DNA from: Desulfovulcanus ferrireducens
GTDB taxonomy: Bacteria > Desulfobacterota > Desulfovibrionia > Desulfovibrionales > Desulfonatronovibrionaceae
Length of the DNA stretch: 64,000 nucleotides
Direction of reading: 5' to 3'
Assembly (NCBI RefSeq): GCF_018704065.1
Contig: NZ_JAGUQP010000002.1
Coordinates: forward strand, 62,001 to 126,000
In this document: positions 1 through 64,000 of the stretch, piece after piece
Numbering within the stretch: position 1 is the first letter of the stretch
How the letters are laid out: every line of letters starts with the position of its first letter
Notes under the pieces: model-generated
What the model was told of the DNA's origin: nothing
The model's database searches: none
The model's input: only the letters and a program-made list of their open reading frames with translations
Translations under genes and position numbers: made by a program

Positions 1-117
1 GTCCGTCTTCTGGGTGGTCATGTCAGCTTAGCAATTGTCAATAGTTGGGCGATTAGCAAGATGGTTTTTGGCATAAACTATTAGTCTAGCCGGAAGCAAG
101 AGGATTATCTTGAGGTA
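1..117. other. Left edge, no supported gene
   Basis: A plus-strand frame is open from base 1 to the TAG at 82-84 (28 sense codons, no start inside the window). It could be the tail of a gene lying to the left. The frame is too short to judge and a minus-strand frame is also partly open, so no gene is called. Nothing else is visible before the repeat that follows. Confidence 0.2.
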
Positions 118-590
118 TTTCTGTGGTCAAACCTTACTTAAGAGGCCAACTTTTCATAATTTATTTCAGTCCTGGTTTCTTTCATGCTGGTACAAAGACT
201 TGGACCCATCTATATTTTGCTTGCGGACAGAGCATAATGGTGTACTTTGGATAAACGAATAGACTTTTAATTATACCTAAGTTGAGCGATTTTCACTCAA
301 TGGGTGAGATTGCCACGGACAGCTTCGCTGCCCTCGCAATGACAATCTCGCCCCTGTCATTGCGACTGGAACAAAGTGTAGCGAAGCAATCTCAAAGTTT
401 GAACTGCAAAAAAATCGCTCATAAATTTTAGATAGTTGCGGTAAGTCTCGCAACATATTTAGCCCATTCATCCCGATGCTCTGTCTTTCCGCAAGCAAAG
501 TTCAAGAGTGGGTTACCCAAGCCGTTTATAATGCATTTCAGAAACCAAGACTTTCAACCAGCGGTTAAAATGGGGTTTGGCCACAGACTC
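118..590 (+). repeat. MITE-like repeat, copy A (long form)
   Basis: Non-coding element whose right end reads GGTTTGGCCACAGACTC (574-590) and whose degenerate left end reads CTGTGGTCAAACC (121-133), so the ends are inverted repeats. Inside the ends lies a second inverted pair, TGGTTTCTTTCATGC and GCATTTCAGAAACCA. The same element recurs at 2910-3226, 19518-20001, 20728-21005 and 49833-49980, with degenerate relatives at 31070-31312 and 37454-37528. No transposase is encoded, so it looks like a non-autonomous element. This copy carries a nested repeat at 283-421. Confidence 0.75.
283..421. repeat. Nested small repeat inside copy A
   Basis: A roughly 139-bp insert bounded by TGAGCGATTTT and AAAATCGCTCA (11-bp inverted ends). 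Its interior (306-393) is the widespread bacterial palindromic repeat type that starts GAGATTGCC, contains GCAATGAC and ends GCAATCTC. The copy at 19518-20001 has a related insert at the same internal position; the copies at 2910, 20728 and 49833 lack it. Confidence 0.6.
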
Positions 591-751
591 TAAGCGCTTG
601 CGGTTTTTTTCTTGCCGGATTGTGAATAATTGTATTAATAATTTATTTTCGGCTAGGCTCAAGTTTTTTTTATTCTATCAGACAGAAGCATCAGGCTTTT
701 CGTGGAATGAAAAACAAAAAATTAAATATTATGATAAAAGAGTCGCGAATT

Positions 752-1735
752 ATGAATCACGAATTACGCACCATAGGCCTTGTTCGTTCACCCGTCAAAG
801 ACCCAGGGCAGTGTCCCAAGCAGGGCGATGCAAAATGCCCCAAAGTATGGATCGAGATTTTCCCGCAATATGCTGAAGCTCTCGATTGTCTATCCCCTGA
901 TCAGGAAATAATTGTCCTTACCTGGCTGCACATGGCCAGGCGGGATGTCTTGCGCTGCCATCCGAGAGACAATCCTAATATTCCCCTGCATGGAGTTTTT
1001 GCCACCAGATCTCCGGATCGGCCAAATCCCATCGGCCTTCATCAGGTGCGTATCATTGATACTGATGGGAACAGACTTTTGGTGCATCCCTTAGAAGTTG
1101 TGGACCAAACTCCAATTATAGATATCAAGCCGGTTCTTCAACCTAAAAAAGATGATGCTGGCATTGGAGTCTACTTTCCAATGCATCTGGTTCAGGATTT
1201 GATCCGAGGTGCTAGGACTGCCTGGGATAAAGGCCTTTTGAATGGTTTTAACGGCAATTTAAGCCTGCGCGAGAACAATCGCATGCTCATCACCAATTCC
1301 GGAGCGGCCAAGGGCCACCTAAGAGTTTCTGACTTATCTGTCTTAGATGTCGAGTCAGGTCGCCTCTTAAACAAAGGCTTTCCCTCGTCAGAAACCCCCA
1401 TGCATTTGGAAATCTATCGCCAGCAAAAAAATGCCCAGGCTATTGTGCATACTCACCCCCCGCATTTGTTGGCGCTGTCTTTGCTCAAACATGATATGCT
1501 AGATTTACCTCTTTTTGAGGCCGAGATGTTTAAGGCTCAAATGGCCACGGTTCCTGCACTAAAACCTGGCAGCAAAGACTTGGCCTTGGCTGTGGGCCAG
1601 AAGGCAAAAGCAAAAAAGTGTATTTTCTTACAGAGGCATGGCCTTATTTGTTGGGGAGAAAGGATAGAGGAAGCCTTGGCCTTAAGTGAGGAATTAGAGG
1701 CATTGGCCAGGATAGAGATTTATAGCCGGAGATAA
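752..1735 (+). CDS. TrmO-like tRNA methyltransferase fused to a class II aldolase domain
   Basis: Two domains in one 327-residue chain. Residues 1-130 match TrmO (TsaA/YaeB family), which uses S-adenosylmethionine to N6-methylate t6A37 of tRNA; the family signature FATRSPDRPNPIG is present. Residues about 145-327 match class II aldolase/adducin proteins such as fuculose-phosphate aldolase, with the zinc-site HTH motif (HTHPPH), a FEAEMF segment in the usual catalytic-Glu region and a later RHG. The ATG at 752 is chosen because TrmO proteins begin just before the TIGLVRSP motif; ATGs at 707 and 731 would add a poor N-terminal tail and no start has a good ribosome site. The gene stands alone between repeat copy A and an 18-bp hairpin that begins at its stop codon. 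The domain calls are firm; the aldolase substrate and any functional link between the halves are unknown. Confidence 0.85.
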   Translation: MNHELRTIGLVRSPVKDPGQCPKQGDAKCPKVWIEIFPQYAEALDCLSPDQEIIVLTWLHMARRDVLRCHPRDNPNIPLHGVFATRSPDRPNPIGLHQVRIIDTDGNRLLVHPLEVVDQTPIIDIKPVLQPKKDDAGIGVYFPMHLVQDLIRGARTAWDKGLLNGFNGNLSLRENNRMLITNSGAAKGHLRVSDLSVLDVESGRLLNKGFPSSETPMHLEIYRQQKNAQAIVHTHPPHLLALSLLKHDMLDLPLFEAEMFKAQMATVPALKPGSKDLALAVGQKAKAKKCIFLQRHGLICWGERIEEALALSEELEALARIEIYSRR

Positions 1736-1773
1736 CTTTCAGGGCGAAAAGGATACTTTTCGCCCTGAAAGTT
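1734..1773 (+). terminator. Perfect 18-bp hairpin after the trmO fusion gene
   Basis: AACTTTCAGGGCGAAAAG (1734-1751) pairs perfectly with its complement at 1756-1773 around a GATA loop, beginning inside the stop codon. There is no U tract, so it may act as an RNA end/stability hairpin or a two-way terminator for the convergent gene at 1804-2049. Confidence 0.6.
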
Positions 1774-1803
1774 AGGAGAATTGGGAGAATAGTATTTGAA
1801 TAA

Positions 1804-2049
1804 TCAAGAGGTTAAGGTAGCCTTTTGATATTCGTAAATAAAAGTAGCGTAGCTGTCATAGTCTAAAAATTTGATTTCTTGTTTACCAAAGTCGCCAGCC
1901 AGAGTTAGTTTAAAAATCTTATTGGCCCCATCATTTTCTATACATTCCGATTTTTGCTTAATTTGATTCAACGGAATTTTTTTACTAAATATTAACCACC
2001 TAGGGATGCATACACATTTTGAGTGAGGATCAATTCTGACTTGGCCCAT
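1804..2049 (-). CDS. Small hypothetical protein, 81 aa
   Basis: I do not recognise this family. The ATG at 2049 follows a good ribosome site (AAAGGAG, about 6 nt away), which is the main reason to accept it. The product is soluble-looking, with two Cys in an early KCVCIP segment, a basic middle and an aromatic C-terminal part (YDSYATFIYEYQ). No signal peptide or membrane segment is seen. It stands alone: the upstream psiE-like gene has its own terminator at 2158-2186, and the downstream side ends at the hairpin after the TrmO fusion. No function is proposed. Confidence 0.55.
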   Translation of the reverse strand: MGQVRIDPHSKCVCIPRWLIFSKKIPLNQIKQKSECIENDGANKIFKLTLAGDFGKQEIKFLDYDSYATFIYEYQKATLTS

Positions 2050-2157
2050 AAAGTGCTCCTTTGCCTAAAAAAGTTGAAAGATTTTTTTTCTCCTGCCTTT
2101 TTGGGTTTGGACATAGCATTGGTTTAAGCTTTTTGACAAGATGCTTGTGTAAAAAAT

Positions 2158-2186
2158 AAAAAACCAGTCTGAGAGACTGGTTTTTT
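2158..2186 (-). terminator. Rho-independent terminator after psiE-like gene
   Basis: AAAAAACCAGTCT (2158-2170) pairs with AGACTGGTTTTTT (2174-2186) over a 3-nt loop. The flanking A and T runs make it work on either strand; position fits the minus-strand gene ending at 2216. Confidence 0.85.
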
Positions 2187-2215
2187 AGTCTATATATCTT
2201 TTCCTTAAATTGATT

Positions 2216-2707
2216 TTAAGGGCCAGAGCTTTCTATTTCTACTATGGATTTTTCTTCTTTTTTTCTCTGATCACATCGTCGCAAAAGTACGATAGCTACC
2301 ACTAAAATCAGAATCAACGCACCTAAAATAGCTGTTTCAATCATGGCCATTTTAAATTCTTCGATACCTGGGTGTGTTTCCACCAGATTTAAGGTCAGGG
2401 CCAGAATTCGACGTACAGAAGCAATCAGCCCAATCAATAAAAAGGGTTCAGGTTTTATGATATGTTCCTGGTAAGAAATCATTACTGTATGGGCCATTTC
2501 CAAGATCATGAGAACAAAAAAGATCTTATTCAATATTGTGCCAACAGTTACGGCCAGGTCTTGACCTATAAGAAGCTTGTTCAAGTTAGTAACCACGTGA
2601 AATACAAAGACACTACCCAAGAGAATAAGCAGGATTCCGATTATAAAATGTAAAATATCACTCCCAATCTCAAATACTTTGCTGGAAAAGACCTTGCGTG
2701 AAACCAT
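2216..2707 (-). CDS. PsiE-family membrane protein
   Basis: A 163-residue integral membrane protein with about four hydrophobic segments: residues 17-39, 53-75, 88-108 and 120-143. The segment EPFLLIGLIASVRRIL is characteristic of the phosphate-starvation-inducible PsiE family, whose biochemical role is not established. The C-terminus is charged and probably cytoplasmic. The ATG at 2707 follows a strong AGGAGGT ribosome site. It is a single-gene unit closed by the terminator at 2158-2186. The 3' neighbour is the repeat region at 2910-3226, so its promoter must lie in 2710-2900; no Pho box was recognised there. Confidence 0.75.
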   Translation of the reverse strand: MVSRKVFSSKVFEIGSDILHFIIGILLILLGSVFVFHVVTNLNKLLIGQDLAVTVGTILNKIFFVLMILEMAHTVMISYQEHIIKPEPFLLIGLIASVRRILALTLNLVETHPGIEEFKMAMIETAILGALILILVVAIVLLRRCDQRKKEEKSIVEIESSGP

Positions 2708-2909
2708 CTTTACCTCCTATCTTCAAACTAAATTTTCTTGCCAAAAAATAAACTAACTCAACTTTCCGGATTGTGTAGCTTGGAAAGTTGAACAAACTAA
2801 TAAATAAAATGGTTGTCTGGCTAGTCAACTGAAAATTTTCAGGACGGATCTCTTGGTTGGATTGGCTTTAGGAGACAAAGTGAGCAAATAGTGTAGCAAA
2901 TAATAGCTA

Positions 2910-3226
2910 AAAAGCCTGTGGCCACCCTATTTTAACCGCTGATTGAAAGTCTTGGTTTCTGAAATGCATTACAAATGGCTTGGGTAGCCCATCTTGCGAA
3001 GCTTGCGGAAAAACAGAGCATCGGGAGAAATGGGCTAAACATTTTGCGACAATGACCATAACTTTCGATAATAAAAAGAAGATTTGTTTACCTAGAATAT
3101 CCCATTATGCTCTGTCCGCAAGCAAGTTTTAGTTGGGTCCAAGTCTTTGTACCAGCATGAAAGAAACCAAGACTAGAATAAACCATGGAAATTAAGTTGA
3201 TAAAGAGGTTCGGCCACAGGCTCTAA
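2910..3226 (-). repeat. MITE-like repeat, copy B (medium form, inverted)
   Basis: Same family as 118-590 in reverse orientation. It begins AAGCCTGTGGCC and ends GGTTCGGCCACAGGCTC, with the internal AAACCAAGA / TCTTGGTTTC pair. It lacks the nested insert seen in copies A and C and so gives an empty-site comparison. It lies between psiE and the end of purL and encodes nothing. Confidence 0.75.
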
Positions 3227-3262
3227 AGTAAGGGGCACAGCGTGCTGTGCCCCTTACTTTAG
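3223..3262 (-). terminator. Perfect 19-bp hairpin after purL
   Basis: CTAAAGTAAGGGGCACAGC (3223-3241) pairs perfectly with 3244-3262 across a 2-nt centre. It lies 16 bp beyond the purL stop, has no U tract and abuts the end of repeat copy B. Confidence 0.65.
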
Positions 3263-3277
3263 GCGTGGCAGGTTGGA

Positions 3278-6277
3278 TTACCAATCGAGTGTCTTCTTCC
3301 AGGCAGCGGTTAGTTTTTCTACCTCACAGGTAAACAGTGCTTTATCTTTAAACTCAAATGTGAGCTTTGGTTCTGCCAGAGTTTGTCCTATAAAGCCCAA
3401 TGTCTGGCCCTGGAACAGGTCTTCAAATTTTTGTTTATTCTCTTTTTTGACTGTGACCAGAAATCTACTTGCAGACTCACTGTACAGCATCTCTTCCAGA
3501 GATAGATCTCGTGGCGAAGTAGGAACATGGGCCAGATCCACGCGTGCGCCCAGGCGACCTCCAATTGCCATTTCTGCCAGTGCCACAGCAAGACCTCCGT
3601 CAGAGAGATCATGGCAAGATGTGATCAGTTTTTGCTGTATAGCTTGATTCAATGTTAAATATCTCTTCCTGGCACTTAAGGCATCCACCAGTGGAACCTG
3701 GCCGGCCTTTAGCCCCAGTTCAGAGAAGAACTCACTGCCGCCTAACTCTTTTCTGGTCAGCCCCAGAATGTATATCAACTCTTCAGGTTGTTTGAAATCA
3801 GAAGTGACACAGATGTGTATGTCTTCGATCACGCTTATGACCGAAAATAAGACCGTAGGAGGTATAGAAATCTTTACTCCTCCACCGGTGTAGTCATTTT
3901 TCATGGAATCTTTGCCCGAGATGCAGGGCACACCAAAGACTTGGCAATAATGGGCCAAAGCTTTATTGGCCCGCACCAGTTGTGCGAGTTTATAATGTCC
4001 ATCTGGTGTCTTTTCCGACTGGACAGGATCGCACCAGCAAAAATTGTCTACCCCGGCCATATGGCGTAAATCTCCGCCCACGGCCACGGCATTGCGTATG
4101 GCTTCGTCAATGGCATTGGCCATCATCCAATAGGTATCGAAATCGCTGAATTTTGGGCAAATGCCATTGCTAACAACCAAGCCCCGGTCTTTGCTCAGAA
4201 CGGGTCTGATCACGGCGGCATCGGCCGGGCCATCGTTTACAAGACCCACCAGGGGTTTAATTACACTTCCACCCTGCACTTCATGGTCATATTGGCGGAT
4301 TATATACTCCCGAGAACAAATATTTAACCTGGAGAGCATCTTTTCTAAAAATTTTCCCTGATCCCCGATTTTGTCTTTAGGAATTTCAACCCGCTCAGGA
4401 AACGAAGGCTTTTCCCAGATGGCTTTAAGTTCCATTTGGGGCAGGCCGTGATGCAGAAAGTTCATGTCCAGATAGGCAACTATTTTGTCTTTATACCGGA
4501 CCAAAAATTTGCCGGAATCATTGAATTCGCCCAGAACCGAGGCTTCAACATCCATTTCCTGGGCCAGAGACAGAAAAGTATCAATCTTGTCTTTCGGAAC
4601 AGCCAGGGTCATTCTTTCCTGGGCTTCAGACAAGAGTATCTCCCAGGGCCGCAGACCATCGTATTTGAGTGGTGCCTTGCTTAAGTCCAGGTCACATCCG
4701 CCGCAGTCCTCGGCCATCTCGCCTACAGAGGAAGAGAGTCCGCCCGCGCCATTGTCGGTGATGGCATTATACAGGCCCATGTCCCTAGCCCTCATCAAAA
4801 AATCATACATTTTGCGCTGGGTAATCGGGTCGCCGATTTGTACGGCTGTTGCAGGAGAGCCTTCATGAAGTTCCTCGGAGGAGAAGGTGGCTCCGTGAAT
4901 ACCGTCTTTGCCTATGCGCCCACCAGTCATGACAATCAAGTCTCCTGGCCGGGCCTTTTTCTCATATCCGGGCTGGCCGTTGATTTTGGCCGGAATAGTA
5001 CCGACGGTCCCGCAAAAGACCAGGGGTTTACCCAGGTAGCGCTCATCAAAAATTACCCCTCCATTGACAGTGGGAATACCGGATTTATTTCCGCCATGCT
5101 CTACTCCTTCGCGTACGCCTTCCATGACCCGGCGGGGATGAAGCAGTCTTGGGGGGAGCTCTTTATCGTAAAAAGGCGATGCAAAACAAAAAACGTCTGT
5201 ATTACACAGCAAGTTGGCGCCCAGGCCTGTACCCATTGGATCCCTGTTCACGCCAACAATACCGGTCAACGCCCCTCCATAAGGATCCAGAGCAGAAGGA
5301 CTATTGTGTGTTTCTACCTTGATGCAGACCAGGAGTTCCTCGTCAAACTCAATGACACCAGCATTGTCTTTAAAAACAGAACGACAAAAATCTTTATCCC
5401 CTTTTTGCTGGCGGATGGTTTTGGTGCTTCCGGCTATATAGGTCTTGAATAGGCTATCAATCAGCTCTTTTTTATTAGTTTCCCTGTCTTCATACGCTAT
5501 CCGGGCGTTAAATATCTTGTGTTTGCAGTGTTCAGACCAGGTTTGAGCAAGACACTCCAGTTCAGCATCTGTAGGCTCAGAGGACAACCCAAGAACCTGG
5601 CGTGCTTTTCGTACCTCTTCTCGGCTATAATAATTTTTTATGGCGTATAATTCTTGAAGACTTAGAGCGAGAACCCTCTCACGGCTCAGGCGCAAAAGTT
5701 CTTCATCACTTAAACCTTGTAGCGGAACGATCTCCACCTCATCGCTGGCCTGACCAGTAACTTTGGGTTCAACAACAGGGAAGCCAGGTTGTTTTGACCA
5801 CTCATCTCTGCTTTTTACTGCAAAGCGCTGAATAAGTTCGTTGGCCAAAAGGTCCCGGGCAATATGCTCAACCTGATCTTGGGTTAAATCTCCTGTAAGC
5901 AGGAATTGTTCACTGGTGTATACTCTAAAATCTGCTTGTTCACTACCTGAGGCGGAACCCAGAACCATTTTTAGGGCTTCAGTAGCAGTTTTCCCCTCAT
6001 TGTCGGTAACACCCGGCCTGAATCCTACCTCAATAACCCAGTCAAAATCCTGGGCCAGGGGAGTTAAAGAAGCTCTGTGCAGAACAGGATCAAAGAGGGC
6101 TTCCTTAGCCAGAACCTGGTCCACTTCTTTTTCAGTTAGTCCGGCGATGGTATAGCCTTTGATGATGCGCACCTTTTCCACCTGTATGCCCAATTCCTCC
6201 CTGATCTTTCGGGCTACTTTTTCTCCGCGTACATCTTTGACGTCGGGGCGCAGGGCAACCTCTATCTTAAAAAGCAT
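3278..6277 (-). CDS. purL: Phosphoribosylformylglycinamidine synthase, large PurL without glutaminase domain
   Basis: Purine biosynthesis enzyme that converts FGAR plus ATP and an amide nitrogen to FGAM. The 999-residue chain has two PurS-like modules at the N-terminus (about residues 1-75 and 78-160), a linker with the WSEHCKHK motif near residue 250, and two AIR-synthase-type ATP-binding halves (KVETHNSPSALDPYGG and FSSEELHEGSPA in the first, SGKDSMKNDY in the second). It lacks the C-terminal class I glutaminase of the roughly 1300-residue E. coli enzyme, so a separate PurQ must supply ammonia; none is in the window. The ATG at 6277 follows AAGGAGT. It lies downstream of the HDOD/GGDEF gene on the same strand, 236 bp away, so it probably has its own promoter. 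Confidence 0.95.
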   Translation of the reverse strand: MLFKIEVALRPDVKDVRGEKVARKIREELGIQVEKVRIIKGYTIAGLTEKEVDQVLAKEALFDPVLHRASLTPLAQDFDWVIEVGFRPGVTDNEGKTATEALKMVLGSASGSEQADFRVYTSEQFLLTGDLTQDQVEHIARDLLANELIQRFAVKSRDEWSKQPGFPVVEPKVTGQASDEVEIVPLQGLSDEELLRLSRERVLALSLQELYAIKNYYSREEVRKARQVLGLSSEPTDAELECLAQTWSEHCKHKIFNARIAYEDRETNKKELIDSLFKTYIAGSTKTIRQQKGDKDFCRSVFKDNAGVIEFDEELLVCIKVETHNSPSALDPYGGALTGIVGVNRDPMGTGLGANLLCNTDVFCFASPFYDKELPPRLLHPRRVMEGVREGVEHGGNKSGIPTVNGGVIFDERYLGKPLVFCGTVGTIPAKINGQPGYEKKARPGDLIVMTGGRIGKDGIHGATFSSEELHEGSPATAVQIGDPITQRKMYDFLMRARDMGLYNAITDNGAGGLSSSVGEMAEDCGGCDLDLSKAPLKYDGLRPWEILLSEAQERMTLAVPKDKIDTFLSLAQEMDVEASVLGEFNDSGKFLVRYKDKIVAYLDMNFLHHGLPQMELKAIWEKPSFPERVEIPKDKIGDQGKFLEKMLSRLNICSREYIIRQYDHEVQGGSVIKPLVGLVNDGPADAAVIRPVLSKDRGLVVSNGICPKFSDFDTYWMMANAIDEAIRNAVAVGGDLRHMAGVDNFCWCDPVQSEKTPDGHYKLAQLVRANKALAHYCQVFGVPCISGKDSMKNDYTGGGVKISIPPTVLFSVISVIEDIHICVTSDFKQPEELIYILGLTRKELGGSEFFSELGLKAGQVPLVDALSARKRYLTLNQAIQQKLITSCHDLSDGGLAVALAEMAIGGRLGARVDLAHVPTSPRDLSLEEMLYSESASRFLVTVKKENKQKFEDLFQGQTLGFIGQTLAEPKLTFEFKDKALFTCEVEKLTAAWKKTLDW

Positions 6278-6513
6278 AGTTCGTACTCCTTAAATTAAAG
6301 TTTACTTGTAAAATAACGAGGTCGTGGGTTTGTAGCTTCTAAGATTCAAAAGTTGTGGGTTGGAAATTTTTTTGTTTTTATTATCCTGTGGGATGAATCT
6401 GATTTGCATATTTATTAAGCGGGTTTATTGATTTTACCAGGCAAAAGGCAATTATGCATAAGACTACTATAGTAAAAAAAACAGCGGTTTGTGCTTTTTC
6501 AATCCCTCTGTGC

Positions 6514-9021
6514 TTAAACATCTTCTGCCCAAGCAATTCTATTGCCCCCTGAGCTTTTGGCCCTGTAACTTGCCTGGTCTGCCCTGAAGAGCAAATTATT
6601 TGCATCCTCATCTTCTTTTAACATGGCCAAACCAATACTTAACGTTAATTGACCATTAAATATTTGGTCAAAACTTTCTTTAATTCTTTCGGCTAGGGCT
6701 TCCAGGTTGTCTTTATCCACCTCGCTGGCCAGAAGGACAAATTCATCGCCCCCATAACGACAGGGAAAGTCCATTCCTTGTCGTGAATTTTGACGTAAAA
6801 TCCGGCCCAATTTTGCCAGAGCCCGGTCGCCCTCTTGATGTCCAAAACAATCATTATATGTTTTAAATTTATCTAAATCAAAAAAAATAAGGCCTAACCC
6901 TTTTCCGGTTCGTTTGGCCCGACTGACTTCTCGCTTCAAAAATAGTTTGAGTTGATGGCGGTTAAATATCTTAGTCAGATAGTCAAATGTCGCTTGCATT
7001 TTGATTTTTTGTTCTAATCGTCTAATGGTAGTCAGGTCACGGCCAACAATAAGATATTGAGGAGTTGGACCACTTAGTTTAGTTATGATTAACTCCAGGG
7101 TTTTCAAGGTATTTCCCAAAGGAATAGTGGCCTCGATTGGCATATCCTGTTGATCAAGAATGCTTGGTCCCCAAATAGGAGCAATGACAGGTGCTGGAGT
7201 AGCAATGGTAAATAAATTTTTTCCTTTGAGGTGGGGAGCAGCATACTTTGGGGTAGCAAAGAGAATTTGGCCTTGTTTATCCACAGTTAGAACAAGATCT
7301 TGCATGGACTCAATCACACCATGCAAGAATTCGCGTTGTCGGACAATATCTGCCTCCAAAGAGGTAATATCGGAGATATCCTGTACAACAACCATGATTT
7401 GCTCTACCTTTTCAATTTTAACTTTGTGGGCAGCGATATGCCAGCATGGCTCTTTTTGTTTGGATGTGGGTTCAAAGGAACAAAAAAGTTTGCTATAATA
7501 TTTTGATTTGCCTTCCAAGAAGTCAAGCCATAGAGGATCAGGGGGTAACTTGTGCGTCTGTGACATTAAATTCCAGAAAAACGTACCCTGAATATTTGCG
7601 TTTATTCCTAATATCTCTTTTAATTTACGGTTTAACTGTAAAATTTCTCCATTAAGATTCAACTGGGCTATACCAACAGGAAGAAGGTCTATAGCTTTGG
7701 CTTTACTTTCAATACCTAATTGTCGATAATAATAAACTTTATAGTGTCTGGCCAGGAAGTCAGAGTATAAGTTGAGTTCTTCTAACCGATCATGCGATAG
7801 CTCCTTCTTATCAATCCAGAGCCCGCCAATGTGCAAGGAACCAGATGAAAGGGGCAACAGTTTGCCCGATATGGGTATCTGTTCAAAACTAGCATATTCG
7901 CCTAAGGTTTGCACACCTTCTTTTCTCTGATAGCGGTTTAGGTGATAATATCTCGTCAAAGGAGAACGTAAGGCCAGATAAAAGTTGCTTAAGTTCCAAG
8001 TCCAATAAAGATGTTTGGCTACTGTTTTGACGACTTTTTCTAAGGATCCGTTTGACTGACCAATCTCTTGGGCCATAAAGTAAAAATCTTGAATGCGTTG
8101 TACCGGTAATTCGTATAATTTGATTCCATTTTCGGTTTCTCTTATGCCTAAACTCTGGCACAGAGCCTTAAACCGGTCTGTATTTTGAGCGCGTAACGCT
8201 TCAAATTCTTGTGCGTCAATGTGGAAAAGCTTTTTGGCCCATTGCTTGAGTTGAAATAAAGCTCGAAAGTCTCTATGAGCGAACTCTGCTTCTGCCCAAT
8301 AAGTTCCTAAAATTATAGCCTGGTCACAAGGTGAGTAATTGTGCAGGTTTTCAATGTCATGATGTTTGCCTATTCCCTGGCAATTTTCTGCAGGGAATCC
8401 CCATGCATCGAGCAATGCGAGAGTAAGTTCCGGATGAGTTATGCCCCATTCATTTTCTTCCAGTTTCAGTTGGTTATCATGCAAAGAAATTATATTTAGT
8501 TTGTTTTCTGGTTGTAATTTTTTAAAAATATCCGCGCGTTCATCTTTCAGGCAACAAATTAAAAGAAGGGACATGTCCTTTAGCAATGAGCAGAGATAAA
8601 CCATCTCTGCTTTTTCCGGGCATACTTTCCGGGCCAAAAGTTCACTGGCAGAGGCCCCCCAGACAATCTGACTCCAAATATTATATTTTAAATCATAACA
8701 TTTTTCGAGCTTGGCTGAAAGATTTCGTTGAAATGTAATAGAGATGGCTATTTTTAAGATCTCTTTTGTCCCTAAAACTACGGCTGCTCTTTTTATGTCC
8801 GTAACTTTTTGACTCAAGCTGTAAAAGGGAGAATTGGCCAAGGAGAGAATGGCCGCGCTAAGAGCAGGGTCAAGGCTAATAATTTGGACTAATTCGTCCA
8901 AATCTGGTTTGGTCTTGGATGCCTCAAGCGCTAATTTAGACATGACCGGCGGAAAAACTATGTAGAGAGTATCTTTGAGTGAGTTTTTCAGCTTATGGGC
9001 TAATTTTTTTTTGTCATCCAT
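6514..9021 (-). CDS. HDOD, PAS and GGDEF signalling protein
   Basis: An 835-residue cytoplasmic protein with no membrane segments. Residues about 15-215 form an HDOD domain (LVQIISLDPALSAAILSLAN). The middle carries PAS-like sensory segments (about 455-560 and 570-665) after a coiled stretch. Residues about 690-835 form a GGDEF domain with intact YGGDEF, so it is likely a diguanylate cyclase making c-di-GMP. The inhibitory I-site before it reads RQGMDFPCR, where the Arg is one place off the usual RxxD spacing, so product inhibition may be weak or absent. The HDOD half probably senses or binds a partner; its ligand is unknown. It sits between the prenyl synthase and purL with no evident functional tie to either. 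Confidence 0.85.
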   Translation of the reverse strand: MDDKKKLAHKLKNSLKDTLYIVFPPVMSKLALEASKTKPDLDELVQIISLDPALSAAILSLANSPFYSLSQKVTDIKRAAVVLGTKEILKIAISITFQRNLSAKLEKCYDLKYNIWSQIVWGASASELLARKVCPEKAEMVYLCSLLKDMSLLLICCLKDERADIFKKLQPENKLNIISLHDNQLKLEENEWGITHPELTLALLDAWGFPAENCQGIGKHHDIENLHNYSPCDQAIILGTYWAEAEFAHRDFRALFQLKQWAKKLFHIDAQEFEALRAQNTDRFKALCQSLGIRETENGIKLYELPVQRIQDFYFMAQEIGQSNGSLEKVVKTVAKHLYWTWNLSNFYLALRSPLTRYYHLNRYQRKEGVQTLGEYASFEQIPISGKLLPLSSGSLHIGGLWIDKKELSHDRLEELNLYSDFLARHYKVYYYRQLGIESKAKAIDLLPVGIAQLNLNGEILQLNRKLKEILGINANIQGTFFWNLMSQTHKLPPDPLWLDFLEGKSKYYSKLFCSFEPTSKQKEPCWHIAAHKVKIEKVEQIMVVVQDISDITSLEADIVRQREFLHGVIESMQDLVLTVDKQGQILFATPKYAAPHLKGKNLFTIATPAPVIAPIWGPSILDQQDMPIEATIPLGNTLKTLELIITKLSGPTPQYLIVGRDLTTIRRLEQKIKMQATFDYLTKIFNRHQLKLFLKREVSRAKRTGKGLGLIFFDLDKFKTYNDCFGHQEGDRALAKLGRILRQNSRQGMDFPCRYGGDEFVLLASEVDKDNLEALAERIKESFDQIFNGQLTLSIGLAMLKEDEDANNLLFRADQASYRAKSSGGNRIAWAEDV

Positions 9022-9166
9022 TTTTTTGGTTTGGGGGCGGGACTTGGCTTAATAACATAATAATTTTACAAAATAATACATATTTATAGCAAAACTAATT
9101 AATGCTTCTAGTCAAGTGATGCTTCTGATGTCCTTGCCGTCCTGAGCTCTAAACTCTATATTTATG

Positions 9167-10153
9167 CTACTTGTCTCTGGACAAAACCAACCCTAGAATT
9201 TTTTTTAGTATTTCTTTTTCCAGTGTGTCTGGGAAATTGACCAAAGCTTTTTCGGACTTTTGCAAAAAAACTTGAGCTTCCTGACGTACTTTTTCGGCCA
9301 ACCCCATCTCTTGTATAGATGTTATAACCTCTTCTATTTCTTCTTCACTCAAATTGTTTTCCGCTATTTTAGATAGTAGATTCTTTCTTTTATCTTCATC
9401 CAATTTTTTAAGATATAAAATAAGAGGCAAGGTAAGTTTTCCTTCTCTCAGATCCCCACCCAGAGGTTTGCCAGAGATTGCGCTTACTGAAGTATAGTCC
9501 AGGGCATCATCTACAAGTTGAAAAGCAATGCCTAGATTTAAACCATAAACGCGAGCCTTATCCTGCATATATTCATCACTATTTGCAATAATAGCACCAC
9601 ACAAGCAGGCGGCCTGTATAAGAAAAGCTGTTTTGCCTTCAATAATTTGCAAATAAGTGTCTTCAGTTAGGTTTGGATTTCTTAACCAATGAATTTCTTC
9701 AATCTCTCCGCTGGCTGTTTTTAAGATAGCTTCAGCCACACAATGAGTCAAAGGTGGCAAATTGTATCGGGCCACGATCATATTGGCTAGCGCCAGGAGC
9801 CCATCCCCGGCCAGAACTGTCTGAGTCAATCCAAAAACCAGATGGGCTGATTTCTTTCCCCTGCGCAAATGCGCATTGTCTAAAATATCATCATGCATTA
9901 GCGTAGCTGAATGTAGAAACTCCAGGGCGCAGGCTAGTGGATATAGATTTTTATCCGTATAACCTAAAGCACGGCCCATTAAAATGGTCAGGAGTGGACG
10001 TAATCGTTTGCCTCCAGCGCTTAAAGTATATTCGGCAACCTGGCGCACTGAAGGGTGTAACCCCTTTAACTCTTCTTCCAGAACCAAGTTTATCAGGGGT
10101 AATTCTTTTTGCAAATATTCTTTTACGTTCATTTTATTTTTATTTAAGTCCAA
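9167..10153 (-). CDS. Polyprenyl (long-chain) diphosphate synthase
   Basis: Trans-prenyl transferase of the FPP/octaprenyl synthase family, condensing isopentenyl diphosphate to build the side chain of menaquinone. Both Asp-rich metal sites are present: HDDILD near residue 91 and VDDALD near residue 214, plus the RRGKK motif after the first. Length (328) fits the long-chain class. The reading frame opens with TTG at 10153, preceded by GGAAA; an ATG at 10132 is the alternative and would remove seven residues. It lies just downstream of mqnD and mqnB, which supports a role in menaquinone rather than in cell-wall undecaprenyl synthesis. Confidence 0.9.
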   Translation of the reverse strand: MDLNKNKMNVKEYLQKELPLINLVLEEELKGLHPSVRQVAEYTLSAGGKRLRPLLTILMGRALGYTDKNLYPLACALEFLHSATLMHDDILDNAHLRRGKKSAHLVFGLTQTVLAGDGLLALANMIVARYNLPPLTHCVAEAILKTASGEIEEIHWLRNPNLTEDTYLQIIEGKTAFLIQAACLCGAIIANSDEYMQDKARVYGLNLGIAFQLVDDALDYTSVSAISGKPLGGDLREGKLTLPLILYLKKLDEDKRKNLLSKIAENNLSEEEIEEVITSIQEMGLAEKVRQEAQVFLQKSEKALVNFPDTLEKEILKKILGLVLSRDK

Positions 10154-10216
10154 GCTGTTTCCATTATCATAAGTGATTTATTGGTTAACTGGCTCACGAA
10201 TCAACTGTTTAACTAT

Positions 10217-11008
10217 TTAACCAATATCCTTTAGGATTTCCAAAGCTTTTTTTCCCAATGGGCCAGTTTCAAGACTAAAAGAATTAACATAGGCATTTAT
10301 ATGCTCTTCAATGACAGGGTCATCCATTTCCTGGGCCAGGGACTTTATAAAAGGCCAGACAGCCTCTTTTTCCTCATGAGCAAGCTTAATAGATGCCTGT
10401 ATTTTTTCCTGCACTGCAGAGATCAGTTGCTGCCCGAGTGATTTCTTGGCAATAATCACTCCCAGGGGAAGGGGAAGATTATCCGTCCTGGCTTTCCACC
10501 ACTGGCCTAGATCCAAAACAAGATCCAAACCATAATGTTCATAAACAAGGGCAGTTTCATGAATAACCAGCCCGGCGTCAACCTTTTGTCTCTGCACTGC
10601 CTCAACGATTTGATCAAAAACCATGGGAACAGGCTCAAACTCATATTCAAGTGCCCCTTTAAGCAGCCAAAAGGCCGTTGTCTTTAACCCTGGCACGGCA
10701 ATACGCTTAAACACCCCCTTTTTCCCCGCCAGAGCCACGAGTTTTGGTCCGTGTTCCAGTCCAAATGCTCCGCCACAACTTAAAATATGATACTCTGCAT
10801 CAACCTTCAGAGCCTGGACTGCTGAAACCTTGATTACATCAAATTGTTGTTTTTCAGCCTGTTCGTTCAGGGCCTCCACATCATTCCAAAAAAACCTGCT
10901 CCTATAGCCTTCTACGTCTCCGAGCAACCCCAGCACCCAAGCTCCAAAAATATAACTGTCATTGGGGCAGGGAGAAATAGCTATGCTTAATGATTTAAGA
11001 TCAGACAT
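10217..11008 (-). CDS. mqnD: 1,4-dihydroxy-6-naphthoate synthase
   Basis: MqnD catalyses the cleavage of cyclic dehypoxanthinyl futalosine to 1,4-dihydroxy-6-naphthoate, the last ring-building step of the futalosine menaquinone pathway. The 263-residue protein has the family start ISPCPNDSYIFGAW and the periplasmic-binding-protein-like fold signature (VPGLKTTAFWLL, DAGLVIHETALVYE). It lies between mqnB and the prenyl synthase on the same strand, with gaps of 104 and 63 bp, so all three are probably co-transcribed. MqnA, MqnC and MqnE are not in the window. Confidence 0.93.
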   Translation of the reverse strand: MSDLKSLSIAISPCPNDSYIFGAWVLGLLGDVEGYRSRFFWNDVEALNEQAEKQQFDVIKVSAVQALKVDAEYHILSCGGAFGLEHGPKLVALAGKKGVFKRIAVPGLKTTAFWLLKGALEYEFEPVPMVFDQIVEAVQRQKVDAGLVIHETALVYEHYGLDLVLDLGQWWKARTDNLPLPLGVIIAKKSLGQQLISAVQEKIQASIKLAHEEKEAVWPFIKSLAQEMDDPVIEEHINAYVNSFSLETGPLGKKALEILKDIG

Positions 11009-11112
11009 TGGATAATGTTGGATGTTGAATTATTTTAAAAGGCTCAAAGTTAAGCCTGGATTTGTGAAAAGGCTACGATTACCTCGAACACAAAAAACTC
11101 GAACGTCGAACC

Positions 11113-11799
11113 TTAAAAAAAAGTCGGCCAAATTGAATTCAACTTTTTTAGAGCTAGACTTATATTCCAGTCTTTTTTGTCTCTAGAGCCGACCAGATTT
11201 GAAATAGTTCGTACTTCTATAAAAGGAATCTGTCTCAAAATACAAACATAAGCAAGAGCAAAGCCTTCCATATTCTCAATGTGTGCGCCGTACTTTTGTC
11301 TAAGCAACCGGGCCCTTGCTTGTGCCCCTGTAACTCCGGCCACAGTTAAGCTAATTACCCTGGACCAGGACATGGGAAGGAAAACTCCCAGGTCTTTGCT
11401 GGCCAGTTCAGGTGAGAGTTCAATAACATCCCAAATCTTTTCTCCGTTTATAGCGGCCTGGGCAAACCCTAGGCCGCGAGCCTGGATGCCATCATCAGTG
11501 ACCAAACCAAACTCAGGCCAGATTTCCCGTTTAGCCACACAAATATCTCCTAATCCGAGAGAGTTCAGGTCGAAACTCCCAGCAATGCCGATATTAACTA
11601 CTCCGCTTACATTGTACTCGGTTACACACGCAGTTAATTTATGGCTGGCGTTCAGGGGGCCAATGCCTGTAACTAAGAAAGCCACCTCTTTGTTTTTATA
11701 AGTAGTGACAACCAGCCCTGAATCAAATTTGGGCAGGGGAAGGTGGCCGTGAATAAATGAGCCTAGTTCTTTTATTGTGGCCGCAGCAAAAACAAGCAT
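11113..11799 (-). CDS. mqnB: Futalosine hydrolase (nucleosidase)
   Basis: MqnB removes the base from futalosine to give dehypoxanthine futalosine. The protein belongs to the MTA/SAH nucleosidase fold, with the glycine-rich VVNIGIAGSF segment, a GxE-type substrate motif in HIENMEGFA, and a late SNLVGSRD. The ATG at 11799 is preferred over the in-frame TTG at 11802 because it overlaps the TGA of the upstream 57-aa frame in a TGATG arrangement, which implies translational coupling. That makes a 228-residue product. It is followed by mqnD on the same strand. Confidence 0.92.
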   Translation of the reverse strand: MLVFAAATIKELGSFIHGHLPLPKFDSGLVVTTYKNKEVAFLVTGIGPLNASHKLTACVTEYNVSGVVNIGIAGSFDLNSLGLGDICVAKREIWPEFGLVTDDGIQARGLGFAQAAINGEKIWDVIELSPELASKDLGVFLPMSWSRVISLTVAGVTGAQARARLLRQKYGAHIENMEGFALAYVCILRQIPFIEVRTISNLVGSRDKKDWNISLALKKLNSIWPTFF

Positions 11800-11972
11800 C
11801 AATTCTTTTGGATCGCCAGGTATTTATGATTATTTTTAAGATCAGTAATGTTTTTAATAGAGGCTTTTTTCTTCGCTAAAATTTTTTGCAACTTATCAAT
11901 CTGTTCCTGAGTACACTCAACAAAGACAGTGTCTCCTGATTTTAAAGAGTCCAGGTGGTACCTCACCTGCAT
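11799..11972 (-). CDS. Small ORF, 57 aa, coupled to mqnB
   Basis: An unrecognised small protein read from the ATG at 11972 to a TGA at 11799-11801 that overlaps the mqnB start. It starts MQVRYHLDSLKSGDTVF, continues through an amphipathic helix (TQEQIDKLQKILAKKK) and ends KYLAIQKN. Codon use looks like real coding sequence, and the TGATG overlap is the strongest support. The ribosome site is weak (GTGGA, about 7 nt). No membrane segment or metal motif is visible. Context suggests co-expression with menaquinone genes, but no function can be given. Confidence 0.6.
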   Translation of the reverse strand: MQVRYHLDSLKSGDTVFVECTQEQIDKLQKILAKKKASIKNITDLKNNHKYLAIQKN

Positions 11973-12059
11973 AAATCCACTTCAACAATCTTGCCACAAA
12001 TGGATGGTCATGGTGCTGTGTTAAGTTGTCTGTTCAATCATTTTACAAACCAAACTAAT

Positions 12060-13373
12060 CTACAGCCGCCAATATGATAGCCCATGAGCATTGAACTCGT
12101 CTGGCTTGAACATGCCTTTGACATCTACCAGCACTCCATTTCGAGGATTTTTAAACAACTTGGCCAAATCTGCAGCACTCAAATTTTTATAGCTTTGATG
12201 CGGCACGGCCAAAACCAGAGCATCTAAGTCTGTCAGTTGGTCAAAAGCAAGTAAATTAACTCCATATTCTTTTTCGGCCTCTTTTGGGTCAGCTAGAGGA
12301 TCATGGACAAGAACCTGAAGGCAGTATTCAGAGAGTTCTGTAATTATATCGATTACTTTACTATTTCTTAAATCAGGTACGTTTTCTTTGAAAGTTAGGC
12401 CAAGGACGCCAACTCGGGCGTGGCCTATGAGGCAATTACGTTTAATTAGCTCTTTTACTGTCTTTTCAGCCACATATTTGCCTACGGAATCATTGATCCG
12501 CCGGCCAGCCAAAATCACCTGGGGATGATAGCCTAGAGCCTCAGCCTTGAAAGTCAAATAATACGGATCCACTCCGATACAATGACCACCCACCAAGCCT
12601 GGCCTAAAGGGCAGAAAATTCCATTTGGTCCCAGCAGCTTCGAGAACTTCTAAGGTGTCAATGTCCATGAGATCAAAAATCATGGCCAACTCATTCATCA
12701 AGGCAATATTTAAATCTCTTTGGGTATTTTCAATAACCTTAGCTGCCTCGGCTACTTTAATGCTAGAGGCCTTATGAATGCCGGCTTTCACCACCTGTCC
12801 GTAAACTTGGGCCAACAGTTCTGTAGTCTCTTTGTCCTGGCCTGCAACAACCTTGACGATGGTTTCTAAGGTATGGACTTTATCTCCGGGATTTATACGT
12901 TCAGGAGAGTAGCCAACCCAAAAGTCCCGGCCGCATTTGAGCCCTGATTCCCGTTCTAAGATTGGTACGCACTCGTCTTCTGTTACCCCGGGATAAACTG
13001 TGGATTCATAAACAACTACAGAGCCTGGTTGTAAGTTTTGCCCCACACTAATTGACGCATTTATAACCGGCCTGAGATTGGGGCGACGATATGTATCTAT
13101 GGGGGTAGGCACAGCCACTATAATCAACTTGGCCGCCCCAAGGATTTTGGGGTCAGTGCTGAAGTTTATGGAAGCTTTTTTCAATTCATCTGGTTCAACT
13201 TCTTTGGTGTTGTCCACACCCTTTTTTAGAGCCGCGATTCTTTCCTCACTAATATCAAAGCCGATGACCTTAAAATATTTACTAAAAGCCACCGCCAGGG
13301 GAAGCCCTACATAGCCTAAACCGACAACAGCAATGGACTCCTGTTTACTAATCAGTTCATCAAAGCGGATCAT
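12060..13373 (-). CDS. UDP-N-acetyl-hexosamine 6-dehydrogenase (WbpO/TviB-like)
   Basis: NAD-dependent nucleotide-sugar dehydrogenase of the UDP-glucose/GDP-mannose dehydrogenase family. The 437-residue chain has the N-terminal Rossmann motif VGLGYVGLP, the central helical domain and the catalytic Cys in GGHCIGVDPYY near residue 262, then a C-terminal UDP-binding domain (GLTFKENVPDLRNSK). The YSPERINPGD segment resembles the Vi-antigen TviB/WbpO group that oxidises UDP-GlcNAc or UDP-GalNAc to the uronic acid for surface polysaccharide. The start follows a good GGGAGG site. No glycosyltransferases flank it, so the polysaccharide is unknown. Confidence 0.88.
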   Translation of the reverse strand: MIRFDELISKQESIAVVGLGYVGLPLAVAFSKYFKVIGFDISEERIAALKKGVDNTKEVEPDELKKASINFSTDPKILGAAKLIIVAVPTPIDTYRRPNLRPVINASISVGQNLQPGSVVVYESTVYPGVTEDECVPILERESGLKCGRDFWVGYSPERINPGDKVHTLETIVKVVAGQDKETTELLAQVYGQVVKAGIHKASSIKVAEAAKVIENTQRDLNIALMNELAMIFDLMDIDTLEVLEAAGTKWNFLPFRPGLVGGHCIGVDPYYLTFKAEALGYHPQVILAGRRINDSVGKYVAEKTVKELIKRNCLIGHARVGVLGLTFKENVPDLRNSKVIDIITELSEYCLQVLVHDPLADPKEAEKEYGVNLLAFDQLTDLDALVLAVPHQSYKNLSAADLAKLFKNPRNGVLVDVKGMFKPDEFNAHGLSYWRL

Positions 13374-13484
13374 TTTTCCTCCCTGATTTAACTCGTACTT
13401 TGAGGCATTAATATTTTCTTTCCACAGCTATCAAATATGAGCTATCTTCTAAAACTGGACTTTCATTATCTTTGAGGATAAATA

Positions 13485-13691
13485 TTGCTCATGAAGTTTG
13501 ATTTTTCCCTCTTTCTCTCAGCCTTGGGACTAGCTTTTGTCATAGAAGGGCTACCCTATTTTCTATGGGCGGAAAAAATGCCTCAAATTTTAAGCCTCTT
13601 GTCGCAAAAGCCGCCTTCCGCTCTCCGCCGAATGGGTTTTACTGCCATTATTCTCGGCCTGGTTATCGTTTTTGTGGGCCGGAGATTTTGA
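13485..13691 (+). CDS. DUF2065 small membrane protein
   Basis: A 68-residue protein with two predicted membrane helices (about 8-27 and 49-65) and the family pattern ALGLAFVIEGLPYFLWAEKMP and GFTAIILGLVIVF, which I match to DUF2065 (YjeT-like). The function of the family is not known. The start is read as TTG at 13485, seven bases after GAGG; an ATG at 13491 is the alternative with longer spacing. It is the only plus-strand gene in this stretch, divergent from the UDP-sugar dehydrogenase and convergent with ubiE, so it is its own transcription unit. Confidence 0.75.
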   Translation: MLMKFDFSLFLSALGLAFVIEGLPYFLWAEKMPQILSLLSQKPPSALRRMGFTAIILGLVIVFVGRRF

Positions 13692-13744
13692 TTTTTTTAT
13701 TGTATTTTTTAGAAATCCTCGTTTAACGGCTAGAGAGCTAGGGT

Positions 13745-14446
13745 CTATTTTTGTGCCACATGAATATACACAATCCCTGAACTTAAAGGATAAAAAAATG
13801 CCCGGGAAAAACCTGTTTGAATGATTTCTCGGGCCAGCTCATTGGGGCCTGGAAAATTGCAAATAGTTTCGGCTAGATATCTATAGGCGAAAGCATCTTT
13901 TGATACCATCTTACCTACTAGTGGCAATACCCTGGACAAATAAAAATTGTATATACCTTTCCAGACTTTTCTTTTCCCGGTCCCGAATTCCAGAATACAT
14001 AATGTCCCGCCAGGCTTTAAAACGCGCAGGATTTCAGCATAGGCTTGATTTCTGGGTAAGATGTTGCGGATACCAAAGGCAATGCTTGCGCAGTCCACAC
14101 TTTCGTCTGGCAACGGAATTTTTCTTGCATCAGCCTGGAGAGGAAATATGCGTTTTTTTTCCCAGGTATTCATTTTTTTTTGTCCGGTGAGAAGCATAGG
14201 CAGGGTAAAATCAAGCGCTAGCACTTTGGCGGAAGGATTCTGTCGCAAAACTTCTTTGCTCACGTCCAGTGTCCCTGCAGCCAAGTCTAGGACGAGCCCC
14301 TCCGCTGGTACGGCCATAGTCCTGACTAGCCTATACCGCCAATAAATATCCAGGCCCAGACTTAAAAAATGGTTTAAAAAATCATACCAGCGGGCAATAC
14401 GGCCAAAAAGTCCCGCCACTTTCTGGCTGTGTTCAGAGATAGTCAT
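13745..14446 (-). CDS. ubiE: Demethylmenaquinone C-methyltransferase
   Basis: SAM-dependent methyltransferase (UbiE/MenG) performing the final ring methylation of menaquinone. The 233-residue protein has the SAM-binding LDLAAGTLDVS motif near residue 53 (glycines fewer than in the E. coli DVAGGTGD form), the family signature FGIRNILPRNQAYAEI and RVLKPGG. In a strain using the futalosine route this gene still supplies the common last steps. A 57-aa frame ends 9 bp before its start on the same strand, suggesting co-transcription. With mqnB, mqnD and the prenyl synthase it makes this region the menaquinone block. Confidence 0.92.
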   Translation of the reverse strand: MTISEHSQKVAGLFGRIARWYDFLNHFLSLGLDIYWRYRLVRTMAVPAEGLVLDLAAGTLDVSKEVLRQNPSAKVLALDFTLPMLLTGQKKMNTWEKKRIFPLQADARKIPLPDESVDCASIAFGIRNILPRNQAYAEILRVLKPGGTLCILEFGTGKRKVWKGIYNFYLSRVLPLVGKMVSKDAFAYRYLAETICNFPGPNELAREIIQTGFSRAFFYPLSSGIVYIHVAQK

Positions 14447-14455
14447 TGTCTGAAA

Positions 14456-14629
14456 TTAGTTTTTATCCTCGGTTTGTTCTGACAGGGGCCTGGAAATATT
14501 TTTTAAAACTTCTTCATAGATGAGCGAAAAGAATTCCGGAAAGTTGTTCGGAGAAATCCGGCCAATTTCAATAAACTTGACTACTATTTCTTTGGTTACC
14601 TGCAGTGCCTGCTTCTGTAGTTGGTCCAT
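14456..14629 (-). CDS. Small conserved-looking protein, 57 aa, upstream of ubiE
   Basis: An unrecognised small protein with a clear AGAGGA ribosome site about 9 nt before the ATG at 14629. It starts MDQLQKQALQVTKEIVVKFI, continues through GRISPNNFPEFFSLIYEEV and ends with a charged tail. The pattern of a helix ending at Ser-Pro followed by a second amphipathic helix faintly resembles the N-terminal segment of MucR/Ros-type regulators but lacks their zinc-finger part, so no function is assigned. It ends 9 bp before ubiE on the same strand and is likely co-transcribed. Confidence 0.65.
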   Translation of the reverse strand: MDQLQKQALQVTKEIVVKFIEIGRISPNNFPEFFSLIYEEVLKNISRPLSEQTEDKN

Positions 14630-14718
14630 AGTCAACGTCCTCTAAAGTTTAGTGTCTAAGGCTCAAGGCGTAGGGCATGTCATTTACCACGGGAACCCTT
14701 TACCTTTTCCCTCAAAAT

Positions 14719-14774
14719 AAAAAATCCGCCCGGTGGGAAATGGCTTTGACCAGACAATTTTTTTATCCGGGCGG
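14719..14774 (-). terminator. Terminator for the coiled-coil gene
   Basis: On the minus strand CCGCCCGG and CCGGGCGG (14767-14774 and 14726-14733) form an 8-bp GC stem around a 33-nt loop, followed by ATTTTTT at 14719-14725. The long loop is unusual. It sits 172 bp beyond the end of the 14947-16236 gene. The stretch 14775-14946 shows nothing else. Confidence 0.6.
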
Positions 14775-14946
14775 CAAAAAAGGAAAAAACCCGTTAGGCC
14801 CTCCCCTTTTTTCAAAAATATAGCACCAACTTGCAAGCTAGTCGAGAGTTTCTTCTGTTGAATAATTTGTGCCTAGCCTTAGCCAGCACTTTGAGTCTAA
14901 CCTACTTACGGTTATAACTACGGCTAGTGATTCATATATTTTTTAG

Positions 14947-16236
14947 CTATTTTTTATTACTTTTTTGAGCCAAAAGCGCACTGATCTCTTCTCGAATCAC
15001 CTGGGCTGCGGCAGCTGGCACCTTTTTGCTCACAAATTCTTCCATTTCTATTTTTAACTGGTTGGCTAAAAGCTTCAAATCATCCCGGGTTACAAAGTTG
15101 TGAGAGATATCTTCTATTTGCTTTGAAAAATCTTCCGAAGAAGGTATGTCTTTGACTTTTGCCAGTTCAGAGGACATATTTTCAAGCCTGTCTTGTAATT
15201 TTCCCCAGTATTTTAAAGCGTTTTCAATTTCTTGAGCCAAAGCCTTTTTTTCCCGGTGCCAGGTTGAAGTCTCTTTCTCTAACCTTTGACCTACCAGTTC
15301 TATCATGTAGTTTTGTAATTCTTCTTTGAGTTTGTCATCATCCACGTCTTTATTTTCAACCTGAATTCTGTTCAGTTCTTGAACAACGATCTCTTTTATC
15401 TCATCGTTTCCAGGAATGGATAAATTATTCAGTTTCTCTTCGACCTGTTCAATCTTTTGTTTCAACGGGTCAAGTTCAGCTGGCAGCATTTTCGCTAACT
15501 GGAGCTTAACTTGTTCAGCTACCTGGCTGTTAATCTCGTTTATCAGCTCGTTTTTTATTCCCGTGAGCTTATTTTCAAATTCTGTCTCTATCGTATCTAT
15601 TTTTTGCTCCAGGACCATGAATTTGTCTTCAAGAGCAGCTATTTTTTCTATGTCTTGATTCTCTGGATTATCTGGGGATGTCTCCGTATTTAAAGCATCC
15701 TCGTCAAGTTTTTTTTCTTTATGTTCAGACTGATTTTTCTGAACACTTTTTTCAATATACGATAAGCTCTTTTCTTCGGCAGAAACATCTTTTTGCACTT
15801 TATCTGGGCTACTTTCATCCAGATCGGCAATTATATTATCTAATTCCGCAAACTCATCTCCAAATTCTTCTGTGGTTACGGAAGATTGAATGGTGGAGTC
15901 GTCCTGGCTCGGTTCTTCTCTTTTATCTATTGCTCGTTCTTCGGGAGACTCCTTTGCTTCAATTAGGGCTTCTTCTTCAAATAAGTCGTCAAAACCTAAA
16001 TCATCAATTTCATCTTCCTTTGTCTTTTCTCCCGGCTTTGATTCATCTATGACGCTCTCAAAAATATCACTTAACTCTTCATCAAAATCTTTGCCTTCAA
16101 CCGCCTTTTCTTTGGGAAAGGCTTCCACGTTTTCAGATTCTTTTTTATCCGTTTTCTTTAGGGAGGTTCCCTCTTCAACCACTTCGGTTAACTCTATTAT
16201 TTCATTTAAACTTTGCTGCTCATTATTGGCGGTCAT
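14947..16236 (-). CDS. Large acidic coiled-coil protein, unknown function
   Basis: A 429-residue, strongly acidic, soluble protein. The first ~190 residues are low-complexity and rich in Glu, Asp, Ser and Lys (for example DDLGFDDLFEEEA). Residues about 195-400 are heptad-like coiled coil (KIAALEDKFMVLEQKIDTIE and later helices), and the C-terminus ends in Ala-rich and Lys-rich segments. No enzyme motif, signal peptide or membrane helix is seen. The ATG at 16236 is chosen because GAGAGGG lies six bases upstream; a GTG at 16251 is in frame but lacks a site. It follows the cytochrome c3 gene but a terminator at 16257-16288 separates them. A scaffold or cell-organisation role is possible but unproved. 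Confidence 0.75.
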   Translation of the reverse strand: MTANNEQQSLNEIIELTEVVEEGTSLKKTDKKESENVEAFPKEKAVEGKDFDEELSDIFESVIDESKPGEKTKEDEIDDLGFDDLFEEEALIEAKESPEERAIDKREEPSQDDSTIQSSVTTEEFGDEFAELDNIIADLDESSPDKVQKDVSAEEKSLSYIEKSVQKNQSEHKEKKLDEDALNTETSPDNPENQDIEKIAALEDKFMVLEQKIDTIETEFENKLTGIKNELINEINSQVAEQVKLQLAKMLPAELDPLKQKIEQVEEKLNNLSIPGNDEIKEIVVQELNRIQVENKDVDDDKLKEELQNYMIELVGQRLEKETSTWHREKKALAQEIENALKYWGKLQDRLENMSSELAKVKDIPSSEDFSKQIEDISHNFVTRDDLKLLANQLKIEMEEFVSKKVPAAAAQVIREEISALLAQKSNKK

Positions 16237-16256
16237 ATTTAACCCTCTCACTTAAT

Positions 16257-16288
16257 AAAAAAGGGGGAGCTATGACTCCCCCTTTTTT
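16257..16288 (-). terminator. Terminator after cytochrome c3
   Basis: AAAAAAGGGGGAG (16257-16269) pairs with CTCCCCCTTTTTT (16276-16288) over a 6-nt loop. A strong, nearly symmetric terminator right after the cytochrome gene and 20 bp before the coiled-coil start. Confidence 0.9.
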
Positions 16289-16298
16289 CTTTTCCAAA

Positions 16299-16703
16299 CT
16301 ACTTTTTTTTGGGGTGGCAGCCATTACAAGAAGTTGGACCGGTCTTTTTTCCGGCCTTCTTCAGATCTTTATGGCAACCCTTCATGCATAGTTTATGATA
16401 GGCAGTATAATAGTACTTGATGCTCTTCTTTTCTTTGCCCTTTGCTTTGGCAATGTCATGACAGCCGGCATCAGTACACTTCTTGATGGGTGATTTGCCG
16501 TCCCATTTATGATGACACTTAGTACACTCAATTCCCTTATGCGCTCCTTTGTGGGAGAAAGGTACCGGGGCTTTTTTCATCTTTACCCCAGCAGGGGCCT
16601 TAAGCAGCATGTCATCAGGTACATCTACAGCATAGAGATTTGGAAGAACAAATGCACCCACTAGGGCTGCACAAACCAGGGCCACAAACAATGACTTTTT
16701 CAT
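16299..16703 (-). CDS. Tetraheme cytochrome c3 (class III), periplasmic
   Basis: Small periplasmic multiheme cytochrome that accepts electrons from periplasmic hydrogenases and formate dehydrogenases in sulfate reducers. A signal peptide (KKSLFVALVCAALVGAF, cut near LYA) precedes four heme attachment motifs: CTKCH, CTDAGCH, CMKGCH and CNGCH. The second is the CX4CH form usual in this family; the third is CX3CH, which is unusual and was checked in the DNA. Extra His residues (FSHKGAHKG, CHHKW, AYHK) fit bis-His ligation. The Lys-rich surface fits electron-partner docking. The ATG at 16703 is chosen (GGAGG 9 nt upstream) over a GTG at 16709. It has its own terminator at 16257-16288, suggesting a highly expressed single gene. 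Confidence 0.93.
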   Translation of the reverse strand: MKKSLFVALVCAALVGAFVLPNLYAVDVPDDMLLKAPAGVKMKKAPVPFSHKGAHKGIECTKCHHKWDGKSPIKKCTDAGCHDIAKAKGKEKKSIKYYYTAYHKLCMKGCHKDLKKAGKKTGPTSCNGCHPKKK

Positions 16704-17032
16704 CTGCACTCACCTCCTTTAAAAAGTTTTTGATTTGTAAAAAAAAAGCACAAAATTAATACACTGTTTAGGGAAGGTCAATTTGCCCTGTCAAGTAGCT
16801 TATTCAATTTTTTGAAGTTTACTGAACACGCAAATTTAATGATTATTGAGTTAATGGAGGTGTGTTGTATCCAGCTTATCAAGAGTTCAACTTGTTGATC
16901 CAGTTATACTTTTAACAGCCGAAGGATATCAAGCTTCGGTCATTATACAGGTTCAAGCACGATTGTGGAGTTTGCGGCAGCCCTTATTAACTTATGAAGT
17001 TTACTCCTTAACTAAAAAAGATCAACACATGA
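16704..17032. other. Intergenic region between hemL and cytochrome c3
   Basis: Contains the presumed cytochrome c3 promoter on the minus strand. A short hairpin CCGAAG/CTTCGG lies near 16919-16939. A plus-strand frame is open for about 60 codons up to 17042 but has no start codon at a usable ribosome site, so no gene is called. Confidence 0.4.
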
Positions 17033-18301
17033 TTAAAATTTAATTCTGTTCGCTGCATCCAAAGTTTTTTCCAAGTCTTCCTCTGTATGGGCAAAGGAAT
17101 TAAAAGCACACTCAAACCCTGAGGGAGCCAGATAAATCCCTTGTTCACGCATTTGGTTGTAAAATTTGATAAAAAGTTCCTGGTCAGATTTCTGGGCACT
17201 GGTAAAATCTTTTACTGGTTCAGAAGTAAAAAACAGTGTAAACATAGATGCAGTGAGGTTTACCTGAACAGGGACTCCTTTTTCCGACAAGATATCTTTG
17301 AGCCCCAGGGCAAGTTCCTTGGTTTTTTGGGCCAGAAGTTCGTAGTCCATTGACTTCAAAGTGTTAATCGTGGCCAGACCTGCAGCCATGGCCAGAGGAT
17401 TTCCAGACAGGGTTCCGGCCTGATATACATCTCCGCACGGTGCAATCCGGGACATGATTTCCTTTTTTCCTCCATAGGCGCCGACAGGAAGCCCTCCACC
17501 GATAATTTTGCCCAGACAGGTCAGATCCGGAATAACCCCATAGAGCCCCTGGGCTCCGTTAAAAGATACCCTGAATCCGGTGATCACCTCATCAAAAACC
17601 AGTAGAGCCCCGTATTCTGAGGTTATCTGTCTCAAACCCTGCAAAAAGCCTTCTTCCGGCAGGACTACGCCCATATTCCCGGCAACTGGTTCAACGAAAA
17701 CCGCAGCAATATCTTCTCCATAACGGGCAAATAATTCTTTTACCTCGTCCAGATTATTGTATTCAGCAAGAAGAGTGTGTTTAACTGTTTCTTCTGGTAC
17801 TCCCGGCGTGCCAGGAATGGACAATGTAGCTACGCCAGAACCGGCACTGGCTAAAAAGGCATCGGCATGACCATGATAGCACCCATGAAATTTAACCACC
17901 TTGTTTCGACCGGTATATCCCCGGGCCAGGCGCAAAGCACTCATGGTCGCTTCTGTCCCTGAATTGACCATGCGAACCATTTCCACGCCGGGCAGGGCAT
18001 CAACTATAGCCCTGGCCAGGTCAATTTCAGCTTTACACGGCGCACCATAACTCGTGCCTTTGTCTACGGCTTCGTGTAAAGCCTTGTTTACCGCAGGATG
18101 ATTATGTCCCAAAAGCATGGGGCCCCAGGACATTACATAATCTATATATTTCTGCCCATCTTCTGTGTAAACGTATGCCCCGTCTGCCTTGGCAATAAAT
18201 AAAGGATCGGTCTTTACGCTCTTACAAGCTCTAACCGGACTGTTCACTCCGCCGGGAATAATCTCCTGGGCTAACGCAAAAAGTTCCTTGGAGTTAGTCA
18301 T
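17033..18301 (-). CDS. hemL: Glutamate-1-semialdehyde 2,1-aminomutase
   Basis: PLP enzyme converting glutamate-1-semialdehyde to 5-aminolevulinate, the first committed tetrapyrrole intermediate, used for siroheme, heme and cobalamin. The 422-residue length is standard. Visible motifs include [11 protein letters not shown] at the N-terminus, [18 protein letters not shown], the [11 protein letters not shown] segment, DEVITGFR and the PLP-lysine region [17 protein letters not shown]. The ATG at 18301 follows AAGGAG. It is downstream of ahbB on the same strand (120 bp), placing start and late parts of heme synthesis together. Confidence 0.97.
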
Positions 18302-18421
18302 AAATTGCTCCTTATACTGGGTTTACGGGTGAATAGCGGGATGAAACTTTATGGAGGAAAATAGCGGTAGCCTTTTACACTCTTTCACCCACCTACTCAT
18401 TCCTCTGACTACTCATAAACA

Positions 18422-18904
18422 TTAAAAATACTCCATTGAGGTCTTTTTTAATTCTTTATAACTAAATAATATTTCGTACTGGGTCACTCCGGTTTCTTTA
18501 ACCAGTTCGGAGATAACCCGTAGACAATCTTCCTCGCTTTGACCATGAATCATGGTATACAAATTATATGGCCAATCCAGACAATTTATACGTTCATAAC
18601 AGTGGGTGATTTCAGGTTTAGAGGCCATAATTCGTCCAACCTGGTCAATATCGTGGTCCTCTTCTACATACCAGGCAACCATGGCGTTGTGTTCATAGCC
18701 AGCCTGCTGATGACGCAGTGTAGCTCCAAAGCGTCGGATATACCCTTCATTTTTTAATTTAGTAAGCAGGTTGAGTACCTCTTCTTCTGAAGAGCCTGTT
18801 TGCTTGGCAATCTCGGCAAAAGGCGTGGCTGAATCTGGCAGGTCAGCCTGGATGATTTTTAAGATTTCTTTTTGTTTGGGAGTCAACTCAATGGAATACG
18901 TCAA
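18422..18904 (-). CDS. ahbB: Siroheme decarboxylase subunit AhbB (Lrp-like fold)
   Basis: With AhbA it decarboxylates siroheme to 12,18-didecarboxysiroheme in the alternative heme pathway used by sulfate reducers and archaea. The 160-residue protein has an Lrp/AsnC-type helix-turn-helix N-terminus followed by the NirD/AhbB signature GATLRHQQAGYEHNAMVAW and the CYERINCLDWPYNLYTMIHG stretch typical of these enzymes rather than of regulators. The frame starts with TTG at 18904 behind AGGGGAAG. It precedes hemL; its partner AhbA is at 42826-43281 next to ahbD, so the pair is split between two loci. Confidence 0.88.
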   Translation of the reverse strand: MTYSIELTPKQKEILKIIQADLPDSATPFAEIAKQTGSSEEEVLNLLTKLKNEGYIRRFGATLRHQQAGYEHNAMVAWYVEEDHDIDQVGRIMASKPEITHCYERINCLDWPYNLYTMIHGQSEEDCLRVISELVKETGVTQYEILFSYKELKKTSMEYF

Positions 18905-19059
18905 GATTCTTCCCCTTCAGAATTTTTTAGTTAAATTAGTGTTAACTTAAACCTATTGTTTCCTGGTTGCAAGTCTGGAAAGACTGTTATTTAAAAGAAA
19001 TCTGTTTTCTTTTTCTTAAGCTGGCGAAAGCTGGGGTTGCATCCGATGGCTGCTCTTGG

Positions 19060-19123
19060 GTTGAGTAGTTAAGTAGTTGAGTAGTTGAGTAGTTGAGTAG
19101 GTGAGTAGGTGAGTGGTTGAGTG
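19060..19123. repeat. Short tandem repeat, 8-bp unit
   Basis: Eight tandem units of GTTGAGTA and close variants (GTTAAGTA, GGTGAGTA, GTTGAGTG). Non-coding and probably variable in copy number by slippage. The surrounding stretch 18905-19517 holds no supported gene. Confidence 0.85.
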
Positions 19124-19517
19124 GGGAGAGTAAGGTGGGGATGGATGATATGAAAATGACTTTTGAGAGTTTAGAAGCTTGGCCAATCCAGACGGAGTAG
19201 AGTAGATATGGGACTTCGTAGTAGAATTTTTCCTGATTGCCGCCAGATTCCTGATTATTATCACTGGACAGAGTATGTGCTCAGGTTTGATTCCTAAATT
19301 ATGAGAAATTTTGCTAACTATAAGCAAAAAAAAGAGAAAACAATCAGCAGATGGAATGCTAAAATTAATGTTTCTGAAAAATCTGTGTAAATAGTGGATG
19401 CGCCCGTAAGCCGGAAATTTTTTAGTCATACACGAGAAATCTCCCGTGCATCGGGCATTGATGGTTTTGCATCTGAAAAACAAAAGCCCCTTGCTGATTA
19501 GGAGGAATTTTCATAGG

Positions 19518-20001
19518 AGTCTGTGACCAACCCCTACTTAAGAGGACATTTTTTCATAATTTTTTTCAATCCTGATTTCTTTCATGCTGGTGCAAATGCC
19601 TGGACCCAACTATAGCTTGCTTGCGGGCAGAGCATAATGGGATATTTTGAGTAAACAAAATAGTCTTTTAATTATACCTACGTTTTGCGATTTTCACCCG
19701 ATGGGTGAGATTGCCACGGACAGCTTCGCTGCCCTCGCAATGACGAACTCGCTCCTGTCATTGCGAGGAGCGAGCGTGAGCGAGGCGACGAAGCAATCTC
19801 AAAGTTTGAACTGCAAAAAAATCGTTCAATTTAAACTATAGATAGTTATTATGGCAGATAGCACTAGATGTTTAGTTTTGTCACCCCGATGCTATGCTTA
19901 TCCGGAAGCTTCGCCAAGATGGTTTACCCAGCCCTTTGCAATGCTTTCAAGAAATCAGGATTTTTAATCTGGTAGTCAAAATGGGGCTTGGCCACAGACT
20001 C
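19518..20001 (+). repeat. MITE-like repeat, copy C (long form)
   Basis: Same family as 118-590, same orientation, 484 bp. It starts GAGTCTGTGACCAACC and ends GGCTTGGCCACAGACTC. It contains the internal TGATTTCTTTCATGC / GCTTTCAAGAAATCA pair and the nested insert at 19684-19829. No coding potential. Confidence 0.75.
19684..19829. repeat. Nested small repeat inside copy C
   Basis: Bounded by TTGCGATTTT and AAAATCGTTCAA, matching the insert at 283-421. The core 19707-19800 (GAGATTGCC to GCAATCTC) includes the palindromic GCGAGGAGCGAGCGTGAGCG stretch, longer and better preserved than in copy A. Confidence 0.6.
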
Positions 20002-20200
20002 ATAGATGAAGTATTAAAAGTTGAAGGTGTTAGGCAGGTATTGTTGAATCCTGGATTTTATAAATTGTGAGTATTATATATATCTTGTCTGAAATAAATT
20101 TTTAGGGTTGGCTAGGTATATAATGGAGTATTCGGGTCAACTGAGAGGCTTGCCTTCATGAGAGTAGGCAGCATAAATGGTGATAGGGGAGTAGGTAGTA

Positions 20201-20704
20201 ATGAAAAGGATATTTTTGCTTTTGGGGATATATTTTTATTTGCTCATTTGTCTATCAGTTCCTGCTTTTGGCGAGATTTCTCCTCAAATTTTATCCATGT
20301 TTAAAGAAGAAATAGAGTCGGCTAGAAATATATGTAATTTAGAAATACTCAATTCTTCTTATGCAAAATTTAACTTTATTGGCGGCTTTGCAGATGGTAA
20401 GTATAAACTAAAGCGTTATAAAATTAAATATATACAGGGCCATATCTATCAATTAAACCTTGTTTTTGAGAAGAAAAAAGGAATTTTAAAATATGGACAG
20501 AAGGTAAATATGTTTTTTTGGTATTTTAGAAATAAGATAGTATTTTTGACACCAAAAGGTAAGAGAAAGTTTATCTTGCCAGATAAGGCAATCAAGATAG
20601 AGAAGACAGCTACAGGATATAAAGTTATTACTTCTTCACAGGCGACCAATATAGAACTACCCTTAACTAATGGCAAAATTTATTTAAAACTCATGGTACG
20701 TTAG
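20201..20704 (+). CDS. Hypothetical exported protein, 167 aa
   Basis: I do not recognise the family. An N-terminal signal peptide (MKRIFLLLGIYFYLLICLSV, cut near AFG) suggests export. The mature part is Lys- and aromatic-rich and looks beta-stranded. A ribosome site is weak (GGGAGTAGGTAG) and a TATAAT-like -10 lies at 20119-20124. The coding sequence is visibly more AT-rich than its neighbours. It is a solitary gene enclosed by two inverted copies of the MITE-like repeat (19518-20001 and 20728-21005), so it may have been acquired or moved with them. No function is proposed. Confidence 0.65.
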   Translation: MKRIFLLLGIYFYLLICLSVPAFGEISPQILSMFKEEIESARNICNLEILNSSYAKFNFIGGFADGKYKLKRYKIKYIQGHIYQLNLVFEKKKGILKYGQKVNMFFWYFRNKIVFLTPKGKRKFILPDKAIKIEKTATGYKVITSSQATNIELPLTNGKIYLKLMVR

Positions 20705-20727
20705 GCCATTTAGATTTTAGTGTATAG

Positions 20728-21005
20728 TTCTTGGTTCCTGAAATGCATTACAAACGACTTGGCCAGCCCATTTTTACCGAAGCTTGCGGAAAGATAGAGC
20801 ATCGGGGTGAATGGGCTGAGTGTTTTGAGATAGACCTTAACTATCGATAATAAAAAGAATATCTGTTTGATCAAAATATTCCATTATGCTCTGTCCGCAA
20901 GCAAGTTTTGAGAACTGGTCCAAGGCTTTGTTCCAGCATGAAAGAAACCAGGACTAGAATAAACCATGGAAATTAAGTTGATTAAAAGGGTTGGCCACAG
21001 GCTCT
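20728..21005 (-). repeat. MITE-like repeat, copy D (inverted, one end lost)
   Basis: Same family as 2910-3226 and in that orientation. The terminal GGTTGGCCACAGGCTC end is at 20990-21005, but the other end stops at TTCTTGGTTCCTG, so the outer inverted repeat is missing there. It has no nested insert and begins only 23 bp after the stop of the 20201-20704 gene. Confidence 0.7.
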
Positions 21006-21133
21006 GAGGAATTGTATTCTAACCCATTGAAATTATAATATTTGCCTACTCTCGGAATAACCCCTAGGACGATTGAAAGGAGTTTTTCCAGGGACATCAG
21101 CTAGGGATCATTTGTCTGAATAGTGAAAAAAGT

Positions 21134-21162
21134 AAAAGGGCAGGTGTATGGCCTGCCCTTTT
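21134..21162 (-). terminator. Terminator after glnB
   Basis: AAAAGGGCAGG (21134-21144) pairs with CCTGCCCTTTT (21152-21162) over a 7-nt loop; it ends the amtB-glnB unit on the minus strand. Confidence 0.88.
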
Positions 21163-21196
21163 ATATTGTTTTAGGAGGAGGGATATATGCCTGATT

Positions 21197-21538
21197 TTAA
21201 CCCATCGCTGCTGGGCCCTTTTCCTCGGTCCTAATGCGCATAGCATCTGCTATTTCCAGGACAAAAATGACTCCATCACCTTCTTTGCCGGTCTGGGCGC
21301 CTTTTTTGATAGCTTCTATTGCCGGCTGGACAAAGTCATCATTTACACCGATTTCCAGGCGGATTTTTTTCAATAAATTAACCTCTACCACCACACCTCT
21401 GTAGGTTTCTGTAAAGCCTTTTTGGCGTCCGCTACCCAGGACATTGGTTACGGACATATTAAAGATTTTAGCTGCATATAATTCCTGTTTTACACTGTTT
21501 AGCTTTTCTGGTCTTATATAGGCAATGATTAGTTTCAT
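21197..21538 (-). CDS. glnB: Nitrogen regulatory protein PII
   Basis: PII signal protein that binds ATP/ADP and 2-oxoglutarate and controls the ammonium channel and other nitrogen targets. The 113-residue protein has the T-loop GRQKGFTETYRG, with Tyr46 kept, but the position of the uridylylated Tyr51 is Val (RGVVV instead of RGAEY). GlnD-type uridylylation at this site is therefore not possible, and control probably relies on ligand binding alone. The C-terminal EGDGVIFV and RIRTEEKG segments fit the nucleotide site. The start follows AAGGAG. It lies 28 bp after amtB, the classic amtB-PII pair, and would be transcribed from the promoter near 23070. Confidence 0.93.
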   Translation of the reverse strand: MKLIIAYIRPEKLNSVKQELYAAKIFNMSVTNVLGSGRQKGFTETYRGVVVEVNLLKKIRLEIGVNDDFVQPAIEAIKKGAQTGKEGDGVIFVLEIADAMRIRTEEKGPAAMG

Positions 21539-21566
21539 CTCTCCTTACTCCTTTTGGTTTTTGCTT

Positions 21567-22937
21567 TTATTCAGTAGTAAAGATCTGGAATCCATTGTAA
21601 GCTTCCATGCCATGTTCTGTAATATCCAGACCCTTAAGTTCTTCTTCCTCACTGGCCCGAACACCCATGATGAGATCGACTACCTTAAACAGGATAAAGC
21701 CCGCACCAAAGGCCCAGATAAACACAGCTGCAACACCGATAATCTGTGCCCAGAGCGGAGCAAAGCCGCCGCCATACAAGAGACCGGTAATATCACCATA
21801 ACCAGGTGCAGCAAAAATGCCGACACAGATAGTCCCGAAAGCTCCGCATACACCGTGTACGGATACAGCACCCACGGGGTCATCAACTTTCAAAACTTTA
21901 TCAATGAATTCAACAGATATAACACAGAGGATACCGGCCAGGAAACCTATAATAATGGAGCCTATAGGAGATACTTCATAACAGCCGGCAGTAATGGCTA
22001 CCAGCCCGGCCAGAGCACCATTTAAAGTAAATGATGCATCAGGTTTGCCAAATTTTATCCAAGCAGCGAGCATGGAGCCTAAAACTCCTGCAGCTGCTGC
22101 CAGGTTAGTATTTACTGCGATATAGCCGATGGTCCCGTCAGCAGTGGTTGTGGAACCCGGGTTGAAACCAAACCAACCAAACCAAAGGATAAATACACCC
22201 AGAGCTGCCAAGGGGATATTGTGTCCCGGAATGGCCCGAGAAGCTCCATCAGGCCCATATTTGCCTTTACGGGCACCAACTACTATCGCACCGGCCAAAG
22301 CAACCCATCCGCCAACAGAGTGAACGACTGTGGAGCCGGCAAAATCGGCAAAGCCCATTCCTTCCAGCCATCCAGCAGCAGGATCACCTAACCATAAACT
22401 TCCCCATGCCCAGTGGCCGGAAATAGGATAGATTATTGCTGTGACAAACAAGCTGACCAGGATATAGGCCGGAAATTTAGTCCTTTCAGCAATACCTCCG
22501 GAAACAATAGTAGCCGCTGTTGCAGCGAACACGCTCTGAAAGAACCAGAAAGTCAGGGCCCACTGGCCATCAGGAGTGGTGGCATTGTAGCCGGACAGGG
22601 CAAAGCCGGAACTCCCAATAAATCCGCCAATGTCAGTGCCAAACATGATGGCAAAGCCGAAGAGAAAAAAGACAATGGCTCCGACACTGAAGTCTAGGGC
22701 ATTTTTCATCAGGATGTTGGCTGCATTCTTGGCCCTAGTAAAACCGCATTCAACCATGGCAAATCCGGCCTGCATGAACATAACTAAAACAGCAGCAATC
22801 AAGGTCCATAAAATGTTGGCATTGGCCTGAGACAGGGATTCTTCTGCTGCTATGGCAGTGTGGGGAATAATCAAAGCTCCGGTTGTTAGGAGCGCACACT
22901 TGAGCCACGAAGTCATTCTTGAAATTTTCCTGTTCAT
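21567..22937 (-). CDS. amtB: Ammonium transporter
   Basis: Trimeric ammonia/ammonium channel of the inner membrane. The 456-residue chain begins with a cleavable signal sequence (ALLTTGALIIPHTAIA) and then eleven predicted membrane helices. Conserved Amt features include FAMVECGFTRAKNAANILMKN, the pore His in GHWAWGSLWL, the second His in VSVHGVCGAFGT, and DDPVGAVSVHG. The C-terminal tail ends GMEAYNGFQIFTTE, the PII-contact region. It has a GGAGGT ribosome site and lies upstream of glnB. A sigma54-like promoter at 23065-23080 and shared upstream palindromes suggest induction in nitrogen limitation. Confidence 0.97.
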   Translation of the reverse strand: MNRKISRMTSWLKCALLTTGALIIPHTAIAAEESLSQANANILWTLIAAVLVMFMQAGFAMVECGFTRAKNAANILMKNALDFSVGAIVFFLFGFAIMFGTDIGGFIGSSGFALSGYNATTPDGQWALTFWFFQSVFAATAATIVSGGIAERTKFPAYILVSLFVTAIIYPISGHWAWGSLWLGDPAAGWLEGMGFADFAGSTVVHSVGGWVALAGAIVVGARKGKYGPDGASRAIPGHNIPLAALGVFILWFGWFGFNPGSTTTADGTIGYIAVNTNLAAAAGVLGSMLAAWIKFGKPDASFTLNGALAGLVAITAGCYEVSPIGSIIIGFLAGILCVISVEFIDKVLKVDDPVGAVSVHGVCGAFGTICVGIFAAPGYGDITGLLYGGGFAPLWAQIIGVAAVFIWAFGAGFILFKVVDLIMGVRASEEEELKGLDITEHGMEAYNGFQIFTTE

Positions 22938-23064
22938 AAAACCTCCTTATTAATATTTTTTTCGGGCAATGTGTCAGGGGAGAGGGGGTATATTTGTTAT
23001 TTGTAACAAATAAGTCCTCGCTCCTCACCCGTCGCCTGAACAGTCATAATTTACAGTGTTTTTA

Positions 23065-23080
23065 AGCAAAGGTCGGACCA
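23065..23080 (-). promoter_or_regulatory. Sigma54-type (-24/-12) promoter for amtB-glnB
   Basis: On the minus strand TGGTCCGACCTTTGCT matches the TGGCACG-N4-TTGCW consensus at all but two defined positions, with the required GG and GC at correct spacing. Transcription would start near 23053, giving a leader of about 115 nt before amtB. Confidence 0.7.
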
Positions 23081-23142
23081 ATTGCGTAATACGTTGAGAT
23101 CATTGAGTGATTTATTTGGACATAAGGGGGCGTCTTGATATT

Positions 23143-23213
23143 TTTACAATTTTGTTAGTTTAAGACAACAAAAAAGGTTTTTTTGGGTGATAATTGTACA
23201 ATTTTGTTAAATG
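23143..23213. promoter_or_regulatory. Candidate activator sites upstream of amtB (two)
   Basis: TTTACAATTTTGTTAG at 23143-23158 and GGGTGATAATTGTACAAT followed by TTTGTTAA at 23185-23210. Both contain the near-palindrome ACAATTTTGT. They are centred about 70 and 120 bp upstream of the -24 element, the usual placing for sigma54 enhancer sites. Matching sites occur before glnA at almost the same distances. Confidence 0.55.
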
Positions 23214-23321
23214 CTTAATGGTTTTTTAATGAGGTTTTTGTGATGTGGTTATGGCGTTGGAATTATGTTATCTCTTTGTGGCGATGTTTGTTTTATCTCG
23301 TTTTTTGAGGGAGTGAGTTTT

Positions 23322-23350
23322 AGGTGACAAATTGTACAAAATTGTAAAAC
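23322..23350. promoter_or_regulatory. Third candidate activator site, amtB upstream region
   Basis: AGGTGACAAATTGTACAA followed by AATTGTAAAAC. With the preceding AGTGAGTTTT it is almost identical to the site at 35864-35886 before glnA. It lies about 245 bp upstream of the amtB -24 element and about 230 bp before the aromatic leader peptide. Confidence 0.5.
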
Positions 23351-23579
23351 AATGATGGCGCAGGAAAAGGACATGAGATCTTGAACATAATCGGGAGTAT
23401 TTATTTGGTTCTTTATCAGGGGGAAGGGAGAGAGTTTAGGTGCTTTGAGAAGGGGGGCGGAGTTGTAGATTGCTCGTAATAGAGTCGGTTGAACCCATGA
23501 GTGAATTGCCAAAAGAAAAATTGCTGATTTTGAAAAAAATAGTTGACAGGCACTCAGAAAAAGCATTAGGGAAATTTCC

Positions 23580-23672
23580 ATGTTAAACATACCTTCCAAC
23601 CACAGCAGCTTTAGCTTTTATTTTTGGTATTTTTATTTTAGCAGGGCCTGTGGTCTGGAGGGAGTGGTTTAA
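23580..23672 (+). CDS. Aromatic-amino-acid leader peptide, 30 aa
   Basis: A 30-codon frame with AGGGAAA eight bases before the ATG and a TAA at 23670-23672. Codons 11-20 read FSFYFWYFYF, so five Phe, three Tyr and one Trp codon are clustered in ten codons, between SNHSS and SRACG. This is the hallmark of an attenuator leader peptide rather than a functional protein. It lies directly upstream of a terminator and of aroA', and its own mRNA contains the pairing segments described for the attenuator at 23591-23731. Stalling on scarcity of Phe, Tyr or Trp would signal to the whole aromatic cluster. The promoter is not certain: TTGACA at 23543-23548 has no good -10 partner and lies close to the ATG. 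Confidence 0.85.
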   Translation: MLNIPSNHSSFSFYFWYFYFSRACGLEGVV

Positions 23673-23731
23673 AGTTTAATAGTCAAACCAAAACCAAAGG
23701 GCCGCAGGCAAAAGCCGGCGGCCCTTTTTTT
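23591..23731 (+). promoter_or_regulatory. Transcription attenuator of the aromatic operon
   Basis: Four segments with trp-leader logic. Segment 1 (23591-23605, ACCTTCCAACCACAG), just before the aromatic codons, can pair with segment 2 (23648-23662, CTGTGGTCTGGAGGG). Segment 2 (23646-23656, GCCTGTGGTCT) can instead form 11 continuous pairs, three of them G-U, with segment 3 (23699-23709, GGGCCGCAGGC). Segment 3 also forms the terminator stem with segment 4 (GCGGCCC, 23718-23724) followed by seven T at 23725-23731. A ribosome stalled on the codons at 23610-23639 would block segment 1 and favour 2:3 antitermination; a ribosome reaching the stop would cover segment 2 and favour termination. Confidence 0.82.
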
Positions 23732-23779
23732 GTTTTTAAGGTCCGCCAAGCCTAGCGGCCCCAAATAAAGGAGGACGGT

Positions 23780-24586
23780 ATGCATCTGGGTAAAGCTATT
23801 CGTTTGGAGAGAATTTTTAACCGTAACACAGGTAGAACCATTATTGTTCCTTTGGACCATGGGGTCACTGTTGGGCCGATATTTGGCTTGGTGGAGTTGA
23901 GAGAAACTGTGGATAAGGTGGCTGAAGGCGGAGCTAATGCTGTGCTTATGCATAAAGGCTTGCCTCGCTGTTCCCACCGTGGACATGGTCGTGACGTGGG
24001 TCTGATTGTCCACCTATCGGCAAGCACTGCACTTTCGCCGTTTCCTAATGCCAAGACTTTGGTAGGCACTGTGGAAGACGGATTACGCCTGGGAGCAGAT
24101 GCTGTTTCTGTGCATCTTAATCTTGGTGATGAAACTGAGCGGGATATGCTAAGAGATGTTGGAGAGATTACCTCCCGGGCCAATGAATGGGGTATGCCCG
24201 TACTTGCTATGGTGTATGCCCGGGGTCCCAAGATAGAAAATGAATTTGATCCCGAAGTGGTTGCCCATTGTGCTCGGGTAGGCGAAGAGCTGGGTGCTGA
24301 TGTGGTTAAAGTTCCCTATACTGGCAGCCCTGAGACTTTCGAGAGGGTGGTCGATGCCTGTTGCATTCCCGTAGTTATTGCCGGGGGACCAAAAATGAGC
24401 AATGACCGTGATATCCTGCAAATGGTCCATGATTCTGTTGCTGCAGGAGGAGCCGGTCTTTCTGTAGGCCGAAATATTTTCCAGCATAAAAATCCTGCCC
24501 TTATAGTTAAGGCCTTGGCCAAGATTGTCCACGAAGACGCCAGTGTTGAAGAGGCTTTACAAGTTTTGACAGAAAAGGAAGATTAA
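23780..24586 (+). CDS. 2-amino-3,7-dideoxy-D-threo-hept-6-ulosonate synthase (archaeal-type)
   Basis: Class I aldolase of the DeoC/FbaB group that condenses a ketose-derived fragment with aspartate semialdehyde, the first step of the alternative shikimate entry (MJ0400/AroA' type) in methanogens and some deltaproteobacteria. The 268-residue protein starts [19 protein letters not shown] and has [11 protein letters not shown], the Schiff-base Lys region [17 protein letters not shown] and phosphate-binding [11 protein letters not shown]. The ATG follows AAAGGAGGA. It is the first structural gene after the attenuator and ends 1 bp before the DHQ synthase II gene, so this strain makes dehydroquinate without DAHP synthase at this locus. 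Confidence 0.9.
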
Positions 24587-24587
24587 A

Positions 24588-25562
24588 ATGCGTAAAGAGA
24601 TTTATTTTAAAGCTATACCTTTTGACAAGAAACTGGTCACCCTCGCCCTGGAATCAGGAGTGGATGGGATAATTGCGGAAGATCAGGACGTAGACAAGAT
24701 AGCTGCCCTTGGCCGGACCACGGTTTTGTCCGAAGGAGAACTTGATTGGATAGCTATCAAGGAGAAAAAGGACGAAGAGACTGTGGTCCAGAAGATTAAG
24801 GGTGGTCAGAGAGTAGTCCTTTCTCGCGGCGTGGAGATTATCCCTGTGGAAAATATTCTGGCCCAATGTCCTGAGGTAGGCATGGAAGTGGCCAGTGCAC
24901 AAGAGACTCGCACTGCTCTGGGTATTCTGGAAAAGGGAGTTCAATTCGTGGTGGTTCTGCCTGAGGGAGCAAGCGAGCTCAAGGAGATGGTGAAATTGGT
25001 CAAGCTGGATCTAGGCCGTATTGATCTTGTACCGGCTCAAATAACTGCTATCGAGCCTATTGGACTTGGACATCGGGTGTGTGTGGACACCATTTCGATT
25101 TTAAAGACCGGACAGGGCATGCTCGTGGGTAATTCCAGTGGTTTTACCTTTCTTGTCCATGCGGAAACAGAAGTTAATCCATACGTTGCTCCCAGACCTT
25201 TTCGCATCAATGCCGGAGCCGTGCATTCATATACATATTTACCAGGAGATAAAACCAGGTACCTGGAAGAACTCAAGCCTGGTACGGAAGTCCTGGTTGT
25301 GGATAGCCAGGGGCAGGCCCAGAGTGTAGTTGTGGGCAGGACGAAAACAGAAGTGCGTCCAATGTTGCTTATAGCAGCCAAGACTGAACAGGCCCAGGGC
25401 AGTGTTGTCATTCAAAATGCCGAGACTATTCGTCTGGTGGGCAAAGATGGCCAGCCTAAAAGTGTAGTGGAATTGAATGTTGGTGACGAAATCCTTTGTC
25501 GAGTGGACCAGGCAGGTCGGCATTTTGGTCTGCGTATTCAAGAAGAAATCAGGGAAGAGTAA
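24588..25562 (+). CDS. 3-dehydroquinate synthase II (archaeal-type)
   Basis: Converts the product of the preceding enzyme to 3-dehydroquinate by oxidative deamination with NAD (MJ1249/AroB' family), unrelated to classical AroB. The 324-residue chain shows the family blocks GVDGIIAEDQDVDKIAALG, EPIGLGHRVCVDTISIL, GMLVGNSSGFTFLVHAETE and PYVAPRPFRINAGAVHSY. It is adjacent to the ADH synthase gene and surely translated from the same mRNA. The next gene, pheA, starts 94 bp later. Confidence 0.93.
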   Translation: MRKEIYFKAIPFDKKLVTLALESGVDGIIAEDQDVDKIAALGRTTVLSEGELDWIAIKEKKDEETVVQKIKGGQRVVLSRGVEIIPVENILAQCPEVGMEVASAQETRTALGILEKGVQFVVVLPEGASELKEMVKLVKLDLGRIDLVPAQITAIEPIGLGHRVCVDTISILKTGQGMLVGNSSGFTFLVHAETEVNPYVAPRPFRINAGAVHSYTYLPGDKTRYLEELKPGTEVLVVDSQGQAQSVVVGRTKTEVRPMLLIAAKTEQAQGSVVIQNAETIRLVGKDGQPKSVVELNVGDEILCRVDQAGRHFGLRIQEEIREE

Positions 25563-25656
25563 AGGCGAAAAGGTTAAAAGGTAAAGAGTCGAGAATTCAG
25601 GAGCATGAGTAAGAGCGCCAGAGCTTGCGGCTCATAACCTTAACCCCTAAATTAAT

Positions 25657-26745
25657 ATGAGTATAGAAGAACTAAAGAAAATAAGAGATAAGATCAGTGC
25701 CCTGGATATAGAACTGCTTAGGCTTTTAAATGAAAGAGCAAGCTTGAGTCTTGCTGTGGGCAGGTTGAAATCCAAATCCAATGATGCCGTATTTAAGCCA
25801 TTTAGGGAAAAGGAAGTTTTAGCCAGACTTCTATCTCAAAATAAAGGGCCTTTGCCTGATGATCATTTAAAAGCCATTTACCGAGAGATTTTATCTTCAT
25901 CTCGGCGTCTGCAAAAACCACAGACGGTCGTTTATTTGGGGCCGGAGGGCACATTTTCCTATTTTGCCGGGGTTGAGTTTTTAGGGCATAGTGCCGATTT
26001 TCTTCCTAAAAACAACCTGGAAGATGTATTCAAGGCAGTAGCCCAAAAAAAAGCAGAACTGGGTATAATTCCTTTAGAAAACTCGTTGCAGGGCAGTGTG
26101 GGACAGAGCCTGGACCTGTTTTTGCGTTTCGATGTGTACATTCATGCTGAAATCTTCTGTAAAATCAGCCACTCACTGCTTAGCCGGGAAGAGGATTTAA
26201 GTAATGTTGAGCGAGTCTATTCTCATCCCCAGGCTCTGCAACAGTGTTCGCAGTGGTTAAATACCCGTCTGCCAGGCGTCGCCATTATCCCTGAAGAAAG
26301 TACTGCTAGAGCAGCCAAGAGGGTTGTTGATGAAGCGAAAAGCGCAGCAATCGGGCACAAAAGATTGGCTCAGAAGTTTGATCTGAATGTACTGGCAGAT
26401 GGCATTGAGGATTTGCCTGATAACTGGACCCGATTTTTAATAATTAGCGCTGCCCCTCCGGAGACAGGAAGTCATGACAAGACTTCCCTGGTATTTACCC
26501 TGCCTGATAGACCGGGGGCCCTGGTTCACGTCCTCCAGGTCCTGGCCCGGAAGGGGATTAATATGAAAAAGTTGGAGTCCCGCCCCTTGCGCATGGAAAA
26601 GTGGAAGTATGTCTTTTTTGTTGATGTGGAATGCGATCTAACAACAGACGCATATAAAGATATGCTTGAGGAACTACAGCATAAATGCCATACCCTGCGC
26701 ATTTTGGGTAGCTATCCCAAGGGAGAGTATATCGACTTTGATTAA
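25657..26745 (+). CDS. pheA: Bifunctional chorismate mutase / prephenate dehydratase (P-protein)
   Basis: Makes phenylpyruvate from chorismate for phenylalanine synthesis. Domains in order: AroQ-type chorismate mutase (1-85), prephenate dehydratase (about 92-265, beginning YLGPEGTFSYFA and with the catalytic NWTRFL segment), and a C-terminal ACT domain (about 280-360) with the KLESRPLR motif that binds Phe for feedback inhibition. The 362-residue length is normal. No Shine-Dalgarno is seen before the ATG at 25657. The 94-bp gap before it has a small hairpin-forming stretch but no terminator, so it is read from the aro leader. Confidence 0.95.
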   Translation: MSIEELKKIRDKISALDIELLRLLNERASLSLAVGRLKSKSNDAVFKPFREKEVLARLLSQNKGPLPDDHLKAIYREILSSSRRLQKPQTVVYLGPEGTFSYFAGVEFLGHSADFLPKNNLEDVFKAVAQKKAELGIIPLENSLQGSVGQSLDLFLRFDVYIHAEIFCKISHSLLSREEDLSNVERVYSHPQALQQCSQWLNTRLPGVAIIPEESTARAAKRVVDEAKSAAIGHKRLAQKFDLNVLADGIEDLPDNWTRFLIISAAPPETGSHDKTSLVFTLPDRPGALVHVLQVLARKGINMKKLESRPLRMEKWKYVFFVDVECDLTTDAYKDMLEELQHKCHTLRILGSYPKGEYIDFD

Positions 26746-26781
26746 CAGGGGCTGAGCAGGGAAACTTTGAGCTTTTAGGAA

Positions 26782-28146
26782 ATGAGTAAAAGGAAGGATA
26801 GAGTGATTCATTTAAATGCGCCAAGTTCCAAATCCATATCCCATCGGGCTTTGATGGTGGCAGGACTCGCGGTAGGGGAGTCTTTGATCACCAATTTGCT
26901 TGCCAGCGAGGACATCGCTTGGACCAGGGCCTGCCTTGAAAAGTTGGGAGTTGGTTTTGAGGATACAGAGGATGGGCTTAAGGTAAAAGGGTTGGGCGGC
27001 AAAATAGCTTCAGCGGCGTCAGCGCAAGCATCTACTGAACCGCTTGTTCTAAATGTAGGAGAGTCAGGCACTACCTGTAGGTTACTCACGGCTATTGTGG
27101 CTGCTGGCCAGGGAAGTTTTCAGATCCAGGGTCAGGGAAGGATGCATGAGCGACCCATTGATGCTTTGGAACTGGCTTTGAAAGAACAAGGCGTGACCTT
27201 TTTTTACCTGCAAAATGCCGGATGCCCGCCTTTCATACTGCATACAGGTGGCTTTCGAGGGGGAAAAATCGAGATCAGCATGGAGCAAAGCAGCCAGTTT
27301 TTGTCTGGCCTCCTTCTGGGCGCGAGCATGGCCAAAGAGAGAACAGTGATTACTGTCTCGGGCCGCAAAATTGTTTCCTGGCCCTATGTGGGGCTAACCA
27401 TTAAAGTTATGCAGGAGTTTGGACTGGGCCCGGAAATAGAAATTCTGGAAAACGGGACCTGGCAGACAAAACCATTGGATGAGATTGATGAGATTGTACC
27501 CGGCAGGATCAGATTCATTGTAACTCCCGGACGGTTTTTGGCCAGGACTTTTAATGTTGAAGGCGATTACAGCAATGCATCCTATCTCCTGGCTGCCGGA
27601 GCTCTAAAGGATGAGCCGGTAGTCGTACATAATCTGAATCCTGATTCCTTGCAGGGAGATAAAGAGATTTTAAATATCTTGAGTAAGATGGGTGCAAGGG
27701 TCACCTGGCAAGACGAAGCTGGAGGGGACCCAGCTAGAGTGTTGGTTGAAAAACAGAGATTGCACGGAGTCCAGCTTGATATGGGCAGTTGTCCGGACCT
27801 GGTGCCCACAGTGGCTGTGCTCATGGCCTTGGCTGATGGTCCGAGCAGGATTACTAATGTAGCCCATTTGCGGATCAAGGAAAGTGACAGGTTGCAGGCA
27901 GTAAGTAATGAACTGGCTAGGGTAGGCTGTAAAACAAGGCTACTTGAGGATGGGATAGAGATTTTCCCCCAAAAGATTCCTCAAGGACAAAGTTTTTTCT
28001 TTAAAACCTACAACGATCATCGTTTGGCCATGAGTTTATCCTTGTTCCAGCTTGCTGGCATTGACGTGAACCTGGATAATCCGGCATGCGTGGCCAAATC
28101 CTTTCCTGGCTTCTGGCAGGAATGGGCAAAGGTGGTAAATGAGTAG
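26782..28146 (+). CDS. aroA: 3-phosphoshikimate 1-carboxyvinyltransferase (EPSP synthase)
   Basis: Transfers the enolpyruvyl group of PEP to shikimate-3-phosphate. The 454-residue protein has the substrate-binding start PSSKSISHRALMVAGLA, GESGTTCRLLTAI, the RPIDALE loop and the late LRIKESDRLQA and YNDHRLAMSL motifs. The ATG at 26782 follows TTAGGAA at short spacing; a GTG 21 bases later has a better site (AAGGAAGG) and would trim seven residues. Its 3' end overlaps tyrA by 8 bp, implying coupled translation. Confidence 0.95.
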   Translation: MSKRKDRVIHLNAPSSKSISHRALMVAGLAVGESLITNLLASEDIAWTRACLEKLGVGFEDTEDGLKVKGLGGKIASAASAQASTEPLVLNVGESGTTCRLLTAIVAAGQGSFQIQGQGRMHERPIDALELALKEQGVTFFYLQNAGCPPFILHTGGFRGGKIEISMEQSSQFLSGLLLGASMAKERTVITVSGRKIVSWPYVGLTIKVMQEFGLGPEIEILENGTWQTKPLDEIDEIVPGRIRFIVTPGRFLARTFNVEGDYSNASYLLAAGALKDEPVVVHNLNPDSLQGDKEILNILSKMGARVTWQDEAGGDPARVLVEKQRLHGVQLDMGSCPDLVPTVAVLMALADGPSRITNVAHLRIKESDRLQAVSNELARVGCKTRLLEDGIEIFPQKIPQGQSFFFKTYNDHRLAMSLSLFQLAGIDVNLDNPACVAKSFPGFWQEWAKVVNE

Positions 28147-28918
28147 TCCACTAAAGAATGTAACCATCATTGGCGGACATGGCCAAATGGGGCGTCTTCT
28201 CACGCGAAAGTTCAGAGATGTAGGGGTAGAGGTTAATTCCCTTGATAAACCTTTGTCCGAAGACTCCCTGGCCAGTTGTATTCCTGAGGCCGATGTTGTG
28301 TTTCTGGCCGTGCCTATTACGGCCCTGGATGACGTTTTGCAGAGTTTAAAAATGTTTTTGTCCCCTCCCACTATTTTGGCTGATATCTGTTCCGTTAAGG
28401 TTATCCCCATGACTAAGATGGAAGAAAGTTATGCTGGACCTGTTGTGGGCACGCATCCTCTTTTTGGGCCTGAACCTGCGGTCGATGATCCCCTTAAAGT
28501 GGCATTATGTCCGTCTAGCCGAAAAGATGGGGAAGCTCTAAAAGCGGTACAGGAACTTTTTTCTCGCGGTGGTATGTATACCTTTATCACCAGTGCTCAG
28601 GAACACGATGAGGCCATGGCCTATATTCAGGGTTTAAATTTTATTACTTCCCTATCTTATTTTGCCTGCTTGCCCAAAGATCTGGATATGGACAAGTTTA
28701 TCACTCCTTCGTTTAAACGAAGGATGGATGCGGCCAAAAAGATGCTTACCCAGGACCATGCCCTTTTTGCCAAACTATTTGAGCAAAATCCGTTTAGCGG
28801 TAAAAGTGTGCGCAGGTTCAAATCTTTTCTAGGTCTTTGCGCTGCAGGTGATGTGGAACTTTTGACCCAAAAGGCCCTCTGGTGGTGGCGTGCGTCTAGT
28901 GACAAGGGAGGACCTTAA
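28139..28918 (+). CDS. tyrA: Prephenate dehydrogenase
   Basis: NAD-dependent oxidative decarboxylation of prephenate to 4-hydroxyphenylpyruvate for tyrosine. The 259-residue protein starts TIIGGHGQMGRLLTRKF (Rossmann loop as in E. coli TyrA), with VVGTHPLFGPEPA in the catalytic region and no mutase or ACT domain. It overlaps aroA by 8 bp. The C-terminal tail ends ALWWWRASSDKGGP: three consecutive Trp codons at 28880-28888, just before a terminator that precedes trpE. This tail seems to double as the leader peptide of a trp attenuator (next entry). Confidence 0.93.
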   Translation: MSSPLKNVTIIGGHGQMGRLLTRKFRDVGVEVNSLDKPLSEDSLASCIPEADVVFLAVPITALDDVLQSLKMFLSPPTILADICSVKVIPMTKMEESYAGPVVGTHPLFGPEPAVDDPLKVALCPSSRKDGEALKAVQELFSRGGMYTFITSAQEHDEAMAYIQGLNFITSLSYFACLPKDLDMDKFITPSFKRRMDAAKKMLTQDHALFAKLFEQNPFSGKSVRRFKSFLGLCAAGDVELLTQKALWWWRASSDKGGP

Positions 28919-28977
28919 GGCCCGGGTATAAGTTTAAACATAAAAGGCCGTGTCCTCCCAGAGGATACGGCCTTTTT
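28880..28977 (+). promoter_or_regulatory. trp attenuator using the TyrA C-terminus as leader
   Basis: Three Trp codons (28880-28888) lie 27 bp before the tyrA stop. GGGAGGAC (28906-28913), inside the last tyrA codons, is perfectly complementary to GTCCTCCC (28952-28959), which is the 5' arm and loop of the terminator. The terminator stem is 28942-28957 with 28961-28976 (16 bp, one G-U, 3-nt loop) running into TTTTT. A ribosome stalled at the Trp codons leaves 28906-28913 free to form the antiterminator; a ribosome at the stop codon (28916-28918) would cover it and allow termination before trpE. Confidence 0.75.
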
Positions 28978-29072
28978 AGTATTTAAACTGTGGCGGGTTT
29001 AAAATCTATCGGACTAACAGGGTTTAAAAAGGGGAAACCAAGGGATAAGTTTTGGTAAAAAAGGAGAGGAAA

Positions 29073-30482
29073 ATGATTAAGCTACAACAAAAAGGAAGGT
29101 GTTTACCTGCAGATACTCAGACCCCCGTGTCTTTGTATCTGGACCTGATTGGTCGCAAGCAGGGTATCCTTCTGGAAAGTTCAGAGGTGGATGGTCGGCT
29201 GGGCAAATATAGTCTTCTGGCCTGGGATTTTCGGCTTAGACTTGAGAGTGTTCAGGGTAAGCTGAAAGTAGAGGTTAGCGATCCTCGTCTACAGAGCTTA
29301 AAGGAATTTGAAGGGTTGGATTTTGTTCAGGGGCTAAGGCGGGTTTTACAGGCTATTGAAATCGTTCCTCCGGAAGGTAGTTCTTTTCCGGCCATGACGC
29401 GTTCTTTGTGTGGTTATCTGGGATATGGCCTGGTTGGTCTGTGGGAACCGAAGTTGCGACCCGTGCTTCCACCGTCCGATGCCGAGGCCGTGCTTGTTTT
29501 GCCCGGTAAGGTCTTATTGTTTGAGCACCTTTATCACCATTGTTTTTTGTTGAGTTTAGACGATGATTTGAATTTGCCAAGGCCAAAGAGCCACAGCAAG
29601 GAAAGGGAAAATGTCCTTGGTCCGATACAGACTTATCCTGACCGGGAGACATTCAAACAAAGCGTGGCCGAGGTCAAAGAGTTGATCAGGCAGGGGGAAG
29701 CCATTCAGGTGGTCTTGTCAGTGCGTTTTGCTGCTGATTTTAGTGGTGATCCCTTTCAGGTATACAGGCACTTGCGTCAAATTAATCCCTCTCCATATAC
29801 ATTTTATATGCATCTGGGAGAGATAACCCTCCTTGGTTCTTCTCCGGAACTGATGGTTAAATGCGAAGGCAATAAACTGCAGCTGAGACCCATAGCTGGC
29901 ACCAGGCCCAGAGGCAAAGATAAAGAGGAGGATGAGCGTTTAAGTGAAGATCTGCTCCAGGATGAAAAAGAGCGGGCCGAACACGTTATGCTGGTGGATT
30001 TGGGGCGTAATGACCTGGGGCGTATTGCTCAGCCAGGCAGCGTGGAAGTGGATAAATTTATGCAGGTGGAAAGGTTTTCTCATGTTATGCACCTTACTTC
30101 TTATCTGTCAGCCAACTTAAAGCCGGGTTTGGATGCTCTGGATGTAATTCAAGCCACTTTCCCCGCCGGAACAGTATCTGGCGCGCCAAAGATCAGGGCA
30201 ATGGAAATTATCTCCCAGTTCGAGAATTTGCCTCGCGGTCCTTATGCCGGAGCTATTGGCTGGATAGGTCTGGATAAGGATAAGGTGAATATGGATACTG
30301 GGATTACCATCAGGAGTTTGTGGGTTAGAGACGGTAAAATTTATTGGCAGGCCGGGGCCGGGGTCGTATTTGATTCTGATCCGGATAAGGAATGGCAGGA
30401 ATGCCAGAACAAGGCCCGCGCCATAAACAAAGCCATAACCAGCACAGGAGGCACTGATGATTTTGCTCATAGACAACTTTGA
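29073..30482 (+). CDS. trpE: Anthranilate synthase component I
   Basis: Converts chorismate to anthranilate with ammonia from TrpG. The 469-residue protein has the N-terminal Trp-feedback region (GILLESSEVDGRLGKYS), then the chorismate-binding domain with IQVVLSVRF, RPIAGTRPRG and VSGAPKIRAMEII. The ATG at 29073 follows AAAGGAGAGG; an in-frame TTG at 29052 lacks a site. The 3' end overlaps trpG by 26 bp. It is the first gene after the Trp attenuator, so seven trp genes run from here in the order E-G-D-C-F-B-A. Confidence 0.96.
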   Translation: MIKLQQKGRCLPADTQTPVSLYLDLIGRKQGILLESSEVDGRLGKYSLLAWDFRLRLESVQGKLKVEVSDPRLQSLKEFEGLDFVQGLRRVLQAIEIVPPEGSSFPAMTRSLCGYLGYGLVGLWEPKLRPVLPPSDAEAVLVLPGKVLLFEHLYHHCFLLSLDDDLNLPRPKSHSKERENVLGPIQTYPDRETFKQSVAEVKELIRQGEAIQVVLSVRFAADFSGDPFQVYRHLRQINPSPYTFYMHLGEITLLGSSPELMVKCEGNKLQLRPIAGTRPRGKDKEEDERLSEDLLQDEKERAEHVMLVDLGRNDLGRIAQPGSVEVDKFMQVERFSHVMHLTSYLSANLKPGLDALDVIQATFPAGTVSGAPKIRAMEIISQFENLPRGPYAGAIGWIGLDKDKVNMDTGITIRSLWVRDGKIYWQAGAGVVFDSDPDKEWQECQNKARAINKAITSTGGTDDFAHRQL

Positions 30483-31026
30483 CTCCTTTACTTTCAACCT
30501 GGTGCAGGTACTGCAAAAAATGGGGCACGATCCTGTTGTACTTAGAAATAATGACGAGAGTTTGTTTAGTTATGTAAACGATCCAGAGCTTACAGCAGTG
30601 ATCATCTCCCCAGGACCAAGCAGTCCTGAAAATTCAGGCTTATGTCTTGAGTTTTTAAGTAAGCTTAAACCAGAGATTCCAGTTCTGGGCGTATGCCTGG
30701 GACATCAGATTCTGGGCTACTATGCCGGGGCCAAGGTGGAAGTGGCAGATGAAATCATGCATGGGAAAACTTCACTGGTTTATCACGATCATAAGGGGTT
30801 ATTTAAAGGCTTGCCCAATCCCATGCAGGTTTGTCGCTATCACTCTCTTGTGGTTGTCCCGCAAAAAGATTCACTATTTTCAGTGACAGCCCGTACAGAG
30901 GACAACAAGGTCATGGGGCTTTGTTATTTTGATCGGCCATGGATGGGCGTCCAATTTCATCCGGAATCCATACTTACGCCGGACGGACCAAAACTTGTTC
31001 AAAATTTTATTGAAATGTTGGGCTAA
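30457..31026 (+). CDS. trpG: Anthranilate synthase glutaminase component
   Basis: Class I glutamine amidotransferase that supplies ammonia to TrpE. The 189-residue protein has the oxyanion motif SPGPSSPENSG, the nucleophile in GVCLGHQ and the catalytic His-Glu in QFHPESIL. GGAGG lies six bases before the ATG inside the end of trpE. It is not fused to TrpD. It is followed by a 399-bp gap before trpD that contains a degenerate repeat. Confidence 0.96.
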   Translation: MILLIDNFDSFTFNLVQVLQKMGHDPVVLRNNDESLFSYVNDPELTAVIISPGPSSPENSGLCLEFLSKLKPEIPVLGVCLGHQILGYYAGAKVEVADEIMHGKTSLVYHDHKGLFKGLPNPMQVCRYHSLVVVPQKDSLFSVTARTEDNKVMGLCYFDRPWMGVQFHPESILTPDGPKLVQNFIEMLG

Positions 31027-31069
31027 TGGTCTAGGGTTGGATGATTGGCTGGATTATTGGTTAAATAGT

Positions 31070-31312
31070 TCAACTTTTGGAGTTAATTTACGAGCACATT
31101 TTCTGGGGGTGCTAACAAAGACTTGGACACATTGTGCATAAAGGGGTTTTTTAGTTAAATGTTATTCAAAGCATTTTCTGTATTCTTGATATCTCTCGCA
31201 ATTTTAGTGGGGTAGTCTCCCTATGCACATTTTTTTTCGCAAACTTCGCCAAGATGTGTTGCCCAACCCGTTTGTAATGCATCTCAGAAAATGCGCTCTC
31301 CAAAAGTGTTGA
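31070..31312. repeat. Degenerate repeat inside the trp operon, copy E
   Basis: The ends TCAACTTTTGGAG and CTCCAAAAGTGTTGA are inverted repeats, with a further inner pair GAGCACATTTTCT / AGAAAATGCGCTC. Inside, AACAAAGACTTGGACAC and TTCGCCAAGATGTGTTGCCC resemble the MITE-like family, so this seems a diverged relative with different ends. It fills the gap between trpG and trpD; no terminator is evident, so the operon is probably not cut. Confidence 0.55.
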
Positions 31313-31425
31313 AATTATAGTGAGTTAGACAACTCCGAAAGTTGAGTTAAATGGTTTATTGGTGGAGTGATGCTGGGATAGTTGACCAATCAACTAATCA
31401 ACCAATAAGCAAAAAGGAGAGGAGA

Positions 31426-32415
31426 ATGAATATTAAAGACATCTTGAACAAGGTTAGTGAGCATAAAGATTTAGAATATACGGAAGCTAAAGAAGTTTTT
31501 GCGGCTTTGTTTGAAGGAGACCTTACACCCGCTCAGAGCGGGGCACTACTCATGGGGCTTAAAAGCAAAGGAGAATGTGCCGATGAACTTCTGGCTGCAG
31601 TTGAGGTTGCACTTGGCAAGGCAAGGCTTGTAAAAGATATTGAAGGCGTGCGTATAGATACTTGCGGTACTGGTGGGGATGGGAAACAGAGCTTTAATTG
31701 TTCTACAGCAGTGGCTTTTTTCCTGGCTGACTTGGGTTATAAAGTAGTTAAACACGGAAACAAGGCCGTTTCCAGTACTTGTGGCAGTGCCGATGTAGTA
31801 GAGGCCCTTGGCCTTCCTTTATTGAAAGATCCAGAGCAGGTAAAAGCAGAGCTTGAACAAAGAAGTTTTGCTTTTATTTTTGCCCCGCATTTTCATCCTG
31901 CCTTTGCCCTCATAGCCCCTATTCGTCAGGAATTGGGTATTCGGACTATCTTTAATCTTATGGGTCCCCTTTTGAATCCAGCCCGGCCTACACATCAGAT
32001 TCTGGGCGTGGCCAGGCCAGAGTATGGACCGCTCATGGCCAAGGTTTTGGCCAGAGGTGATGTGCAAGTTGCTGCTGTGGTTCACGGAGCTGGTGGATTT
32101 GATGAACTTACCCCCTGTGGTCCAGCCCAGGTGAGTTTGGTCCGGGAGGGTAGCGTAAAGGAAATAACTCTTGACCCTCAAGATTACGGTTTTTCCAGGT
32201 GTGAGCCAGCTGATTTGACCTGTGAGAATAAAGAAGAGGCCCTTGCAATGCAAAAAGAGGTTTTAAGCGGTGCAGGGCCAAAGGCTATCCAGGATATGGT
32301 GGCCCTGAATCTTGGACTGGCTTTAAGTCTTTTGCATTCGGACAAGGATTTAAAAGAATGTATGGATATGGCAAGGGATGCTGTGGCCAAAGGGATTAAA
32401 ATGATTGAGAGCTGA
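31426..32415 (+). CDS. trpD: Anthranilate phosphoribosyltransferase
   Basis: Joins anthranilate and PRPP. The 329-residue protein has the PRPP-binding motif DTCGTGGDGKQSFN, KHGNKAVSSTCGSAD and NLMGPLLNPARP. The ATG at 31426 follows AAAGGAGAGGAGA; an upstream ATG at 31351 is in frame, but the extension encodes an unlikely tail beginning MVYWW and lacks a ribosome site. It continues the trp operon after the repeat-containing gap. Confidence 0.96.
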   Translation: MNIKDILNKVSEHKDLEYTEAKEVFAALFEGDLTPAQSGALLMGLKSKGECADELLAAVEVALGKARLVKDIEGVRIDTCGTGGDGKQSFNCSTAVAFFLADLGYKVVKHGNKAVSSTCGSADVVEALGLPLLKDPEQVKAELEQRSFAFIFAPHFHPAFALIAPIRQELGIRTIFNLMGPLLNPARPTHQILGVARPEYGPLMAKVLARGDVQVAAVVHGAGGFDELTPCGPAQVSLVREGSVKEITLDPQDYGFSRCEPADLTCENKEEALAMQKEVLSGAGPKAIQDMVALNLGLALSLLHSDKDLKECMDMARDAVAKGIKMIES

Positions 32416-32454
32416 TCAGCTATGAGCTACGAGCCATAGAATAGCGAGGAAGAC

Positions 32455-33225
32455 ATGCTGGATAAATTTAAACAGGCTAAAAAAGAAGAAATAGACAGGC
32501 TTAAGGCCCTGGAAGAAAAGGGAGCATTGCCGAAGGCTTATGCCGGGGGGCGCCTTTCTTTTGCCGAAAGTTTAAAAGTTGGCCATGGTATAAAAATCAT
32601 TGCTGAATACAAGCGGGCATCTCCGTCCAAAGGAGTAATCAATAAGGATTTGGATGCTCAGGAGGTAGCCAGAATTTACAGTCAAAATGGCGCGGCAGCC
32701 ATTTCTGTGCTCACGGAAGAGAAGTACTTTCAGGGCCAGCTTGAATTTTTAAGTCAGATGGCTGGCTACGGGCTCCCTCTCTTGCGCAAGGACTTTATCT
32801 TTCATCCCTTGCAGATTGTGGCCACGGCAGCCACTCCGGCTTCGGCCCTGCTTCTGATTGTTCGCCTGACCCCAGAAGTTTCGGTTTTAAAGGACCTGAT
32901 AGCCAGGACGTATGAACTGGGACTAGACCCTGTGGTGGAGATATTTAACCATGACGAGTTAAAAATTGCCCGCAAAGCAGGGGCCAAGATTATTCAGGTC
33001 AATAACCGCGATCTGGACACACTGAAAGTGGACATCATGAACTCGTATGAGCTTATCAGATATAAGGAAGAGGGCGAGTTGTGGATCTGTGCCAGTGGTA
33101 TTGAAAACAGAGAAGAGATCCTAAAGCTGAAAGACGAGGGCTTTGATGCCTTTTTGATTGGAACCTGGCTTATGTCTGCCCCAGATCCGGGCAAGGCACT
33201 TCAGGAGTTAAGGGCAAAGGGATAA
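32455..33225 (+). CDS. trpC: Indole-3-glycerol phosphate synthase
   Basis: Closes the indole ring from carboxyphenylaminodeoxyribulose phosphate. The 256-residue TIM barrel has IIAEYKRASPSKG, AAISVLTEEKYFQG, LLRKDFIFHP and QVNNRDLDT with the expected Lys and Glu residues. GCGAGGAAG precedes the ATG. It is separate from TrpF, which follows after 11 bp. Confidence 0.95.
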   Translation: MLDKFKQAKKEEIDRLKALEEKGALPKAYAGGRLSFAESLKVGHGIKIIAEYKRASPSKGVINKDLDAQEVARIYSQNGAAAISVLTEEKYFQGQLEFLSQMAGYGLPLLRKDFIFHPLQIVATAATPASALLLIVRLTPEVSVLKDLIARTYELGLDPVVEIFNHDELKIARKAGAKIIQVNNRDLDTLKVDIMNSYELIRYKEEGELWICASGIENREEILKLKDEGFDAFLIGTWLMSAPDPGKALQELRAKG

Positions 33226-33236
33226 GAAGAGGCAGT

Positions 33237-33857
33237 ATGAAAATTAAAATTTGCGGTTTGACCAATAGAGACGATTTGCAATTTTGTCAAAAACTCGACA
33301 TAGATTATGTGGGGTTTATATTTCATCCACCCAGTCCGCGTAATGTATCTCCATCCTTGGTGGCTACGTGGGAACAAAAAGGTGAAAAGCGGGTAGGCGT
33401 GTTTGTCAGGCAAGATGCGGACCAGGTCCTGGAAATTATGGACATGGCCGGCCTGGATCTGGCCCAATTACATGGTGATCAGGATGAGGACTTTTGTCTT
33501 AAGATAGGTCCGTCACGGGTGATCAAGGTCCTTTGGCCGGAGAGATTCTCTACACCCAGTGAGTTGCAAAAAGAAATGGAGCGTTTTGCCCCTTTTTGTG
33601 CGTACTTTCTCTTGGATGCAGGGAAATATGGCGGGGGACATGGTAGGCGGATGAATTGTTCGTTTTTAAATCAGATCAAACCATTAAAGCCTCTTTTTCT
33701 GGCTGGAGGTCTGGACATCCGCATACTTGATGAGCTTGGCGAGAGCTTAGGTAAAAAAGTGTTTGCTTTGGATTTTAATTCCGGGGTGGAAATGCGGCCG
33801 GGAGTCAAAGATAAGCAAAAAATATTGGAGTTAGTGCAGTCTTTAAAAGGAGAATAG
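33237..33857 (+). CDS. trpF: Phosphoribosylanthranilate isomerase
   Basis: Amadori isomerase of tryptophan synthesis. The 206-residue TIM barrel starts [12 protein letters not shown] with the catalytic Cys, and has [22 protein letters not shown], the catalytic-Asp segment [14 protein letters not shown], and FLAGGLD near the phosphate site. GAGG lies just before the ATG. It ends four bases before trpB. Confidence 0.94.
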
Positions 33858-33861
33858 TAGA

Positions 33862-35031
33862 ATGAGAAAAGGTTACTTTGGTTCATTTGGCGGGCAGTTT
33901 GTGCCTGAACTTTTAATCCCACCTCTTAAAGAGTTGGAACAGGCCATGGATAAATTCTTGGCGCACAGTGATTTTTTGCAGGAATTAAAAGGCATTCTTG
34001 CTGATTATGTGGGTCGGCCAACTCCTCTTTATTATTGTAAAAACTTGTCTCGTGAGCTTGGCTTTCATCTGTGGCTGAAAAGAGAGGATCTAGCCCACAC
34101 CGGCGCGCATAAAATCAATAATACCATTGGCCAGGCCCTTTTGGCTAAATATATGGGCAAGACAAGCCTTGTGGCTGAAACCGGCGCCGGTCAGCACGGT
34201 GTGGCTACAGCCACGGCAGCGGCCATGCTTGGGCTTGAGTGCATAGTCTTTATGGGCGCCAAGGATGTAGAGCGTCAGGCAATAAATGTCAGACGGATGG
34301 AGCTTTTGGGCGCTAAAGTGGAAGCTGTTCAAAGCGGGACCAAGACCTTGAAAGACGCCATTAATGCCGCGTTAAGGTATTGGATTTCTCACCAGCAAAC
34401 GACCCATTATTGTCTTGGTTCGGTTGTTGGACCACACCCCTTCCCACTTCTGGTGCGCGAGTTGCAGTCGGTTATTGGCCAGGAAGCAAAAGAGCAAATC
34501 AAGGAGAAAACAGGCAGGTTGCCAAAAATTATAGTCGCCTGTGTCGGCGGAGGCTCCAATGCAATGGGCATATTTTATCCTTTTTATCCCGACAAGGAAG
34601 TGGAACTCGTTGGAGTTGAGGCCGGAGGGAGCGGGAAGCCGGGAAGTTATCATTCCGCTACGTTAAATAAGGGCACTGCCGGAGTACTGCACGGTACTCA
34701 TACCTACCTTTTGCAGACTGGTGAAGGTCAAATCCTACCTTCCCATTCCATAGCCCCGGGGTTGGACTATCCGGGAGTTGGTCCGGAACATAGTTATTTC
34801 AAAGATAGTGGCCGGGCCAGGTATGAAGTTGTTTATGATCACCAGGCCCTGGAGGCCTTTTATGCCCTTTCCCAAAAAGAGGGCATTATCCCCGCACTGG
34901 AGAGCAGTCATGCCGTGGCCTATGCTCTTGAGTTAAAGGGGAAATTAAATAGTGATGACCACGTGGTGGTCAACCTGTCCGGTCGGGGGGATAAGGATCT
35001 GGGCATAGTTTTTGGTCTGGAGAATAGTTGA
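33862..35031 (+). CDS. trpB: Tryptophan synthase beta subunit
   Basis: PLP enzyme joining indole and serine. The 389-residue chain has the PLP-lysine motif [30 protein letters not shown], the glycine-rich [15 protein letters not shown] loop and [11 protein letters not shown]. This is the standard TrpB1 form that pairs with TrpA. AAAAGGAG precedes the ATG. It is followed by trpA 58 bp downstream. Confidence 0.97.
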
Positions 35032-35089
35032 GCAAGTTCACTGCAAACACAACAAGGCCAACGAACGCATAAACTTGGTGGAGCAAATA

Positions 35090-35857
35090 ATGAGTAAACA
35101 AGGACTTAGAGATAAGATAAATCAAGCGGGAGCTGAGGGGCGTAAAGCCCTGATCCCGTTTCTGCCAGCTGGTTTTCCCAGTATGCAGAGGTTCTGGGAA
35201 GAGATTTTGATGTTAGATGAGCATAATGCAGACATCATTGAGATTGGAGTTCCCTTTTCTGATCCTGTGGCTGATGGGCCGGTTGTTGAAGGGGCCTCGA
35301 TTAAATGCCTTGCGCAGGGAGTAAACCTGGAGTGGATATTTGCAGGTCTTAAAGAATATAGACCTAGACTAAAGGCTGAGATTGTGCTTATGGGTTATTT
35401 TAATCCTTTTCTGCAATTTGGTATAAAAAAATTATTGGCTACGGCTAAGGAGGCAGGGGTAAGTGGCTTTATTGTCCCGGACCTCCCATTGGAAGAGGTT
35501 AAGCCATACCTTAGTGAGTTTAAAGCGCAAGGATTGGAATATATTCCCTTGCTTGGCCTAAATACTTCTGTGTCCAGAATGGAAGAGTATGCCGAGCTGG
35601 ATCCGGCTTTTGTATATATGGTTTCTGTCCTTGGTATTACCGGAAGTAAGGTAGATCTTAATCAGGTGTTAATTGAAAAATTAAAACAGGCAAAAGAGGT
35701 CTTTTCCTGTCCTATCGCCCTGGGTTTTGGCTTAAAATCCCCTGATCAGCTTGGGTCTATTGCGGAACATATTGATGCCGTAGTCTTTGGTAGCGCGCTA
35801 ATCAGACACATTGAAGATGGGGGAAGCAGTAGTGATTTTATGGGGCAATGGAAGTGA
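35090..35857 (+). CDS. trpA: Tryptophan synthase alpha subunit
   Basis: Releases indole from indole-3-glycerol phosphate and channels it to TrpB. The 255-residue TIM barrel has ALIPFLPAGFPSM, DIIEIGVPFSDPVADGP with the catalytic Asp, GFIVPDLPLEE, GITGSK and the GFGLKSPDQ phosphate-binding loop. The ATG at 35090 follows GGTGG; a longer frame from 35012 overlaps trpB and has no better site. The stop codon merges with the first candidate nitrogen-activator site of glnA, and no trp operon terminator is visible. Confidence 0.95.
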   Translation: MSKQGLRDKINQAGAEGRKALIPFLPAGFPSMQRFWEEILMLDEHNADIIEIGVPFSDPVADGPVVEGASIKCLAQGVNLEWIFAGLKEYRPRLKAEIVLMGYFNPFLQFGIKKLLATAKEAGVSGFIVPDLPLEEVKPYLSEFKAQGLEYIPLLGLNTSVSRMEEYAELDPAFVYMVSVLGITGSKVDLNQVLIEKLKQAKEVFSCPIALGFGLKSPDQLGSIAEHIDAVVFGSALIRHIEDGGSSSDFMGQWK

Positions 35858-35863
35858 GTTTTT

Positions 35864-35927
35864 GGGTGACAAATTTGTAAAAAAAGAAATTTATTAACAA
35901 GGTTTTTATAACAAAATTGTGAATTTT
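35864..35927. promoter_or_regulatory. Candidate activator sites upstream of glnA (two)
   Basis: GGGTGACAAATTTGTAAAA at 35864-35882 and TAACAAAATTGTGAATTTT at 35909-35927. They share the core ACAAWWTTGT with the amtB sites and are centred about 117 and 74 bp upstream of the glnA -24 element, nearly the same as at amtB. The first sits immediately behind the trpA stop codon. Confidence 0.55.
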
Positions 35928-35989
35928 TATAAGAAATCACTTGGTTTGTTTTTTTATAAATAGTTAAAAGATAACAGTCTTTTAACTTT

Positions 35990-36005
35990 TGGCCCTTATA
36001 TTGTA
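35990..36005 (+). promoter_or_regulatory. Sigma54-type promoter candidate for glnA
   Basis: TGGCCCTTATATTGTA: the -24 part TGGCCC is close to TGGCAC and the -12 part TTGTA differs from TTGCA at one base. Start would be near 36017, 27 nt before the ATG. Weaker than the amtB promoter but supported by the shared upstream sites. Confidence 0.55.
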
Positions 36006-36043
36006 TGCATTTGCTAAAGAATTTTAATAAACGGAGGTAAAAA

Positions 36044-37390
36044 ATGGCTGATACCCCTATCTTCAATTGTAAGAATGCAGACGATGTAGTCAAGGCTGTT
36101 AAAGAGTATGATGTCAGTTTTATTCAATTTTGGTTTGTGGATGTACTCGGAACCTTGAAGAGCTTCCAGATTACTCCGGCTGAACTTGAAGCTGCTTTTG
36201 AGGAAGGAATGGGCTTTGATGGTTCATCCATTCAAGGTTTTACCCGCATTCATGAAAGTGACATGGTCGCTTATCCTGATCCTACCACATTTCAGTTTGT
36301 TACCTGGCGGCCATCAGAAAAACCAGTGGCCCGCATGTTTTGCGACATCAAGAACCCAGATGGCTCAGCATATGAAGGCGATAGCCGCTATGTTTTAAAG
36401 CGTATGCTCGCCAAGGCTGCTGAAAAGGGTTATACTTTTTATGTAGGCCCAGAATTGGAATTCTTTGTATTTGAAAGCCCGGAAAGTCCTAAGATTTTAG
36501 ACACTGGCGGATACTTTGATGCTCCTCCGCTAGATTTGGGTAATGATATCCGCAGGGATATTGTCTTTGCCCTGAATAATATGGGTATCCAGGTTGAATA
36601 CAGCCACCATGAAGTGGCCCCTAGCCAGCATGAAATCGACTTGCGCTATCAAGAAGCCCTGAAAATGGCTGATACTGCTGTTACTTATCGAGTCGTAGTC
36701 AAGGAAGTGGCCCGCAAGCACGGCTGTTATGCTACCTTTATGCCCAAGCCTTTGTTTGGTGAAAATGGTAGTGGTATGCATGTTCACCAGTCTTTGTTCA
36801 AGAACGGCAAGAATGCTTTTTTTGATGCTAAAGAAGAGTTCGGCTTAAGTGCTGATTGTAAGAAATACATTGCTGGTATTTTAAAGCATGCCAAGGAAAT
36901 CACCGCAGTGTGCAACCAGTGGGTCAACTCCTATAAGCGTCTGGTTCCCGGTTATGAAGCTCCTGTGTACATAGCCTGGGCTCAGAGAAACAGGTCTGCC
37001 CTGGTCAGAGTACCTATGTACAAACCAGGCAAAGAGGCAGCAACACGTATTGAACTTCGTTCTCCAGACCCAGCATGTAACCCATATCTGGCTTTTGCCG
37101 TAATGCTCGCTGCCGGTCTGAAAGGTATCGAAGAAAACTATGAGTTGGCTTCTCCTGTTGAGGAAAACATCTTTGATATGGATGAGAAAAAACAGGCCGA
37201 ATACGGCATTGAGAGCCTGCCTGGCAGCCTTGGCGAAGCCATTGCAGCACTGGAAAAGAGCGAGGTTATCAAAGAGGCTTTAGGCGAGCATATCTTCAAT
37301 GAATTTATCGCCAACAAAAAGATGGAATGGGATGACTATCGCACTCAAGTGACCGAGTTCGAGATCAAGAAATACATGCCGTTTCTGTAG
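36044..37390 (+). CDS. glnA: Glutamine synthetase, type I-alpha
   Basis: ATP-dependent ammonia assimilation into glutamine. The 448-residue length, the GFDGSSIQGF and FMPKPLFGENGSGMHVHQSL motifs, the NPYLAFAVMLAAGLKGIE block and the C-terminal EWDDYRTQVTEFEI tail match the alpha subtype (Bacillus/archaea-like). This subtype lacks the insertion and the adenylylation Tyr of the E. coli beta type, so regulation should be by transcription and feedback. CGGAGGT precedes the ATG. It is followed by a strong terminator and is preceded by a sigma54-like promoter, separate from the trp operon. Confidence 0.96.
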   Translation: MADTPIFNCKNADDVVKAVKEYDVSFIQFWFVDVLGTLKSFQITPAELEAAFEEGMGFDGSSIQGFTRIHESDMVAYPDPTTFQFVTWRPSEKPVARMFCDIKNPDGSAYEGDSRYVLKRMLAKAAEKGYTFYVGPELEFFVFESPESPKILDTGGYFDAPPLDLGNDIRRDIVFALNNMGIQVEYSHHEVAPSQHEIDLRYQEALKMADTAVTYRVVVKEVARKHGCYATFMPKPLFGENGSGMHVHQSLFKNGKNAFFDAKEEFGLSADCKKYIAGILKHAKEITAVCNQWVNSYKRLVPGYEAPVYIAWAQRNRSALVRVPMYKPGKEAATRIELRSPDPACNPYLAFAVMLAAGLKGIEENYELASPVEENIFDMDEKKQAEYGIESLPGSLGEAIAALEKSEVIKEALGEHIFNEFIANKKMEWDDYRTQVTEFEIKKYMPFL

Positions 37391-37411
37391 AAGTCTTGAC
37401 TATACGTCTAT

Positions 37412-37447
37412 AAAAAAGCCCGGAGCCTTTGCCCCGGGCTTTTTTTT
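37412..37447 (+). terminator. Terminator after glnA
   Basis: AAAAAAGCCCGG (37412-37423) pairs with CCGGGCTTTTTT (from 37434) over a 10-nt loop, followed by further T residues. Confidence 0.92.
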
Positions 37448-37453
37448 TGTTTA

Positions 37454-37528
37454 GAGCCTGTGGCCGAACCCTTTTACCAATTCAAATTTCATGATTAATT
37501 TCAGTCCTTTCAATCTCTCACAGGCCTC
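37454..37528 (+). repeat. MITE-like repeat remnant, copy G
   Basis: Begins GAGCCTGTGGCCGAACCC, identical to the end of copy F, and closes with CACAGGCCTC about 75 bp later; the whole interior is missing. It lies between the glnA terminator and the stop of the ABC gene. Confidence 0.5.
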
Positions 37529-37529
37529 T

Positions 37530-39032
37530 TTACTCTTGGTTTAGCCACGCATTTAAAGCTTCCTTAAAGGTTCCCTGATAGACAATTCTGCCCTGGTTTA
37601 AAACGATACCTTTACTAATGAAATGCTGTATTTCCTGGGGATAATGGGTGGTCATAACAAGGTTTGTGCCTTTATTTACGGCCTTTATTAAAGTTCTTAG
37701 AAAAAGATGCCTTTCTTTCTCGTCCAGGCCGGTTAAAGCTTCATCCAGAAGGAGTACTTCCGGGTTGTTTATCAAGGCCCGCAGCAGGAGGGCTTTTCGA
37801 GCCTGGCCAAAGGAAAGGGTGTGGATGGGCATATGGGCTAGAGTGTCAGCCTCCCATTTATGCAAGAAGTCTAAAACATAAAGCTTTTCTTTTTCCTCGA
37901 GTTCAGGGCAGATACCAATGGTACCTAAAAGGCCTGAAGCAACCAATTCAAACACTGTCATCTCTGGCCTGAGCTGGGCTCCCAGTTCCGGGGAGACAAA
38001 ACCGATTTTTTGTCGCAGTTCCCACAAGGTTGTTTTGCTCTTTCCCCACCACTTTATCTCTCCGCCCGGAAGTGGGTGAATTTCGCCGAGTAGCAGGCGT
38101 AAAAATGTACTCTTGCCGCTGCCGTTGGGTCCAAGAATAGCCCAGGTCTCTCCTTTTTTGAGCTCAAAATGAATATCCTTAAGGACAGGTTCCCCTTTTC
38201 GTTGTACAGAAACATTGCGGAGTTGAATAGCGATAGCTGCGTAAGCTGGTGGTGTTTTGCCCTCTTTGAGAGGTGATTTTAAAAGTTTTTGTGGTTGAGA
38301 TAGGTGTTTAGGTTTAGAAGTTTTGGGTGGCGGTTGCTCCGTTTGTGCTAAAATCTGTCCATTTTTAATTTGCCAGAAATATTGGATATTTGCCGGTTTT
38401 TCCTCGGCCTGGTGTGTTGTACAGACAATGGCGCAGGACCTTTGCGTTACAATTTGCTCCAGGATGGAAAATAATTTTAGCCGACCCTTGTGGTCCAGGT
38501 TTAGTCCTAGTTCATCCAGAAGCAGGAGTTTTGGATTCCCCATCAGTGCCCTGGCAATCAAGGCCCTTTGAGCCTGTCCGGAAGACAGGGTCAAAAACCT
38601 TTTTTCCTTAAGCCCGTTCAGATCAAACAGTTCCAGCAACTCAATGGCCTTTTCGATATCCTCTTCTTTTGGGCGGGTATACTGGTAAATGGTATTGTTT
38701 ATTCCCGACAAGACCAGGTCAAGTACCTTTAAATTCAGGTTATTATGGGCGTAAAAGGCATAGTCTTCCGGACAGACCATTTTGATTTTTTCTTTGACCA
38801 AGGCAGGGCTGTGGCTCTTTCTTCCGTTTACGACGTAGCTTCTTCCATTGTACGTTTCAGGAGTTGGCCAGACATGGCCGGCCAAAAGTCGTAAGAAAGT
38901 GGTTTTGCCGGATCCGTTATGGCCTTGCACAAAGTGGATTTCCCCGGATTCTATGCGCCAGTTAAGACGATGCAAGATTTTTTTGGGGCCAAGATTTACA
39001 TCTACATCTTTAAGAATAATTTCCAGTGTCAT
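37530..39032 (-). CDS. Double-ATPase ABC protein, ModF-like
   Basis: A 500-residue soluble protein with two ABC ATPase domains. The first (1-225) has Walker A GHNGSGKTT, signature LSSGQAQR and Walker B LLLLDELGLNLD; the second (about 265-500) has GPNGSGKST, LSFGQARK and VLLLDEALTGLD. A Pro/Lys-rich linker joins them. The order and length resemble ModF/PhrA-type proteins linked to molybdate transport, but there is no permease or binding protein nearby, so the substrate is uncertain and a non-transport role is possible. The ATG at 39032 has no clear ribosome site. It is divergent from typA and convergent with glnA. Confidence 0.8.
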   Translation of the reverse strand: MTLEIILKDVDVNLGPKKILHRLNWRIESGEIHFVQGHNGSGKTTFLRLLAGHVWPTPETYNGRSYVVNGRKSHSPALVKEKIKMVCPEDYAFYAHNNLNLKVLDLVLSGINNTIYQYTRPKEEDIEKAIELLELFDLNGLKEKRFLTLSSGQAQRALIARALMGNPKLLLLDELGLNLDHKGRLKLFSILEQIVTQRSCAIVCTTHQAEEKPANIQYFWQIKNGQILAQTEQPPPKTSKPKHLSQPQKLLKSPLKEGKTPPAYAAIAIQLRNVSVQRKGEPVLKDIHFELKKGETWAILGPNGSGKSTFLRLLLGEIHPLPGGEIKWWGKSKTTLWELRQKIGFVSPELGAQLRPEMTVFELVASGLLGTIGICPELEEKEKLYVLDFLHKWEADTLAHMPIHTLSFGQARKALLLRALINNPEVLLLDEALTGLDEKERHLFLRTLIKAVNKGTNLVMTTHYPQEIQHFISKGIVLNQGRIVYQGTFKEALNAWLNQE

Positions 39033-39224
39033 GGTCTAAAAGTAGTCGATGATGCACGGCTTCGTCAAATTGGCCACCTCATTTCTCGATGGGAGAGTAT
39101 GTCCATAAATCATCACACGGTATTTCGAGGCGTTAAGCTCTAGGAAAGTCAGGAGATATGCCGAAATCTTTATATTGATTTTTTACCTAACGTGGCGTAA
39201 TTATGTAAACTTGAGCTCAGCTAA

Positions 39225-39262
39225 GAAAAAGCGGTTCAACTGCTTGGTTGAACCGCTTTTTC
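39225..39262 (+). terminator. Perfect 16-bp hairpin upstream of typA
   Basis: GAAAAAGCGGTTCAAC (39225-39240) and its exact complement (39247-39262) flank TGCTTG. The trailing TTTTTC gives terminator character. It lies 42 bp before the typA start with no plus-strand gene upstream, so it may end a short leader or small RNA. The 39033-39224 stretch shows no gene. Confidence 0.55.
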
Positions 39263-39304
39263 ATTGGACCAAATAATCATGTTACTTGTATAAGGAAGAT
39301 ATTC

Positions 39305-41149
39305 ATGCATAAATCAGGATTACAAAATAAAAATATCAGGAACATCGCAATCATTGCGCATGTAGATCACGGCAAGACTACCCTCGTTGATAACATGTTC
39401 AAACAAAGCGGGCTGTTTCGCCAAGGCCAGGAAGTCGAAGAAAGGGTCATGGACTCTATGGATCTGGAGCGCGAAAGAGGGATTACAATTGCGGCCAAAA
39501 ATTGTTCTGTGAACTGGAAGGGTGTGAAGATTAATATCATTGATACTCCTGGACATGCTGATTTTGGAGGCGAAGTCGAACGTTCCCTGTCCATGGCTGA
39601 AGGGGCTATTTTACTGGTTGATGCCTCAGAAGGCCCCTTGCCTCAGACCAGATTTGTCCTGAAAAAGGCTTTGGAGGCCGGGCTGGCCATTATTGTTTGC
39701 ATTAATAAAATTGATCGCAAAGATGCCAGGCCTGGAGAGGTCTTGGACGAGGTTTACGATTTGCTCATCGATCTGGATGCTACTGAAGAACAATTGGAGT
39801 TTCCTCTACTGTACGCCATTGGCAAGGATGGGGTTGCCAAGAAGAGCCTGGATGATCCAAGCGAGGATCTTGAACCATTGTTTGAAACAATCCTGGAAGA
39901 AATTCCTGCTCCTAGTTATGCTCCTGAAGAGCCATTTCAGATGCTGGTTTCTGACCTGAGCTATTCTGACTATTTGGGCCGACTAGCCATCGGCAAGGTC
40001 TTTCACGGTAGTGTCCGCTCCAATGAGACTCTGGTTTGTATCAATGAGCATGGGGAGCAAATTCCCTTAAAGGTAACAAAACTGCAGGTTTATGAGGGGC
40101 TAAATTATAAAGAAGTAGATCAGGTGGCGCCGGGTGATATCGTGGTTCTTTCCGGGATTGAAGATGTCAAGATCGGGGACACCATTTGTACTCAAGAATC
40201 ACCCAGAGCGCTGCCCAGGATTACAGTGGATGAACCTATTGTGTCCATGAGGTTTAGCATAAATACCTCTCCTTTTGCCGGTCGAGAAGGCAAGTATGTC
40301 CAATCCAGGAAAATTTGGGAGCGGTTGCTCAAGGAGACCCTGCTTAATGTGGCTATTAAGGTGGAAGAGACCGACGACAAAGACAGCTTTATTGTCAAAG
40401 GCAGGGGGGAGTTTCAGATGGCCATACTTATTGAGACAATGCGCAGAGAAGGGTACGAGCTATGCGTGGGTAGGCCAGAGGTTATTTTCAAGAAAGTAGA
40501 AGGGAAACTGCAAGAGCCCATGGAAAAGGTTTTTATAGATTGCGAGGAGGACTTCATGGGCGTGGTCACCGAAAAGCTGTCCATGCGCAAGGGTAAGATG
40601 ATCAACCTGGTTAATAACGGCAATGGCCGGGTGCGCATGGAGTTTTTGATCCCTGCAAGAGGTCTTATTGGGTACCGAAATGAATTTCTAACTGATACAA
40701 GAGGCACGGGCATTATGAATACCCTGTTCGCAGGGTATGGGGATTATGCCGGTCCTATCCAGGGAAGGTTTACTGGCGCGCTCGTGGCTGACCGTCAAGG
40801 TGAATGTGTGGCCTATGCCCTGTTTAACCTCGAACCCAGGGGACGGTTGTTTGTGGTCCCTGGTGAACCCGTATATGAAGGCATGATTATTGGCGAGCAC
40901 AACAGGAGCAATGATATCAATGTAAATCCCTGCAAGAGCAAAAAATTGACCAACCTGCGTGCCTCCGGAAAGGACGAAGCAGTGACCCTCACCCCGGTTA
41001 TGCCCATGACCTTGGAAAAGGCCATCCATTTTATCAAGGAAGACGAGCTTGTCGAGGTTACTCCAAAATCCATTCGCCTGCGAAAGGCGGTCCTTTGTGC
41101 CAGGAAACGCCATGTCCTGGAGACTGCCGCTAAGAAGCGAGCAAATTAA
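39305..41149 (+). CDS. typA: Translational GTPase TypA/BipA
   Basis: Ribosome-binding GTPase of the EF-G/LepA family involved in ribosome assembly and stress adaptation. The 614-residue chain has the G1 loop AHVDHGKTTL, the RERGITI switch I motif, DTPGHADFGGEVER and the NKID motif, followed by EF-G-like domains II, III and V and the BipA-specific C-terminal domain (GRFTGALVADRQGECVAYAL). The ATG at 39305 follows AAGGAAG; an upstream in-frame ATG at 39248 sits inside the hairpin and is unlikely. It is a single gene ending near the tRNA-Ala terminator. Confidence 0.96.
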   Translation: MHKSGLQNKNIRNIAIIAHVDHGKTTLVDNMFKQSGLFRQGQEVEERVMDSMDLERERGITIAAKNCSVNWKGVKINIIDTPGHADFGGEVERSLSMAEGAILLVDASEGPLPQTRFVLKKALEAGLAIIVCINKIDRKDARPGEVLDEVYDLLIDLDATEEQLEFPLLYAIGKDGVAKKSLDDPSEDLEPLFETILEEIPAPSYAPEEPFQMLVSDLSYSDYLGRLAIGKVFHGSVRSNETLVCINEHGEQIPLKVTKLQVYEGLNYKEVDQVAPGDIVVLSGIEDVKIGDTICTQESPRALPRITVDEPIVSMRFSINTSPFAGREGKYVQSRKIWERLLKETLLNVAIKVEETDDKDSFIVKGRGEFQMAILIETMRREGYELCVGRPEVIFKKVEGKLQEPMEKVFIDCEEDFMGVVTEKLSMRKGKMINLVNNGNGRVRMEFLIPARGLIGYRNEFLTDTRGTGIMNTLFAGYGDYAGPIQGRFTGALVADRQGECVAYALFNLEPRGRLFVVPGEPVYEGMIIGEHNRSNDINVNPCKSKKLTNLRASGKDEAVTLTPVMPMTLEKAIHFIKEDELVEVTPKSIRLRKAVLCARKRHVLETAAKKRAN

Positions 41150-41250
41150 CTTTAAGATAACATTGATGGGTACCCCTGCGATTCAGCCCTGGCTGGACCG
41201 CTAGGGGTTTTGGGTGGCAAAGATTTTGGGATAGAATGGGCTGAAAAAAC

Positions 41251-41285
41251 AAAAAAGGCTTATGGATTATAGCCCATAAGCCTTT
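41251..41285 (-). terminator. Terminator between typA and tRNA-Ala
   Basis: AAAGGCTTATGG (41254-41265) pairs with CCATAAGCCTTT (41274-41285) over an 8-nt loop. The A run at 41251-41256 gives the U tract on the minus strand, so it terminates tRNA-Ala; it may also stop typA. Confidence 0.8.
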
Positions 41286-41294
41286 GATTTCTTT

Positions 41295-41370
<76 letters not shown>

Positions 41371-41618
41371 ACAAACGAAGAAATAACTTCATAATTATCT
41401 TGCTTATTCTTGTCAAGAATTATTTGATGTGTACATAAAAAATTAGAGAAGTCTGTTTGGGATGTGTGAATACTTATGCTGGAGGATAAGGAAGCACGGC
41501 GTGTTTTTGTGGCCAGAATATAGAAACGTGTTTGATTTTGACTTTATAATAAATTGCTGGCAAGGAAAGATTCCAGCTGAGAAAAGTTTCTAGTTTAAGC
41601 CATAAGAAGGAAATTTAA

Positions 41619-42689
41619 ATGTATCCACAAAAAGAGAATCAAGTGCCTCCATTGAGGTTGATTGCCTGGGAGGTTACCAGGTCTTGCAATTTGGCCTGTA
41701 AACATTGCCGGGCTGAGGCTCATCCAGAGCCTTACCCGGGAGAGTTGACTACGGAAGAGGCCAAGGCTCTTATTGATACATTTCCCCAAACCGGAGATCC
41801 GGTGATTATTTTTACTGGCGGAGAACCACTGCTTCGACCGGATATCTTTGAGCTTGTTTCCTACGCCAATGACAAGGGCCTTCGCTGCGTTCTGGCTCCA
41901 AACGGGACATTGATAACGGCAGAAAACGCCCTCAAGATGAAGGAAGCAGGCATACAAAGATGCAGCATTTCCATTGATGGTCCTGACAGCTTAAGCCATG
42001 ATAGTTTTCGTGGCGTAAACGGGGCCTTTGATCAGGCCTTAAGGGGGATCGGCTACTTAAAGGAAGCCGGTATTCCTTTTCAGATCAACACTACCGTGAC
42101 CAAGAAAAATTTGAGCCAGTTCAAAGAAATTTTTCATCTGGCTCAGGACCTGGGCGCTGTAGCATGGCACATCTTTTTGCTTGTACCAACGGGTCGGGGT
42201 GCAGGCCTTGCGGAAGAGGTTATCACTGCCCAAGAGTATGAAGAAGTACTCAACTGGTTTTATGATTTTCGCAAGAAAACCGATATGCATCTAAAGGCTA
42301 CTTGTGCTCCGCATTATTACCGGATTATGCGTCAAAGGGCCAAGGAAGAAGGAGTGCCTGTAACCAGAGAAAACTTCGGCCTTGATGCCATGACGCGGGG
42401 TTGTCTTGGCGGCATCGGTTTTTGCTTTATTTCGCACACTGGCCAGGTTCAGCCTTGTGGTTACTTAGAACTCGATTGCGGCCAGGTGAAACAGACTCCA
42501 TTTCCTGAGATTTGGGCCAAAAGCCCTCAGTTTTTAAACTTACGCAATCCAGAGTGCTACGAGGGAAAGTGCGGAATTTGTGAGTATCACCGTGTTTGTG
42601 GTGGTTGCAGGGCCAGGGCCCATACCATTTATGGCAATTATCTGGCTGAAGAGCCATTATGTACCTACAAGCCCAGGAGGCTTGGTTAA
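41619..42689 (+). CDS. ahbD: Heme b synthase AhbD (radical SAM)
   Basis: Final enzyme of the siroheme-dependent heme pathway, converting Fe-coproporphyrin III to heme b by two oxidative decarboxylations. The 356-residue protein has the radical SAM motif CNLACKHC (CX3CX2C), GGEPLLRPD, and a C-terminal Cys set (CYEGKCGICEYHRVCGGC) fitting an auxiliary 4Fe-4S cluster. The N-terminal block IAWEVTRSCNLACKHCRAEA is the AhbD rather than AhbC pattern. GAAGGAA precedes the ATG. AhbA follows after 136 bp; AhbC is not in the window. Confidence 0.9.
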   Translation: MYPQKENQVPPLRLIAWEVTRSCNLACKHCRAEAHPEPYPGELTTEEAKALIDTFPQTGDPVIIFTGGEPLLRPDIFELVSYANDKGLRCVLAPNGTLITAENALKMKEAGIQRCSISIDGPDSLSHDSFRGVNGAFDQALRGIGYLKEAGIPFQINTTVTKKNLSQFKEIFHLAQDLGAVAWHIFLLVPTGRGAGLAEEVITAQEYEEVLNWFYDFRKKTDMHLKATCAPHYYRIMRQRAKEEGVPVTRENFGLDAMTRGCLGGIGFCFISHTGQVQPCGYLELDCGQVKQTPFPEIWAKSPQFLNLRNPECYEGKCGICEYHRVCGGCRARAHTIYGNYLAEEPLCTYKPRRLG

Positions 42690-42825
42690 TTGGTTGGTTT
42701 GGTTCGATGATTAGCAGGGTTTACAGATTTAATGACAAGTTTGTTTCCCTGGTTGTTTACATCATTTTCCAACCTTTTAACTAATCAACCGTAAATTCAA
42801 TAAACTAAACAACGTCATATAATCT

Positions 42826-43281
42826 ATGGATAAAATCGACAAAAAAATTTTAGCCATCATTCAGACGGATTTTCCTTTGGTTTCCAGGCCATATGCCAAA
42901 GTAGGCGAGATGGTGGGGCTGACTGAGGCGGAGACTTTGGCCAGGGTCAGGGCTTTAAAGGAAAAGGGAGTGATTCGGAGAATCGGAGGCAATTTTCAAT
43001 CGCGTAAACTAGGTTGGCACAGCACCCTGTGCGCTGCGTCTGTCCCGGAAGAAAAGCTTGCAGAGTTTGTAGCAGAAGTAAACAAGCACCCCGGCGTGAC
43101 GCATAACTACTTGCGCAACCACAGGCAGAACGTCTGGTTTACCTATATTGGTCCCTCCAAAGAATTTGTGCAGCAGGCCTTAAGGGACATTACCCAAAAG
43201 ACAGGGATAGAAATTTTGAATTTGCCCGCCAGGAAGATGTTTAAGATCAAAGTGGATTTTCCCATGGACAAGGACGAATAA
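42826..43281 (+). CDS. ahbA: Siroheme decarboxylase subunit AhbA
   Basis: Partner of AhbB for siroheme decarboxylation. The 151-residue protein is Lrp/AsnC-like with an N-terminal winged helix (DKKILAIIQTDFPLVSRPYA) and the family stretch GVIRRIGGNFQSRKLGWHSTLCA followed by HNYLRNHRQNVWFTYIG. The His-rich NYLRNHR segment distinguishes these enzymes from amino-acid regulators. It follows ahbD on the same strand, so the two are probably co-expressed. The gap 42690-42825 holds no gene. Confidence 0.88.
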   Translation: MDKIDKKILAIIQTDFPLVSRPYAKVGEMVGLTEAETLARVRALKEKGVIRRIGGNFQSRKLGWHSTLCAASVPEEKLAEFVAEVNKHPGVTHNYLRNHRQNVWFTYIGPSKEFVQQALRDITQKTGIEILNLPARKMFKIKVDFPMDKDE

Positions 43282-43356
43282 CTATCAGGGTCTGCCGCAA
43301 AGACAGTCATTGTCTGTGTTTCGGGTTTGGCTTTTTTTGTAAGCACGCACTCCGGT

Positions 43357-43845
43357 TTATTGTACAACCCAGACGGTGCAGCTTCTGGCAGCGTGAACGA
43401 TTTTGTTGGATACGCTGCCAAATAAAAATTCATCTGTTTTTGAAACTCCTCTTCTGCCGATAACCACCGTTTCCCAGCCTTCTCTTTTTTGCGTGTCAAG
43501 GATATCCTGGGCGATGCTCGTCCCCTGGCTGCACTTAAACCTGGAGGCAGTGGGGGATTGGCAACTCTCGATGTACTCCCTGGATATATTTTCTTCCAGA
43601 ATGCCTTTGGATATCAGCAGGTCTTGGCTTTTATGCAAGAACTCCTGCATGGTTTCTTTCTGCTTTTTGCATTCTTCGAGCCATGTTTCTTCGTCTGCAA
43701 AGAAATCTCGGGATGGCAATCGTTCGATATAGAGCAGTTTGATCCGAAATCCCGGGCAATTCCCTACGATCGATCCTACATAGGATACAGCACGCATGGA
43801 ATTTTCCGAGCCATCAATGGCAATGAGAATTTTTTTCATGTCCAT
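43357..43845 (-). CDS. Universal stress protein (UspA family)
   Basis: A 162-residue Usp-fold protein starting KKILIAIDGSENSMRAVSYV and ending with the ATP-binding pattern GRRGVSKTDEFLFGSVSNKIV (G-X2-G-X9-G-S), so it should bind ATP. The middle insert (residues 45-90) is long and charged. The start is placed at 43845, six bases after GGAG; an ATG at 43851 is too close to that site. It follows the kinase-like gene by 20 bp on the same strand and the two are likely an operon. The target of the pair is unknown. Confidence 0.88.
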   Translation of the reverse strand: MDMKKILIAIDGSENSMRAVSYVGSIVGNCPGFRIKLLYIERLPSRDFFADEETWLEECKKQKETMQEFLHKSQDLLISKGILEENISREYIESCQSPTASRFKCSQGTSIAQDILDTQKREGWETVVIGRRGVSKTDEFLFGSVSNKIVHAARSCTVWVVQ

Positions 43846-43865
43846 AGCCATCTCCTTACAGGTCT

Positions 43866-44822
43866 TTATTTGATTAATCGTACACAGGCGCGGAGATCTT
43901 TTAAAAATTCATCTACGGTTTCATAAAACACATTGCTCCCGCAAGAAAAATGCAGCAACATCCAGTTGAGCTCTTTGGGGATATAAGGAAAGAGCTTGCC
44001 CAAGTTGGCCAGTCTGTTGCGGAACAAAAGAAGGTAATCTTCTTGTTTCAGTGAGGCGAGGATATCGGCTGAAAAGTCAAAGTCAGACAGATTTTGGGGG
44101 GTGTAGTAATTTTTCCCCACTAAATAAAGCAAAAGTGCGCCTAGCCCAAAGATATCCAGGCCAAAAGGGTTTTCATAGAAGTCAAAAGTGTAATCAAAGT
44201 CTATCCAGCGGTATTGCTTGGTTTTTGAGTCTTCCCACAGGTGATCTCTGCGGATGTCGCCGTGCTTTTCTCCATGCTTGTGCAGAAAAGCTATGGCTTC
44301 GCATGCATCAATAAATTTCTCTAAAATTTCAGGCAAAAATTCATGAAAATAGGTTTTATGATCAGCCTGGATGTCGAATACTACTATATCCAGCCTTTTC
44401 CCTCTGATAAGATCTATAATCCGTACACGATTTCCTGCGGTATCGTCGATAGAGAATCCTTGCATAAAGCGCTTATCACCCCGGACAAGGTCTAAGATGC
44501 GGGCTTCTTTTCGCGGACTCCTGTAGCAAAGTATTTGAGTCCCCTCGAAGTTTAAGAAAAATTTTTCATAAAAGACGAGTTTAAGAAGTTTTCGCTCACC
44601 TGTTTCCAAGAGTTTGCACCGCTTGACCCAATATTTTGGATCTTCAAGACCAAAGGAGCGCTCGACCTCATCTCGAAGGACAAAATAATGTTTCCCCCCG
44701 ATTTTGATTACATCGCCGTGGCCAATGCGCATAAAATCGGAAGTATCCGTGTATATCTTCCCGCAACGGCCCGCATAAGTATTTGGCTGAAACCGATTTA
44801 TAAGCTCCTTAACTTCTTTCAT
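43866..44822 (-). CDS. Kinase-like protein, partner of the universal stress protein
   Basis: A 318-residue protein with protein-kinase-like C-terminal features: catalytic-loop HGDIRRDHLWED near residue 190 and metal-binding WIDFDYTFDF near 208, after a long atypical N-terminal half (FMRIGHGDVIKIGGKHYFVL). The Gly-rich loop and the invariant Lys are not obvious, so it may be a divergent Ser/Thr or LPS-type kinase, or a pseudokinase. No membrane segment is present. It lies 20 bp upstream of the Usp gene, which suggests the Usp protein as a partner or substrate. Weak ribosome site. Confidence 0.7.
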   Translation of the reverse strand: MKEVKELINRFQPNTYAGRCGKIYTDTSDFMRIGHGDVIKIGGKHYFVLRDEVERSFGLEDPKYWVKRCKLLETGERKLLKLVFYEKFFLNFEGTQILCYRSPRKEARILDLVRGDKRFMQGFSIDDTAGNRVRIIDLIRGKRLDIVVFDIQADHKTYFHEFLPEILEKFIDACEAIAFLHKHGEKHGDIRRDHLWEDSKTKQYRWIDFDYTFDFYENPFGLDIFGLGALLLYLVGKNYYTPQNLSDFDFSADILASLKQEDYLLLFRNRLANLGKLFPYIPKELNWMLLHFSCGSNVFYETVDEFLKDLRACVRLIK

Positions 44823-45136
44823 GATGAGGTCTCTTATGGTTTATTTAAAAACTGTTTTTACTGGAGCGACTTTAACTTTTTTAACATAACAAATAGTTTT
44901 TGCCAAGGAGAGATTGGATTTTTGCGGTATCTTTACTCTTAACGGCAAGCACAGAGTAATAGGCAGAATTAAAATAATAACAAGCTAATAAAGTTTCTTG
45001 AATAAGGATGGGTGGTTAGTCGAGAAAGGATGTTTGGGGGCGTTAAAGGTTGATAATTGGCAAAAATTGTTTCATGAAAAGTTTTGGGATTGAGTGTTTG
45101 GTCAATGCATTTTTTATGGAGGAGTAATAAGCTGTT
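44823..45136. other. Intergenic region between kinase and rpe
   Basis: Divergent promoter region of 314 bp. AT-rich, with no hairpin, repeat or coding frame I can support. Confidence 0.4.
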
Positions 45137-45811
45137 ATGGATAAAGAAATTATTATTTCCCCCTCTCTTTTGTCGGCCGACTTTGGTCGACTGGAAGAGG
45201 AGCTTGTGGCCCTGGAGCAGGCAGGTGTAAAGTGGGTCCATTGGGATATTATGGATGGCCTTTTTGTGCCCAATATTACCTTTGGCCCGCCGGTGATAAA
45301 AAAACTACGCTCGAGGTCCAGGCTTTTTTTTGATGTACACCTGATGATAGACAGGCCGGAGCGGTATGTAGATGAGTTTGTGTCTGCTGGGGCGGACCTT
45401 ATTTGTGTCCATGCTGAGGCCACCATCCACTTAGAGCGGACAGTGGCTGAAATTGCAAAAAGAGGGGTAAAGTGTGCTGTGGCCTTGAACCCAGCTACCC
45501 CTCTATCCTGTGTGGAATATTTAATCCCCCAATTGGATATGATTTTGATTATGAGTGTGAATCCTGGCTTCGGGGGGCAAAAATTTATTCCTTTTACACT
45601 AAAAAAGATAGAAAGATTGGCCCAAATGATCAGGGAAGCGCAGGCTGATACCTTTATCCAGGTGGATGGAGGGGTAAGCCCTGAGAATGTTGGGCAGTTG
45701 GTTGCGCTCGGTGCCAATGTTTTTGTTTCCGGGTCAGCCTTTTTTAACTTCCCGCCCTATGACAGGAGATATAAACAATTTCTAGAAGCTGCTGATTCAC
45801 TGTCCAGTTAA
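45137..45811 (+). CDS. rpe: Ribulose-phosphate 3-epimerase
   Basis: Interconverts ribulose-5-phosphate and xylulose-5-phosphate in the pentose phosphate pathway. The 224-residue TIM barrel has SPSLLSADFGRLEEE, the metal-binding HWDIMDGLFVPNIT, FDVHLMIDRPE, NPGFGGQKFIP and QVDGGVSPEN. AGGAG lies 12 bases before the ATG. It stands alone before a regulatory or small-RNA region; divergent from the kinase-Usp pair. Confidence 0.95.
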   Translation: MDKEIIISPSLLSADFGRLEEELVALEQAGVKWVHWDIMDGLFVPNITFGPPVIKKLRSRSRLFFDVHLMIDRPERYVDEFVSAGADLICVHAEATIHLERTVAEIAKRGVKCAVALNPATPLSCVEYLIPQLDMILIMSVNPGFGGQKFIPFTLKKIERLAQMIREAQADTFIQVDGGVSPENVGQLVALGANVFVSGSAFFNFPPYDRRYKQFLEAADSLSS

Positions 45812-45894
45812 GTTGGTAATTGCATGTTGGTAATTTTCTAAAAATCTTTATTAATGTTTATTTTTTAAACAAATTTTTTGTATCCTTATAAAGT

Positions 45895-46111
45895 CAGTCT
45901 TAGTGACTGCATAACTAGTTGAAATATATTGAAGATGTTAGAAAGATTTATTTTTAGCCAGGGATGCAGCCTGCAGCCCGACGTCTTCAGTCCTGCCTAG
46001 CCTAGAGATAATCAAATGGCCCATTATGATGTTTGTAAGAATAATCGGCTCTATGAAGTCGTGGTTTTACTGTATTTTTGTAAGTTGTAGCCCGCTTTTG
46101 CGGGCTTTTTT
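45895..46111 (+). ncRNA. Candidate small RNA with terminator
   Basis: After rpe there is an AT-rich, promoter-like stretch (TTATAA near 45890), then about 190 bp of more GC-rich sequence with no coding frame, then a rho-independent terminator: AGCCCGC (46089-46095), TTTT, GCGGGCT (46100-46106), T6. A 5-bp hairpin AGTCA/TGACT lies at the start. The size fits a small RNA, but I cannot match it to 6S, tmRNA or SRP RNA. It could instead be the long 3' tail of rpe. Confidence 0.35.
46089..46111 (+). terminator. Terminator upstream of the Lrp gene
   Basis: 7-bp GC stem AGCCCGC/GCGGGCT with a TTTT loop and a T6 tract. Confidence 0.88.
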
Positions 46112-46183
46112 GTTATTGGAGAAAAATTATTCTTGACTTTGTTCTTTTTTGAATTTTATTTTCTAAAAAAGAGAGGTAGCAGA

Positions 46184-46708
46184 ATGATTGATGAAGTTGA
46201 TAAGAAAATATTGAACATTCTCCAAAAAAATGCCCGGATTTCCAACGCAGAAATTGCGCGACGGGTAGGTATGGCTCCCTCAGGAATCTTGGAGCGGATG
46301 CGAAAGCTCGAGCGTAAAGGAATTATCCAAAAATATGAAGTGCGTTTGAATCCCAAGGCCTTGGGATTGGTTCTTACTGTGTTGATCATGGTTAAGACTG
46401 AGGAACGGGTCGGATCGGTGGAGATAGGTTATGAACTGGCCAAGATTTCAGAGGTTCAGGAAGTATATTTTACTGCTGGGGAATATAACTATCTCTTAAA
46501 GGCCAGGGTGTCTGATACAGATGCTTTGACAGAACTTTTGAGAAAGTTCGGTGCTATTCCCGGGGTTAAAGATACCAGGACGACTCTGGTCTTAAATGAC
46601 ATTAAAGAAAGCTTGGCCCTGGATCTGGATCGCGTTGATGTGGCTAGAGCCGGAGGCAAAAAGGGAGCTAGAAAAGGTAATAGTCAGGAAAGTGAAGATA
46701 TATCCTAA
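46184..46708 (+). CDS. Lrp/AsnC family transcription regulator
   Basis: A 174-residue regulator with an N-terminal helix-turn-helix (DKKILNILQKNARISNAEIARRVGMAPSGILERMRKLERKG) and a C-terminal ligand-binding RAM domain (about 70-150, GEYNYLLKARVSD). A charged tail after residue 150 is longer than usual. The ATG at 46184 follows GAGAGG; an upstream ATG at 46133 gives an aromatic, improbable extension. It lies 101 bp before putA on the same strand and probably regulates it, as Lrp-type PutR does elsewhere; that is inference from position. Confidence 0.9.
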   Translation: MIDEVDKKILNILQKNARISNAEIARRVGMAPSGILERMRKLERKGIIQKYEVRLNPKALGLVLTVLIMVKTEERVGSVEIGYELAKISEVQEVYFTAGEYNYLLKARVSDTDALTELLRKFGAIPGVKDTRTTLVLNDIKESLALDLDRVDVARAGGKKGARKGNSQESEDIS

Positions 46709-46809
46709 GTTACAGAAAACCTGCCTGCCGCACTACAGGAAAGAAGGTCTAGATAATGGAATTTCTTTAACTTAGCCGTATACCTTCATTAAAACCAAAA
46801 GGGGGAGAT

Positions 46810-49809
46810 ATGGACAAGAAAGCACTCAATCCCAAAATCAGAGAGCGCGGTAAGGAATTCTTCAAGAGTATCAGCGGGGAAGCCCCCTCCATTTTTAACA
46901 AGGGGTGGTGGACTGGCAAGGTCATGGATTGGGCCATGCGCAATGAGAACTTTAAGGTTCAGTTGTTTCGCTTTGTGGATGTTCTACCCTATTTAAACAG
47001 GTCCGAATCTTTGACCCGACACATACAAGAATATTTTGCTGCTGATGAGCATGATCTCCCTCCAGTGCTTAAGTGGGGGGCCAAAGGGGCAGGTTTGAGC
47101 AAGGGCTTGGCAGGAAAGGTTTTGGCTAAGACTATTCGTGCCAATATCGAAAATATGGCCAAGCAGTTCATTATTGGAGAGAATACCAAACAGGCAACCA
47201 AGACCTTAAAAAAACTTAGGAAAGATAATTTTGCCTTTACTGTTGATATATTAGGAGAGGCTACTGTCAGTGAGGAGGAGGGGGTCCAGTACCAGCAAAG
47301 TTATCTGGAGCTGATGGAAATTTTGGCCAAAGAGAGTAAAAAGTGGAAAGGATTAGGCGGAGGTGATTTGGATTGGGGTTATGCTCCTAAAATTAATGTA
47401 TCTATAAAACCATCTGCTCTTTATTCTCAGGCCAGGCCTTCAGATTTTGAGGGTTCTGTCCAATCTATCTGTGACCGGTTGCGTCCTATTGTAGCCAAGG
47501 CCAAGGCAATGCAAGCCCATCTGTGCATTGATATGGAGCAGTATAAATTTAAAGATATTACGCTGGAAGTATATAAGCGGCTGCGCAGTGATCCTGAATT
47601 TCGTGACTTTGATCAGCTGGCCGTGGTCTTGCAATCCTATCTCAAAGATACGGACCGGGATTTGGAAGAATTATTGACATGGGCCAGGTCAGAGGGGCTG
47701 CCCATTTCTATTAGGTTAGTTAAAGGGGCCTATTGGGATTATGAGACAGTTATTGCCAAGCAAAGGGGATGGGACATTCCGGTTTACACCATAAAACCAG
47801 AGACTGATGCGGCCTTTGAGCGACATGCCCTGAAAATTTTGGAAAACCACGATGTTTGTTATTTTGCCTGCGGTTCGCACAATATCCGTTCCATTTCTGC
47901 TGTAATGGAGATGGCCATTGCTTTGGGTGTCCCTGAAGAACGCTATGAGTTTCAGGTCTTATATGGCATGGCTGAGCCAGTACGCAAAGGACTCTTAAAT
48001 GTGGCTAAACGAGTCAGGCTTTATGCTCCTTATGGAGAGCTTTTGCCTGGTATGGCCTATCTGGTTCGTCGTCTCTTAGAAAATACTGCCAACGAATCCT
48101 TTTTGCGCCAGAGTTTTGTGGAAGGCGCGGAAATGGACCGCTTGCTGGAAGATCCAGAAGTGTTGGCAGCCCAGGAAAAGCTCCGGAAAAAGTCAAAGCC
48201 AAAGCCAGACGTTGAAGTACCACCTTTTCAAAATCACTCCTTTGTGGACTTTACCAAAGAGTCTGAACGTGAGGCCTTTCCCAAGGCCATTGCTTCAGTG
48301 CGCAAAGAATTGGGAAAAACTTACCCCTTGATTATAAACAACGAAGAAGTTTTTACCGAAGATAAGTTGCCTTCAGTAAATCCGGCTAATCCGGATGAGG
48401 TCATTGGATATGTTTGCCAGGCCTCTAGACAGGAGATTGATAGGGCCATTGCATCCGCCAAGCAGGCCCTGCCTGGCTGGCGAGATTTATCTGCTGAGGA
48501 ACGGGCCAAGTATCTGTTTAAGGCGGCTGATATTGCGCGGAAAAATATTTTTCGTTTATCCGCCTGGCAGATCTTGGAGGTAGGTAAACAATGGGATCAG
48601 GCTCATGCAGATGTGGCTGAGGCCATAGATTTCCTGGAATATTATGCTCGGGAGATGATACGCCTGGGTTCCCCTCGGAGAATGGGACGGGCACCGGGAG
48701 AAATAAATCATCTCTTTTACCAGCCAAAAGGTATTGCTGCAGTGATAGCTCCCTGGAACTTTCCCCTGGCCATCAGTTGCGGCATGACTTCAGCAGCGAT
48801 AGTCACAGGTAATTGTGTGTTATACAAACCGGCAGGATTGTCTTCTGTTGTGGGTTATACTCTGGCCGAGATTTATAAGGAGGCTGGTATTCCCGAAGGG
48901 GTATTCAATTTTGTGCCTGGTCGGGGCAGGGTCATTGGAGATTATCTGGTTGAACATCCTGATGTCAGCTTGATTGCGTTTACCGGGTCCGTGGAAGTGG
49001 GGTTACGTATAGTTAATAAAGCCTCTGTGGTACAGCCGGGACAGGAGCAGGTAAAAAAGGTTATTGCGGAAATGGGTGGTAAAAATGCCATTATTGTCGA
49101 TGACGATGCTGACTTGGACGAGGCTGTTTTGGAGATCATCTATTCTGCTTTTGGCTATCAGGGGCAGAAATGCTCTGCCTGCTCACGGGTAATTGTTCTG
49201 GAAGCAGTCTATGATAAATTTGTGCATCGTCTCGTGGAGGCAGCCAAATCCATCAAAATCGGACCTGCTGAAGACCCAGCCAATTATATGGGCCCTGTTG
49301 TGGACGAGTCGGCTCAGAAAAAGATCCTGGAATATGTTGAGTTGGCCAAAAAAGAAGGTAAGGTATTAGTTTGCCGGGATGATATTCCTGACAAAGGTTA
49401 CTATGTGCCTTTAACTATTGTGGAAGGAATAACTCCTGAACATCGCATTGCTCAGGAAGAAATATTTGGACCTGTCCTTGCTGTGATGAAGGTCAAAAAT
49501 TTTGATCAGGCCATTGAATGGGCCAACTCTACCCGGTATGCTCTAACCGGTGGCGTGTTTTCCCGTAGTCCAGAACATCTGGAGAAGGCCAGACGAGAAT
49601 TCAGGGTGGGAAATCTTTACCTTAACCGGGGCACTACTGGCGCATTGGTTGAGCGGCAGCCTTTTGGCGGCTTTAAGATGTCTGGTGTAGGTTCCAAAGC
49701 TGGCGGCCCTGATTATTTGATTCAATTTCTTGATCCCCGTTGTGTTACAGAAAATACCATGCGTCGAGGATTCACACCTATAGAAGAGGATGATGATTGG
49801 ATTGAGTAA
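46810..49809 (+). CDS. putA: Bifunctional proline dehydrogenase / P5C dehydrogenase (PutA)
   Basis: Oxidises proline to glutamate in two steps. The 999-residue protein has an N-terminal FAD proline dehydrogenase barrel (about 90-460; SIRLVKGAYWDYE, APYGELLPGMAYLVRRLLEN) and a C-terminal aldehyde dehydrogenase (about 490-990; PWNFPLAISCGM, FTGSVEVGLRI, catalytic Glu in VIAEMGGKN and Cys in GQKCSACSR). It lacks the DNA-binding ribbon-helix-helix domain of E. coli PutA, so regulation is probably by the adjacent Lrp. GGGGGAG precedes the ATG. Proline or glutamate could serve as carbon source or osmolyte return. Confidence 0.96.
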   Translation: MDKKALNPKIRERGKEFFKSISGEAPSIFNKGWWTGKVMDWAMRNENFKVQLFRFVDVLPYLNRSESLTRHIQEYFAADEHDLPPVLKWGAKGAGLSKGLAGKVLAKTIRANIENMAKQFIIGENTKQATKTLKKLRKDNFAFTVDILGEATVSEEEGVQYQQSYLELMEILAKESKKWKGLGGGDLDWGYAPKINVSIKPSALYSQARPSDFEGSVQSICDRLRPIVAKAKAMQAHLCIDMEQYKFKDITLEVYKRLRSDPEFRDFDQLAVVLQSYLKDTDRDLEELLTWARSEGLPISIRLVKGAYWDYETVIAKQRGWDIPVYTIKPETDAAFERHALKILENHDVCYFACGSHNIRSISAVMEMAIALGVPEERYEFQVLYGMAEPVRKGLLNVAKRVRLYAPYGELLPGMAYLVRRLLENTANESFLRQSFVEGAEMDRLLEDPEVLAAQEKLRKKSKPKPDVEVPPFQNHSFVDFTKESEREAFPKAIASVRKELGKTYPLIINNEEVFTEDKLPSVNPANPDEVIGYVCQASRQEIDRAIASAKQALPGWRDLSAEERAKYLFKAADIARKNIFRLSAWQILEVGKQWDQAHADVAEAIDFLEYYAREMIRLGSPRRMGRAPGEINHLFYQPKGIAAVIAPWNFPLAISCGMTSAAIVTGNCVLYKPAGLSSVVGYTLAEIYKEAGIPEGVFNFVPGRGRVIGDYLVEHPDVSLIAFTGSVEVGLRIVNKASVVQPGQEQVKKVIAEMGGKNAIIVDDDADLDEAVLEIIYSAFGYQGQKCSACSRVIVLEAVYDKFVHRLVEAAKSIKIGPAEDPANYMGPVVDESAQKKILEYVELAKKEGKVLVCRDDIPDKGYYVPLTIVEGITPEHRIAQEEIFGPVLAVMKVKNFDQAIEWANSTRYALTGGVFSRSPEHLEKARREFRVGNLYLNRGTTGALVERQPFGGFKMSGVGSKAGGPDYLIQFLDPRCVTENTMRRGFTPIEEDDDWIE

Positions 49810-49832
49810 AGAGGCAGATAGAACTGATTGAA

Positions 49833-49980
49833 GAGCCTGTGGCCGAACCTTTAATCAATTTAATTTCCAAGGTTTATTTCATCTTGGTTTCTTTCATGCT
49901 GGTACAAAAAGCCGTTTGTAATGCATTTCAGAAACCAAGATTTTCAATCAACGGTTAAAATGGGGTTTGGCTACAGACTC
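49833..49980 (+). repeat. MITE-like repeat, copy F (short form)
   Basis: The most compact copy, 148 bp. The ends are GAGCCTGTGGCCGAACC and GGTTTGGCTACAGACTC (14 of 17 bases complementary), and the inner pair is TCTTGGTTTCTTTCATGC / GCATTTCAGAAACCAAGA. The interior of the long form is deleted. Lies between putA and comM. Confidence 0.8.
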
Positions 49981-49988
49981 TTAAACGG

Positions 49989-51530
49989 TCAAAAATAACT
50001 CTGTTCTTGTCTGTCCAGACTACGGTAGTTGATTGCCTCAGCGAGATGAGCAGTATTTATTTTATTTTCCCCGGCCAGATCAGCAATGGATCGGCTGATG
50101 CGTAAGATCCGGGTATAGGAGCGGGCTGAAAGCCCTAATTTATTCACGGCAACCTCCAGAAAATTATGTTCCTTTTCTGTTAACTGACAAAACTCATTTA
50201 GCCACTTTCCAGAAAGTTGGCTATTGGTTAAAAAAGGCAGATCTTTAAACCTGTCGGTCTGAATTTTCCGGGCGTCAAGAATATTGTTGCGCATGGTAGC
50301 CGAATCCATTGAACCCCTGGATTGTTTAAGATCCTTGTAAGGTACAGCCGGAACTTCAATGTGCAGGTCGATACGGTCCAGCAACGGTCCGGAAAGGCGG
50401 GAATGGTAACGCTGAATCTGGGTTGGAGTGCAGGTGCACGGATGCTGGTCATCACCTAAGTAGCCGCAGGGACAGGGATTCATGGCCGCCACAAGCATAA
50501 AATCCGCCGGATAGACCAGAGACATTGCTGCTCGGGCAATGGTCACCTGTCCATCCTCTAAAGGTTGGCGTAGAACCTCAAGAACATGTTTTTTAAACTC
50601 AGGAAGTTCATCTAAAAAAAGTACGCCTCGATGGGCCAGAGAGACCTCCCCTGGCCGGGGATAATGACCTCCACCTATAAGTCCGGCATCAGATATTGTG
50701 TGATGGGGAGAACGGAATGAGCGGTTAACGATCATGGCCTGACCTTTGGGAAGCTGGCCAGAGACACTATAAATCTTGGTTACTTCCAGGGCTTCTTCAA
50801 AGGTCAGTGGCGGTAGGACCGTGGGGATTCGCTGGGCGAGCATGGTTTTGCCACTGCCCGGAGGACCCATAAAAAGGATGTTATGTCCGCCAGCGGCCGC
50901 AATTTCAATGGCCCGCTTTGCATGATCCTGGCCTTTGACTTCGGCGAAGTCCATAAAAAAACTCTGCCTTTGCTGCCACAGACTGTCCAGATCAAACTTA
51001 GTAGGACTCAGAGAAAGCTCGTTTAACAACAGTTGGATTGTCTGGGCCAGACTCTCCAGTCCATACACAGCAAGACCTTTGACAACGGCGGCTTCTTTAG
51101 CATTGTCCTTGGGCAAGATTACTGCTTTGGCTTGTTCCTGCCTGGCCTTAAGGGCAAGAGGCAGGGCGCCGGTTATGGGCCTTAGTTCACCAGTCAAGGA
51201 TAATTCTCCAGCCATAAACAAGCCTTCAAGGCTCTTGGCGGGGATTACTCCAGTAGCAGCTAAAAGCCCTAGTGCCAGGGGCAAATCAAAGCTGCTCCCT
51301 TCTTTACGCATGTTGGCAGGGGCCAGGTTGATTGTAATCCTTGCAGGGGGGAGTTTAAATCCACTGTTTTTTAAGGCAGAAAAGACCCGTTCCTTGCTTT
51401 CTTTTACTGCTCCTTCAGCCAGACCGACCAAGGTAAAAGCTGGAATGCCTGAGCGGGAATAATCTACTTCCAGTTCCACTTTAAAGGCATCAATTCCTAG
51501 AAGGGATGCCGTGCTGATTTTTGCAAACAT
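49989..51530 (-). CDS. comM: YifB/ComM-family Mg-chelatase-like ATPase
   Basis: A 513-residue AAA+ protein of the ComM family; in naturally transformable bacteria ComM is a helicase that aids branch migration during DNA uptake. Domains: N-terminal Lon-protease-like fold (1-170, ending LLLNELSLSP), AAA+ core with Walker A GPPGSGKTM near residue 222, Walker B FLDELPEF, and the Cys cluster NPCPCGYLGDDQHPCTC for metal. C-terminal sensor-2 region SARSYTRILRISRSIADLAG. It follows lepB on the same strand. Whether this organism is transformable is unknown. Confidence 0.92.
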   Translation of the reverse strand: MFAKISTASLLGIDAFKVELEVDYSRSGIPAFTLVGLAEGAVKESKERVFSALKNSGFKLPPARITINLAPANMRKEGSSFDLPLALGLLAATGVIPAKSLEGLFMAGELSLTGELRPITGALPLALKARQEQAKAVILPKDNAKEAAVVKGLAVYGLESLAQTIQLLLNELSLSPTKFDLDSLWQQRQSFFMDFAEVKGQDHAKRAIEIAAAGGHNILFMGPPGSGKTMLAQRIPTVLPPLTFEEALEVTKIYSVSGQLPKGQAMIVNRSFRSPHHTISDAGLIGGGHYPRPGEVSLAHRGVLFLDELPEFKKHVLEVLRQPLEDGQVTIARAAMSLVYPADFMLVAAMNPCPCGYLGDDQHPCTCTPTQIQRYHSRLSGPLLDRIDLHIEVPAVPYKDLKQSRGSMDSATMRNNILDARKIQTDRFKDLPFLTNSQLSGKWLNEFCQLTEKEHNFLEVAVNKLGLSARSYTRILRISRSIADLAGENKINTAHLAEAINYRSLDRQEQSYF

Positions 51531-51605
51531 TTTTTTCTTCTATGCATTAATCCAAGAAAAGGTAAAGGGGCAAAAGGGTAAAAAGGGGGGCGGATATGTG
51601 TGGAG

Positions 51606-51636
51606 AAGGGCGAGTAAACCGAAATCTCGCCCTTTT
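51606..51636. terminator. Hairpin between lepB and comM
   Basis: AAGGGCGAG (51606-51614) pairs with CTCGCCCTT (51626-51634). The T run follows on the plus strand (CCCTTTTATT), so on the minus strand it may be a weak stop or mRNA stability element. Confidence 0.5.
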
Positions 51637-51669
51637 ATTAACTTCTTTTGTCTTCGATACTAGAAGGCG

Positions 51670-52269
51670 CTAGTGAATCAAATGTCCAATACGGTCCCAG
51701 CGGACGTGTTTAAATCCGGCCCAGGACCAGTAGATGATCCAGGCTTTGCCCAGGATTTTATCCCGGTCCACAAAACCCCAGAACCTGGAATCGTAAGACT
51801 CATCCCGGTTGTCGCCCATGACAAAATACTTCCCTTCCGGGACTTTAATGGGACCAAAGTTGTCCCGGTGGGGAATGATGCGTGGATCAGTGTGCTGGAC
51901 ATAGGGTTCATTTAGCTTTTGTCCATTACGCCAGACTTCCTTGTTTCTGATCTCAATGACATCTCCGGGCACGCCAATGACCCTTTTAATAAAGTCCTTG
52001 GATGGATCCTCAGGAAATTCAAAAACGATGATATCCTGAAATTTAGGATCAGAAAATTTAACTATATATGTGTCTGTGAATGGTATTTTTAAACCATAGA
52101 TAAATCTGTTTACCAGGAGATGATCCCCAATCTGTAATGTTTGGAGCATTGAGCCGGAAGGAATCTTAAAGGCCTGGACCACAAATGAGCGAATAAAAAA
52201 GGCCAGGATCAAGGCCACTATCAGGGCTTCAGCATATTCTTTAAGTATTTTTTGCCAGCGTGGGTTCAT
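51670..52269 (-). CDS. lepB: Signal peptidase I
   Basis: Membrane serine protease removing signal peptides of Sec and Tat exported proteins. The 199-residue protein has one N-terminal membrane helix (14-33), the catalytic Ser in PSGSM (residue 40), the general-base Lys in KRVIGVPGD (residue 95) and the GDNRDESYDSRFWG motif. It follows lepA by 10 bp, the usual lepA-lepB operon of proteobacteria. Confidence 0.95.
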   Translation of the reverse strand: MNPRWQKILKEYAEALIVALILAFFIRSFVVQAFKIPSGSMLQTLQIGDHLLVNRFIYGLKIPFTDTYIVKFSDPKFQDIIVFEFPEDPSKDFIKRVIGVPGDVIEIRNKEVWRNGQKLNEPYVQHTDPRIIPHRDNFGPIKVPEGKYFVMGDNRDESYDSRFWGFVDRDKILGKAWIIYWSWAGFKHVRWDRIGHLIH

Positions 52270-52279
52270 ATCTTATCCT

Positions 52280-54082
52280 TTACTCCTCTACTTTAAGGGC
52301 AGCCAGGAAAGCCTCTTGAGGGATTTCCACACTACCCATTTTTTTCATGCGTTTTTTTCCTTCTTTTTGCTTTTCTAATAGTTTTCTTTTGCGCGTTATA
52401 TCACCACCATAACATTTGGCGGTAACATTTTTGCGCAGGGGCGCTATCCTTTCCCGGGCAATAATTTTATTGCCAATTGCAGCCTGGATAACCACCTCAA
52501 ACAGTTGTCTGGGGATAACTTTTTTTAACCTCAGGGCCAGTGCCCGGCCCTTATGGTAAGCGCTGTCGCGATGGACAATACAGGACATGGCATCGACAGG
52601 CTCGCCATTTATAAGGATATCCAGTTTCACCAGGTTGGAAGGTCTAAAGTCAATGACCTCGTAATCTAACGAGGCAAAGCCCCTGGTGACAGATTTCAGA
52701 CGGTCAAAAAAGTCAAAAACGATCTCGGCAAAAGGCAACTCATAAGTGATAATTACCCGGGTTGACGTGAGATAGCGCAGGTCCTTCTGGATACCCCTTT
52801 TTTCCTCACACAACTTCAGCACATTGCCTACAAACTCGTTTGGTACGTGGATTTCCAGGCGGACAAAGGGTTCATAAATGGATGCAATTTTTTCGGGCGG
52901 GGGCAGTTTGGACGGATTATCAATTTCGAAAACCCGGCCATCTACCTCTTCGACCTTATAGACAACAGAAGGTGCGGTAGCGATAAGATTGGCCTTGAAT
53001 TCGCGCTCTAATCTTTCCTGGATGATTTCCATATGCAGAAGGCCTAAAAAGCCGCATCTAAAGCCAAAACCCAGGGCCTGTGATGTCTCCGGTTCAAACT
53101 GTAGCGCAGCATCATTTAATTGCAGTCTTTCCAGAGCACTTTTCAGTATTTCATATTCGGATGACTCAACCGGGTATAGACCGCAAAAGACCATGGGTTT
53201 GACTTTTTTAAATCCAGGAAAAGGCTTATCAGTTGGCCGGTCAGGGGAGGTAATGGTATCCCCCACCCGTGCATCTTTAAGCTCCTTTATGCCTGCACAT
53301 AAAAAACCCACTTCCCCTGGTCCTAATTCTTCGATGTCCTGCGCTTCCGGAGAGAAGACCCCCAGCTTGGTGACTTCGTATTTTTTGCCGGTGGAGTACA
53401 TCATGATCGGCTGGTTCAGCCTGATGCTTCCTTCCAGAATTCGAAACAGGACAACAACTCCAAGGTAAGAGTCATACCAGGAGTCAAAAATCAGGGCCTT
53501 TAAGGGTGCATCCTTCTCTCCCTTTGGAGGAGGAATGAGCTCGACCAGCTTTTGCAAAAGTTCTGTCACCCCTTGACCTGTCTTGGCACTGACCAGGGCA
53601 ATGTCTGTACAGTCAAGGCCTATAACCTCTTCAATTTCTTGGGCTACCCGGTCCGGATCGCTACTTGGAAGATCAATCTTGTTTAAGACGGGGATAATTT
53701 CCAGGTCGTGATCCAGGGCCAGATAGACATTGGCCAGAGTCTGGGCCTCTACGCCTTGCGTTGCGTCGACGACCAGAAGTGCACCGTCACACGCGGCCAG
53801 GCTTCTGGAGACTTCATAGGAGAAATCCACGTGTCCGGGAGTGTCAATCAAGTTTAAAATATACTCTGTGCCGTCCGGAGCTTTGTAAGGAATGCGAACG
53901 GTTTGGGCTTTTATGGTAATGCCCCGCTCACGTTCCAGATCCATTTTGTCCAGATACTGGTCTTTTTTCTCTCGTTCAGAGATAAGACCTGTTATTTCCA
54001 TGATCCGGTCAGCCAGAGTAGATTTACCGTGATCAATATGGGCTATTATACTGAAATTGCGAATGTTTTCTTTCTTGGTCAT
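52280..54082 (-). CDS. lepA: Elongation factor 4 (LepA)
   Basis: Translational GTPase that back-translocates or assists ribosome assembly. The 600-residue length is standard. Visible are the G1 motif [47 protein letters not shown], and the C-terminal domain end [16 protein letters not shown] with the [16 protein letters not shown] tail. It starts the lepA-lepB pair and lies downstream of the hydrogenase protease gene, with no functional link to it evident. Confidence 0.97.
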
Positions 54083-54163
54083 ACTTTTAACGTCTTTTAG
54101 AGAAGGCCAGATGCTTTGCTGGGCTTTCTCCTTTTACCCCTCCACAATTTTTATAATCTACAA

Positions 54164-54658
54164 TTATGTTTCTTTGATCAATTGTTTTATTTTTTGCACT
54201 ATTTGTGGAACGGCAGCTTTTATTTCCGGGCTCAATTTCTCGTCCATCTGCTCCGGTACATAAGCAGTTTGAGCGACAATAATACGCAAATCCATATCCG
54301 TGGCTTCTTTTAGTTCCTTCAACAGGTTGGTAGTTGGGAATTGATGCATGGAGAAGTCCGCCAGTTTTTTGGGGTCAACCTCATCCACGTCTATTTCAAA
54401 TACTTCTCCTGGTTTTCTCCCACTTTGGGTCGTTGCGTCAACAATGATCACCATTTGAGGGTGTTTGTCGCTTAAAATCAGATCGAAAAGAAGAGGGCGG
54501 ATAGAAGTGCCCACGTCCAAAAGGGCTATATCACCTGGCAAATCCTTTTCTAGTTTCAAAGCCTCGATCACTGCCGGGCCTAGTCCGTCATCACCAAACA
54601 ATGTGTTACCGCAGCCAAAAACGACTACCCTGGAGTTAAACATTTGGGACCAATCCAT
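54164..54658 (-). CDS. Hydrogenase maturation protease (HycI/FrcD type)
   Basis: Endopeptidase of the HyaD/HycI family that trims the C-terminus of a [NiFe]-hydrogenase large subunit after nickel insertion. The 164-residue protein has the GCGNTLFGDDGLGPAVIEAL start with the nickel-sensing Glu/Asp positions, LDVGTSIRPLLF and VIIVDATTQSG. AAGGGGAG precedes the ATG. It lies after the mvhA terminator on the same strand; the tail it would remove is encoded beyond the mvhA Sec codon (residues after DPUMSCATH). A F420-type hydrogenase protease assignment fits context. Confidence 0.9.
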   Translation of the reverse strand: MDWSQMFNSRVVVFGCGNTLFGDDGLGPAVIEALKLEKDLPGDIALLDVGTSIRPLLFDLILSDKHPQMVIIVDATTQSGRKPGEVFEIDVDEVDPKKLADFSMHQFPTTNLLKELKEATDMDLRIIVAQTAYVPEQMDEKLSPEIKAAVPQIVQKIKQLIKET

Positions 54659-54795
54659 GTATGCTCTCCCCTTGAAAAATATCGTGGTCTAAGGCTAAAG
54701 TCCTTAGTTTGTTTAGTCCTTTTAACTAAAATTTAATCATTTTTCGTAGTTAGTATCGGGACTTAGCTGGAACTCATCGCCCGTTCATCAGTCCT

Positions 54796-54840
54796 AAAAA
54801 AAGGCCGCTATCACGTACTAGACGTAACAGCGGCCCTTTT
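54796..54840 (-). terminator. Terminator of the hdrA-mvhDGA operon
   Basis: Minus-strand stem AGCGGCC...GGCCGCT? read in plus coordinates: GGCCGCT (54803-54809) pairs with AGCGGCC (54829-54835) around a 19-nt loop, with an A tract at 54796-54802 giving the U tract. It lies 27 bp after the true mvhA stop. Confidence 0.8.
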
Positions 54841-54866
54841 AATGGATTTATTCGCTTCTGTCTAAT

Positions 54867-56315
54867 CTATTTGCGCATAGTTTCCACGCAGTTTCCTTGA
54901 GAATCAAAGATTTTTAGCTCAACATTGATGCCGCCATCCAGGCGGTGTGTGGCACAGCTCATTCACGGGTCATAGGCCCGAATGGCCATCTCGATTCTGT
55001 TTAAGATTCCCTGGTCGTACTTTCCGTCTTTGATCAGAGCTTTTGCAGCCTGCTTGACAGAGAGGTTCATTGGGGCATTGTTGTGTGTGGTGCCCACAAT
55101 GAGGTTGGCAAAAGTAACAAGGCCGTTTTCATCGGTTTTGTAGTGATGGATAAGTGTGCCACGGGGAGCTTCAACGCATCCGACACCTTCGCCAGCTTTG
55201 GGCTCGATGTTTTTGGCCCTGATTTCCTGGCTGGTAATCTCAGAGTCATTCAAGAGCTCTTCAGCCCGCTCACAACAATAGACCATTTCAATGAGTCTGG
55301 CCCAGTGATAGAGCAGAGTTAAGTGCGATGGACGACCAAATTCTTTGCGGAAGATTTCTAACTCTTCCTGGGCCAAAGGTGTGGCCATCTTGTCGCAGAC
55401 ATTGATCCTGGCCAGGCAATTGGAGCGGTAAACTCCTACCGGATCATTTTCATCCAGCTTGATGCCACCCTGTTTTTTGATGTAGGGGAATTTGAGATAA
55501 CTCCAGGGTTCTACATGCTCGGCAATATATTCGGTATATTCCTCATACTTGAACTGGTCATAATTGCCGTCTTTGTCCATGAGGCGGAGTTCGCCGTCAA
55601 AGAGCTCCAGAGCGCCGTCGGAAGGCCTTACTGTACCAAGGTAACCGGAGGGGAACACGCCAAGTACTTTTACAGCATCCAGGTATTTAGGGAAGACTTC
55701 TTCCCGGGCGAACTTAATGGTAAATACGGCGAAGTCCTTTAATTCCTGGACACCGGCCAGAAGTTCCTTGCGTTCTTCTTCGCTCATGGGCTTGGAATAT
55801 CCGCCTACGACCGCTGCAATAGGATGAATGACCTTGCCGGAGAATTTTTCCAGCATCATCTGAGCCTTATAACGCATGTGCACGACCTTTTTGGCCAGGT
55901 CGGGATTGGCTCCGATAATACCGACAACATTACGTACAGAATAATCTGCATCCGGGCCCAGGACAAAATCAGGCGCAGCAAGAAAATAAAAATGCAAGAT
56001 TTTGTCCGGGATGTAGGCCAGCATCTGACAGAGTTCACGTAGTTTTTTGCCTGCGGGTGGGACTTCTACGCCCAGGCAGGCATCAGCGGCCTTGTTAGAA
56101 GCCAGATGGTGCTGCCAAGGACAAATACCGCATATACGGTTGACAATTCTGGGCACCTCTTCCACTGGCCGGCCAACAACAAATTTTTCAAATCCCCGTA
56201 ATGACAGCACGTGCAGCTTGGCATCGGCAACATTCCCATTGTCATCCAGATGGATGGCCACGCTGGCATGACCTTCAATACGGGTGATGGGGGCTATATT
56301 TAATGTTTTACCCAT
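54867..56315 (-). CDS. mvhA: [NiFeSe] hydrogenase large subunit MvhA (Sec-containing)
   Basis: Catalytic subunit of a cytoplasmic group 3c hydrogenase (Mvh/Vhu type). The N-terminal Ni ligand motif RICGICPWQHH is at residues 61-71. A TGA at 54963-54965 falls exactly where the C-terminal DPCxxCxxH ligand Cys belongs: reading through gives DPUMSCATHRLDGG and continues to a TAG at 54867-54869, making 482 residues with Sec451. Everything after the His is the tail removed by the maturation protease. A SECIS-like hairpin follows the TGA at 54931-54945. Stopping at the TGA would remove two essential nickel ligands, so read-through is required for function. The start follows AGGAGGAG. Last gene of hdrA-mvhD-mvhG-mvhA. 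Confidence 0.93.
54931..54945 (-). promoter_or_regulatory. SECIS-like hairpin in mvhA
   Basis: On the mRNA, CCGCC-UGGAU-GGCGG begins 21 nt after the first base of the UGA. The 5-nt apical loop has G in its second position, as in bacterial SECIS elements. Loop sequence and distance equal those in mvhD. Confidence 0.75.
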
Positions 56316-56329
56316 ATTTTACTCTCCTC

Positions 56330-57262
56330 CTAACCTATCTTTTTCAGAACACCGTGCGCACCAGTAAAACGGGCCAGATAACCACGGCGATCAGGCATTT
56401 TCATGGGATCAAAACCAACCGAAGCCAAAGCACCCATATAGTCGATCAGTGGTTTTGAGTCTTTACGGACTGGTCCATAACAACCACGGCAGGGCATTCT
56501 GGTACTCAAACAACGCGGTGGTTTGCCTTTGCCGCCGCAACCGGCCTTGGTCACAGGGCCGAGACAGATGAAGCCCTGCTCCAAGAGGCAGCGCATTTCA
56601 TCTATGGGCTTGTCAGGATCAAATTCTGGAGTTTCCAGCATTCTCTTAATGTCGTCCATGCCCTTTTTGCGTTCCTTAATGGTAGGACAGGTGTCACAGA
56701 CTGAACGCTCAGGCATTTTGAATTCTGTTTTGCCCTCCAACAATGCCAGTACTGCGGCAGCAATCCAGTCGGGATGAGGAGGGCAGCCTGGCAGGTAAAT
56801 ATCTACATCCACAAATTCATCCAAAGCGTAACATTTATCAAGCAGGGGTGGTATATGTTCGGTTGGTGGCTCGGCACAGTCAGTGGTAGGAGAGTCACAA
56901 TATACAAATTTTTTCAGCTCTTCCTCATCGTACATATTAATTAAGGCCGGGATACCGCCGTTAGTGGCACAGGTGCCCAGGGCAACGAGTATCTGACATT
57001 TTTTACGCATTTCCAAAAGCACTTCTTTGTGCTCTTCATTACGTACACTGCCCGAGACAATCCCCACCACGGCCTCTGGAATGCTCAGCTCTGTTTCTTC
57101 ACCGGTTTGGCCATAATACTTTTTGTCCAGGATGACAGGAATATGGACAAACTCTATATTGTTGACCAGAAGATCAACTAGGATTTCTCCAATGTTCAGA
57201 ATGGCGATTTCGCAACCGGAACATGCATTCAACCATTCTTCAGCTACAGTAACTTTGGTCAT
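56330..57262 (-). CDS. mvhG: Hydrogenase small subunit MvhG
   Basis: Iron-sulfur small subunit that passes electrons between the NiFe site and MvhD. The 310-residue protein has EEWLNACSGCEIAIL with proximal cluster Cys, LVALGTCATNGGIP, DIYLPGCPPHPDW and C-terminal Cys-rich segments (VTKAGCGGKGKPPRCLSTRMPCRGCYGP) for three clusters. No twin-arginine signal is present, so the complex is cytoplasmic. No in-frame TGA occurs. GGAGG precedes the ATG. It lies 14 bp upstream of mvhA. Confidence 0.95.
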   Translation of the reverse strand: MTKVTVAEEWLNACSGCEIAILNIGEILVDLLVNNIEFVHIPVILDKKYYGQTGEETELSIPEAVVGIVSGSVRNEEHKEVLLEMRKKCQILVALGTCATNGGIPALINMYDEEELKKFVYCDSPTTDCAEPPTEHIPPLLDKCYALDEFVDVDIYLPGCPPHPDWIAAAVLALLEGKTEFKMPERSVCDTCPTIKERKKGMDDIKRMLETPEFDPDKPIDEMRCLLEQGFICLGPVTKAGCGGKGKPPRCLSTRMPCRGCYGPVRKDSKPLIDYMGALASVGFDPMKMPDRRGYLARFTGAHGVLKKIG

Positions 57263-57280
57263 ATATACCTCCTTACAGAC

Positions 57281-57300
57281 GGGAGAGAGACCTCTCTCCC
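57281..57300. other. Intercistronic hairpin between mvhD and mvhG
   Basis: GGGAGAGA (57281-57288) pairs perfectly with TCTCTCCC (57293-57300) around a 4-nt loop. No U tract, so it is more likely an mRNA processing or stability element than a terminator. Confidence 0.5.
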
Positions 57301-57307
57301 ATCCAAC

Positions 57308-57745
57308 TTAAGCATTAGCTGCTTCTTTCTGGGCCTTTTTTAAAGGATTGGGGCCAAGGGATTTTATCTTTTCCGTAAACTTAGTTACTACTTCTGCAAA
57401 TCTTGGGGCTTCTGCAGAAGAAACCCATTCAATTGCAAAGCGTTCTGGATCTATTCCTAAGTCTTCTAGTACCAATTTGATGGCCTGGGCCCGGGCTAAA
57501 GCTTTGTTATTACCATCCAGGTAATGACATTCACCCAGGTGTCAGCCCATGAGAATGACGCCATCGGCGCCTTTTTCTAAGGCTTCGACTACTAAGTTGG
57601 GATGAACCATCCCTGAACACATGACTCTGATAGCACGCATATTGGGTGGATATTGGAGTCTGGAGACCCCGGCCAGATCTGCACCGGCGTATGCACACCA
57701 GTTACAGAGAAAGCCAACAATGACAGGTTCGAAGTTTTCAGCCAT
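57308..57745 (-). CDS. mvhD: MvhD electron-transfer subunit (selenoprotein)
   Basis: Small [2Fe-2S] protein linking MvhAG to HdrA. The first 67 residues (MAENFEPVIVGFLCNWCAYA to VILMG) are followed by a TGA at 57542-57544. Reading through gives MGUHLGECHYLDGNNKALAR and continues in good coding sequence to a TAA at 57308, 145 residues in all with Sec68. The family has Cys at this position (GCHxGxCHY), so Sec is a direct replacement. A hairpin at 57509-57525 fits a SECIS. AAGGAGAAG precedes the ATG. It lies between hdrA (32 bp) and mvhG (46 bp). Confidence 0.93.
57509..57525 (-). promoter_or_regulatory. SECIS-like hairpin in mvhD
   Basis: AUUACC-UGGAU-GGUAAU begins 20 nt after the first base of the UGA. 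The UGGAU loop sits at nt 26-30, the same sequence and distance as in mvhA although the stem bases differ. Confidence 0.75.
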
Positions 57746-57777
57746 GGAAACTTCTCCTTATATTAGATTTTTTGTGG

Positions 57778-60700
57778 TTACAGGTTTTCTAGGGCCGCAG
57801 ATATCTGGGCTCTAAGTTGTTCATTGGTAAAACCGTGAACAAACACGCCTTTTTTGGGACATGTGGCTTCACAAACGCCACAGCCCTTGCAAAGTGCCTT
57901 GTTTATTTCGATCTTGCGCAGAGTCTGCCCATCTTTTTCATAGTCAACCAAAGATATGGCTCCATAAGGACAGGTGTCCACGCACAGGGCGCAGCCATCA
58001 CAATTTTCTGTGACATATGACTTGATGGAGTCTAAGGGCATAACCGACTTGGATAAGATGGTGGTAGCCCTGGACACGGCTGCCTGGGCCTGGGCAATGG
58101 ATTCGTCGATAGGCTTGGGGTAATGACACAGGCCGGCGACAAACATGCCGTCCACGCTTAAATCAACCGGACGCAGCTTGGCATGAGCTTCCTGGAGAAA
58201 GCCCTCATTGCTCAGGCTGCACTTATACAGTTCAACCAGTTCCTTATTATCGTATGGCACAATGGCTGTGGCCAGTACTAAATAATCGGGCCTGATCTCC
58301 ACGTCCTGCTTCAGGACATGATCCTGAACCTGAACAACTAGATCATCGCCGTCTTTAAATACCTTGGGCTTGTTATCCAAGGAATAGCGGATAAAGATTA
58401 CGCCTTTTTCGCGGGCTTCCTTGTACAGGTCTTCGCGTTCTCCATAGGTTCGAATGTCTCTGTACAATACATATACGGGCAAATCTGGGTTGGCTTCTTT
58501 CAACTCCAGAGCATGTTGCATGGTGTTGGTACAGCAAAGGCGGCTACAATATGGCCTTTCTGAATCGCGGGAACCAACACACTGAATAAATACGGCCCCT
58601 TTGGCCTTTTCCAGGGCGGGCTTGTGTTCTTTAAGCTCTGCTTCAAATTCAAGATGGGTAAAGACACGGTCATCCTGGCCATAAAGGTATTCATTGGGCT
58701 TGTATTCTTTGGCTCCGGTACAAATCACAGCCACGCCATATTTGATGGCTTTTGCCTCACCATCCACTTCGATTTCACTTACGAAATCACCCACAGCACC
58801 TTTACAGGTCTTGAGTGAAGCATTTTTAAAGACTTTTATGTTGGGGTGATTTTCTACCTTGGCAATGAGCTGTTCAAGGTAAGGCTTTACTTCTTCGCCT
58901 TTCCAGGTGTGGCTTAACTGCCAGGCATTTCCACCCAGTTTATCTGATTTTTCAAGCAGGATGGTTTCGTATCCCTGGTCAGCAAGTCCCAGCGCAGTGG
59001 TCATGCCTGAAATTCCACCACCAACTACCAGAGCAGTCTGATTGACCTGAACTGAGAGATGTTCCAGAGGCTGAAGCATTGCAGCCTTGGCCACGGCCAT
59101 GCGTACCTGATCTTTGGCCTTTTCAGTTGCCTTTTCTGGCTCGCTCGAATGGACCCAACTGTTCTGGTTGCGAATATTGGCCATCTCAAAGAGATATTCA
59201 TTAAGACCTGCATTTTTCAACGTTTCCCTGAACATAGGTTCATGGGTCCTGGGGGTACAGGCTGCAACTACTACCCTGTTTAAATTGTGCTCTTTGATTT
59301 TTTCCGCGATCAGGACCTGGGTATCCTGAGAGCATGTAAAGAGATTGTTTTCTGCATAGACCACATTGGGCAGGGTCTTGGCATATTCGGTCAATTCCTT
59401 AACATCCACTGTGCCGGCAATGTTGATGCCGCAGGAACAGACAAAGACGCCGATCCGTGCCTCTTGGCCAGCCACATCTATTTCAGGAGGGAAGGTTTGT
59501 TCTTTAGCCAGGGCGCCTCTGACATTGCTCAGCGCTATAGAAGCGGCTGCAGCAGCCGAGGAGGCTTCGGTGACGGATTGAGGAATATCCTTGGGGCTTT
59601 GGAAACATCCGCTGGCATAGATGCCGGGTACATTGGTGGCTACCGGGTTGAAACTGGAAGTTTGGGCAAAGTTGTATTTATTGAGCTCTATACCAAGGGC
59701 TTTAGCCAATTCAATGGCGCTCTTATCTGTTTCCAGACCAACAGAGAGGACAAGCATATCAAAAGGCTCCAGGACCCTTTCGCCCGTTTCACCATCAAAA
59801 TACTCTAAGATGACGCCGCCCTCAGGGTTTGGATATACAGTATGGATTCTGCTTTGGACAAAGCGGATGCCCTTTTGCTTGGCCTGTTCGTAGTATTGTT
59901 CAAATTCTTTTCCGTGAGTACGAATGTCCATGTAAAAAATGGCCTGGTTAACATCACCAGTGGTATGCTCGGCTGTAACTAATGCCTGCTTGATGGCGTA
60001 CATACAGCAGACAGAAGAACAGTAGCCGTTGTCGCATCTATTGATATTTCTGGAGCCAACACATTGTAGCCAGGCAATTTTCTTCGGCTCTTTGCCATCA
60101 GAAGGCCTTTTCAGATGACCCATGCATGGACCACTGGCTGAGAGCAACCGTTCGTACTCCAGACCTGTGACTACGTCTTTAAATTGTGTGTAGGCGTAAT
60201 GATCAAAAAGGGAAGGATCAAAGGCTTTAAATCCCGGGGCCAGAATTACAGAGCCGACTTTGACCTGGATGATTTCTTCCTTGTGCTCTTTGTTAAAGTC
60301 AATGGCACCGGTGGGACAAAATTTTTCACATGCCCGACATTTGCCTTTCTGGACAAAAATACAATTTTCACCATCGATAGCGTACTTGAGGGGAACGGTT
60401 TGGCCGTACTTGATGTAGGCAGCCTTACGAACACTCAACCCCTCGTTGTACTCGTCAGGGACTTTTTTGGGACATTTTTCTGCACACAGGCCGCAGGCAA
60501 TACATTTATCCACCTCCACATAGCGTGGCTTTTGTTTGACAGTGACGGTAAAATTGCCTTCGCTGCCCTCAATTTTTTGTACTTCGCTTAAAGTCAAAAG
60601 CTCAATGTTTAAGTGCCGACCGCACTCAACCAACTTGGGTGAGATAATTCACATCGCACAGTCATTGGTGGGGAAGGTTTTGTCCAATTGGGACATTACG

Positions 60701-60828
60701 CCGCCAATACCGGCTGTTTTTTCCACCAAATAGACATAATAGCCGGCGTCAGCCAAGTCCAAAGCGGATTGAATGCCGGCAATACCACCGCCGACAACCA
60801 TGACTGCGCCTACTTTTTCTTGTGACAT
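57778..60828 (-). CDS. hdrA: HdrA, tandem long form (selenoprotein)
   Basis: FAD and iron-sulfur subunit where electron bifurcation occurs. The true protein is 1016 residues: an in-frame TGA at 60649-60651 (residue 60) splits it if read as stop. Read-through gives [17 protein letters not shown], where HdrA proteins have DCxMC. It is a tandem: module 1 (1-~450) has [19 protein letters not shown], the Sec motif and two ferredoxin clusters ([26 protein letters not shown]); module 2 (~460-1016) starts with [13 protein letters not shown], has [21 protein letters not shown] and ends with [15 protein letters not shown] and [14 protein letters not shown]. Module 2 lacks the DCxMC site. The ATG at 60828 follows AAGGGGG. 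First gene of the hydrogenase operon; HdrB and HdrC are not present. Confidence 0.92.
60611..60627 (-). promoter_or_regulatory. SECIS-like hairpin in hdrA
   Basis: GAGUGC-GGUCG-GCACUU begins 25 nt after the first base of the UGA. The GGUCG loop is close to the GGUCU loop of the E. coli fdhF SECIS. Spacing is 5 nt longer than in mvhA and mvhD. Confidence 0.65.
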
Positions 60829-61025
60829 ATTAACCCCCTTTGCCATTTATTTGTTGTTTGTCGCAAGAACAACGGCCCGTTAAAAGTAGATTTTTCAGGT
60901 ATCTTTTTAGTGAGATACCACCCAAAAAACATAATGTATTAAATTAACAAATACAAGCTGTTCAATCTTATTTAGACATTCAATAGCTCAGGTTTAAAAA
61001 AAATGCTAGTAGTTGAGCATGGAAA

Positions 61026-61055
61026 TTGTGAAAAAGTGATATTATTTTTTCACAA
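61026..61055. promoter_or_regulatory. Inverted repeat upstream of hdrA and rlpA
   Basis: TTGTGAAAAA (61026-61035) and TTTTTCACAA (61046-61055) form a perfect 10-bp inverted repeat with a 10-bp spacer. The outer TTGTGA/TCACAA halves resemble Rex or CRP/FNR-family half-sites, but the spacing is too wide for a normal single site. It lies about 200 bp before hdrA on one side and 235 bp before rlpA on the other. No other feature is seen in 60829-61268. Confidence 0.45.
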
Positions 61056-61289
61056 ATGATAACACGAAAGGGGCCGTTTTTGTCCGCCTGTAGGCTTGTC
61101 CTGTAAGATTAATTTTTTACAAGATGGCTTGAGTTCATGTCGTTTAGGGGGTAAGTTGCAAAAAAGAAGGTTTGATAACTCATTGACTTCTTCCCTTAGT
61201 TTTGACCTTGATTGTTAGCAGTTATTTGTTTTTAATTGATTAAAGGTTATTGTGCATTTAAATTATAAATGAATGGAGAAAAAAGGAAG

Positions 61290-62018
61290 ATGAGCGGATG
61301 GGCAGGATGTTTGTTTGGTTTAATTATCCTGGTTATGGGCTTGTATGGATGCGCTCAAAAAAGTGTATACTACCCTTCGCGGAACACTAAGATATATGCT
61401 CCTCCTTCCCAAAAAGGAACCCAGAGGCCATATACTGTTTATGGCAAGACGTATAGACCTTTAAAGGTAGCGCATGGGTTTGTTCAGGAAGGAGTGGCCT
61501 CATGGTACGGACCGAAATTTCATGGGCGAAGAACTGCTAGCGGCGAGATTTATAATATGTATGAGCTTACAGCGGCACACAAAATTTTGCCCATGCATAC
61601 AAAGGTCAAGGTAACCAACCTGGAAAATGGTCGTAGTTTGATTGTGCGTATTAATGACCGCGGGCCATTTGTAAAAAACAGGATAATTGACCTATCTTAT
61701 GCAGCGGCCAAGAGATTAGGTCTGGTTGGCCCGGGAACGGCAAGGGTTCGCGTTGAGTCTCTTGGCTCTTGGTCGCCGGAAATTCCTGGCATTTTTTATG
61801 TGCAGGTTGGGTCATTTGCTATCTATGACAATGCTATCGCCTTGCAGACAAAAATGCGTCAAAAAGGTTTTGTGCACACCAGGATACAAAAATTTGAGCA
61901 CCGCGGCCGGACCTTTTGGCGTGTCCATGCTGGCATTTTCAAAACCCTGGCCAAGGCCCAAAAGATCAAGACCAGGTTAGAGCTTAAGTTCCCCAATGCC
62001 TTTATTATTGCGGATTGA
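61290..62018 (+). CDS. rlpA: RlpA-like lipoprotein with SPOR domain
   Basis: Outer-membrane septal lipoprotein with a double-psi beta-barrel that in some species is a lytic transglycosylase for naked glycan strands. The N-terminus carries a lipobox (GLYGC), followed by the RlpA core GVASWYGPKFHGRRTASGE, MHTKVKVTNLENGRS and VRINDRGPF; the C-terminal ~75 residues are a SPOR domain (FYVQVGSFAIYDNAIALQTKM) that binds denuded peptidoglycan. The ATG at 61290 is preferred because GGAG lies upstream of it; an ATG at 61269 has no site and would add seven residues. It converges with ihfA, overlapping it by 14 bp. Confidence 0.88.
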   Translation: MSGWAGCLFGLIILVMGLYGCAQKSVYYPSRNTKIYAPPSQKGTQRPYTVYGKTYRPLKVAHGFVQEGVASWYGPKFHGRRTASGEIYNMYELTAAHKILPMHTKVKVTNLENGRSLIVRINDRGPFVKNRIIDLSYAAAKRLGLVGPGTARVRVESLGSWSPEIPGIFYVQVGSFAIYDNAIALQTKMRQKGFVHTRIQKFEHRGRTFWRVHAGIFKTLAKAQKIKTRLELKFPNAFIIAD

Positions 62019-62295
62019 GTTCTTGCCTGAATTTTCTGGAAAGCCTAAATACAACAACCTTGCGTCCAGGCAAAGTGATACTTTCATTTGTTTGTGGATT
62101 TCTGCCTTTACGAGGTTTTTTGTTATAGGCCTCAAATTTTCCAAATCCGCTGATAAGTAGAGCATGGTCCTTTTTAATGGCTTTTTTCATCAGTTCCAAA
62201 AGGTGTTCCACTTGAGCCTTGACTTCGGCCCTGTTTCGTTCACTGTGTTCATAAATTTTGTCCACGATGTCAGCTTTGGTTAATGTTTTGCCCAT
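62005..62295 (-). CDS. ihfA: Integration host factor alpha / HU-type DNA-bending protein
   Basis: A 96-residue histone-like protein of the DNABII family, starting TLTKADIVDKIYEHSERNRAEV, with the core ALLISGFGKFEAYNKKPRKGRNPQT and the beta-arm KVVVFRLSRKFRQEL. The Pro in the arm (GRNPQT) and the overall sequence favour IHF-alpha over HU, but IhfB is not seen here. CGGAGGTAA precedes the ATG. It could help sigma54 activation at amtB and glnA, where upstream sites are used; that is only inference. Confidence 0.88.
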   Translation of the reverse strand: MGKTLTKADIVDKIYEHSERNRAEVKAQVEHLLELMKKAIKKDHALLISGFGKFEAYNKKPRKGRNPQTNESITLPGRKVVVFRLSRKFRQELNPQ

Positions 62296-62436
62296 ATATT
62301 ACCTCCGGGGGAAGTTTAAAGTTTGCAATTTAGGGTTAAAGGTTTACCCGGGCACTAGAGTACTTTTGAACGACTCTTATAGGCCAATTTAAACATTGCC
62401 TTTTTGACATATTACACAGCTTTAATTTTAATAAAA

Positions 62437-62847
62437 TTAAATTTTAGCTTTGATTTTTTGGGCGTACTGCTCCATCTCCTGGGCGTCTGAGTATTTATGT
62501 TGTGGCCAGAGTTTTAGCCCATCATCTTTATAGCGGGGAATAAGGTGCCAGTGAGCATGGTGAACCAGTTGACCAGCAGCTTCATAGTTGTTCATGCCTA
62601 TATTTAGACCAGAGGCATTCAATGCTGTAAGTAACCCTTTTCCGACTTTTTGCATGGCCAAAATGAGTTCTTGCCCTAAATCTAAAGGTAGTTCAAAAAT
62701 AGTAGGATAGTGACCTTTGGGGATGATCAGGGCATGCCCTTTGTTGACCGGGGCAATATCTAAAAAGGCCAGTACATGTTCGCTTTCATAGATTTTTTGA
62801 CAGGGAATTTTTCCTTGGACAATCTGGCAAAAAATACAGTTATTCAT
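62437..62847 (-). CDS. HIT-family (histidine triad) protein
   Basis: A 136-residue nucleotide-binding hydrolase of the HIT/HINT-Fhit group. Motifs: CIFCQIVQGKIPCQKIYE with a CxxC near the start, HALIIPKGHYPTIFELP in the middle, and the catalytic triad HHAHWHLIPR. The Hinx branch is typical of bacteria; the likely activity is hydrolysis of AMP-linked adducts. No operon partner is apparent. The intervening 62296-62436 holds no gene. Confidence 0.9.
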   Translation of the reverse strand: MNNCIFCQIVQGKIPCQKIYESEHVLAFLDIAPVNKGHALIIPKGHYPTIFELPLDLGQELILAMQKVGKGLLTALNASGLNIGMNNYEAAGQLVHHAHWHLIPRYKDDGLKLWPQHKYSDAQEMEQYAQKIKAKI

Positions 62848-63107
62848 ATTTCTTACTCCGAGTTATATTTTAAATTTTATTGTGTTGCGTGTTTATTGTA
62901 CAGTTTAAATATTAAGTTTGCGTATAATGTTCAGAATACAACGTTTAACCTTTATAAAACTTAACACATGTAGTATTGGCAACATATGACTTTTTGTGCA
63001 TAAAAAGTGGAATTTTTTTTGTCTTAGTAACGACTTTAAAAGACTTTTACCTCAGCTGTATTTTTTTTGCAAGTCTAACACGTTATTTTTTTTGTCTATT
63101 TCCATTT

Positions 63108-64000
63108 ATGAAAATTATTAGTTTGAAATTTTATCATCCTGAACCCCAAAAAAAGAAAATGGCTGTTTGGCCAGTTTTTCTTCCCTTTGCCGGGTGCAGT
63201 AAAACCAGGTGTGTTTATTGCGCTCAGAATCTGCAAACCGGAGAGTTGGAGCGTCTTGATTTCAAGAGCATTGGAGAAAAAATCGAGAACGAGCTCAATG
63301 ACCGATTTGTCCAAAAAAAGGAAGCCATTGGCCTTGGGTTTTTTGGCGGGACATTTACTGGCCTGTCCAAAGAGAAAATGATTTATTTTTTGTCATTGAC
63401 AAAAAAACTAAAGGATAAAGGGATAATTAGCCATATTCGCTGTTCAACCAGGCCGGATATGATCAGCCCGGATATTTTAAGCTTGCTAGGTGACCATGGA
63501 GTTGATTTGGTTGAGCTGGGAGTGCAAAGCTTTGATAATCAGGTATTGGAATTAAGCGGTCGGGGCTACTGTCGGGCAGATATAGTTGCGGCCTGCGAAA
63601 TGATTTCGAGAGCGGGCCTGAGTCTGGGCATTCAACTTTTGCCGGGGCTGCCTGGACATGCACTGAAGAGTTGGTTTGAAGATGTGCGTTTTTCTATAGA
63701 GATGCAACCGGAAGTTGTGCGCATCTATCCATGTCTGGTTCTCAAATCCACTCTTTTGGCCAGGTGGTGGGCCAAAGGTCAGTATCAACCGTGGAGCTTA
63801 CCAGAGACTGTGTCTGCAATAGCTTTAAGCCTCCCGTTTTTTTGGCGGGCTAAAGTGCAGGTTATTCGTCTTGGTTTGACTCCGGAAAAAAGTCTGATGA
63901 AAAATATTTTGGCCGGCCCGTGGCATCCGGCTTTGGGGAATATGTGTAGAAGCATCGCTCTCAGACATCTATTATTGTGTGAGTTGGCCAAGATTGGGTC
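63108..64000 (+). CDS. Radical SAM protein, Elp3-like, partial
   Basis: Runs off the right end of the window, so only 297 codons are visible. It begins MKIISLKFYHPEPQKKKMAV and has the radical SAM cluster motif CSKTRCVYC (CX4CX2C) near residue 30, FFGGTFTGLSKEKM, STRPDMIS and the ELGVQSFDNQVLELSGRG segment that follow it in Elp3/HemN-like proteins. The start ATG at 63108 lacks a clear ribosome site, but the next in-frame ATG (63159) would trim close to the cluster. The C-terminal domain is not visible, so the substrate is unknown. Confidence 0.8.
   Translation, partial: MKIISLKFYHPEPQKKKMAVWPVFLPFAGCSKTRCVYCAQNLQTGELERLDFKSIGEKIENELNDRFVQKKEAIGLGFFGGTFTGLSKEKMIYFLSLTKKLKDKGIISHIRCSTRPDMISPDILSLLGDHGVDLVELGVQSFDNQVLELSGRGYCRADIVAACEMISRAGLSLGIQLLPGLPGHALKSWFEDVRFSIEMQPEVVRIYPCLVLKSTLLARWWAKGQYQPWSLPETVSAIALSLPFFWRAKVQVIRLGLTPEKSLMKNILAGPWHPALGNMCRSIALRHLLLCELAKIG

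Follow-up and report, generated by a model that had tools for sequence, protein, structure and literature searches.

A candidate tryptophan attenuator between tyrA and trpE with the C-terminus of TyrA as its leader peptide

In textbook amino-acid attenuators, the level of an amino acid is read through a tiny, disposable peptide encoded beside the promoter. In the trpL type, represented by the trp leader of E. coli, the antiterminator pairs a segment located just past the control codons, which a ribosome that has reached the stop codon masks (PMC1183508), and peTrpL of S. meliloti is presented as another leader of this type in the passages of PMC7298713 that deal with it. A different arrangement is found at E. 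coli rph-pyrE, where, according to the relevant passages of PMC2784333 (citing Bonekamp et al. 1984), the end of the upstream enzyme gene serves as leader and translation is coupled to transcription at an intergenic terminator. For Desulfovibrio vulgaris, the sections of PMC1173090 on this species report a supraoperon (aroA'-aroB'-pheA-aroF-tyrA-trp) with a putative attenuator listed before aroA', and neither its attenuation section nor the Table 7 passages mention an attenuator between tyrA and trpE. Descriptions of an amino-acid attenuator with control codons at the end of an enzyme, or of an attenuator at the tyrA-trpE junction, were searched for in the open-access literature and none was found. 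Ribosome-mediated trp attenuation is classical and an enzyme gene acting as leader has its precedent in rph-pyrE, while control codons at the end of an enzyme appear to be new.

The 64,000-nt stretch of Desulfovulcanus ferrireducens DNA analyzed here (the window) carries a cluster encoding a DeoC-type aldolase (aroA'), DHQ synthase II (aroB'), pheA, aroA, tyrA (the fifth gene), trpE, trpG and further trp genes, sharing with the D. vulgaris supraoperon, as presented in the sections cited above, both the gene order and an attenuator before aroA' (Table 1). By direct reading, TyrA ends in ALWWWRASSDKGGP (also written KALWWWRASSDKGGP) followed by the stop, and 27 nt separate the end of the Trp codons from the TAA. 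The sequence-only reading had reported three Trp codons (WWW) at this distance from the stop, complementarity of GGGAGGAC to GTCCTCCC, and a terminator at 28942-28976 before trpE, all of which could be read directly from the letters. The terminator stem is formed by 28942-28957 and 28961-28976, with a CCA loop and a T after the stem, and the ATG of trpE is preceded by the RBS-like AGGAGAGG. Four TTTAAA-containing repeats lie around and after the terminator (28931-29030); they were not seen in the available sequence of the sister species (L017).

Table 1. Features of the tyrA-trpE junction and of the first attenuator of the cluster, in window coordinates
Feature	Position	Strand	Basis
Leader peptide MLNIPSNHSSFSFYFWYFYFSRACGLEGVV, Phe/Tyr-rich (FSFYFWYFYF), of the first attenuator of the cluster	23580..23672	+	sequence, fold
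Terminator of the first, Phe/Tyr-type attenuator	23699..23731	+	sequence, fold
tyrA, prephenate dehydrogenase, 259 aa; putative leader ORF of the attenuator	28139..28918	+	ORF; Pfam PDH_N 1.5e-17; PDB match 2pv7 7e-23
Possible segment 1, AAGGCCCTCT, able to pair with the segment 2 region	28871..28880	+	window fold
Three tandem Trp codons TGGTGGTGG, W248-W250; putative control codons	28880..28888	+	sequence; WWW in 74/76 attenuator loci
Segment 2, candidate antiterminator half GGGAGGAC, within the last tyrA codons	28906..28913	+	sequence and comparative tests
tyrA stop TAA; a ribosome sitting here would cover segment 2	28916..28918	+	sequence, geometry
Intrinsic terminator (stem of 16 bp closed by a 3-nt loop, then a T run)	28942..28977	+	-26.2 kcal/mol, z -8.6
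Segment 3 core GTCCTCCC, terminator 5' arm and loop	28952..28959	+	sequence
trpE, anthranilate synthase I, first gene past the terminator	29073..30482	+	ORF; Pfam Chorismate_bind 9.4e-95

It is very likely that transcription is attenuated at this junction by a ribosome-mediated, tryptophan-responsive mechanism in which the C-terminus of full-length TyrA acts as leader peptide. It shares with the trpL type the tandem Trp codons in a translated ORF, the terminator before trpE and an antiterminator formed by segments 2 and 3, whose pairing would be mutually exclusive with the terminator. It differs from that type in its leader, which forms the last part of an enzyme of 259 aa whose translation begins far upstream, instead of a short promoter-proximal ORF, and in that the attenuator stands after the fifth gene of the cluster, has a possible hairpin between segments 1 and 2 that showed no sign of conservation, and has no Rfam match: the only match of Rfam covariance models at gathering score in the whole window, with the Trp leader family included, was a tRNA. 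With rph-pyrE it has in common a leader ORF that is a full-length upstream enzyme gene with the attenuator after it; however, rph-pyrE, as described in the passages cited, senses pyrimidine (UTP) through the coupling of polymerase and ribosome, whereas the tyrA end has amino-acid control codons and an antiterminator.

In the window, the terminator fold was far more stable than its shuffles (-26.2 vs. -6.9 ± 2.2 kcal/mol, z -8.6), and the alternative hairpin 28903-28959, in which GGGAGGAC pairs with GTCCTCCC, reached -19.9 kcal/mol (z -2.3 vs. shuffles). The 8-bp match score of segment 2 was attained by just 0.5% of shuffled segments. The sequence TGGTGGTGG was found twice in the 64 kb (both strands), against 0.5 expected, and three Trp codons by themselves are therefore weak evidence. 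On sequence grounds, the observation is secured by the comparative tests across relatives.

For these tests, TyrA loci were collected from some 130 further genomes belonging to this order, and 137 of the loci were sorted by their tail. A locus was classified as an attenuator when no more than 60 nt separated the tyrA stop from a terminator of -15 kcal/mol or lower that was followed by trpE; some loci of genera g24, g38, g42, g49, g50 and g51, in which trpE lies 60-900 nt downstream but no terminator was called, were counted as negatives. The pattern was recovered in 76 loci (in two of which the contig ends before trpE) from 25 genera, covering all six families sampled. The tail was WWW in 74 of them, the exceptions being WWF (L031) and LWW (L081).

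In one representative per genus, the stretch following WWW paired more strongly with the arm and loop of its own terminator (mean -22.9 kcal/mol) than with arms and loops from other genera (mean -18.4 kcal/mol; z -7.6, 0 of 20000 permutations). This preference was located at W+9..W+33 (nt after the last Trp codon), for which the own versus cross-genus comparison gave a mean z of -8.9 over 40 resamplings with one locus per genus, none of 3000 permutations being as good in any of the 40, while adjacent intervals before and after it gave z values of -0.15, -0.36 and +0.95. Joint changes of segment 2 and terminator were found in L034 (GGGAGGATG/CATCCTCCC), L035 (GGGAAGGA/TCCTTCCC), L101 (GGGACGCGGC/GCCGCGTCCC) and L112 (GGGGTGCGGC/GCCGCACCCC). 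This own-versus-cross test argues against reading the G-rich end of tyrA as a Shine-Dalgarno site that pairs with the C-rich loop of the terminator only because of its base composition. Its GGGAGG is indeed RBS-like, but in the window no ATG, GTG or TTG follows at RBS spacing, and segment 2 of g8 and of part of g52 reads GGGACGCGG or GGGGTGCGGC, which are not RBS-like and to which the terminator has changed to match, leaving this explanation a next to negligible probability.

Attenuation by a ribosome requires that segment 2 match its own terminator and be spaced from the Trp codons. The best contiguous helix began 11-22 nt past the last Trp codon in 76 of 76 loci (mean 16.3, sd 2.2), compared with a mean of 26 (sd 17) in the shuffled control, whereas relative to the stop the position of segment 2 ranged from -26 to +11 (sd 8.0). 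In g8, g41, g48 and most of g52 the stop is reached early, at or ahead of segment 2, whose distance from WWW is unchanged. Within g52 the stop lies before segment 2 in some species (L111-L113, L115-L118) and after it in others (L110, L114); whichever side it lies on, the distance between WWW and segment 2 stays at 16-22 nt. The front edge of a standard ribosome footprint lies some 12 nt downstream of the A-site codon's first base. With such footprints, segment 2 would be free when the ribosome waits at Trp and, in 74 of 76 loci, would be masked when it stands at the stop. A protector hairpin of segments 1 and 2 was possible in the window fold, without covariation over 25 genera (z -1.1).

The same covariation and placement bear on a plainer account, namely an ordinary terminator ending an aro-tyrA operon, with trpE under its own promoter and with WWW and the G-rich end incidental. 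The terminator is strong, and the long tyrA-trpE gaps of some relatives (200-870 nt) could house promoters. A plain terminator, however, would work without an upstream partner, whereas here segment 2 covaries with the terminator and takes its position from the Trp codons; in addition, a consensus scan of the plus strand between terminator and trpE in the window found no sigma-70-like promoter site. We regard this account as highly improbable. The ribosome-stalling attenuator proposed in the sequence-only reading is supported: WWW, terminator and trpE are kept together across the order, the pairing is genus-specific, and the spacing is fixed from the Trp codons.

The comparison showed the parts, how they are spaced and that their complementarity is genus-specific; from this we infer the following dynamics. 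When charged tRNA-Trp is plentiful, the ribosome trailing RNA polymerase would clear WWW, get to the tyrA stop and mask segment 2 (28906-28913), so that 28942-28976 would fold and transcription would end before trpE. When charged tRNA-Trp is scarce, the ribosome would stall at WWW, its front edge reaching to about 28898, and leave segment 2 free to pair with 28952-28959, which would block the terminator and allow trpE to be transcribed. The shared aromatic operon would thereby acquire a separate, Trp-specific gate. Such a system could inform on how well the coupling of ribosome and polymerase holds far from the promoter, and on how a branched pathway parts Trp from Phe/Tyr control in one transcript.

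The earlier expectation that WWW would be tied to a downstream trpE held only in part: the triplet was kept in 19 of 41 TyrA without trpE downstream, but segment 2 and terminator were gone there, and trpE, located elsewhere, had its own W-rich leader. In genus g12, TyrA mostly keeps WWW and both segment 2 and terminator are absent; in L045 (g14) WWW (now RLWW), segment 2 and terminator have all been lost, so that in L045 and g12 linkage, segment 2 and terminator disappeared together. Several genera related to g12, and g12 itself, have trpE at another place, behind a small leader ORF of its own (WWW or WW) and a terminator, e.g. MFHPSSRSTFRTMFWWWRVSDVKGGVRPVIF in L171, MSYSFLSQPVRFWWWRVADAKGGVRPM in L183 and MNVFSNTISNSFKGWWWRIQLRGGDVRA in L174. 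Stand-alone W-rich leaders of trpL type before trpE were seen in L169-L191, those of g58, g36, g37 and g40 being less typical. Lineages with trpE abutting or overlapping tyrA lacked a terminator and mostly had AWW or RWW. In L121-L124, L126, L146 and L147 (g54, g20, g16) the tyrA-trpE gap is 2 nt, without terminator, and the triplet is down to AWW or TWW; the Trp gate has apparently been lost in these near-overlap loci. The association of WWW with the attenuator was significant in a genus-level Fisher test that ignores phylogeny (p 1.5e-6), and a tree-aware test gave about 2.6 independent pairs in agreement and 0.1 in disagreement, too few changes to rely on.

Since the middle Trp (W249) was invariant in 57 of 57 aligned TyrA and WWW persists in some TyrA without trpE, WWW alone proves little, and the motif is partly protein-driven. 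In the AlphaFold model, a confidently predicted helix (239-250) closes with W248-W250, and residues 251-259, which encode segment 2, are predicted to be disordered (block mean pLDDT 55), so the tail past W250 looks dispensable for the fold. The invariant W249 and the place of the Trps at the helix end, together with the retention of WWW without an attenuator in g12, would also fit a triplet kept just for TyrA structure, the terminator being switched by general translation of the tyrA end or by a protein, with no specificity for Trp; a general translation-coupled gate is known at rph-pyrE, in the passages cited above. Against this, many lineages lacking the attenuator show free variation of the Trps on either side (RWF, KWF, AWW, RWL), the spacing of segment 2 is locked to WWW, W-rich stand-alone leaders precede trpE located elsewhere, and the TyrA tails read from other classes of the phylum have no Trp triplet. 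One Trp looks structural and the flanking ones freer without an attenuator, and a purely structural triplet is very unlikely. In the Trp-responsive attenuator, the sensor would be the tail of a working enzyme deep in an operon, one protein end being selected for structure, codon identity and RNA pairing together.

The TyrA tail resembles a stand-alone trpL leader, a likeness that the sequence-only reading had not noted. Leaders of the latter kind, in the order and phylum, likewise have a W-rich tail followed by a segment 2 (in the order, at 14-17 nt from the Trp codons in most cases), a terminator and trpE, but each is a short separate ORF and not part of an enzyme. Stand-alone W-rich leaders also precede trpE in other classes of the phylum (L196, L198, L200-L203), and the triplet is absent from the TyrA tails read from those classes and from three other deltaproteobacteria; the leader kind therefore predates the tail. 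The simplest account is that a trpL-like ORF was probably fused to tyrA in the ancestry of the order, and convergence under RNA constraint is a possible alternative. We consider it moderately likely that the fusion to the upstream enzyme took place early in the order, making one ORF both catalyst and sensor for the next gene, and that it was kept in at least 25 genera, re-split several times and left a fossil WWW in some TyrA. The TrpE tree, which did not settle the root of the order and placed the outside genome L195 within it, was set aside for polarising fused and stand-alone states within the order; in this tree, g6 and g40 are nested among fused or linked relatives, from which we infer a later re-splitting in both, and the g12 group probably re-split later as well. 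L195 (G529, of another class) has a TrpE of the order's type, 54% identical to that of the window, and nests within the order in the TrpE tree, so that a horizontal transfer of the trp genes with a leader is probable. Segment 2 past the stop, loss of linkage and re-split leaders are natural replicates that can show how attenuators arise.

At the level of the whole cluster, the sequence-only reading had taken the tyrA-trpE junction for a second, Trp-specific control, and this holds, a Phe/Tyr-rich leader with a terminator lying before the first gene. This region (23580-23731, upstream of aroA') and the tyrA-trpE junction would form two attenuators in series. In Desulfovibrio hydrothermalis, expression of trpE, trpG and trpD was lower at 10 than at 0.1 MPa, and tyrA, aroA, pheA and the two preceding genes were absent from the list for that comparison (PMC4162548). 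This would fit gating at the tyrA-trpE junction, although it is not proof of it. Further downstream in the window, the interval of about 400 nt between trpG and trpD (31027-31426) holds no clear gene and, in a rough check, was apparently longer than in three relatives.
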